This document shows, one piece after another, positions 1 through 34,330 of a stretch of DNA of 34,330 nucleotides (position 1 is the first letter of the stretch; each line of letters starts with the position of its first letter). Both the position numbers and the translations under genes were made by a program. Source of the DNA: Syntrophomonadaceae bacterium (GTDB lineage: Bacteria; Bacillota; Dethiobacteria; DTU022); contig PWGX01000037.1 in assembly GCA_003554615.1 (NCBI GenBank), positions 1-34,330 on the forward strand. Direction: 5' to 3'. The notes beneath the pieces are model-generated. The model did no database searches and had not been told where the DNA came from. It worked only from the letters and a program-made list of their open reading frames with translations.

Positions 1-251
1 AGAAGCCCGATATCGGTTCTATGCAAATAGACGAAAACCAGCAGGATTATGAAAGAGGAGACATACAAAAAAGGATAGATTGACTTGAAGTAATAGGTCT
101 CAAAGTTAAAGTCAAACATGATAGAGCCCTGGATGAAAAGGGCCAGCATAATAAGCGGCCAGCCGGTTAAATCGATACCGTTAAGGTTTTTAATTTCGCC
201 TTTGCGCAGCCAGCCGGCAATAACCCCCAAAATAATTGCTTCCCACAGCAA
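1..251 (-). CDS. DUF5317-like membrane protein (3' end outside window)
   Basis: This is the N-terminal 83 residues of a hydrophobic protein that runs off the left edge. The start is TTG at 251, chosen because GGAGG lies 8 nt upstream (260-264). The translation begins MLLWEAIILGVIAGWLRKGE and continues with a short polar stretch and further hydrophobic segments, giving about three membrane helices in the visible part. The glycine-rich first helix followed by a basic cytoplasmic turn, and the position directly behind an HD-GYP gene, match DUF5317 family membrane proteins of Firmicutes; this is recognised from memory. It begins 55 nt after the HD-GYP stop on the same strand, so the two are probably one transcript. 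Function is unknown. Confidence 0.6.
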   Translation of the reverse strand, partial: MLWEAIILGVIAGWLRKGEIKNLNGIDLTGWPLIMLALFIQGSIMFDFNFETYYFKSIYPFLYVSSFIILLVFVYLHRTDIGL

Positions 252-306
252 ATATTGTACCTCCGCTTTTTACAGGTTGTGCTTTTTTATGATGGGCCAG
301 ACTGTA

Positions 307-1608
307 TCAGGTAATACGCAGGGCTTCGCCAGCTAACTTTTCAAGGTGGCTTTCCCGGCTTGTTTCGAGGTTAAGCTTGGGTATGATCCGAGTAAACGCT
401 TTAACTACCTTGGGGTCAAACTGGGTTCCGGAACAATTCTGGATTTCTTTAATTGCCTCGAGCGGGGCCAGGGCTTTTCGGTATGGTCGATCGGTAGTTA
501 TGGCATCATAGGAGTCGGCAACGGCAAGAATCCGGGCCCCTTCAGGTATATCCTCACCTTTAAGTTGATCTGGATAGCCATTGCCGTCCCAGCGTTCGTG
601 GTGATGTTTGATAATATTTGAGCCCGCGGCAAAAAATTTTACATCCTTGATTACCTCTGCTCCGGCTTCGCTGTGCTTTTTCATAATATCAAATTCTTCA
701 TTTGTAAGCAGGCTGTCTTTTTTGAGGATATTCTCAGGAACTGCAACTTTACCCACGTCATGAATAAGGGCCACGTAACTAAGGAATTCGACCTTGTCTT
801 CAGGCCACTGCAACTCTTTGGCCAACAGGGTGGCGTAATCAGCTACCCGGGAAGAATGCCCTTTGGTATAAGGGTCTTTGGCATCTATGGCCAAAGACAG
901 GCTTTTGATTGTATCCAGGAAGGTCTGACGCATGTCTATGTAAGATTGGAAGGAGTGCCTGGCAATAATTAATGGCAACAAGAACAAGACCAGGCCCCAG
1001 AAGCCAATATTGATATAGATGACGGCAATTAAGGCGCCCAGGGGAGCCATACTAAGAAATTGCAAGGTGCACCACTTGATATTAGTCAGCCAGATCGCGT
1101 ACGGTTTTTCATCCTGGGTAAAAGCTAAAATCAAGGTAACAAAAGTGTGATTTAAGATAAAGAGGACAATCATTGACGCAATAAAAGCTGTGACATGGAC
1201 ATAGGTAAAATCTGTTCCCACAGGTGTATAAAGCCTGTATATTAGTGCCGCTAAGCCTGTAGAAATTGCAAATTGGGCGATGTTAAATGTATGTTTAATA
1301 GCATTTTCTCTTTTTAAAAGCAAAAGTAAATCCCTGGCTATTGCCACAGTAATTACTATGAAAGGTTGAAATATCAGGATGGAAGCTGCAATAGCGGCGA
1401 AACTAACTGTTACATTGCCACCACGCGGCAGTGTAACTGGAAATGAGTCGGCTAAAATAATTATTGCCAGGAATACTAATGTTGGAAACCACTGAGATTG
1501 AGCTTGCTGCCAGTCCGTGTTAAGAGCAGAATACAAAGACATGATTACAGCTACAAGTGATAGCAATATAATATAAAGTTTGGATTTTATTGAAATGTAT
1601 TCTTCCAT
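307..1608 (-). CDS. HD-GYP domain membrane protein, probable cyclic-di-GMP phosphodiesterase
   Basis: A 433-residue protein with an N-terminal membrane region (about residues 8-220, roughly six to eight hydrophobic helices) and a C-terminal HD-GYP domain (about 228-400). The metal and catalytic signatures are intact: H251, the HD pair at H283-D284 in LIHDVGKVAVP, HHER at 336-339, and the GYP triplet at 344-346 (DGNGYP). HD-GYP proteins with these residues hydrolyse cyclic di-GMP at the inner face of the membrane. The membrane half probably senses a signal, but no named sensor domain is recognised. The start is ATG at 1608 with GGAG 8 nt upstream. A 25-residue membrane peptide lies just upstream and a DUF5317-like gene just downstream on the same strand. 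Confidence 0.85.
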   Translation of the reverse strand: MEEYISIKSKLYIILLSLVAVIMSLYSALNTDWQQAQSQWFPTLVFLAIIILADSFPVTLPRGGNVTVSFAAIAASILIFQPFIVITVAIARDLLLLLKRENAIKHTFNIAQFAISTGLAALIYRLYTPVGTDFTYVHVTAFIASMIVLFILNHTFVTLILAFTQDEKPYAIWLTNIKWCTLQFLSMAPLGALIAVIYINIGFWGLVLFLLPLIIARHSFQSYIDMRQTFLDTIKSLSLAIDAKDPYTKGHSSRVADYATLLAKELQWPEDKVEFLSYVALIHDVGKVAVPENILKKDSLLTNEEFDIMKKHSEAGAEVIKDVKFFAAGSNIIKHHHERWDGNGYPDQLKGEDIPEGARILAVADSYDAITTDRPYRKALAPLEAIKEIQNCSGTQFDPKVVKAFTRIIPKLNLETSRESHLEKLAGEALRIT

Positions 1609-1659
1609 AATCCTACTCCGAATTATTACTTTGAAGCCGGCAAATGGTTTATGAAGATG

Positions 1660-1737
1660 TTACCACCTTAACATAGCGGCACCGGCCAGAATCAGTCCTG
1701 CCAGTGCGATGAGCGCCTTCATCAGGGTAAACTTCAT
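1660..1737 (-). CDS. 25-residue single-helix membrane peptide
   Basis: The reading frame is ATG-initiated, 26 codons including TAA. The peptide starts MKFTLMKALIALAG and ends in a Leu-Arg-Trp tail: two lysines, about 17 hydrophobic residues, then an arginine, which is the pattern of a tiny membrane-anchored peptide. A strong ribosome site (AAAGGGGGTT) sits 7 nt before the ATG. It lies 51 nt upstream of the HD-GYP gene and 120 nt downstream of the next gene, on the same strand. The leader before it (1738-1857) holds a perfect AGCGG/CCGCT hairpin at 1765-1778 with no T-run. Real translation is inferred only from ribosome site, composition and placement. Confidence 0.5.
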   Translation of the reverse strand: MKFTLMKALIALAGLILAGAAMLRW

Positions 1738-1857
1738 GGTTTAACCCCCTTTGTCAGATGACTCAGCGGTTTTCCGCTATAGCCGCTGGAGGCGCTCCGC
1801 TCAGGTTCCGCTCATTATAAATATAAATTTGTTCTTTACCATCTGCCGGCTTCAAGA

Positions 1858-2505
1858 TTAATGGCTTAGACAACCAGTAACTCTTCTGTTTATGGCATCT
1901 AGGGTGGCCCGCACGGTTGATTCCAGGTCATCTCCCTTATTAATGGCCGTGCCCAGCAATATTTCTTCGGTTTTATTTACCTGATGAAAACACACGGCCA
2001 CGGTGATAACTTCATGTTCGCAGAGGGTTTGCTTTTGAACATCCCCCAAAATCAATTTGCCATTAATGTTTACAGATTGTTCAACGGCAGATAATGCCGC
2101 CGAGGCTGCCAGTTTCAAGCGGTTATGTCTGGTATTTGGCCCTGAAGTGGCGGCGGTGTATAGTTCATTCTCAGAATTAATTGTGATCGATGTTGCTGCA
2201 GTGCCATTTTCAACACTGTAATTAATACTGCTGAACTGAAGTCTGGCTCCAGACTTTGGCGGGGCGGGAACGCCTTCGCCAAGCTGGGCAACGCTGATCT
2301 TTTTATGATCCAATTCCAGCCCATGCTTAACCAGCACGGCTGACTCAATATCCCTTACTACCTGCTTTGGCGAACGTGATGAATCGGCAAGAACATGAAT
2401 TTCAACTATTGTATCATCCTGGCATATTAAGCGGCCGGAAATGACTCCCTGGACCTGGGTAATAATAGATTCTATTTCCTTGATCATTTGATTTTTATCC
2501 TGCAC
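1858..2505 (-). CDS. conserved hypothetical protein, two-part, cytoplasmic
   Basis: A 215-residue protein starting at GTG 2505, chosen because AAAGGAGGCG lies a few bases upstream. The N-terminal 75 residues (IKEIESIITQVQGVISGRLI, then an EIHVLAD strand and a VVRDIESAVLVKHGLELDHK helix-turn) look like a small alpha/beta fold resembling ACT/AsnC-type ligand-binding modules; similar stretches occur in hypothetical proteins of Firmicutes and Actinobacteria. A Pro/Ser linker follows (about 78-92), then a second alpha/beta region with an alanine-rich helix (LKLAASAALSAVEQ). No catalytic motif or membrane segment is seen, and two cysteines (in the LCEHE and GCLSH stretches) are scattered. It is first in the same-strand series leading to the HD-GYP gene. 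No function is assigned. Confidence 0.65.
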   Translation of the reverse strand: MQDKNQMIKEIESIITQVQGVISGRLICQDDTIVEIHVLADSSRSPKQVVRDIESAVLVKHGLELDHKKISVAQLGEGVPAPPKSGARLQFSSINYSVENGTAATSITINSENELYTAATSGPNTRHNRLKLAASAALSAVEQSVNINGKLILGDVQKQTLCEHEVITVAVCFHQVNKTEEILLGTAINKGDDLESTVRATLDAINRRVTGCLSH

Positions 2506-2689
2506 TTAAACGCCTCCTTTTCGGTTAATTCCGAAAGAAGTGAGGTGGGTGATGTAGGGTAAAAGAGTTAAAATATGTTAAATTACTTGCCAAATGCTGC
2601 TATTTCTACATAAAGATTAAATATCCTTTTTTTTATGAAAAAAATATGAAATAACTTTTTAAATTATTTATAATGTTTAATATTGTTAG

Positions 2690-5600
2690 TTAACATTCGC
2701 TAAAACCACAGGCTTCGCATTTCAGGCACCCTTCGGCCCTGATTAGGGCACAGGTCCCGCAGTCGGGGCAAAGCTCCATGGCATGACTGCTGCTGGCTGT
2801 GTTCTCAGTTGTTTCACTCTGGGCCAGTTTACGCAGGGCCTGGCCAATGGCGTCCGGAACGCTCATAATGCGATTTGGCCCGTAGCCAACAGAGCGGGCG
2901 CCCCCGATACCCTCCAGCTGGGTAACAATTTCATCAATACTGACTCCGCAGCGTAAAGCCAGCGAAACCAGGCGGGCAATCGCTTCTGTGAAGGCAACCA
3001 CATCGCTGCCCGCTTTGCCAATCTGGGCGAACAATTCAAAGGGCTTTCCGTCTGCAGAATTAACGGTGACAAACAAATTGCCCAGGGCGGTACCGATGCT
3101 AGTGGTTTGCCCGCTCAAAGTTTGGGGCCGCCTGGCCGGTTTCAGGGTTTCTTGTTTTTCGCCGTCACCCACGTTTAAAACCTGCTTGCTCCTGGAGCTG
3201 TCCCGGTAGATGGTTATTCCTTTGCAGCCCGCCTTCCAGGCAGTCACATAGGCATTTTTCACGTCCTCCACAGTGGCCTCCTGCTTGAGATTGATGGTTT
3301 TGCTGACGGCATTGTCGGTAAACTTTTGAAAAGCGGCCTGGTGGCGGACATGCCAGCTGTAATCAAATTCCATGGCCGTTTTGAACAGTTCTTTGTATTT
3401 TTTTGGAACCGGTGACTCCTTAGGTATGCCACCGGTCCGGGCTATTTCATGGATCAGCTCTTCGCTGTAGAACCCTTCTTTTTGAGCTATTTCCAGGAAA
3501 AGAGGGTTAACTTCAGGAAGGTCGACGCCTCCCAGGACATTTTTGCGGATGTAGGCAATGCTGAAGTAAGGTTCAATACCGCTGCTGCAGCCGGCAAGGA
3601 TTGAGATTGTTCCGGTAGGGGCAATAGTGGTGCGAGTGGCATTGCGGACCCGGTCTTCCTTGTTGCCGGTGTCATATATACTGCCTTCGAAATTGGGGAA
3701 TACGCCGCGTTCTTCAGCCAGCCGAACTGATTCTTTTTTGGCCTCGGTGTTGATGAAATCCATAACCCTGCCTGCGGTTTCGATAGCCTCTTCACTGTCA
3801 AAGCAAATTTCAAGCTTGATCAGCATATCATGCCAGCCCATAATCCCCAGGCCAATTTTGCGGTTGCCTTCCTTGTGCATTTTGGCTATTTCGGGGATAA
3901 CATAACTGCCGGCATCGATTACGTTGTCCAGGAAACGGACGGCAATTTTGGTTGTCCCGGCCAGCTTGCTCCAGTTTATCTTGCCCTTGCCGGTAACAAA
4001 TTTGCCCAGGTTAATTGAACCCAGGCAGCAGGCCTCGTAAGGCAGAAGCGGTTGTTCACCACAATTGTGAACCATGATACCGTTGGCATCAAAAGCATTG
4101 ATTCCGGGAACCTGAACGTCAAAAACTTCTTCATTACCACATGGTTTAACAGATTCAACAGTGGCTGTGAAGCGCTCCCGGTTAAGATGTCTCTTGTAAA
4201 CAGAGAGTGTTTTATCCAGGCGGCCTTGCTTTTCTGTATCACAAAAGCCGATTTTTTCGGCAAATAATGCCAGGTTGTCCCTGGTAATTACCAGTTCATG
4301 CTGAGGCCGGGTTTTGTAAGTTGCGGTGCCTTTTTTTCCGTTGGACATGGACACAGATCTTTCGCAGCGCCGGTTTTCATAAATTGATGAAGCGATACCA
4401 AACCGGGCCAGCATCCTTTGAACAGCCTGGAGCCTTTCAAGGTGACTCTGGGCCAGGCGGATGGAGATGCCTTTTTTTTGGGTTCCCTGGAAAGAACCGT
4501 CAGCATCAAAAAAGCCTTTAAGAAACCCCTTAATAAAGTGGGAAGAAGTCCTGGTTTCAAGGGTGGGGGTGATCGTTTTATCGCCGGGTTTCATACCTAA
4601 TGAAAAGGCCACTTTCTTCAATGCTGCCGTGCTCATCCTGTATTCATTTCTTCCCTCTACTTTCCACCAGCCTTTAAAGTCGCTGCGGTGGGGCATGGCG
4701 CCGGTAGCGGCATAAGCTTTATCCATGACTGCCGCTGCACCCGGTTGGACCCACGAGGAAAGAACTGCTTTGTCGGTTTTGAGCGTGCCATCGCCGGTAA
4801 GAAGGCCGACCAGGTAACCTTCCTCTTCCCCATACAGCCCTTCCCACTCGCCCTGGTTACGGTGATTGTGGAGCATGATTTCATCACCGGATTTGAGCTT
4901 TTCCACCGGGACCCATTCTTTTTCAAGGGTATACCTGGTTTTGGTTTTAACCCTGAGGACGGGATGGTCACAAGTAGCCTTAAAAGTGTACCCTTGCCTG
5001 GTTTTGATTGAGAATGTGGGTTTAACACCGGTTGAGAAAAAGCCTTTTTCTGTCGTTTCATACGGTTTCCCATCCACGATCAGCCTGGTTTTCTTACCGG
5101 TTAGATCACCGACATGCCTGGGTCCTTCTGCGGTTAAGACAAAGGTGTCAGCGGGCACGCAGGGATTGGTTGTTTCATACTTGTCGATTTGAGGGGTGGG
5201 GTTAAACCGGTTCATCTGATCGATAAAGATAATGCCCGGGTCGCCCATGCCCCATGCATTTTGAACAATTAAATCAAATACGGCCTTGGCATCGAGTTTT
5301 AGTTCATTTCCTGTTTCCGGATCATGGTAAGGCTTTTTTGTGCGGGGATTAATCAGGGTATAGGCAGGATCGGGGTCTTCTCCTGTAGCTTTGCTCATAA
5401 ATTGATCAGAAACGGTGACCGAAAGGTTAAAGTTGTTGATTTCATCTTCTTTTTCCTTGCAGCGGATAAACTCTAAAATATCGGGGTGGTTGTAGATGAG
5501 TGAGCCCATATTCGCTCCCCGCCTGGTTCCGCCCTGCTTTACTGCCTCGGTGGCGGCGTCGAAAATTTTCAGGAAAGATATGGGGCCGCTGGCCACCCCG

Positions 5601-6007
5601 TTGGTAGAGCGGACCGGGTCGTTGGCCGGCCTGAGGCGGTCAAAGGCAAATCCGGTTCCTCCTCCGGTTTTTTGGACCAGGGCCATATTCTTCAGGGCGG
5701 TAAAAATACCTTCCATGCTGTCTTCAAGCGGCAGGACAAAACAGGCGCTGAGCTGCTGCAGTTCTCTGCCCGCATTCATCAGCGTCGGAGAGTTGGGCAT
5801 AAACTGAGCTTCAGCCATCATCTCATAAAAGCTTTTTTCGATGGCTTTAATTTCTTTGTCGTCTTTGCCGTAATCTTTTTCAACTGCAGCGATATTGCCG
5901 GCAACCCTGCGCAAGAGGTCTTCTGGGGTTTCGGTAGGGGTGCCTATTTCGTCTTTGATTAAATATCTTTTTTCGTAAGTTATGCGGGCATTTGGGCTTA
6001 ACTCCAT
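2690..6007 (-). CDS. nrdJ: adenosylcobalamin-dependent ribonucleotide reductase (class II) with intein
   Basis: Reduces ribonucleotides to deoxyribonucleotides using B12, without oxygen. The precursor is 1105 residues; removing a 366-residue intein leaves 739, a usual NrdJ length. Visible host features are the first redox cysteine in LSACFVLPLEDSMEG (C89), KTGGGTGF (113-120), the catalytic NPCGEQ motif split by the intein (N281, P282 then C649, G650, E651), TIAPTGTISILAGCSSG (about 794-810), and a C-terminal zinc ribbon (CPDCGTC, CLKCEACGF, 1080-1101) with a terminal Cys, as in many NrdJ proteins. The start is ATG 6007 behind GGAGG. The 226-nt divergent upstream region shows no recognisable cobalamin riboswitch; the 3' side (2506-2689) is AT-rich with no clear terminator. 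Confidence 0.95.
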   Translation of the reverse strand: MELSPNARITYEKRYLIKDEIGTPTETPEDLLRRVAGNIAAVEKDYGKDDKEIKAIEKSFYEMMAEAQFMPNSPTLMNAGRELQQLSACFVLPLEDSMEGIFTALKNMALVQKTGGGTGFAFDRLRPANDPVRSTNGVASGPISFLKIFDAATEAVKQGGTRRGANMGSLIYNHPDILEFIRCKEKEDEINNFNLSVTVSDQFMSKATGEDPDPAYTLINPRTKKPYHDPETGNELKLDAKAVFDLIVQNAWGMGDPGIIFIDQMNRFNPTPQIDKYETTNPCVPADTFVLTAEGPRHVGDLTGKKTRLIVDGKPYETTEKGFFSTGVKPTFSIKTRQGYTFKATCDHPVLRVKTKTRYTLEKEWVPVEKLKSGDEIMLHNHRNQGEWEGLYGEEEGYLVGLLTGDGTLKTDKAVLSSWVQPGAAAVMDKAYAATGAMPHRSDFKGWWKVEGRNEYRMSTAALKKVAFSLGMKPGDKTITPTLETRTSSHFIKGFLKGFFDADGSFQGTQKKGISIRLAQSHLERLQAVQRMLARFGIASSIYENRRCERSVSMSNGKKGTATYKTRPQHELVITRDNLALFAEKIGFCDTEKQGRLDKTLSVYKRHLNRERFTATVESVKPCGNEEVFDVQVPGINAFDANGIMVHNCGEQPLLPYEACCLGSINLGKFVTGKGKINWSKLAGTTKIAVRFLDNVIDAGSYVIPEIAKMHKEGNRKIGLGIMGWHDMLIKLEICFDSEEAIETAGRVMDFINTEAKKESVRLAEERGVFPNFEGSIYDTGNKEDRVRNATRTTIAPTGTISILAGCSSGIEPYFSIAYIRKNVLGGVDLPEVNPLFLEIAQKEGFYSEELIHEIARTGGIPKESPVPKKYKELFKTAMEFDYSWHVRHQAAFQKFTDNAVSKTINLKQEATVEDVKNAYVTAWKAGCKGITIYRDSSRSKQVLNVGDGEKQETLKPARRPQTLSGQTTSIGTALGNLFVTVNSADGKPFELFAQIGKAGSDVVAFTEAIARLVSLALRCGVSIDEIVTQLEGIGGARSVGYGPNRIMSVPDAIGQALRKLAQSETTENTASSSHAMELCPDCGTCALIRAEGCLKCEACGFSEC
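4064..5161 (-). other. intein with LAGLIDADG homing endonuclease inside NrdJ
   Basis: Residues 283-648 of the nrdJ precursor are a full-size intein. It starts with Cys (CVPADTFVLTAEG, block A), has a block B of TFKATCDHPVL with its His at 348, and ends VHN immediately before a Cys (+1 of the C-extein). The two LAGLIDADG-type motifs are YLVGLLTGDGT (398-408) and FLKGFFDADGS (495-505), so the homing endonuclease core looks intact, aspartates included. Block F is VFDVQVPGINAFDANGIMV. All splice-junction residues (Cys1, penultimate His, terminal Asn, Cys+1) are present, so splicing should work. Codon use and base composition do not stand out sharply from the host gene, which fits long residence. 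Confidence 0.93.
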
Positions 6008-6164
6008 TATTCTTCCTCCCCGGGTAGATAATGATTGTCTGGTGACATAGTTGATTTTTCTCTATTGGCCTTGATTTCTCCTTTTAAAAACAGCTCTTTC
6101 TGTTTATTTTCTTTTCAATAAAACATATTGATTTAAAATAAGTCTTTTTAAAGGGCATAAGCAG

Positions 6165-6173
6165 TGGTATAAT
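6165..6173 (+). promoter_or_regulatory. extended -10 promoter for the Lys/Arg-rich peptide gene
   Basis: TGGTATAAT is a perfect extended -10 element (TG, one base, TATAAT), about 60 nt before the ATG at 6234. The -35 region is T-rich with no good hexamer, as is common for extended -10 promoters. Confidence 0.5.
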
Positions 6174-6233
6174 TACCCATAGGTTTTTAGACATCGTTTA
6201 AAAGTTAAAAGAAGGAGGGGAAGGGTTTAGTCT

Positions 6234-6326
6234 ATGGCAAAGCAAAAGACAAGGAAGCAGTTGAAGAGACAGCGCAAAAAAAGAAGACGGGCTAAAAAGA
6301 GAAAAAGATTGAAGGGCCGGACCTAA
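6234..6326 (+). CDS. 30-residue Lys/Arg-rich small protein
   Basis: ATG to TAA, encoding MAKQKTRKQLKRQRKK followed by 14 more mostly basic residues, ending GRT. About two thirds of the residues are Lys or Arg, so it should bind nucleic acid, perhaps rRNA. A very strong purine-rich ribosome site (GAAGGAGGGGAAGGG) precedes the start, an extended -10 promoter lies upstream, and a textbook terminator follows 6 nt after the stop, so this is a self-contained monocistronic gene. It does not match a ribosomal protein that I can name (bTHX and bL36 are different in sequence). Translation is inferred from this architecture; the function is unknown. Confidence 0.6.
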   Translation: MAKQKTRKQLKRQRKKRRRAKKRKRLKGRT

Positions 6327-6331
6327 ATGGT

Positions 6332-6374
6332 TTCATGCCGGAATTATTTAGTTTGCTTGGCCGGCATGAATTTT
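6332..6374 (+). terminator. rho-independent terminator after the basic peptide gene
   Basis: A perfect 10-bp stem, TTCATGCCGG (6332-6341) with CCGGCATGAA (6361-6370), has a 19-nt loop and is followed by TTTT. Confidence 0.8.
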
Positions 6375-6518
6375 GAATTTAATTGTCTGCAAACTGCTTT
6401 TGCCGGAACTTATCCAGAAAATCAACCGGGAGAGAGGCCGTGAAAAGTAGTTACCCCATACATTGATCGCCTGTGTTTAAGATCCTAAAGGTACGTGTTA
6501 GCGAGAGGAGGTGTACTT

Positions 6519-6701
6519 TTGCCCCTTTATGAATTCTATTGCCCGGATTGTCAAAAGAAATACGAAGAGCTCTGCAACAGCTCGGTAAGCACTATAAATT
6601 GCCCATCCTGCGGGAAAAAAGCGAACAAGATAATCTCGGCTTTTCGAACAGGAAGAAGCTCTACAGGAGGGGAAATTGCCTCCTCGGCCTGCGGTGGGTG
6701 A
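6519..6701 (+). CDS. FmdB-family zinc-ribbon protein
   Basis: A 60-residue protein starting at TTG 6519, selected because GAGAGGAGGTG (6503-6512) lies just upstream; an earlier in-frame GTG at 6495 has no such site. It begins MPLYEFYCPDCQKKYEEL and has two CxxC pairs (CPDC and CPSCGKK) forming a single zinc ribbon, the hallmark of FmdB-type small putative regulatory proteins. The C-terminal third is a flexible Gly/Ser-rich tail. It sits 69 nt upstream of pyrG on the same strand, so the two may share a transcript. The biochemical role of the family is poorly defined. Confidence 0.8.
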   Translation: MPLYEFYCPDCQKKYEELCNSSVSTINCPSCGKKANKIISAFRTGRSSTGGEIASSACGG

Positions 6702-6770
6702 ACTAAAACCAGCTGCAGCAGTTGCTGAACAGGTTGAACTGGAAGTTAGGGAGCAGCAAAGGGGGCGCTT

Positions 6771-8387
6771 ATGACTAAGTACATCTTTGTTACCGGTGGT
6801 GTAGTTTCATCTTTAGGCAAAGGAATAACTGCTGCCTCTCTGGGCTGCTTGCTTAAAAACAGGGGCTTAAAGCTCACCATCCAGAAGTTTGATCCCTACA
6901 TCAACTATGATCCGGGAACAATGAGCCCTTATCAGCATGGAGAGGTATTTGTTACCGAAGACGGGGCCGAAACCGATCTTGACCTGGGGCACTATGAGCG
7001 GTTTATAGATGTGCCTTTAAGCAGGTACAATAATGTTACCGCCGGAAGGGTCTACTGGTCGGTAATCCAGGGTGAAAGGGACGGTCTTTACCAGGGCAAC
7101 ACCGTCCAGGTTATCCCCCATGTTACAGATGAAATCAAGAGATGCATTACCAGGCAGGATCGCTCAAATGATTTGGATGTTGTAATTACTGAAATCGGAG
7201 GCACGGTGGGGGACATTGAAAGCCTGCCTTTTATGGAAGCTATCCGCCAGCTTGGTTATGATCTGAGCTGGGAAAACGTCCTGTTCATCCATGTCACCCT
7301 GGTTCCGTACCTGCCCATGTCCGGAGAATTGAAGACCAAACCTACCCAGCACAGCGTCAAAGAGCTGCGCAGTATCGGTATTCAACCCGATATCATCGTC
7401 TGCCGGACCGAACATGCCCTTTCTGACGATCTGAAACGTAAAATTGCCCTTTTCTGCAATATCCAGCCCAATGAAGTGGTCGAAAACCTGGATACTAAGA
7501 CAGTGTATGAAGTTCCCCTGCTGCTGCAAAATCAAAACCTGGACCAGATGGTTTTGGATAAATTGAACCTTTCCTGCCAGCCTGCCGATATGCACAGCTG
7601 GGAAAGCTTGATTGAAAAGAACAATAACCTTGTTGATGAAATCACCATTGCCCTGGTCGGGAAGTATGTAGCCTTGCCAGATGCTTATATCAGCATCAAT
7701 GAAGCGCTATTTCATGCGGGGCTGGATCATAATGTGGCTGTAAAAACGGTGCTCGTGCCGGCAGAAGGCCTGGAAGAAGAGGAGACCAGGGAAAAACTGA
7801 AGCAGGCTGACGGCATCCTGGTGCCCGGAGGGTTTGGTGAGCGGGGCATCGAGGGTAAAATTAATGCTGTGCGTATAGCCAGGGAAGAAAAGATCCCCTT
7901 CTTCGGGCTGTGCCTGGGCATGCAGTGTGCCGTAATTGAGTTTGCCAGGAATGTAGCCGGTCTAGAGGGAGCAAACAGCACCGAATTTGATCCCGATACA
8001 CCGGGCCCGGTTATTGATTACCTGCCCGGTCAAAAAGAAAATACCCGCCTGGGCGGAACCCTTCGTTTAGGCGCCTATCCCTGCCCCGTTAAAAGCGGGA
8101 CTCTGGCCGCTTCCGCTTATAAAGACGGGTTGGTCTATGAAAGGCACCGGCACCGATATGAATTCAATAACGATTACATGGCTGTGCTGGAAGAAGCGGG
8201 GATAGTTTTCAGCGGTATCAACGAGGATGCCGGCCTGGTGGAAATGATCGAGTTGAAGGACCATCCCTGGTTTGTGGCCGTGCAGTTCCACCCCGAATTT
8301 AAATCGCGTCCGACCCGCTCCCATCCGCTTTTCAAGGATTTTATCGGGGCGGCGATAAAACAGCGAGACACCCGGGTTCCTCGATAA
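6771..8387 (+). CDS. pyrG: CTP synthase
   Basis: Makes CTP from UTP, ATP and glutamine. The 538 residues are a normal family length. The N-terminal amidoligase domain (about 1-267) opens with the P-loop-like [17 protein letters not shown] and contains the GHYERF and [11 protein letters not shown] (141-151) signatures. The C-terminal class I glutaminase (about 290-525) has the oxyanion strand PGGFGERG, nucleophile C381 in GLCLGMQ, and H507 and E509 in QFHPEF. The start ATG follows GGGGGCG. The last 47 nt overlap the 3' end of the convergent ANTAR gene; the tail beyond the conserved helix is a short basic [10 protein letters not shown]. The enzyme is one of five glutamine users in this window. 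Confidence 0.97.
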
Positions 8388-8922
8388 TTTGCCTGGCCAT
8401 TTCGGCCAGCGGGATCCTCTTTTCCATGCTGGCTTTGCGAAGCAGGTGGTAGGCTTCTTCTTCGTTTAGCTTGAAGTAATTTGCAGTCAGGCCTTTTGCC
8501 CTTTCGATCAGTTTTCTTTGATCCAGTTTTTTCTGTAAATCCTCTATTTCCTGCTGCAGCTTTATTTTATGGGCAAATTCATTGCAGACTGCTTCGGCTA
8601 CTGCGGTTAAAACCGGCGCATCGACCGGCCAGTTGAACTGGACATACAGGTCAAGATCTACTCCGGTGGTGTTTATATATACTGCCGCACAAAGGCCGTC
8701 ATTTTCTATAATCGAGGCCAGTTCCTCGATATTTCCCGGGGGAAGGGCCGTGTCGATCACAGCCAGCCAGGGTTGAACTGTCCGTAGGGTACGCAGCAGG
8801 CCGGGGATGCTTTTGCTGGTGCCGGAGCAATAAAACCCCGCTTTATTAAGCATCCCGGTTATGGCCCTGCAAAGGGCAGGGTTGTCTGTGCCAACACAGA
8901 AGTCATAACCGTTTTTCCCCAT
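8341..8922 (-). CDS. ANTAR-domain RNA-binding antiterminator with receiver-like domain
   Basis: A 193-residue two-domain regulator. Residues 1-115 are receiver-like, with candidate phospho-acceptor D57 in [10 protein letters not shown] coiled-coil helix (about 117-137, [18 protein letters not shown]) leads into an ANTAR domain (about 138-182: [34 protein letters not shown]), which binds paired RNA hairpins and prevents termination. The N-terminal domain lacks the usual acidic pair after the first strand (it reads CVGTDN), so phosphorylation is uncertain. It lies on the glnA strand, downstream of glnA and usp; clostridial ANTAR proteins are known to control glutamine synthetase, and the glnA leader here carries a matching hairpin. 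The 3' end overlaps pyrG by 47 nt, tail to tail. Confidence 0.88.
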
Positions 8923-8968
8923 AGAGCAACCTTTCGCAGTTAAGGAATAATGCTGATTACAACTGGAT

Positions 8969-9427
8969 TTATTTAACCGTCAGGACACTGCAGTTCCGGG
9001 CTTCCTGAACAACGGCGCTGCTGACGCTGCCGAGGAAGATCTTGTTTAAGCCGCCCAGCCCCCTGCTTCCAATAACGATCATATCGAACCCTTCCCCTTC
9101 AGCAACTTTTGTAATCGTATGGGAAGGGTGGCCTTCTTTGAAGATGGTCCGGGTTTTAATCCCCTTGTCTTCAAAGAATTTTAGGGCATCCAGTAATATG
9201 TTTTTTCTCTTGTCTTTGTCTTTTTCACGGATTTTTTGAAACTGGTCCAGTTGTTCTTTGTTGAGGCTTGAGCCCTCGTCCCAGTAGAACAAATAATTGT
9301 CCGGCTTATTGTCATATACATGGAGGATTGCAATTTCATCGACCTTGCAGCCTGAAGCAATGTCGGCAGCTTTTTCTAAGGCTTTCCGGCTTTGTTCCGA
9401 TCCGTCGGTGCAAACTAATATTTTCAT
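8969..9427 (-). CDS. universal stress protein (UspA family)
   Basis: A 152-residue single-domain Usp starting at ATG 9427 (MKILVCTDGSEQSRKALEKA). A longer frame reaches 9481, but the family begins at the hydrophobic beta strand KILVCTDGS. The ATP-binding signature is clear near the C-terminus: GSRGLGGLNKIFLGSVSSAV (a G-2x-G-9x-G-S/T pattern) then NCSVLTVK. A charged insertion (KIREKDKDKRKN) lies in the middle, as in many Firmicute members. It stands between the glnA terminator and the ANTAR gene, 46 nt upstream of the latter, and a TATAAT element (9499-9504) may give it its own promoter. The partner and trigger are not known. Confidence 0.9.
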   Translation of the reverse strand: MKILVCTDGSEQSRKALEKAADIASGCKVDEIAILHVYDNKPDNYLFYWDEGSSLNKEQLDQFQKIREKDKDKRKNILLDALKFFEDKGIKTRTIFKEGHPSHTITKVAEGEGFDMIVIGSRGLGGLNKIFLGSVSSAVVQEARNCSVLTVK

Positions 9428-9606
9428 TATTTTCCCCGCTTTCATTAAGATGCAGTAATAAGAAGCCGATTTTAAAAGCATTATCTTTTTATTCTACTAT
9501 TATACTATAGGAGGCCAAAGATCACCTTAGTTATCGAAGTTTTTCTCAAAGCTGAGGTTGATTAAATCGTAATCTGCCAGACTGGTTGAATGCAGGGGGA
9601 ACATAT

Positions 9607-9640
9607 AAACAGGCTGCCCTTTTTAGGGGGCAGCCTGTTT
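9607..9640 (-). terminator. terminator after glnA
   Basis: A perfect 13-bp inverted repeat (AAACAGGCTGCCC, 9607-9619, with its complement at 9628-9640) has an 8-nt loop, 17 nt past the glnA stop. The U-tract consists mainly of the stem-closing UUU, so efficiency may be moderate. Confidence 0.75.
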
Positions 9641-9657
9641 GCATTACGATGTGTTGT

Positions 9658-10986
9658 TTAGAACCGGGCCAGGTACTGGTTTATTTCCCAATCGTGGACC
9701 TGGATCCGGTAATCATGCCATTCGGCCAGGCGCCCTTCCCGGAACCGGTCATAAATGTGCTCGCCCAGGGCCTCCTGCATAACGAGGTCGTTATCCAGTT
9801 CCAGGACGGCCTGGTAAAGGGTTCCCGGGAGCTGTTCAATTTGATATTGTTCTTTTTCTTCATCGGTCATTGTATATATGTTCAGGTTCACCGGATCGGG
9901 CGGAATTATTTGCTTATGGATACCGTCCAGGCCCGCCCTGAGCATAACCGCAAAGGCCAGGTACGGGTTGCAGGAAGGATCAGGGTTGCGCAGTTCAACC
10001 CTGGTGCCGAGGCCTCTACGGGCCGGAACCCTGACCAGCGGGCTCCGGTTACGGTGGGACCAGGCAATATAAACCGGGGCTTCATAACCGGGAACGAGGC
10101 GTTTGTAAGAGTTGACCAGGGGGTTGGTTACGGCCGTGTAACCCTTGGCATGGGCCAGCAGCCCGCCTATAAAATAAGTCATTTCACTGCTCATTTCATC
10201 GGGCCCCTCCGGGTCATAAAAGATGTTGGAGCCTTTTTTGAATAAAGAAAGGTGGGTATGCATTCCTGAGCCGTTAATCATAGCGATCGGCTTGGGCATA
10301 AAGGTGGCGTAAAGCCCGTGCCTCTGGGCCACGGTGCGGACCACAAACCTGAAGGTGGAAAGATCATCAGCAGTGTGCAGGGCATCGCTGTACTTGAAAT
10401 CTATCTCGTGCTGGCCGGGCGCCACTTCGTGGTGGGATGCCTCTATTTCCAGGCCCATCTGCTCCAGGTTCAGGACCATCTCGCGGCGGGCATTTTCGCC
10501 CAGATCGGTCGGGGCCAGATCGAAATAACCGCCCTGGTCGTGGGTATGCAGGGTTGGGCCGCCGTTGCCGTCGGTATGAAACATGAAGAATTCCGCTTCC
10601 GGGCCGCAGTTCATGCTGTAACCTTCCTTGGCGGCTAAGGCGATCATCCGCTGCAGCTGGCTGCGCGGGCATCCAGCGAAAGGTTCTCCTTCAGGGGTGT
10701 AAACATCGCACATCATCCGGGCCACTCCCCCTTCCTTGGGACGGAAAGGAAATACGGCAAAGGTTTCCAGGTCGGGGCGCAAATACATGTCCGATTCCTC
10801 GATCCGGACGAAACCTTCGATTGACGACCCGTCGAACATCAGCTCCCCGTCAAGTGCTTTTGGCAGCTGGTCGGTGGTGATGGCCACATTTTTTAATTGG
10901 CCGGAAAGGTCGGTAAATTGAAGGCGGACAAACTTCACCCCCGATTCCTTGGCCATGCTCAGAACATCTTCTTTTGTTTTGCCCAT
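9658..10986 (-). CDS. glnA: glutamine synthetase, type I-alpha
   Basis: Makes glutamine from glutamate, ammonia and ATP. It has 442 residues from ATG 10986, which has AAGGAG 8 nt upstream; an in-frame GTG at 10995 lies inside that site. Family signatures are FTDLSGQLKNV, FDGSSIEGF, the metal-site stretch AEFFMF, NGSGMHTHLSLF, and the PARRGLGTRVELRNPDPSCNPYLAF region. The length and absence of the NLYDLPPEE-type adenylylation site (here NLNIYTMTDEEK) place it in the GSI-alpha group, which is not controlled by adenylylation. Control is probably through its leader: a consensus promoter, then competing anti-terminator and terminator hairpins, with an ANTAR protein encoded two genes downstream. 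Upstream lies the glutamate synthase remnant. Confidence 0.97.
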   Translation of the reverse strand: MGKTKEDVLSMAKESGVKFVRLQFTDLSGQLKNVAITTDQLPKALDGELMFDGSSIEGFVRIEESDMYLRPDLETFAVFPFRPKEGGVARMMCDVYTPEGEPFAGCPRSQLQRMIALAAKEGYSMNCGPEAEFFMFHTDGNGGPTLHTHDQGGYFDLAPTDLGENARREMVLNLEQMGLEIEASHHEVAPGQHEIDFKYSDALHTADDLSTFRFVVRTVAQRHGLYATFMPKPIAMINGSGMHTHLSLFKKGSNIFYDPEGPDEMSSEMTYFIGGLLAHAKGYTAVTNPLVNSYKRLVPGYEAPVYIAWSHRNRSPLVRVPARRGLGTRVELRNPDPSCNPYLAFAVMLRAGLDGIHKQIIPPDPVNLNIYTMTDEEKEQYQIEQLPGTLYQAVLELDNDLVMQEALGEHIYDRFREGRLAEWHDYRIQVHDWEINQYLARF

Positions 10987-11015
10987 AAGGTCCACTCCTT
11001 AACTGGATTATTTAT

Positions 11016-11078
11016 AAAAAAGAGAAAGCGCCCGCTGTCAGCCCTGTTCGGGCTGTTCACGCGAGCGCCTTTGCTCGC
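11016..11078 (-). promoter_or_regulatory. glnA leader: ANTAR-type anti-terminator hairpin overlapping an intrinsic terminator
   Basis: Reading the minus strand from the expected transcript start, hairpin 1 (11078-11061) is GCGAGC, loop AAAGGC, GCTCGC: a perfect 6-bp stem and a six-base loop with A at position 1 and G at position 4, the ANTAR target signature. A second hairpin CAGCCC-GAACA-GGGCTG (11055-11039) follows. The 3' arm of hairpin 1 is also the 5' arm of an outer stem, GCGCTCGC (11068-11061) with GCGGGCGC (11035-11028, one U-G pair), which encloses hairpin 2 and is followed by TTTCTCTTTTTT (11027-11016): an intrinsic terminator. The two folds exclude each other. The second hairpin has a five-base loop, so it departs from the usual two-hairpin consensus. 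Confidence 0.72.
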
Positions 11079-11083
11079 TAATA

Positions 11084-11112
11084 AGTATATAACCCCGGGC
11101 GGGGCTTGTCAA
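11084..11112 (-). promoter_or_regulatory. sigma-A promoter for glnA
   Basis: TTGACA (11112-11107), exactly 17 nt, then TATACT (11089-11084). The predicted start near 11078 falls at the first base of the anti-terminator hairpin. Confidence 0.85.
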
Positions 11113-11130
11113 GACTAACAGTGCATTTTT

Positions 11131-12496
11131 TCAGAATTGATCCCGCGGCATCATGCGGATCACCCCGCCCAGGCAGGTTGCAGCGCAGGATCCACAACCG
11201 CCGCACTTTTCCAGGTCCACTGTAAAGCCGGCTTCATCTCTTACCCTGGCTTTCCTGGGGCAGGCCTCCACGCAGGCATCACAGCGTACGCAGACTCCGC
11301 AGTGCAGGCAGCGCCGGTATTCATCCTTGACTGGAAGTAGCTCCTGGCTGCTGCACTTTGAAACGGCGTTGAGCTTAAGGTCAAATATATTAATTTGCTC
11401 CTTTTCACGGGAGGTGTATTTTTTCCCCTGGAGTTCGGCATCGATCCTTTCCGCGCATTCTTTCCCTTTGCGGATGCTTTCAGCAACCAGGCCCAGTCCG
11501 GCGGCATCCCCGGCGAGGCCATGAATAATTACTGTGCCGCTGTCCATGGTGTTGGCCACGGCATTTTGGCCGTGGCCCCGGGCGATAATCGTCGGGCCGC
11601 CTAAACAGAAGGCCAGGTCTTCCCCGGCAATTCCTTCAATGTCGATAGTAAGCCCGGTCCTGTCAAGTCCGGCGCCAAGGGCGATGGCCTTCATGATATC
11701 GGCGCTGCTTCTGAAGCCCCCGGCGATAATGAGTGAAGCCAGGTTGCGGATTCCTTCTTCACGGAGGCGCTGATCCACCGCGGCCAGGGCCAGTTCAGCA
11801 GGGATGCCCACGTTGTCCCTGACAATGGAAGGGGTGGCGCCGGATCCGCCCCTGTACCCGTCAATATAGACCATGTCGGCGCCAGCTCTAACAATGCCGC
11901 TGGCTATGGCCGGGGCATTGTGCACGGCGGCAATTTTTACGCAGACCGGCTTATAGCCGCTTGATTCTTTGATGGCATAGATCAACAGGCGGAGGTCTTC
12001 GATTGAATAAATATCATGCTGGGGTGCGGGGGAAATAGCGTCGCTTTCTTCAGGGATCATCCTTGTTTCTGAAATGCCCGGCAGGACTTTTTCTCCCGGA
12101 AGATGCCCGCCGATGCCAGGCTTGGCTCCCTGGCCGATCTTGATTTGATAAGCCCGGGCCTTTTGAAAATACTGGGGGGTGATGCCAAATCGCCCCGAGG
12201 CTACCTGCAGGATTGAATGTCCCGTGTAGGGATTAAGATCTTCATGCAGGCTGCCTTCACCGGTATACCAGTTTAAAGTGCCGCTTTATGAACCGGCCCG
12301 CTTCGTTCAAGGCCTGGCTGTCATCACCCATAAGGTGGAGGGCGTAAAAATCTTTGAATTCAGGGTAGATTCCGTAAGCGGCATAGCCTGCACCCAGGCC
12401 GTTGCCCCGGTCGTTCATCAGGTGGATTCCCTTTTTGATTCTTTCCCCGTTTTCCAGTTTTCTTTGAGCGCTGATCAGGCCAACAATTCCGCACAT
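11131..12496 (-). pseudogene. gltB: glutamate synthase large-subunit remnant (internal deletion and frame break)
   Basis: The gene starts normally at ATG 12496 (MCGIVGLISAQRK, class II amidotransferase with Cys2) behind GGAGG, but only about 75 residues of that domain remain before the frame ends at TGA 12257. In another frame, open from about 12285 to 11131, sequence resumes inside the FMN-binding synthase domain (TGEGSLHEDLNPYTGH, GRFGITPQYF, IGQGAKPGIGGHLPG, SPAPQHDIYSIEDL, DGYRGGSGATP), then has a C-terminal two-cluster ferredoxin (CLHCGVCVRCDAC, CGGCGSCAATC). Most of the glutaminase and the first part of the FMN barrel are absent, so this looks like a large deletion. The downstream frame has no early ATG before 12060. 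Function is probably lost, although a consensus promoter still faces it. Confidence 0.75.
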
Positions 12497-12589
12497 GCCC
12501 GATGCCCTCCATTTCAGCTGATTAAATAAACTTGATTATCAGCAATAATTCCGTATCGTGAAAACCGTTTCCATTAATGTGTATGGAAA

Positions 12590-12618
12590 ATTATAAATTG
12601 TATTTTTCAATCTGTCAA
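12590..12618 (-). promoter_or_regulatory. consensus sigma-A promoter facing the gltB remnant
   Basis: TTGACA (12618-12613), 17 nt, TATAAT (12595-12590): a perfect match, about 95 nt before the gltB ATG. Confidence 0.8.
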
Positions 12619-12684
12619 GCAAATATTTAATGGGAAGCAATTTGGAGCAGGATATTGGCCGGTCGTTGTTGAATATCCACTACC

Positions 12685-14124
12685 GTGCTTAAGAGGAGAG
12701 CGCTGTTAGCTGGCCTTGACCCCGGGGTTTTGCCCGAACGGCAGCCCAGGGAAAAGTGCGGGGTTTTTGCCGTTTACAATTACCGGGGGCCTGGAAACGC
12801 AGCCCTTATAACCTACCTGGGCCTGCTTGCCCTTCAGCACCGGGGCCAGGAAAGCGCCGGAATGGCTTTTAAAGATAACAGCGGGATCAAACAGTACAGG
12901 GCTATGGGTTTGGTCGACCATGTTTTTCCCCGGGATTGGCTGCTGGAAACAGGAGCGGAGACGGTCCTGGGCCATGTCCGTTATTCAACTACCGGCCCAA
13001 GCCTGGCTGCCAATGCTCAGCCCCTGGTGGCCCGTTCGGTTGACCGGACTGGCATTGCCCTGGCCCACAATGGCAACCTGACCAACACCAGACGCCTGCA
13101 TAACACGCTGCTTCGTAACGGCCATATCTTCCACACTACTTCCGACACGGAAATACTGTTAAGCTACCTGTTTCGTTTCAAAAAACAGGGCCTGGAAAAA
13201 GCCGTTAAAAAAACAATGTCCGTGGTGCAGGGCGCTTACGCCGCCGTGGCTCTGGATGATCATAACATGGTCGCCTTTCGTGATCCCAACGGATTCCGCC
13301 CCCTGGTCATCGGCAAACTGAACGATTCCTTTATTTTTGCCTCGGAGTCTGCCGCCCTTGATACGGTCGGTGCTTCATTTTTAAGAGAAGTAGAGCCGGG
13401 TGAAATAGTGAGTGCAGGGCCGGAGGGTTTGAGATCTATTTATGCCGGCCTGGAGGTCAATCCATCCCTGTGCGTTTTCGAATATGTATATTTTTCCCGG
13501 CCGGACAGCGTTCTTGGTGGTAAAAGCATTTATGAAGTGCGCAGGAGGGTCGGCTCTTTGCTGGCCGGCAGGATCGATCACGAGGTAGATATGGTGATCC
13601 CTTCGCCGGATTCCGGTGTGACAGCCGCCATCGGCCTGGCTGAGGGGTTAAATTTGCCGGTTGAATGGGCGGTGCACCGCAACCCTTACCTGGGCCGCAC
13701 CTTTATTGAACCCACCCAGGATGAAAGAGAGCTGGCGGTGCGCTTGAAATTCAACCCGATTCGCCAGCTGGTCGAGGGGAAAAAAGTGGCCGTTGTTGAT
13801 GACTCACTGGTGCGGGGGACCACGGCCCGGATCCTGGTAGCCCTGTTAAAAAAAGCTGGTGCGAGGGAGGTTCATCTCTGCATTGCTTCTCCTCCCTACA
13901 AGCATCCTTGCTATTACGGGATCGATATTCCCCTGGCCGGTGACCTGGCCGATCTGAGTGCGGGGCCGGCCGGGCTGGCTGAAGCGATCGGGGCCGATTC
14001 GATTACTTTTGCCGAGCTGGATGACCTTTATAAAGCGGTTGGTGATAAGCAGGCAGGCTTGTGCAGCGCCTGTTTTAGCGGAATATATCCCAAACTGGGA
14101 AAAAATAGTGGGAAGGTGAGCTGA
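12685..14124 (+). CDS. purF: amidophosphoribosyltransferase
   Basis: First committed step of purine synthesis: PRPP plus glutamine to phosphoribosylamine. A class II amidotransferase whose catalytic Cys (C25 in [10 protein letters not shown]) becomes N-terminal after propeptide removal, as in Bacillus. Other marks are [30 protein letters not shown], and the PRPP loop [13 protein letters not shown] (about 368-380). Cysteines in [23 protein letters not shown] and GLCSACFSG match the Fe-S type of the enzyme. The start is uncertain: GTG 12685 opens the frame, but the ribosome site AAGAGGAG (12691-12698) lies inside it and points to a non-ATG start a few codons later, such as CTG 12703. The stop is one base before the guaA start, so the two are co-translated. 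Confidence 0.93.
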
Positions 14125-14125
14125 T

Positions 14126-15706
14126 ATGAAGCATTTCCTGGCGGACAACTCGGAAAGTTTGAGAGAGAAAGTGGTACTGCTCGATTTTGGCGGGCAGTAC
14201 AGTATGCTTATCGCCAGAAGGGTAAGAGAAGCGGGAGTATACTGTGAAATGCTGCCCTATGATACACCCTGGGAGAGAATAAAGGAGTATAACCCGGCCG
14301 GGATCATTCTTTCCGGCAGCCCGGCCAGCGTTTACCAGGAAGATGCCCCGCGCTGTGATCAGGCTATATACGAAGGAGGAGTGCCGATCCTGGGTATATG
14401 CTACGGGATGCACCTTTTGGCCGGGGACCTGGGTGGCGAGGTGAAAAGAGGTAGCCGCTCCGAATATGGCCGCACTTCTTTCACGATCGAGGAAACAGCG
14501 CCCCTTTTTAAAGATGCTTCTTTTCGAGAGGAGAGTTTTTGCAACGGTTGGATGAGCCACCAGGATGAGGTTTTAAAGCCGCCGCTCGGGTTTAATGTTC
14601 TGGCCCGGACCGAGAACGACACCATGGCCGCGATTGGTGACCATGAACGAAAAATTTACGGGCTCCAGTTCCACCCCGAGGTGTTTCATACCCCCGGCGG
14701 CAATAATGTGTTGAAGAACTTCTTGTTTGAAGTGTGCGGCTGCAGCCGGACCTGGACGCCGCAAAGTTTTATCGAAGATGCCGTAGCCAAAATCCGCCGG
14801 GTAATGGGGGAGCAGGAAAAAGTGGTCTGCGCCTTAAGCGGCGGGGTCGATTCATCGGTGGTCGCTTTTCTGCTCGACAAGGCGGTGGCAGACAGGGTTG
14901 TTTTTATCTTCGTTGATCACGGCCTGCTGCGCCTTGATGAAGCCGAAGAGGTGGTCAGGCTTTACCGGGAAAAACTCCAGGGTGAGTTTGTTCATATCGA
15001 TGCCCGGGATCGGTTTTTAAACCGCCTGGCCGGGGTAAGCGACCCGGAAGAAAAAAGAAGGATTATCGGCAACGAATTTATAGTCGTTTTCAAAGAAAAC
15101 GCCCTTTCCAGGGGCGATATTACCTACCTGGCCCAGGGCACGATTTATCCCGATGTGATCGAAAGCGGTTCGGCTTACGGTTCGGCTGTCATCAAATCCC
15201 ACCACAACGTGGGCGGACTGCCTGAAGAACTGGGCTTTGAATTGATTGAACCCCTGCGGGAACTGTTCAAAGATGAGGTCCGCCTGGTCGGGGCCGAACT
15301 GGGCCTGCCTGATTCGATCCTTAAACGGCAGCCCTTTCCCGGACCGGGCCTGGCCGTGCGCATCATCGGGGCGGTTTCAGCGGAAAAACTTTTGCTCCTC
15401 CAGAAGGCTGATGCTATTTTTAGAAATGAAGTTTACGCGGCCGGGCTGGCCGAGGACTTATGGCAGTTTTTTGCCGTCCTAACCGATGTAAATGTGGTTG
15501 GAGTCAAGGGTGATGACCGGCATTACGGGCCGGTGATTGCCCTGCGGGCTGTTATTTCAGAAGATGCAATGACCGCGGACTGGGCCCGCCTGTCCCATGA
15601 TCTGCTGGGGAAGGCATCGGCCAGGATTACCGGTGAGATCCCGGAGGTGGCCCGGGTGGTTTACGACATTACTTCCAAACCTCCCGGGACAATCGAATGG
15701 GAGTAG
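14126..15706 (+). CDS. guaA: GMP synthase (glutamine-hydrolysing)
   Basis: Converts XMP to GMP with glutamine and ATP. The 526 residues are a normal length. The class I glutaminase domain (about 15-200) starts [20 protein letters not shown], with nucleophile C92 in [11 protein letters not shown] and the pair H183/E185 in QFHPEV. The ATP-pyrophosphatase domain carries the P-loop [10 protein letters not shown] (236-245), and the C-terminal dimerisation domain ends with the usual KPPGTIEWE. The ATG at 14126 is preceded by AAGGTGAG in the end of purF, one base from the purF stop. A strong terminator follows. Confidence 0.97.
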
Positions 15707-15758
15707 CCTGTTTATGCTGTTTCCCGGAATGTGTGATTGGCCAAACCAATCAAAGCAA

Positions 15759-15786
15759 AAGGAGCAGGCCCGGTTGCCTGCTCCTT
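15759..15786. terminator. bidirectional terminator between guaA and pdxT
   Basis: A perfect 11-bp stem AAGGAGCAGGC / GCCTGCTCCTT with a 6-nt loop lies between two convergent genes. A-rich sequence lies before it and short T-rich ends follow, so it can serve both strands. Confidence 0.75.
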
Positions 15787-15831
15787 GAAAGTATTTACAG
15801 TTGAGACTGGATGAAACTTTAGTTTTGCCGG

Positions 15832-16410
15832 TTAGAGCTGCCTGCACATCTTGAGGAAATAGTGATGAATTCTCCTGTCACCGGTTAATTCAGGGTGAAA
15901 AGAAACAGCCAGCAGGTTGTCCTGCCGGGCGGCTACGATGCCTTCCGGCAGGGAGGTTAGGACTTCGACTTTTTCGCCCGCCCCGGTGATGATCGGCGAC
16001 CTGATAAATACACCGGTCAGGGGGCGGTCAAAACTTTTAAAATCAAGCTCCGTTTCGAAACTCTCCCGCTGGCGGCCGAAAGCGTTGCGTTTAACCCGGG
16101 TATCCATCAGCTCCAGCCTGGGCTGGCCTTCAAGGCCATCTGTAACCTCTCCGGCCATTACGACCATCCCCGCACAGGTCCCGAAGACAGCCAAAGAACC
16201 GTTTTCGGCCCGCTCTTTGATCGGCTTGTCCAGGCCTGCAGCCTGGATCAGTTTGCCTATGGTGGTGCTTTCCCCGCCGGGTATAACCAGGCCTTTTACC
16301 GCGGAGAGTTCTGCTTTGCTTTTAACCGGAACTGCTTCTGCACCGCATAGCTCAAGATGTTTCAGGTGCTCGGACACAGCTCCCTGGATGGAAAGGACAC
16401 CAATTTTCAT
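15832..16410 (-). CDS. pdxT: pyridoxal 5'-phosphate synthase, glutaminase subunit
   Basis: Supplies ammonia to PdxS for direct PLP synthesis. The 192 residues are typical of the family. Class I glutaminase marks are GVLSIQGAVSEH at the N-terminus, LVIPGGESTTIGKL (41-54), nucleophile C79 in FGTCAGM, and H172/E174 in SFHPEL. It starts at ATG 16410, 21 nt after the pdxS stop, so the two subunits are co-transcribed and made in proportion. It is last in the hisH-hisF-pdxS-pdxT run. Confidence 0.97.
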   Translation of the reverse strand: MKIGVLSIQGAVSEHLKHLELCGAEAVPVKSKAELSAVKGLVIPGGESTTIGKLIQAAGLDKPIKERAENGSLAVFGTCAGMVVMAGEVTDGLEGQPRLELMDTRVKRNAFGRQRESFETELDFKSFDRPLTGVFIRSPIITGAGEKVEVLTSLPEGIVAARQDNLLAVSFHPELTGDRRIHHYFLKMCRQL

Positions 16411-16431
16411 TTGCCGTGGCGCTCCGTTTAG

Positions 16432-17316
16432 TTAGGCTCCCCGTTCCTGCATGCGATTTGCTTCGGTCAGCGTTGACATTTCCAGCCCGGGCATGGCTTC
16501 GCCCAGGTCTTTTGAAACTTCGGCCAGCAGTTTAGGGTCGTTGTAATTCATAGTTGCTTTGACAATCGCTTCGGCTACCTTTTGTGGGTTGGATGATTTG
16601 AAGATCCCGGAGCCGACAAAGATTCCGTCGGATCCGAGCTGCATCATCAAGGATGCATCGGCCGGAGAAGCAATTCCACCGGCGGCGAAGTTAACCACTG
16701 GCAGGCGGCCTTCCTGTTTGACTTCTTTCAGCAGCTCCACTGATACGCCCAGTTCCTTGGCTAAAACCACCAGTTCGTCTTCGGCTTTGCCGACTACCTG
16801 GCGGATCTGATCCATGACCTTGCGCATATGACGAACGGCTTCAACCACGTTTCCGGTTCCCGGTTCGCCCTTGGTCCGGATCATAGCCGCTCCTTCGGAA
16901 ATGCGGCGCAGGGCTTCACCGAGGTCCCTGGCTCCACAGACAAAAGGCACTTTGAACCCGTGCTTGTTTATATGATACTCTTCATCAGCCGGCGTGAGCA
17001 CTTCGCTTTCATCTATATAGTCTGCCCCGATTTCTTCCAGGATCTGGGCTTCAGCAATATGGCCGATGCGCACCTTGGCCATAACCGGGACGGTTACCGC
17101 ATCCATAATTTTTTTAACCATAGTCGGATCGGCCATGCGGGCCACTCCGCCTGCGGCCCTGATATCTGCCGGGACCCTTTCCAGGGCCATTACGGCGACA
17201 GCGCCTGCTTTTTCGGCAATCTGAGCCTGTTCAACAGTGGTGACATCCATGATCACCCCGCCTTTTTGCATCTGAGCCATTCCTTTCTTAACCCTGAAAG
17301 TTCCTTGTTCTTTCAT
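16432..17316 (-). CDS. pdxS: pyridoxal 5'-phosphate synthase, synthase subunit
   Basis: A TIM-barrel lyase that condenses ribose 5-phosphate, glyceraldehyde 3-phosphate and ammonia into PLP; twelve copies form the core with PdxT. It has 294 residues from ATG 17316; an adjacent in-frame GTG at 17319 is only 4 nt from the ribosome site, so the ATG is preferred. The strands [17 protein letters not shown] and [10 protein letters not shown] are present, and K81 is the Schiff-base lysine known from Bacillus. [11 protein letters not shown] and [13 protein letters not shown] form the phosphate sites. The start lies 29 nt after the hisF stop. Confidence 0.97.
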
Positions 17317-17345
17317 CACAAATCCCCCTTATTGAACATATTCGT

Positions 17346-18131
17346 TTAATTCTGAACCGGTCTGACCGGAAGTCCTTTTTGGGACAGGTACTCTTTTATT
17401 TCAGCTATACTGTAGGTGCCGTAATGCAGGATCGAAGCTGCAAGCACGGCATGGGCCTTGCCCTCGGTAAGTGCCTCATAGAGGTGTTCGAGGGTGCCAG
17501 CCCCTCCGGAAGCGATAACCGGGATTCCAACCGCATCGGATACAGCTGCCAAAAGGGTGGTGTCATATCCGTCGAGGGTGCCGTCGGCGTCCATGGAAGT
17601 AAGCAAGATCTCTCCGGCGCCAAGCTTTTCCGCTTCTTTAGCCCATTCGACCACATCGCGGCCCGTAGGGGTTCGCCCCCCGTGGCTGTAGACTTCCCAG
17701 GAGTGGCTGCCGCCGGTTGAGGCCTGCTCGGCCCGCCGGGCGTCGATGGCCGCCACGATGCACTGACTGCCAAAGCGTTCCGCACCGGCCTGGATTAGCC
17801 CCGGATCTTTCAGGGCGGCCGTGTTTAAAGAAATTTTGTCGGCGCCTGAGTTTAAGAGCTCCTGCATAAAATCAACTGAATCTATGCCGCCGCCAACAGT
17901 CAGGGGAATAAAAACAACTTCTGCTGTTTTTTCCACCACATCGACAATAGCCCGGCGTTTTTCAACGGAAGCGGTAATATCGAGGAATACTATTTCATCT
18001 GCTCCTTCGCGGTTGTAAAAGTCGGCCCTTTCAACCGGATCCCCGGCATCCCTTAAATTAATAAAGCGGGTCCCTTTGACCACCCGGCCATCCCGCACGT
18101 CAAGACAAGGTATGATTCTTTTCGCCAACAT
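17346..18131 (-). CDS. hisF: imidazole glycerol phosphate synthase, cyclase subunit
   Basis: Forms imidazole glycerol phosphate and AICAR in histidine synthesis using ammonia from HisH. It has 261 residues from ATG 18131 (AGGAG 8 nt upstream). A beta/alpha barrel with catalytic D11 (IPCLDVRDG) and D130 (VAAIDARR), and phosphate-binding loops LTVGGGI and IASGGAG. Twenty-seven nt separate it from hisH. The insertion [19 protein letters not shown] after D130 is normal for the family. Other histidine genes are absent from this strand run; hisC is nearby on the other strand. Confidence 0.97.
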
Positions 18132-18158
18132 CAATTTTTCTCCTAAAAATTTGTCAGT

Positions 18159-18812
18159 TTAATCCTTTATGTCGGCTATAATCTTACCAAAATTACTGAG
18201 CAGGCGCAAGCCTACCGGCCCGCTTTTTTCGGGGTGAAACTGGACTCCGAACAGGTTCTCTTTAATTACTGCCGAAGTAAAGGGAAACCCGTATTCAGTG
18301 CGGCCCAGGATATTTTCATTTTTTTCCGGCTGCACATAATAAGAGTGGGTAAAATAGAAATAGGATCCGCCGTTTGCCCCACTATCCAGGCCTTTGAAAA
18401 GGGGGTGCCCGAAAGCCGGCTCAACCTTATTCCAGCCCACGTGGGGGATGGGCAGCCCCTCCGGGAACCGTTTTACCTCCCCGGAAATAGCTTTTAACCC
18501 TTCAGGGGTTTCGATCCCGCTGCTTAAGATTGTTTCCTCGCTCCTGGAAAAAAGAAGCTGCATCCCAAGACAGATGCCCAGGAACGGTTTCCCTGCGGCT
18601 ATTGCCTCGAGCAGGGATGAGGTTAGTTTTTTGCGGTTTATTAACGAGGCGGCGTGGGCAAAAGAACCCACACCTGGAAAGATGACGGCCCCCGCAGCTG
18701 AAATAATCTTTGGATTATCAGAAATAACCGGATCCAGGTTTACAAACCTGGCCGCTTTATAGATACTGCTCAGGTTGGCACATTCACTGTCGATGATTAC
18801 CAGCGAAGACAT
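18159..18812 (-). CDS. hisH: imidazole glycerol phosphate synthase, glutaminase subunit
   Basis: Class I glutaminase partner of HisF. The 217 residues are slightly long for the family. Nucleophile C81 sits in GICLGMQLLF, the oxyanion strand is VIFPGVGSFAHA, and H193/E195 lie in QFHPEKSG. The start is ATG 18812 with AGAGGTG just upstream. A TATAAT at 18922-18927 with a loosely placed TTGCTA may be its promoter, but the spacing (15 nt) is short. It is first in a run with hisF, pdxS and pdxT, so both TIM-barrel/glutaminase complexes appear to share one message. Confidence 0.95.
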   Translation of the reverse strand: MSSLVIIDSECANLSSIYKAARFVNLDPVISDNPKIISAAGAVIFPGVGSFAHAASLINRKKLTSSLLEAIAAGKPFLGICLGMQLLFSRSEETILSSGIETPEGLKAISGEVKRFPEGLPIPHVGWNKVEPAFGHPLFKGLDSGANGGSYFYFTHSYYVQPEKNENILGRTEYGFPFTSAVIKENLFGVQFHPEKSGPVGLRLLSNFGKIIADIKD

Positions 18813-18956
18813 GGGGCACCTCTTTTGCCTGCATTCAAGCCCGCTAACGGCTGATTCGTACAGGGCGGCTGATCAGGATGGTTGTTGAGCTCCCGGTGTT
18901 CGATGCCGGCACTCCTTATTCATTATACACCAATCAATATGTTAGCAATAGCTCGG

Positions 18957-20201
18957 CTAAAAATGGCGCCCGGCCACCTTGACGGTGCAGTTTGATTCCA
19001 CTTCCCAGAAGATTTCACTCAATAGCTTGATCCCGAATTCAATATCTTCGCTAGAGGGCTGACTGAAAGAAAAGCGGGCGCTGCGCAGGCCTCCCCCGTT
19101 GCTGGAAAACCCTTCACCGTGCACAAAGGCCACGTTTTGCTGAATAGCCAGATCCAGCAGTTCTTTGCTGGAAGGGTAGTAAGAAGGAAAGGTAACCCAG
19201 ATAAAAAAGCCGCCGCCCGGCCTGGTATATTCAATTCCGGCCGGAAAATGGCGGTCCATCGCAGAAAGCATGGCATCCCTTTTCTGGCGGTACAGTTTTC
19301 GCAGGCGCCCGATGTGCCTCTCCACGTTGCCTTCCCTGGAGAGCCTGTAAGCCAGTTGTTGCCCCAGGGAGCTTGAGCACAAATCGGCGGTTTGCTTGGC
19401 CATGGATACTTTTTCAATGATTGGGGCGGGGCCGGCCAGCCAGCCGATCCTGATCCCGGGGATCAAGATCTTCGAATAAGAGCCGAGATAGATAACGCGG
19501 TCCTCGCGGTCGAGTGCTTTATAGCTCAGGGGCACGTCCTGATCATAATAGAGATCACCATAGGGGTTGTCTTCGATAATGGCCAGGTTGTAGCGGGAGG
19601 CGATGGCCAGGATTTCAAAACGCCTTTTCAGGCTGGTGGTGATGCCGGTCGGGTTTTGAAAATTGGGGACGGTATAAAAGATTTTAGGCCGTCTGTCTTC
19701 ACAGGTGTGTTTCCTGATCGCCTGTTCCATGCTGGAGGGCACGGGCCCTTCGTCGTCCATTTCAATACCGACCGTGGTCCCGCCGTAGGATTTAAAGGCG
19801 CTCATCCCGCCGATGTAAGCCGGTTCTTCAACCAGGACCGGATCGCCTGAATTGATCAAGATTCTGCCCAGTAAATCCAGGCCCTGCTGAGAACCGTCGG
19901 TAATGATCAGGCTGTCTGCTTCACACAGTTTGCCGTCCCGGCTCATTTTTTCACCAAGTACTTTGCGCAGTTCAAAATTTCCCTCGGTAGGGCTGTACTG
20001 CAGGGCCTGGGTGCTGTCTTCCCGGGCCAGGTGGAAAAGGGAATTGGATATCTCCTCTCGCGGAAAGAGTTCGTTGTCAGGGAAGCCGCCCGCAAAAGAA
20101 ATAACTTCCGGTTTTTCGGTCAGGGCAAAAAACTGCCTGATCTGGGATCCGGTGATATTCCTGGTCCGCCTTGAAAAAAAGCTGTTCCACTCGACGCTCA
20201 T
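18957..20201 (-). CDS. PLP-dependent aminotransferase, class I/II (LysN/MocR-type catalytic domain)
   Basis: A 414-residue fold-type I aminotransferase. The start is ATG 20201 behind GGGGAGG; the frame extends to 20249 without such a site. Marks are ISFAGGFPDNELFP (34-47), LQYSPTEGNFELR, TDGSQQGLDL, TVPNFQNPTG (177-186), EDNPYGDLYY, the Schiff-base lysine K244 in YLGSYSKILIPGIRIGW, and the closing SARFSFSQPSSEDI. The sequence fits the 2-aminoadipate/aromatic aminotransferase group related to MocR regulators, but there is no DNA-binding domain. The substrate is not determined. A T-box leader upstream makes expression depend on the charging of one tRNA, so the enzyme should serve an amino-acid pathway. 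Confidence 0.9.
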   Translation of the reverse strand: MSVEWNSFFSRRTRNITGSQIRQFFALTEKPEVISFAGGFPDNELFPREEISNSLFHLAREDSTQALQYSPTEGNFELRKVLGEKMSRDGKLCEADSLIITDGSQQGLDLLGRILINSGDPVLVEEPAYIGGMSAFKSYGGTTVGIEMDDEGPVPSSMEQAIRKHTCEDRRPKIFYTVPNFQNPTGITTSLKRRFEILAIASRYNLAIIEDNPYGDLYYDQDVPLSYKALDREDRVIYLGSYSKILIPGIRIGWLAGPAPIIEKVSMAKQTADLCSSSLGQQLAYRLSREGNVERHIGRLRKLYRQKRDAMLSAMDRHFPAGIEYTRPGGGFFIWVTFPSYYPSSKELLDLAIQQNVAFVHGEGFSSNGGGLRSARFSFSQPSSEDIEFGIKLLSEIFWEVESNCTVKVAGRHF

Positions 20202-20255
20202 ACAATGGCCTCCCCGTTTGGATAACTTATGTTTGTCATAAACTTTCACCTAATC

Positions 20256-20289
20256 AAAAAGCCCGTCTCTTTATAACAAAGAGACGGGC
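20256..20289 (-). terminator. T-box attenuator terminator
   Basis: A perfect 12-bp stem (20261-20272 with 20278-20289, GCCCGTCTCTTT and complement) has a 5-nt loop and is followed on the minus strand by TTTTT. The antiterminator would be formed by the T-box core with the upper part of this stem. Confidence 0.88.
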
Positions 20290-20480
20290 CATTACCCGCG
20301 GTACCACTCCAGTTGCTCAACAATACAGGTGAGCCTCTCGTTTAAGGTAACGGCATTGCAGCCGGCCGAGCCTACTTGTCCGTTTAACTTTCAGCGCGGC
20401 AGCTCCGGGGTGGCTTATCTCTCTGACTTCCGAGGACCCTTTCAGACCGGGGGCTCTTCTCTGGACGGCAGCTCAAAGTT
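20256..20480 (-). promoter_or_regulatory. T-box riboswitch controlling the aminotransferase gene
   Basis: On the minus strand the T-box core GGAGTGGTACCGCGGG (20310-20295) is unmistakable. Stem I is closed by AACTTT (20480-20475) with AAAGTT (20391-20386). It contains AGAGA/GGTCTGAAAGGG and CCACCCCGGAGC stretches typical of the stem I distal loops and specifier loop. The terminator comes immediately after the T-box core. The bulge TGGT would pair with a tRNA ending ACCA, so discriminator base A. The specifier codon cannot be fixed by eye: AAG, ATA or GAG in AGAGAGATAAGCC are all possible. The structure was not computed. Confidence 0.88.
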
Positions 20481-20526
20481 TTTTCCCCATCATAGCTTTT
20501 TTATGTTATTATTATAATATTTTCAG

Positions 20527-20555
20527 AGTATAGCAGAGCTTGAAGGATTATGCAA
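20527..20555 (-). promoter_or_regulatory. promoter of the T-box leader
   Basis: TTGCAT (20555-20550), 17 nt, TATACT (20532-20527), about 40 nt before stem I. Confidence 0.65.
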
Positions 20556-20636
20556 GCAGAAAGTTAAAGTATTAGTTAAAGTTTTTTACGGCCATTGCGG
20601 CCGGGCAATAATCTTTAAAGGGACGGTGGATTTCCA

Positions 20637-21746
20637 GTGACGAAACCAGAAATAAGAGAATGCCTGCAGGACATTAAACCCTACATACCGGGCAAACCGG
20701 TTGAAGAAGTCGAGAGGGAGCTGGGCTTGACCGGGATCATAAAACTGGCTTCCAACGAGAATCCGCTTGGGGCATCACCCAGGGCAATTGAGGCCATGCA
20801 GAAAAACCTCAAACGAATGCACAGCTACCCGGATGGGTACAGTCATTACCTGCGGGAAGCGTTGTCCCGGAAGCAGGGCGTACAGCCGGAGCAGTTAATA
20901 TTTGGGAATGGTTCGGATGAAATCCTGTCATTTTTAACCCTGGCTTATGTCAACCCCGGTGATGAGGTGGTAATGGCTACCCCCAGTTTTTCCCAATATG
21001 AGTTTGCCACGCGCCTGGCAGGTGGGGTGCCCCGCCAGGTGGAGCTGACAGGGGGAGACTTCCAGTATGATCTGGATGCCATTCTGGCGGCAATCAATGA
21101 AAAAACCCGGCTGGTCTTTTTATGCACCCCCAACAACCCAACCGGAACAATCATCCGGAAGCAGGAGTTAAACCGGTTTATGGAAAAGCTGCCGGAAAAA
21201 GTTTTGCTGGTCCTGGACCAGGCTTACCTCGAATATGCCGTGGATCCCGATCACCCCACCGGTATTGAACATATTGAACAGAGTTATCCGGTCATTTCCC
21301 TGCGCACTTTCTCCAAGATTTACGGCCTGGCCGGGCTGCGGATCGGCTACGGTGTTGCCCCGGTGGAAATAGTCGCTGATTTAAACCGGGTCCGCCAACC
21401 TTTCAGCGTTAATGCCATGGCCCAGGCTGCCGCCAGGGCCGCCCTTGATGACGAAGAACATGTGGAGCGCAGCCGCAGGATGGTGGATGAATCCCGCAGG
21501 CAGCTGGCTGTAGGTTTTGCCGAATTAGGCTTGAAACCGGTTCCCGATCAGGCCAACTTCTACTTTGTAGACCTTAAAGTGGATTCCAAAGAAGCTTTTC
21601 AGGCTCTGTTGAAACGGGGGGTCGTTGTGAGGACCGGGGATATTTTCGGTTTTCCCACTTTTATCCGGGTTACCCATGGTACTGCTGAACAGAATCAGCG
21701 CTTCCTCGCTGCCCTGAAAGAAGTCCTGGCAGAATTGAAGCGGTAG
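20637..21746 (+). CDS. hisC: histidinol-phosphate aminotransferase
   Basis: Transfers the amino group from glutamate to imidazole acetol phosphate in histidine synthesis; close relatives also act on aromatic amino acids. The 369 residues are a normal length. It begins at GTG 20637 with a weak GGTGG site. Marks are IKLASNENPLGASP (35-48), SYPDGYSHYLREAL, FGNGSDEIL (89-97), TPNNPTGTI (164-172), DQAYLEY (194-200, where DEAY is more common), the Schiff-base K227 in RTFSKIYGLAGLRIGYG, and the C-terminal FIRVTHGTAEQNQRFL phosphate-binding arginine. It is divergent from the T-box aminotransferase and converges on rsmD with a gap of only 17 nt. Confidence 0.93.
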   Translation: MTKPEIRECLQDIKPYIPGKPVEEVERELGLTGIIKLASNENPLGASPRAIEAMQKNLKRMHSYPDGYSHYLREALSRKQGVQPEQLIFGNGSDEILSFLTLAYVNPGDEVVMATPSFSQYEFATRLAGGVPRQVELTGGDFQYDLDAILAAINEKTRLVFLCTPNNPTGTIIRKQELNRFMEKLPEKVLLVLDQAYLEYAVDPDHPTGIEHIEQSYPVISLRTFSKIYGLAGLRIGYGVAPVEIVADLNRVRQPFSVNAMAQAAARAALDDEEHVERSRRMVDESRRQLAVGFAELGLKPVPDQANFYFVDLKVDSKEAFQALLKRGVVVRTGDIFGFPTFIRVTHGTAEQNQRFLAALKEVLAELKR

Positions 21747-21763
21747 GATGATTTATTTAAGCT

Positions 21764-22306
21764 TTAGGGCTCGATAAAAGTAAGGCAGGTATCGCCGTAT
21801 CTTTTTTGCCTGGCTTCCTTAAACTGGTTCGCCCAGAGGCGGTTATGGTAGCTGTGTTCGACAATGATCAGGCTGTCTTGAGCGGCGATCCGGAGGTCAA
21901 GTAATTTTTGGATCAGTTCGGGCATTGCGGTAAAGCGGTAGGGCGGGTCCAAATAAATCAGGCCCGCCTTAAAATTTTCCCGGGACAGCCTAAAGAGCGC
22001 TTTGTCCGCGTCATCCTTAATTACCCGGGCCTTTCCTGACAAACCGGCCCTGGTCAGGTTTTCCTTGATCAACAAAAGATTTTCCCTTTCATGATCAATA
22101 AATACAGCTTTTCCCGCTCCGCGGCTCAGGGCTTCGATCCCTACAGCCCCGCTGCCTGCATACAGGTCCAGGAAAACAGCTTTTTCCAGGCGGTGGCTTA
22201 CGATGCTAAACAGGGCTTCCCTGACCCGGTCGGAGGTGGGCCTGACATCTTTGCCCCTGGGTGTTTTCAATTTCATGCCCCTGGCTGATCCGGCGATTAT
22301 CCTCAT
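21764..22306 (-). CDS. rsmD: 16S rRNA (guanine-N2)-methyltransferase
   Basis: Methylates G966 of 16S rRNA (E. coli numbering) using S-adenosylmethionine during 30S assembly. The 180 residues are a normal length. It starts MRIIAGSARGMKLKTP with the family's RPTSDRVREALFSI; the SAM-binding strand is VFLDLYAGSGAVGIEAL (44-60) and the catalytic motif is DPPY (120-123). ATG 22306 is preceded by a GGGGGG site. In many Firmicutes the next gene would be coaD, but here hisC converges immediately downstream, so the usual neighbours are missing. Confidence 0.95.
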   Translation of the reverse strand: MRIIAGSARGMKLKTPRGKDVRPTSDRVREALFSIVSHRLEKAVFLDLYAGSGAVGIEALSRGAGKAVFIDHERENLLLIKENLTRAGLSGKARVIKDDADKALFRLSRENFKAGLIYLDPPYRFTAMPELIQKLLDLRIAAQDSLIIVEHSYHNRLWANQFKEARQKRYGDTCLTFIEP

Positions 22307-22455
22307 TTATTTCCCCCCTACTTTGGTTAATTATATGGCAAAACGCCCGAAGTTGGTAGGCATTCCGGGCCTGTAATATAACAAATCTTCATAAATCAGC
22401 AGAGATTTTTAGGCCGCTTCAACAAAATGTTTCAAAATTAAATCGCATCTGAGTA

Positions 22456-22484
22456 TTGACATGCTACTGAACATGATCAATAAT
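22456..22484 (+). promoter_or_regulatory. candidate promoter for the TPP/FAD/permease cluster
   Basis: TTGACA (22456-22461), 17 nt, AATAAT (22479-22484). A leader of about 230 nt separates it from the first gene; it contains a strong isolated ribosome site (AGAGGAGGT, 22522-22530) in front of a tiny reading frame. Confidence 0.5.
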
Positions 22485-22536
22485 GTTTTGAAAGGCGCTC
22501 ATAAGTGATGAGCGGTTAGAAAGAGGAGGTAATTGG

Positions 22537-22620
22537 CTGGATAATTTGCAGGTTCCGGATCAATTCAAAGAGCCTCTTTTTTTTGTGCCGAAGGCAGGCA
22601 AAATTTTCTTCCTGGGTTGA
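22537..22620 (+). CDS. possible 27-residue leader peptide (CTG start)
   Basis: A full-strength ribosome site AGAGGAGGT is placed 6 nt before a CTG that opens a 27-codon frame ending at TGA 22620. The peptide would read LDNLQVPDQFKEPLFFVPKA and end KIFFLG. The only other in-frame start is TTG at 22546, poorly spaced. A strong ribosome site with no ATG is odd; either a CTG start is used or the site is left from a lost gene. It lies 100 nt upstream of the TPP enzyme and could couple its translation. Confidence 0.3.
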   Translation: MDNLQVPDQFKEPLFFVPKAGKIFFLG

Positions 22621-22693
22621 TTGCCATCGATATTAACGGCTCCAGGCCAGAAACTAACACATGAATTTCGCAGAATAAAAAATGAAAAACTAT

Positions 22694-22722
22694 GGGGTGA
22701 TGCAATGCGGGGTGATGCAATG
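22694..22722 (+). repeat. 15-bp tandem duplication of ribosome site and start codon
   Basis: GGGGTGATGCAATG occurs at 22694-22707 and again at 22709-22722. Each copy is a weak ribosome site plus ATG, in the same frame, so the TPP enzyme has two equivalent starts five codons apart (22705 and 22720). Confidence 0.85.
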
Positions 22723-24459
22723 AATGGAAGTGAAGTGTTGGTTAATATGCTTCAAAAGTACGGGGTGAAGCATATCTTTGGCTTGCCGGGAGATACCGGA
22801 ATTTCTTTTTACAATGCTTTAAGTTGCGCCGAAGAATTAACCCACATCATGTGCCGGGACGAAAGGCACTCCGGTTATATGGCTGACGCCTATGCCCGGA
22901 TTTCAGGCCGGCCGGGGGTATGTGAAGTGCCCAGCGGGGGAGGAGCGACGTACCTGCTGCCTGCTGCCGCTGAAGCTGATGGCTCTTCAATTCCCATGAT
23001 CTGCCTGGCCTCTGACGTTCCCGTTTCCAGCGATGAAAAATCGGCCCTCACGGCCATAGATCAAACCGGGATTTTTTCTCACGTAAGTCGGTTCAGTTAC
23101 CGCCTGACCAGCCCGGATGCTATTCCCTTCATGGTCAGGAAAGCGTTCCGGATGGCCACCGGCGGGCGCCCGGGCCCTTCTTACCTGGCCTTTCCGGAAA
23201 ATGTCTTGTCTGCTCCGGCCGCCCGGGGTGTAGTGGACAACGATCTCTATGCGGAAGAGCCCTGCATAGAGTGCCCGGCTTTCAGGACCAGGCCGGATAC
23301 AGGGCTGGTTGAAAAAACAGCGGAGCTGTTGCTGGGAGCTGAACGGCCCCTGATTATAGCCGGGGGTGGAGTTTTACTATCGAAAGCCTGGGAGGAGCTG
23401 GCGGAGCTGGCCGGGCACCTGTCTATCCCTGTTGCCACGACCATAAACGGAAAAGGATCGATCACAGAAACATCCCGCCTCTCAATCGGTGTAATCGGCA
23501 GCAATGGGGCCAAATTTGCCACCAACGATGCGGTCCGGGAAGCCGATCTGATCCTGGCCCTGGGAACCAGGTTGAACTCCAGTATTACCTTGTCAGGTTC
23601 TTTAATTGACAAGGAGGCCCGGGTGATCCAGGTTGATGCGGATCCGGCCCAGCTGGGCAACACCATCCGCTGTGATGTGGCCGTTCACGGCGATGTCCGT
23701 TTGACCCTGGAAGATATTTTTGCCGAAGTTTGGGAAAGACAGCCTTCACCCGGGGCTGAATCAGGGTGGTTTATATCGGTCAGGGACAGGATTGACCGGG
23801 AATTTTCCCAGGTCGAAAGTTTTTTGGCCGGTGAAAATAAATTCCCCCTCCACCCGGCCCGGGTTGTCAAAGTCTTTGAAGAAACCTTTCCCCATGACAG
23901 CATCATTGTTTCCGATGCCGGTTATTCCACCCCTTATATGTCGGCCTATTACAGGCTAAAAACTTCCGGCCGGCATTTTATTGATCCCAGGGCCCACGGG
24001 GCACTGGGGTATGCTTTGCCGGCTTCTATAGGGGCTAAAATGGCCAGGCCGGATTCGACCGTAGTGGGCCTTTTTGGTGATGGGAGCCTGGGTATGTCCA
24101 TTGGTGAACTGGAAACTGTTACCAGGCTCAATCTGCCCCTGATTTATGTCCACTTTAACAATAATTCGTATGGCTGGATCCAAAATATCCAGAAGATATA
24201 CTGCGACGGGAATTATTTTTCCACCAATTTTGATCCATCAGTCGACTATGTCAAGATTGCCGAGGGATTCGGCCTGAATGCAGTGCGGGCTGAAGACGCA
24301 AACAGCCTGAAAAAAGCGCTTCAAGAGGCCCAATCATCTGAAAGGGCTACTTTTATCGAGATCATGATCCCTTCGGGCGCCGAACTGACACCCCTGGTTG
24401 CTCCCTGGCTAAGGGATGAAGCTCTGCCCGAAGAGGCGAGAAAAAAAGACGGCTATTGA
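22720..24459 (+). CDS. thiamine pyrophosphate-dependent enzyme, acetolactate synthase-like
   Basis: A 579-residue TPP enzyme from ATG 22720 (22705 is equally possible; the frame itself extends to 22621). Three-domain order is visible: Pyr domain with catalytic E49 in MCRDERHSGYMADAYAR, central FAD/Rossmann-like domain (about 190-330, PLIIAGGGVLLSKAWEELA), and PP domain with G453-D454-G455 and the NNNSYGWIQ end of the TPP motif. It resembles acetolactate synthase and 2-oxoacid decarboxylases, but there is no regulatory ilvN subunit gene or other branched-chain gene near, so a different 2-oxo acid or acyl substrate is likely. Twenty bases or so downstream begins an FAD oxidoreductase, probably its partner. 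Substrate unknown. Confidence 0.85.
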   Translation: MNGSEVLVNMLQKYGVKHIFGLPGDTGISFYNALSCAEELTHIMCRDERHSGYMADAYARISGRPGVCEVPSGGGATYLLPAAAEADGSSIPMICLASDVPVSSDEKSALTAIDQTGIFSHVSRFSYRLTSPDAIPFMVRKAFRMATGGRPGPSYLAFPENVLSAPAARGVVDNDLYAEEPCIECPAFRTRPDTGLVEKTAELLLGAERPLIIAGGGVLLSKAWEELAELAGHLSIPVATTINGKGSITETSRLSIGVIGSNGAKFATNDAVREADLILALGTRLNSSITLSGSLIDKEARVIQVDADPAQLGNTIRCDVAVHGDVRLTLEDIFAEVWERQPSPGAESGWFISVRDRIDREFSQVESFLAGENKFPLHPARVVKVFEETFPHDSIIVSDAGYSTPYMSAYYRLKTSGRHFIDPRAHGALGYALPASIGAKMARPDSTVVGLFGDGSLGMSIGELETVTRLNLPLIYVHFNNNSYGWIQNIQKIYCDGNYFSTNFDPSVDYVKIAEGFGLNAVRAEDANSLKKALQEAQSSERATFIEIMIPSGAELTPLVAPWLRDEALPEEARKKDGY

Positions 24460-24500
24460 TTTAAGAGCAGGGAATTTTATTGAAAAAGGAGGTTTGGATT

Positions 24501-25778
24501 ATGCACAAGGTGGTTGTTGTAGGCGGAGGCTGGGCCGGATGCGCGGCAGCTTATATGGCCGCAAAAAAAGGATGCCATGTCGATCTGATCGAAAGAACGG
24601 ATATGCTTTTAGGCACCGGCCTGGTCGGAGGTATTATGCGCAACAACGGGCGGTTTACGGCCACTGAAGAGTCGATCTCTCTGGGGATTGGCGATCTTTT
24701 TAAAGTGGTTGATGACAATTGTCTCCATACCAATATTGAATTTCCCGGACATAAACATGCTTCGCTTTATAACGTTGCCATCATGGAGCCGGTGATTAAA
24801 AAAGTTCTGCTTGATGCCGGGGTGGAAATCCACCTGCAGAGCCGAATCAGTGAAGTCGAGGTTGATAAAGGCAGAATCAAGCAAATTGAAAGCGCCGACA
24901 AAAGGACATTTCCCGGAGATGTGTTTATCGATACCACCGGTACTGCCGGCCCAATAAAAAACTGTACCAAGCACGGCAACGGTTGTGCGATGTGTGTTTT
25001 GCGCTGTCAGTCGTTTGGAGGCAGGGTCAGCCTGACCGCCAGGGCCGGGGTGGAAGAAATGATCGGGGTCAGGGCTGACGGATCAATGGGGGCAATGAGC
25101 GGTTCCTGCAAGTTGTTTAAAGAATCCCTTGCTTCCCATGTGGTGGAAGAGCTTAATCAAAAAGGGGTAGTGGTTATATCTGTCCCCAAGGACCAGATCA
25201 ATACCGACAAGTTAAGCGCAAAAGCCTGCCAGCAGTATGCATCGCAGGATTATGCTGAAAATATCATTCTTCTCAACACGGGCCATGCCAAGCTGATGAG
25301 CCCCAGTTATCCCCTGGAATTGCTGCGCCTTATCCCGGGAATGGAAAATGCCCGTTATGAAGATCCTTATGCCGGAGGAATTGGCAATTCCATGCGCTAT
25401 TTCGGTATGGCCCCTAGAGACGACACTTTGAAAGTTGAAGGGGTTGACAACCTTTTCTGCGCCGGAGAAAAAGCGGGGCTGTTGGTGGGGCATACCGAAG
25501 CCATCGTCACCGGCAGCCTGGCCGGGTTGAATGCAGCCAGGTCCGCTGCCGACCTGGAACCGGTTATTTTCCCCGACACCTTATCTGTTGGAAGTGCCGT
25601 TACTTATGTCCGTATGGAAATGCAGACCGAAGAAGGAAAATTGAAGAAGTATACTTTTTCCGGGGCAGTCCTGTTTGAACACATGAAAGAGTTCGGACTT
25701 TACACCACTGATCTAGGCGAAATAATAAGCAGGGTGGAAAAGACCGGCCTGCAGGAGGTGATTGCTGAAAATATCTAA
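24501..25778 (+). CDS. FAD-dependent oxidoreductase with four-cysteine motif
   Basis: A 425-residue flavoprotein from ATG 24501, chosen for AAAGGAGG 9 nt upstream. The N-terminal dinucleotide fold is VVVVGGGWAGCAAAYMAAKK (4-23), ending at the acidic E31, and a second FAD contact near the end is GVDNLFCAGEKAGLLVGHTE then GSLAGLNAARSA, an arrangement like that of GidA/TrmFO-type proteins. In the middle, NCTKHGNGCAMCVLRC places cysteines 155, 162, 165 and 169 in a C-x6-C-x2-C-x3-C pattern that could hold an Fe-S cluster or act in redox. It follows the TPP enzyme by 41 nt in the same direction. The reaction is unknown; oxidation or reduction of a product of the TPP enzyme is an inference from context. 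Confidence 0.8.
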   Translation: MHKVVVVGGGWAGCAAAYMAAKKGCHVDLIERTDMLLGTGLVGGIMRNNGRFTATEESISLGIGDLFKVVDDNCLHTNIEFPGHKHASLYNVAIMEPVIKKVLLDAGVEIHLQSRISEVEVDKGRIKQIESADKRTFPGDVFIDTTGTAGPIKNCTKHGNGCAMCVLRCQSFGGRVSLTARAGVEEMIGVRADGSMGAMSGSCKLFKESLASHVVEELNQKGVVVISVPKDQINTDKLSAKACQQYASQDYAENIILLNTGHAKLMSPSYPLELLRLIPGMENARYEDPYAGGIGNSMRYFGMAPRDDTLKVEGVDNLFCAGEKAGLLVGHTEAIVTGSLAGLNAARSAADLEPVIFPDTLSVGSAVTYVRMEMQTEEGKLKKYTFSGAVLFEHMKEFGLYTTDLGEIISRVEKTGLQEVIAENI

Positions 25779-25892
25779 AAACAATAAAAAGAAAGGATTA
25801 CAAACTCAAAAAAAAAGGAAACAGGCCATATAAAGTGGGAACTCATGTTTAAGTATCAAATTCCAAAATATTTGTTTGGAGGGGATTATTAA

Positions 25893-27269
25893 ATGGCACC
25901 CGAGATTGGTCCGACACATTGGGCATTTTTGATTTTTGTTATTGCTGTTGTGGTAGCCATGATTTTAAGGCGGGGTGTGGTTTTACTCGCCGCTTTGGGT
26001 ACTTTTGTCATTGCCATGATTTTTACCGGTGGGGATTTGGTCTCCTCACTGCAAAAACTTTTTGGTTCATTTATGGAAGCAGGGACCGGGTTGTTTGACA
26101 TAATGCTTGTAATTGCCATGATGGTGGGCATGCTCAAAACGATGGAAAGCATGGGGTCAGACTATTTAATGGTGGCTCCGATAAAGAAGCTTCTGCAGAA
26201 TCCTACCAGCGCCTTCTTTATTCTCGGGGTTATTATGTACGTCTGCGCCCTGTTCTTCTGGCCAACTCCGGCCACGGCCCTGGTCGGCGTAATCCTGGTT
26301 CCGGTAGCTGTAAAAGCAGGCATGCCGGCCATGGCGGCGGCCATGACCGTAAATATCCTCGGCCACGGGATGGCCCTGTCCGGTGATATGGTCCTACAGG
26401 GTGCGCCGGCAATCACGTCTGGCGCAGCCGACGTGCCCATCGAGGGGGTTTTAAGCAGCGGAGCCATACTTTCAATAACGGCAGGTGTTGTGGCAATTAT
26501 TGTTGCTTTCTTTATGGTCCGCAAAGAACTAGCTGAAGGTAAAGGGGCGGAGGAGAGCGCCCTGGTTGAAGCTCAGCCCAGGGAAAGCTACAGCGGTGGG
26601 GCCCGTTTAATTGCCATAGCTGTTCCTGTTGTTTTCATCGTCCTGGTTGTTTTTATGGCGGCAACAGGAATCCGGGGAGGTGCAGCCACCGGCTTGCTTG
26701 GCGGGACAGCAGCGTTTTTTATTATTATCGGCTCACTGATTTCCCATAGCCACGGGGCCCTTGAAAGAGCCGGGGAATATATCAGGGAAGGTTTGATGTT
26801 CTCCATTAAAATATTTGCCGTGGTTATTCCGATCGCCGGTTTCTTTTATCTGGGTGCTCCGGGCCCTGCTGAAGCTATCCTTGGGGAAGGGGCCCCGGGC
26901 CTTCTCTTTGATTTGGGCGAAGCCTTTGCTGCTGCTATCCCGGTCACCGATATTCCGGTTGCATTCGGGGTTATGATCATGGGTGTAATTACGGGACTTG
27001 ACGGTTCCGGCTTTTCCGGGTTGCCCCTGGTTGGCTCTATGGCCAGGGCCCTGGGCGGACCGTTGGGCATTGAAGTATCCACTCTAGCTGCTCTTGGACA
27101 AGTGGGCTCAGTATTTAGTGGCGGCGGCACCTTAACAGCCTGGGCATTTGGTCTGGTGGCCACTGCCGGCGTGGCGGGGGTTTCTCCCCTTGAGCTGGCC
27201 CGGAAAAACTTTATTCCGGTGGCCTGCGGCTTGTTTGTAGCCACGATCCTGGCAATCATTATGATGTAA
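25893..27269 (+). CDS. multi-helix permease, ion-transporter-superfamily-like
   Basis: A 458-residue integral membrane protein with about 11-12 hydrophobic helices, ending in the very hydrophobic ACGLFVATILAIIMM. ATG 25893 has GGAGGGG 8 nt upstream. Glycine- and proline-rich loops (FFWPTPATALVGVILVPVAV, ITGLDGSGFSGLPLVGS) have the look of re-entrant hairpins of carboxylate or ion transporters (GntP/CitM-like), and an acidic cytoplasmic linker (about 212-230) splits the protein into halves. The specific substrate is not recognised. It follows the TPP and FAD enzymes with no terminator between them (114 nt), so it probably imports the substrate or exports the product of that pathway. Confidence 0.75.
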   Translation: MAPEIGPTHWAFLIFVIAVVVAMILRRGVVLLAALGTFVIAMIFTGGDLVSSLQKLFGSFMEAGTGLFDIMLVIAMMVGMLKTMESMGSDYLMVAPIKKLLQNPTSAFFILGVIMYVCALFFWPTPATALVGVILVPVAVKAGMPAMAAAMTVNILGHGMALSGDMVLQGAPAITSGAADVPIEGVLSSGAILSITAGVVAIIVAFFMVRKELAEGKGAEESALVEAQPRESYSGGARLIAIAVPVVFIVLVVFMAATGIRGGAATGLLGGTAAFFIIIGSLISHSHGALERAGEYIREGLMFSIKIFAVVIPIAGFFYLGAPGPAEAILGEGAPGLLFDLGEAFAAAIPVTDIPVAFGVMIMGVITGLDGSGFSGLPLVGSMARALGGPLGIEVSTLAALGQVGSVFSGGGTLTAWAFGLVATAGVAGVSPLELARKNFIPVACGLFVATILAIIMM

Positions 27270-27437
27270 GGAAGCAAAATGATGCTCCTGGTTTGATTTA
27301 TACTACAGAGGATGTAAAAAAACAGGCGTAAAAAGTAACAACTGTAGAATGGTTTAAAAAAAGCAGAGACGCTCATAAAAGAAAAGATCAGAAGTTAAAG
27401 ACATACCAATTATTGCAGGTTTATTTCCAGTCATGCA

Positions 27438-27473
27438 TATACCAGGGGTGCCCTGATGGGCACCCCTGGTATA
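27438..27473 (+). terminator. 16-bp perfect hairpin, probable terminator
   Basis: TATACCAGGGGTGCCC (27438-27453), loop TGAT, then the exact complement (27458-27473). No T-run follows, so it may stall, protect or process the permease message, and not simply end it. The 168 nt before it (27270-27437) hold no gene that I can support. Confidence 0.55.
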
Positions 27474-27507
27474 AGTGATTCAATCATCGAATAAAGGGGT
27501 TTTTATT

Positions 27508-27771
27508 ATGGACAACTATGTATGGGCCATGGGCTTAACCAGGGCTATTTATGCCGTGCTGAACATCACAGCTGCAATTATGATCTGGAAACTGGCCGAT
27601 GTGGGCAGTGCAATGAAGATTAATGCTATTTTTGGTTCCCTTATGGGGCCTTTGACTTTCCTCGTGGTCAGCGGTATTGGCATGGCCGGATTGGCAAAGG
27701 CCTTGAGCCCGTTTAAGATGGCCTTGATTTTAATCGGGATGGTATTGATTTTGATTGGAACCAGCCGCTGA
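27508..27771 (+). CDS. YqhV-like small membrane protein (DUF2619)
   Basis: An 87-residue protein with three hydrophobic helices and few charges, beginning MDNYVWAMGLTRAIYAVLNI. ATG 27508 has AAAGGGG before it; a longer frame to 27475 has none. The pattern of a helix with LTRAI..NITAAIMIWKL, then INAIFGSLMGP and a final helix LILIGMVLILIGTSR matches Bacillus YqhV (DUF2619), a protein of unknown role found in Firmicutes. Here it stands alone, after the permease hairpin, and is followed by 227 nt before the next regulator gene. Confidence 0.75.
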   Translation: MDNYVWAMGLTRAIYAVLNITAAIMIWKLADVGSAMKINAIFGSLMGPLTFLVVSGIGMAGLAKALSPFKMALILIGMVLILIGTSR

Positions 27772-27908
27772 ACAGCACCTGGTTAAAGGCAAAGTTTTTA
27801 TCAGAGGGTAATATATCTTTCTAGGCAGCAAGGAAAAGTTTTTTCCAGCATTCAGTTTTGGGCGGATAGCATATCATTTACTTGGCATGATAAATTTATT
27901 ATTAAGTA

Positions 27909-27937
27909 TTGAAAGACTTTAATAAATAGGGTATTCT
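27909..27937 (+). promoter_or_regulatory. candidate promoter for the FCD regulator gene
   Basis: TTGAAA (27909-27914), 17 nt, TATTCT (27932-27937). The -10 lies inside the first copy of a 27-bp tandem repeat. Confidence 0.5.
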
Positions 27938-27980
27938 ATTTGACATCCTAAACTAGGGTATTCTATTTCACATCCTAAAC
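27927..27980 (+). repeat. two tandem 27-bp repeats, candidate operator
   Basis: Two directly abutting 27-bp units (27927-27953 and 27954-27980) begin TAGGGTATTCTATTT and end ACATCCTAAAC; they differ only at one base (G or C before ACATCC). They overlap the presumed -10 and transcript start and end 3 nt before the ribosome site of the FCD regulator gene, a good position for autoregulation. Confidence 0.85.
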
Positions 27981-27998
27981 AATGGAGGGAACGTTATA

Positions 27999-28748
27999 TT
28001 GCCCAGGCATACCGGAGAAGATTATCAAATATTAAAAATTCTTGGCGAAAGCGATTTCCCACTCGGGTCAGGGACGATCAGTGATAAATTGAAAGCAATG
28101 GATATTGATATAAGTGAAGCAACAATCGGCAGGTCTCTGCGCAGGCTTGATTCCAAAGGGCTGACCGAGAGAGCTGGTTTCCAGGGTAGATGCCTTACAG
28201 AAGCCGGGATTAAAGCCCTTGAAGAGTACGAGCATGATCAAGATCTCCAGGTGAAAACACATTATATGATGCGTTTGGCCAGGGCCGGAGCCAAGGATGA
28301 ACTGCTTCACATCCTTGTAGCCCGGCGGGCTATAGAAAAGGAAACCTGTCGGCTGGCGGCAGAAAAAGCAACAGATGCTGACCTTGAAGAGCTGGCTGAT
28401 ATTGTGGACTGGCACCTGGAGCATATTCAAAGCGGGATGAGCGGCGCCAGGGAAGATAGTGAGTTTCACAAGACTATCGCTAAAATTGGAAGGAACAAGT
28501 TTTTAGCCGCCGCCCTTGATTTAATCAGGCAGGACGGCCAGTTGTCTCCTGTTTTTGAATATATCAGGGAAAAGGTCGGCAGCACAGTCGTAATCGACCA
28601 TAAGAAGATATTAGAAGCCCTGCAAAAACGTGATCCGACCGCGGCGGAGAGAGCTATGGCCGCCCACATGGAAAACGTAATCAAAGATGTTAATAAATAC
28701 TGGAATATAGTTCACGGGCAAGAAAGTTCGGAACACCCCAGTAATTAA
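27999..28748 (+). CDS. transcriptional regulator: winged helix plus FCD ligand-binding domain
   Basis: A 249-residue protein from TTG 27999 (TGGAGGGA 8 nt upstream). The N-terminal 70 residues (YQILKILGESDFPLGSGTI, then IGRSLRRLDSKGLTE and GRCLTEAGIKALEE) resemble the NrpR/RNase R-type winged helix (HTH_12), not the GntR helix-turn-helix normally joined to an FCD domain. Residues about 95-230 are an all-helical FCD domain (LVARRAIEKETCRLAAEKATDADLEEL), with D-x3-H (DSEFHKTI) and later histidines (VIDHKKIL, AAHMENV) that form the metal/ligand site. It probably senses an organic acid. Tandem repeats just upstream suggest it controls itself and perhaps the adjoining TPP/permease set. A terminator follows. 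Confidence 0.85.
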   Translation: MPRHTGEDYQILKILGESDFPLGSGTISDKLKAMDIDISEATIGRSLRRLDSKGLTERAGFQGRCLTEAGIKALEEYEHDQDLQVKTHYMMRLARAGAKDELLHILVARRAIEKETCRLAAEKATDADLEELADIVDWHLEHIQSGMSGAREDSEFHKTIAKIGRNKFLAAALDLIRQDGQLSPVFEYIREKVGSTVVIDHKKILEALQKRDPTAAERAMAAHMENVIKDVNKYWNIVHGQESSEHPSN

Positions 28749-28751
28749 AAT

Positions 28752-28786
28752 GGCTGGCAAAGCTTTAAGCCGGCCTTCATCTTTTT
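28752..28786 (+). terminator. terminator after the FCD regulator gene
   Basis: Stem GGCTGGC (28752-28758) with GCCGGCC (28769-28775), one G-U pair, 10-nt loop, then TTCATCTTTTT. Confidence 0.75.
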
Positions 28787-28963
28787 ACTACACTCGTTTC
28801 TCCTGCTACATCAAAGTGATATAATAATATTGTTATGTACATCTTTTATTTCGACTGTTAAAAACATTATTTGTGCTCGGGCGGGCCGAATAATCAGCTT
28901 GCCTGTTTGTATATAATGCAAATTTAAATTTCAGTTGTATATTTTCCAGTCGGGTGATTTGCA

Positions 28964-29278
28964 TTGAGCGATGTCAGTTTTGTCATTGAACAAAAAGCAC
29001 TTGAATATATCAACGGTAAGGGCGCTGAAGCTATAACCATCCACGGGCCTGCTTTTGGCTGCCCCTGCTGTTCGCCGGGTTCTCCGGCCCGGGCAACTTT
29101 GAACCTGCCGGCGAGCCGCCTGGATATATACCACCGCTATTCCGTCCAGGGGATCGTGATTTATTTCCCGAAGGGAGCTTACAATAAGCTGTCCAGTAAA
29201 AGGACTGTCAGGATTGTTTTGGAAGGATTCTGGTTTATCAAGTCCCTCGCGGTGTACGGATTTTCTTTTACCTATTAA
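28964..29278 (+). CDS. CC/Se-motif family protein (HesB-like fold), cysteine form
   Basis: A 104-residue protein from TTG 28964 (GGGTG site upstream). It begins MSDVSFVIEQKALEYINGKG and has the motif GCPCCSPGSPA (32-42), then RYSVQGIVIYFPKGA and VRIVLEGFWFIKSLAVYGF, which is the layout of the CC/Se-motif (seleno)protein family, related to HesB/IscA. In some members selenocysteine replaces one Cys; here both codons are Cys (TGC TGT). The function of the family is unknown. It ends about 20-35 nt before a metal-transporting ATPase gene on the same strand, so the pair is probably co-expressed. Confidence 0.75.
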   Translation: MSDVSFVIEQKALEYINGKGAEAITIHGPAFGCPCCSPGSPARATLNLPASRLDIYHRYSVQGIVIYFPKGAYNKLSSKRTVRIVLEGFWFIKSLAVYGFSFTY

Positions 29279-29312
29279 TATTTGATCCGCTGTTGAAATG
29301 GAGAGAAAGAAC

Positions 29313-31544
29313 ATGGGTAAGTTTAACGCTGTCCTCTCCTGGGACGGCCCTGCCCCCGCTCATGAAGCCATCGAAGAAGCGAAAAAAATAAAAGGGATTG
29401 CTCATCTCGAAGCGGAGAGAGAGAAGCAGTTGATTCGCCTGGAAGCAGCCCACCCCCTGGCCCTCGAAAAAGTGGAAAACTTCTTTTTATCCAGAGGTAT
29501 TGTCTTTTCTTCAGAAAAGGCCGTTTTAAAAATTAAAGGCGGGGGGGAAAAAGAAACAGAACGGGAAGCTTTGAACCTGAAAGGAGTGCTGAGCGCTTCG
29601 TTCTGGAAGAAAGGTTTCCTGGTCGTGTCATACAATTCCGGGGAAACGGACCTGGCCCTGGTATGCCGGCAGCTGGCAGAGAAATGCCGCTGCCAGGTGG
29701 AAAAAGCTTATATCACCAACCCAGTCTTGCTTTTGCTTGAAAGCCGGCAGGGTAAAGTATTCCTGGCGGCCGGATTTTTCCTGCTGGCGGGAGTTTTTTT
29801 GAGAAATGCAGATCCGCCTGTGAGTACAGCTTCGTATTTGGCTGCTGTTGCTGCCGGGGGAGTGCCCGTGATCCAGGCGGCATGGGCCGGGCTCAGGCAG
29901 AAGGCGGTTAATTTTAATGTCCTGGTCCTGGTGGCCCTGGCTGCTGCTGTTCTTTCCGGGCACTTCCTGGCCGCAGCCGAGGTGGCTGTTCTGATGTCGC
30001 TCGGAGTCCTCCTCGAAGAGTATACGATCAAAAGGAGTTTTGAAACTTCTTCTTCCCTGCTGCAGTTTATGCCGCGTCAGGCCCTGCGTAAAAGAGGGGA
30101 CAGGGAGGAGCGAATATCGGCTCGCGAAGTGAAAGAAAATGACCTGGTCCTGGTGGCGCCGGGCCAGAGAGCCCCTGTAGACGGGACGGTTGTAAAGGGC
30201 AGATCCTGGGTGGACCAGAGCGCCCTGACCGGCGAAAACGCCCCGGAAGAGAAACTGCCTGGCAGCTCCGTTTTAAGCGGCAGTTTGATCTTATCCGGCC
30301 TGCTGGAAATCAGGGCTGAAAGGGTCGGAGATGAGACCAGTATCTCCCAGACGGCTTCTCTGCTGGATCAGTGCCTGGAAGAAGAAACGGACTTTTCCAG
30401 GTTAATTGATAAAGTTGCCGCCTATCTTTTGCCGGTTGTCCTTTTACTGGCCCTGATCGGCCTGGGAACAACCGGCCAGGTTACGGTGGCGGTGACCATA
30501 TTGATTGGAGCCTGCCCCTGCGCGCTGGTGATGGCCACTCCTGCTGTTACCCGGGCGGGGATATCAAATGCCTCGTTAAACGGTATCTTTGTTAAAGGAG
30601 GACGCTACCTGGAAAAACTGGCTTCCATAAACTGCGTGGCCCTGGATAAAACCGGCACCCTGACTACATCGAGCCATAAGCTAATCAAAATACATCCTTT
30701 CCCACCCTGGGAGGAAAAGGAACTCCTATCACTTGCTGCTGCCGCTGAAAAATATTCCGATCCCCCCCTGGCCAGGGCTATTAAAGAGGCCGCCCTGGAA
30801 AAAGGGTTGGAGCCGGGGCAGGTGGAAGGATTTGCCGCAGCTGCAGGCGGGGGCGTTACGGCGACAGTTGATAACAGGAAGGTAGAAATCAGGAGCGCTC
30901 TATCCGAGCGGGCCGGAATCCCCGGTAATATTGAAGCGCCGGCGGGATCCACGCCGGTTATGGTTACGGTTGAAGGAAACCAGGCCGGCTTGTTTTTTAT
31001 GACCGGGGAAACCAAAGCGGAAGCTCGGGAAGCGGTAGCCGGAATGCGCCGCTCGGGGATTGGCGAAACCGTGATTATTTCCGGAGACACGGAAGAGGCC
31101 ACCGCTCTGATGGCGGATGAAATCGGGGTAAAGTCATATTATGCCGAACTGATGCCCGGAGAAAAGGTGCAGGTTATAAAAGAGTTGCAGAACAAAGGTT
31201 TGCAGGTGGCCATGGTCGGTGACGGCATCAATGATGCCCCCGCCCTGGCGACTTCAGATCTTGGCATTGCCATGGGCCTGAAAGGAACGGATTTGGCCGT
31301 TGACACCTCTCCGGTGGTGTTTCTTTCCGACAACCTGGACCGGCTCTCTTATTTATTTGATCTGGGGAAAAGGGCTGCTTCATTGATCAGGCAAAATATT
31401 ATTTTTGCCTGCCTGGTTATTGTGTTCCTGGTAACCTTTGCCTTTCTGGAATACGTGGGCCCGGCCTCCGGAGCTTTACTGCATAAAGGCAGCGCTATTG
31501 CTGTAATTTTAAATGCCATGCGCTTAATGTATTTTAAGGGGTAA
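29313..31544 (+). CDS. P1B-type heavy-metal-translocating ATPase, unusual HP motif
   Basis: A 743-residue membrane pump (ATG 29313 behind GGAGAGAAAG; an earlier ATG at 29298 has no site). Numbering from 29298: an N-terminal soluble region without CxxC (1-150, with a CRC at 130-132), helices about 152-240, TGEN (311-314), transmembrane metal site CPC (406-408), phosphorylation motif DKTGT (450-454), and GDGINDAPALA. The last helices include HKGSAIAVILNAMRL. The usual SxHPLA of P1B pumps is SDPPLARAI (487-495): the ATP-contacting His is Pro. The class and metal are not determined; CPC fits soft metals. It follows the CC/Se-motif gene. Confidence 0.9.
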   Translation: MGKFNAVLSWDGPAPAHEAIEEAKKIKGIAHLEAEREKQLIRLEAAHPLALEKVENFFLSRGIVFSSEKAVLKIKGGGEKETEREALNLKGVLSASFWKKGFLVVSYNSGETDLALVCRQLAEKCRCQVEKAYITNPVLLLLESRQGKVFLAAGFFLLAGVFLRNADPPVSTASYLAAVAAGGVPVIQAAWAGLRQKAVNFNVLVLVALAAAVLSGHFLAAAEVAVLMSLGVLLEEYTIKRSFETSSSLLQFMPRQALRKRGDREERISAREVKENDLVLVAPGQRAPVDGTVVKGRSWVDQSALTGENAPEEKLPGSSVLSGSLILSGLLEIRAERVGDETSISQTASLLDQCLEEETDFSRLIDKVAAYLLPVVLLLALIGLGTTGQVTVAVTILIGACPCALVMATPAVTRAGISNASLNGIFVKGGRYLEKLASINCVALDKTGTLTTSSHKLIKIHPFPPWEEKELLSLAAAAEKYSDPPLARAIKEAALEKGLEPGQVEGFAAAAGGGVTATVDNRKVEIRSALSERAGIPGNIEAPAGSTPVMVTVEGNQAGLFFMTGETKAEAREAVAGMRRSGIGETVIISGDTEEATALMADEIGVKSYYAELMPGEKVQVIKELQNKGLQVAMVGDGINDAPALATSDLGIAMGLKGTDLAVDTSPVVFLSDNLDRLSYLFDLGKRAASLIRQNIIFACLVIVFLVTFAFLEYVGPASGALLHKGSAIAVILNAMRLMYFKG

Positions 31545-31651
31545 GGGCAACATTTGCTTTTTAATTAACATGATCAGTGGTTAAATAATTCTTTCAGCCT
31601 GCATTTTAAAATCAGTAAGCTGATCCAAAATCCGCACACCAGCCGGTACAC

Positions 31652-31686
31652 AAAAAGAAAACTTCCGAAGTATAAAACCCCGGAAG
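31652..31686 (-). terminator. terminator after tRNA-Arg
   Basis: On the minus strand CTTCCG (31686-31681) pairs with CGGAAG (31667-31662), followed by TTTTCTTTTT (31661-31652). Confidence 0.65.
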
Positions 31687-31697
31687 CCTTGATTTTA

Positions 31698-31773
31698 TGG
31701 TGCGCCTGGCAGGAATCGAACCTGCGGCACCCGGATTAGGAATCCGATGCTCTATCCCCTGAGCTACAGGCGC
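31698..31773 (-). tRNA. tRNA-Arg (anticodon CCU)
   Basis: A cloverleaf is readable on the minus strand: acceptor GCGCCTG/CAGGCGC, D-arm TAGCTCAGGGGATAGAGCA, anticodon loop TTCCTAA (anticodon CCT, reading AGG codons), and T-arm with GGTTCGATTCC. The discriminator is A and CCA is encoded (31700-31698). Length is 76 nt. It lies alone between converging and divergent genes; no integrated element or duplicated 3' end is seen beside it. Confidence 0.95.
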
Positions 31774-31908
31774 ATGTACTTTTCAAATTTATTATAACTG
31801 CAATCAGTACTCCGGGCAATAGCAGGAACGTTATTTTAAGGAAGGTCTTACCTGCCGCAATATTATAACTGGGGTTGGCCAGGTTGGAAAAAAATATTGT
31901 TAGCCCTG

Positions 31909-31937
31909 TTGACATGCAACCTAGTTTATGTGATACT
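31909..31937 (+). promoter_or_regulatory. candidate promoter of the formate dehydrogenase genes
   Basis: TTGACA (31909-31914), 17 nt, GATACT (31932-31937). The leader of about 140 nt before fdhE is AT-rich. The preceding 31774-31908 shows nothing identifiable. Confidence 0.55.
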
Positions 31938-32036
31938 GTGGATGAAATCCCAATCGACTTGCTTTTATTTTTTTGCCCAGCAAGTTAATATATTCACAAA
32001 TGGTGTTTAATTTGTACGTTGCGTCAGGTTCATCCA

Positions 32037-32059
32037 AATATATACCTGAATATATACCT
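32037..32059 (+). repeat. short direct repeat before fdhE
   Basis: AATATATACCT at 32037-32047 and at 32049-32059, a 12-bp period, ending 7 nt before the AAAGGAG ribosome site of fdhE. It may be a control site or just AT-rich drift. Confidence 0.55.
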
Positions 32060-32082
32060 AAAATAAAAGGAGCTATTTTTTT

Positions 32083-32982
32083 TTGAACAAGTTGCAGTAT
32101 GAGAAATGCCAGGAAGAAATCACCCGCTGTAATAGGTTGTACCAGGGTTTTAGCGATGCCTCATCTTTTATCAGTGCCGTATGCAGCGCTGCTTACGAAT
32201 ATTTTAAAGCGCATCCTGTAAAATCTCTGCCGGTTTATGATCAGGACGAAGCTGAAGAATCGATCCGGGCCGGAAGGTCTCTAGCTCTTAACCCACCCCT
32301 TAACTCCAAAGCTGTGGTGAGGTTGCTGAAAAGCTTTGGGGAGGCGATTGCTAAAGCTAACCCGAAATTGAAAGCCACCGTAAAAGAAATGAATAATTAT
32401 CTTGATCAATTCCTCCATGATTCTCCGGAAGAATTGGGCAGGGAGGATATTTTCAATTTACAGGATTCAATGATCAAAGATACGGAGCTGGAAGAGGATC
32501 TGGCCACGTTTCTTTTTTCATTTTTGATATATTCTTTTTACAGGCAGTATTTGCAGACAATATCCGAGGTTTTACGGACAGACCTCTGGGAAGGGGGGGA
32601 TTGCCCGTTATGCGGTGCGAAGCCGCATTATGGCCTGCTCAGGTCTGAAGATGGGGCCAAGCAGCTGCAATGCTGGACCTGTGGTACACAGTGGCTTCAT
32701 ACCCGTATTAAATGTCCGTTCTGTGATAACACAGATATGGAAAAACTCGGATTTTTTACTGTTGAAGACAACGAAAAAGTCCGGGTTAATTACTGTCAAA
32801 AATGCTGCCAGTACTATAAGATCTTTGATGCACGCAAGTTTCATGCGGATGGTGATGTTGTTCTAGCCATCCACAACCTTGCCTCCCTGACGCATGATCT
32901 GTTGGCGAGGCGGGAAGGTTTTACTCCGGGTTCCGGCCTGGAGTGGGTTAATAAAGACGAGATCATTGAAGCACAAGACTAG
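32083..32982 (+). CDS. fdhE: formate dehydrogenase accessory protein FdhE
   Basis: A 299-residue protein that is needed to mature formate dehydrogenase before Tat export; E. coli FdhE binds iron and the catalytic subunit. The start is TTG 32083 with AAAGGAG 10 nt upstream. The N-terminal two thirds are helical. The C-terminal part carries four cysteine pairs: C174/C177, C197/C200, C211/C214 and C238/C241 (CPLCGAKP, CWTCGTQW, CPFCDN, CQKC), the rubredoxin-like sites of the family. It ends 15 nt before the formate dehydrogenase start, with the AGGAGG of that gene at its 3' edge. Together they form the start of a formate dehydrogenase operon. Confidence 0.92.
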   Translation: MNKLQYEKCQEEITRCNRLYQGFSDASSFISAVCSAAYEYFKAHPVKSLPVYDQDEAEESIRAGRSLALNPPLNSKAVVRLLKSFGEAIAKANPKLKATVKEMNNYLDQFLHDSPEELGREDIFNLQDSMIKDTELEEDLATFLFSFLIYSFYRQYLQTISEVLRTDLWEGGDCPLCGAKPHYGLLRSEDGAKQLQCWTCGTQWLHTRIKCPFCDNTDMEKLGFFTVEDNEKVRVNYCQKCCQYYKIFDARKFHADGDVVLAIHNLASLTHDLLARREGFTPGSGLEWVNKDEIIEAQD

Positions 32983-32997
32983 GAGGTGGATTTACTA

Positions 32998-34330
32998 ATG
33001 GATTTGACACGGCGCAGCTTTTTAAAACTGGCCGGAGCAACTGCCGCTGCAGCAACGTTGACCGGCGTTGGCCTGCGTAAGGCCTCTGCGTCTCCCAGCG
33101 AACCGCTGCGGATCAAGTACACAAAAGAACTGCACACTGTGTGTACTTTTTGCGGAGTAGGTTGCGGGGTTATTTGTAATGTAAGGGACGGGGTAATTGT
33201 CAACGCAGAAGGCGATCCCGATCATCCCGTCAATGAAGGTACCCTCTGCAGCAAGGGTAGCGCTCATTACAATGTATCTTATATTTATGATGAAAAAGGT
33301 AATCCAAAGCCCAATCCAAATCGTTTAACCCATGTGCTCTACCGGGCACCGGGAGCAAGCAGTTATGAAACTGTTGACTGGGACTGGGCCCTGGAAGAGA
33401 TCGCGAAAAAAATCAAGGACACCCGCGATCGGACCCTGGTCGAAACAGAAACTGTTAATGGCCAGCAGGTGACAGTAAACCGTACCAATTCGATTTGCTG
33501 GCTTGGCAGCGCGTTTTGTACCGACGAGGAAAACTATCTGTTTCATAAAATGGCCAGGAGTATGGGCGTGATCAATGTCGATCACTGCGCCCGCCTCTGA
33601 CACTCTACTACAGTCGCGGGTCTCGCGGCAACATTTGGAAGAGGGTGCATGACCAATCACTGGAACGATTACCAGCACACAGATGTTTTCATGAATATTG
33701 GTGGAAACACTGCAGAAAATCACCCCATTTCGATGAAATGGATCGAAAAAGCCCGGGAAAACAAGAATGCAAAGCTAATTGTAGTTGATCCCAGGGTATC
33801 GAGGACTGCTGCAGTGTCTGATGTTTATGTTCCGATTCGTCCAGGCACCAACACTGCTTACCTGGGCGGATTGATTAACTACATCCTTGAAAATGAACTC
33901 TACCACAAGGAGTATGTTGAAGCTTATACCAATGCTACTCACCTGATTGATGAAGGATTCGAGTTCGATGAGCAAACCGGCTTGTTCTCCGGTGCTTTTG
34001 ATGACCCGGTCCGCAATGCTACCAGCTACGACCAGGAAACCTGGGCTTACCAGAAAGACGAAGATGTCAATATTCTACAAGACGAAACAATGGAAGATCC
34101 CAACTGTGTAATGCAGATTATGAAAAGGTATTACAGCAAGTACAATCTTGATAATGTAAGCAATATAACCGGAGCTGAACCGGAAGCACTGAAAGAATCT
34201 TATGAGCTCTTTAGCACCACAGGTGAACCTGGTAAAGCCGGAAATATTCTTTACGCCATGGGCATTACCCAGTTTACTCACGGCGCCCAGAACGTAAGGT
34301 GTATAGCCGTGGTTCAACTCCTGCTTGGTA
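32998..34330 (+). CDS. selenocysteine formate dehydrogenase catalytic subunit (5' part; continues beyond window)
   Basis: Oxidises formate with a molybdenum or tungsten pterin cofactor. It starts at ATG 32998 (AGGAGG 11 nt upstream) with a twin-arginine signal peptide, MDLTRRSFLKLAGATAAAAT, so it is exported. A [4Fe-4S] site CTFCGVGCGVIC...LCSKG follows. An in-frame TGA at codon 201 (33598-33600) lies in the exact active-site context NVDHCARL-U-HSTTVAGLAATFG, where this family has Sec followed by His; the frame stays open for 243 further codons to the window edge, all matching the family (GRGCMTNHWNDYQHTDVF, VVDPRVSRTA). It is therefore one gene, not a broken pair; a stop-only reading would end it at 33600. 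The FdnG/FdhA-type beta subunit genes should lie to the right. Confidence 0.95.
33598..33629 (+). promoter_or_regulatory. selenocysteine codon and bacterial SECIS hairpin
   Basis: UGA at 33598-33600. Downstream, CGCG (33615-33618), loop GGTCT (33619-33623), CGCG (33624-33627), extended by a T-G and a G-C pair (33614/33628, 33613/33629). The loop GGUCU placed 18 nt after UGA matches the SelB-binding apical loop of E. coli fdhF. Confidence 0.85.

Follow-up and report, generated by a model that had tools for sequence, protein, structure and literature searches.

The window analysed here, a stretch of 34,330 bases, comprises an entire contig (C54) of a Dethiobacter-like Bacillota draft genome (982,902 bases in 56 contigs, 71% complete), a member of a group that is common in soda-lake sediments. 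At its downstream end lie, on the forward strand, fdhE (32083..32982), encoding a formate dehydrogenase accessory protein, and directly downstream of it the start of fdhA (32998..34330), encoding the N-terminal 444 residues of a selenocysteine (Sec)-containing formate dehydrogenase-N alpha subunit. As read directly from the sequence, the fdhA ATG at 32998 is preceded by a Shine-Dalgarno-like AGGAGGTGG (32981-32989), and the fdhE stop codon overlaps this ribosome-binding site. In agreement with the first-pass annotation, in which a plain gene call ended at the TGA at 33598, the table-11 open reading frame starting at 32998 terminates at the TGA at 33598..33600 (+), which corresponds to residue 201 and has the context DHCARL-U-HSTTVAGLAATFG. 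Reading through this TGA extends the frame to 444 codons up to the contig end with zero further stops, and the chance of 243 stop-free codons after the TGA, estimated from base composition, is ~7e-6. The frame had also been described as open for the rest of the window; this holds in that no stop follows the TGA, but amounts to 243 codons only, because the window is the whole contig and the gene is truncated by the contig end. The protein starts with a Tat signal peptide (RRSFLK; 32998..33060, +), for which PF10518 (TAT_signal) scores 24.1 bits against a cut-off of 22.7, supporting the proposed export by Tat.

Elsewhere in the window, a small protein at 28964-29278 matches NCBIfam NF041239 (CC/Se motif (seleno)protein) with 38.8 bits, just under the cut-off of 40, in the Cys form (CPCCSPGSP), and is directly followed by a heavy-metal P-type ATPase (29298-31544). 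The minus strand carries at 2690-6007 a ribonucleotide reductase with an intein, recognised by its LAGLIDADG and splicing domains.

The joined fdhA frame matches the formate dehydrogenase-N alpha profile TIGR01553 over residues 3-444 with 462 bits, under the cut-off of 814.2 because the gene is truncated. The full-length relative in locus L014 (P0002), which is 96% identical over the shared part, scores 1128.9 bits and thereby exceeds this cut-off. PF04879 (molybdopterin Fe4S4), PF00384 (molybdopterin) and PF10518 are all over cut-off in the frame. Its top PDB matches are the Sec formate dehydrogenases 9qm0 and 6sdr, which align end to end; the TGA falls exactly on their Sec position, given as X in 6sdr and as C in 9qm0. 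These profile and structure matches on either side of the TGA, and across it, bear out the earlier assignment of the flanking residues to the active site of a Sec formate dehydrogenase, for which alignment of the joined frame to FdnG and FdhA had been suggested as a check. In this enzyme family, the active-site Sec ligates Mo or W. The fdhE product, 83% identical to its homologue in L014, scores 66.5 bits with TIGR01562 (FdhE; below cut-off), and the Pfam domains FdhE_C and FdhE_central are both over cut-off.

Related loci were retrieved from public genomes with peptide patterns that leave out the Sec site, and the TGA was found at the identical codon in 29 of 29. In a second search for relatives, all matches spanning the site carry one in-frame TGA. 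Comparison of the window with L014 gave a dN of 0.0191 and a dS of 0.390 before the TGA, and a dN of 0.0195 and a dS of 0.486 after it. As dN is equal on either side, selection preserves the downstream protein as strictly as the upstream part. Within the genus, the occurrence of an fdhA homologue is patchy (5 of 11 congeners). SelB together with Sec-tRNA, guided by the SECIS hairpin shortly downstream, most likely inserts the active-site Sec at the TGA at 33598.

A SECIS hairpin with the loop GGUCU had likewise been reported in the first-pass annotation, and our analyses support it. The apical hairpin (GUCGCG-GGUCU-CGCGGC; 33613..33629, +) has a 6-bp stem, with the loop at 33619-33623, and lies within a match to Rfam SECIS_3 (RF01989) at 33595-33653 that scores 31.9 bits (E 7.4e-5 in 1.5 kb) and does not reach the gathering score of 63. 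Since the same model gives 30.6-36.3 bits in the six relatives tested, including other genera, it is the model that is narrow rather than the window hairpin that is poor. The z-score of the hairpin is -2.5 for 17 nt and only -0.9 for 45 nt. In the majority of relatives, the apical stem sits one base over and closes a 4-base loop (GUCU), and the GGUCU register fits only 3 of 23 sequences (window, L020, and L081), so that it is not the consensus. The shifted stem in these three keeps GGU equally far from the TGA. The hairpin is embedded in coding sequence, so that conservation by itself is not independent evidence, whereas paired changes are. Two pairs of the apical stem show compensatory changes among the relatives (G-C to A-U and C-G to U-A), and the stem yields 6 covarying cells compared to 1.4 in shuffles. 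The match is weak but genuine, and its position, hairpin, and loop, as well as the covariation, are consistent with a SECIS element.

From the Sec codon, it had been concluded that the genome must encode SelA, SelB, SelC, and SelD. Searching the 71%-complete draft genome itself, which measures 0.98 Mb compared to 1.3-2.5 Mb in congeners, did not reveal selA, selB, or selD, and no candidate for tRNA-Sec (selC) reached the gathering score. The best SelB match (contig C11, 191 bits, below cut-off) covers only model positions 1-325 in a 400-aa frame, as is typical of EF-Tu, which it most likely represents, and the sub-threshold tRNA-Sec candidate located in the window is a tRNA-Arg(CCT). The relatives do have the machinery: selA was found in 26 of 29 genomes carrying an fdhA homologue, and of 30 genomes searched for selB, 26 exceeded the cut-off. 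For selD the figure is 17 of 19 relatives, and for tRNA-Sec 14 of 19 passed the cut-off. Among genomes that are at least 90% complete, the searches for selD and tRNA-Sec both matched in nine out of nine, indicating that missing data are the likely cause of the absence from the draft. In congener G035, selD, selB, and selA are contiguous (L095 3870-8308, G035:C135), and therefore two missing loci, selDBA and selC, would suffice to explain the absence. The selD gene of this cluster carries an in-frame TGA of its own, so that SelD itself is probably a selenoprotein. Hence, a genome encoding SelA, SelB, SelC, and SelD is soundly inferred rather than an observed fact.

Because the contig ends within fdhA, the remaining operon is invisible from the window. 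In L014, the gene order is fdhE, fdhA, fdhB, rnfC, and rnfD with gaps of 0-30 bp, rnfC and rnfD lying at most 30 bp from fdhB and from each other. In FdhB of this relative, 4Fe-4S domains are combined with a single membrane helix, predicted at the C-terminus. No cytochrome b gamma subunit is encoded among the genes downstream of fdhB in L014, so that, as judged from L014 since the window ends before that region, the operon differs from an FdnGHI operon. In the draft genome itself, contig C13 starts inside rnfC (97% identical to L014), followed by rnfD. C13 is colinear with L014 from position 10,614, and the end of the window corresponds to position 7,331 of L014; colinearity with the 96%-identical L014 thus places ~3.3 kb between window and C13 that are missing from the assembly. 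A search of the own genome for the molybdopterin C-terminal domain gave no match, consistent with the rest of fdhA lying in this gap. Judged by this colinearity, the full operon fdhE-fdhA-fdhB-rnfC-rnfD is split, with fdhE and the fdhA start on the window and the rnfC end and whole rnfD on C13.

RnfC and RnfD adjoin the fdhA homologue in 23 of the 29 related loci, the remaining six being cut by contig ends. Two gene orders occur among the relatives, fdhAB-rnfCD or rnfCD-fdhAB, and L020 involves the opposite strand. The related loci include one from a cultured carrier, Anoxynatronum buryatiense (L040). Close formate dehydrogenase loci were also found in bins labelled Bradymonadales, Thioalkalivibrio, and Dehalococcoidia (L020, L022, and L030), which reflects either misbinned contigs or gene transfer. 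Taken together, the locus is, with high confidence, the start of a Tat-exported Sec formate dehydrogenase of the FdnG/FdhA family in an operon fdhE-fdhA-fdhB-rnfC-rnfD. The fdhA product is a further member of the Sec formate dehydrogenases, and the Sec enzyme itself is ordinary, textbook biology.

The two accompanying proteins were assigned by TIGR01945 (RnfC, 505 bits) and TIGR01946 (RnfD, 265 bits), both over cut-off, and their PDB matches are the solved Rnf subunits 7zc6 and 9eri. The operon contains RnfC and RnfD only, instead of the six subunits RnfABCDEG, and a complete canonical rnfCDGEAB is present elsewhere in the own genome. The formate dehydrogenase-linked RnfD proteins form one clade (support 100/100) apart from the RnfD of complete rnfCDGEAB, and nearly all of them keep the flavin-attachment motif TQATPLA, including its Thr. 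Separately, a short RnfD-like protein with no adjoining rnfC is encoded beside an iron-type ABC transporter in congener G035 (L098 5596-6507, G035:C94), and similar short matches were seen in several congeners.

Gene content and order, family membership, the Sec codon, and the Tat signal are direct observations; gene order and subunit types, in turn, suggest a complex of formate dehydrogenase with RnfC and RnfD. We propose, with a probability of roughly 0.55, that the Sec formate dehydrogenase of these soda-lake bacteria and their relatives forms a stable complex with its dedicated RnfC and RnfD, in which a 'half Rnf' serves as a transmembrane wire linking formate outside the cell to NAD+ inside it, and neither a quinone nor the RnfA/E pump takes part. 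The FdhA-FdhB pair would face outside, with the C-terminal FdhB helix as its anchor, and FdhA would oxidise formate outside the cell. FdhB may then exchange electrons with the externally exposed FMN of the dedicated RnfD, which would carry them across the membrane to RnfC for the reduction of NAD+ inside. Such an arrangement would constitute a transmembrane formate:NAD+ oxidoreductase that dispenses with both quinone and the sodium-pumping RnfA/E. In the forward direction, formate oxidation with inward electron flow would build up membrane potential, and in reverse the membrane potential could drive the discharge of NADH as external formate in syntrophy.

In the published U-shaped electron path of Rnf, electrons pass from RnfG outside to the FMN of RnfD outside, on to riboflavin, RnfC, and NAD+, and RnfD does not pump Na+ (PMC11889175). 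The second half of this path equals the proposed route from RnfD to RnfC. With potentials of -430 mV for formate (PMC12835891) and -320 mV for NAD+ (PMC6295475), electron transfer to NAD+ would be downhill.

The strongest alternative, which we regard as possible but rather doubtful, is that the Sec formate dehydrogenase either forms a conventional complex of the FdnGHI type that reduces quinone or is a soluble FdhAB, the adjoining RnfC and RnfD serving other enzymes. A conventional enzyme would be in line with the general rule for the FdnG type, whose alpha and beta subunits are mostly accompanied by a cytochrome b subunit. It is also favoured by the periplasmic formate dehydrogenase of Thermacetogenium phaeum, a quinone-linked enzyme with a gamma subunit (PMC6895022). 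Yet the L014 operon continues downstream with no such gamma subunit, its rnfC and rnfD follow fdhB within at most 30 bp, and the linkage to fdhA is kept in two gene orders, all of which speaks against this alternative, as does the separation of the RnfD clade from the RnfD of complete Rnf. Alternatively, FdhAB might feed the complete six-subunit Rnf, the extra RnfC and RnfD being alternative subunits of the pump, so that formate oxidation would drive the Na+ pump too. The full rnfCDGEAB in the genome would permit this, but we consider it unlikely given how far the formate dehydrogenase-linked RnfD has diverged from canonical RnfD. Moreover, electrons entering at RnfD would bypass the RnfA/E pump, because RnfA/E precede RnfG and RnfD in the published path (PMC11889175). 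Finally, the idea that the TGA is a true stop, in a pseudogene or through sequencing error, draws on the Sec machinery not found in the own draft genome and is barely credible. All 29 relatives have their TGA at this position, and dN/dS is low and equal before and after it, which effectively rules out read-through of a real stop, a pseudogene, and a sequencing error. In addition, the protein aligns in full length to Sec enzymes, the SECIS stem is compensated in relatives, and the upstream fdhE and downstream rnfD are both intact.

If the proposed FDH-RnfCD wire is true, formate could be used or disposed of at the cell surface without transporters and coupled to membrane potential. The operon would then be a candidate answer to how Dethiobacteria syntrophs with an exported formate dehydrogenase and no formate transporter connect external formate to internal NADH. 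Automatic annotation splits the Sec formate dehydrogenase at the TGA, as in Thermacetogenium phaeum (PMC6895022), and this hides a catabolic enzyme.

The adjacency of the genes was already known. Frank et al. 2016 described a truncated Rnf of unFirm_1, with RnfC and RnfD only, next to a formate dehydrogenase, detected RnfC and the formate dehydrogenase in the metaproteome, and remarked that a connection of Rnf with formate dehydrogenases is not typical (PMC5080403). The electron path through RnfD and RnfC is suggested here as a proposal of the present analysis. A literature search found no earlier proposal of a path from FdhAB via RnfD to RnfC, which, as it covered open-access papers only, is weak evidence of novelty.

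Similar to the enzyme described here, FdhAB of D. vulgaris (6sdr, 9qm0) and FdnGHI of E. coli (1kqf) have a Tat-exported alpha subunit with an active-site Sec encoded by TGA, and the FdhB-type iron-sulfur subunit is common to both and to the relatives of the window locus. To our knowledge, neither of the two is encoded together with rnfC and rnfD. In E. coli FdnGHI, electrons pass via cytochrome b and quinone, whereas the operon of the relatives has no cytochrome b subunit. Canonical Rnf (A. woodii, 9eri; C. tetanomorphum, 7zc6) shares the 4Fe-4S motifs and FMN-binding domain of RnfC and the Thr flavin-attachment motif of RnfD, but also has RnfA, RnfB, RnfE, and RnfG, all four of which are absent from the formate dehydrogenase operon, whose RnfD falls into a separate clade. 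Within the Dethiobacteria, accounts of the soda-lake syntrophs 'Ca. Syntrophonatronum acetioxidans' (PMC6295475) and 'Ca. Contubernalis alkaliaceticus' (PMC10608574) describe a Tat-exported formate dehydrogenase alpha subunit and no formate transporter, and in these excerpted accounts the enzymes are not linked to RnfC/RnfD (PMC6295475, PMC10608574). For the former, RnfC, D, and two G genes were interpreted as a partial Rnf complex (PMC6295475), and the beta subunit of the latter is described with one C-terminal helix, like FdhB here (PMC10608574). Selenocysteine, a separate clade of RnfD, and an electron path all go unmentioned in the excerpted account of unFirm_1 (PMC5080403). As in the operon described here, RnfC and RnfD are the only Rnf subunits adjoining the formate dehydrogenase of unFirm_1 (PMC5080403).
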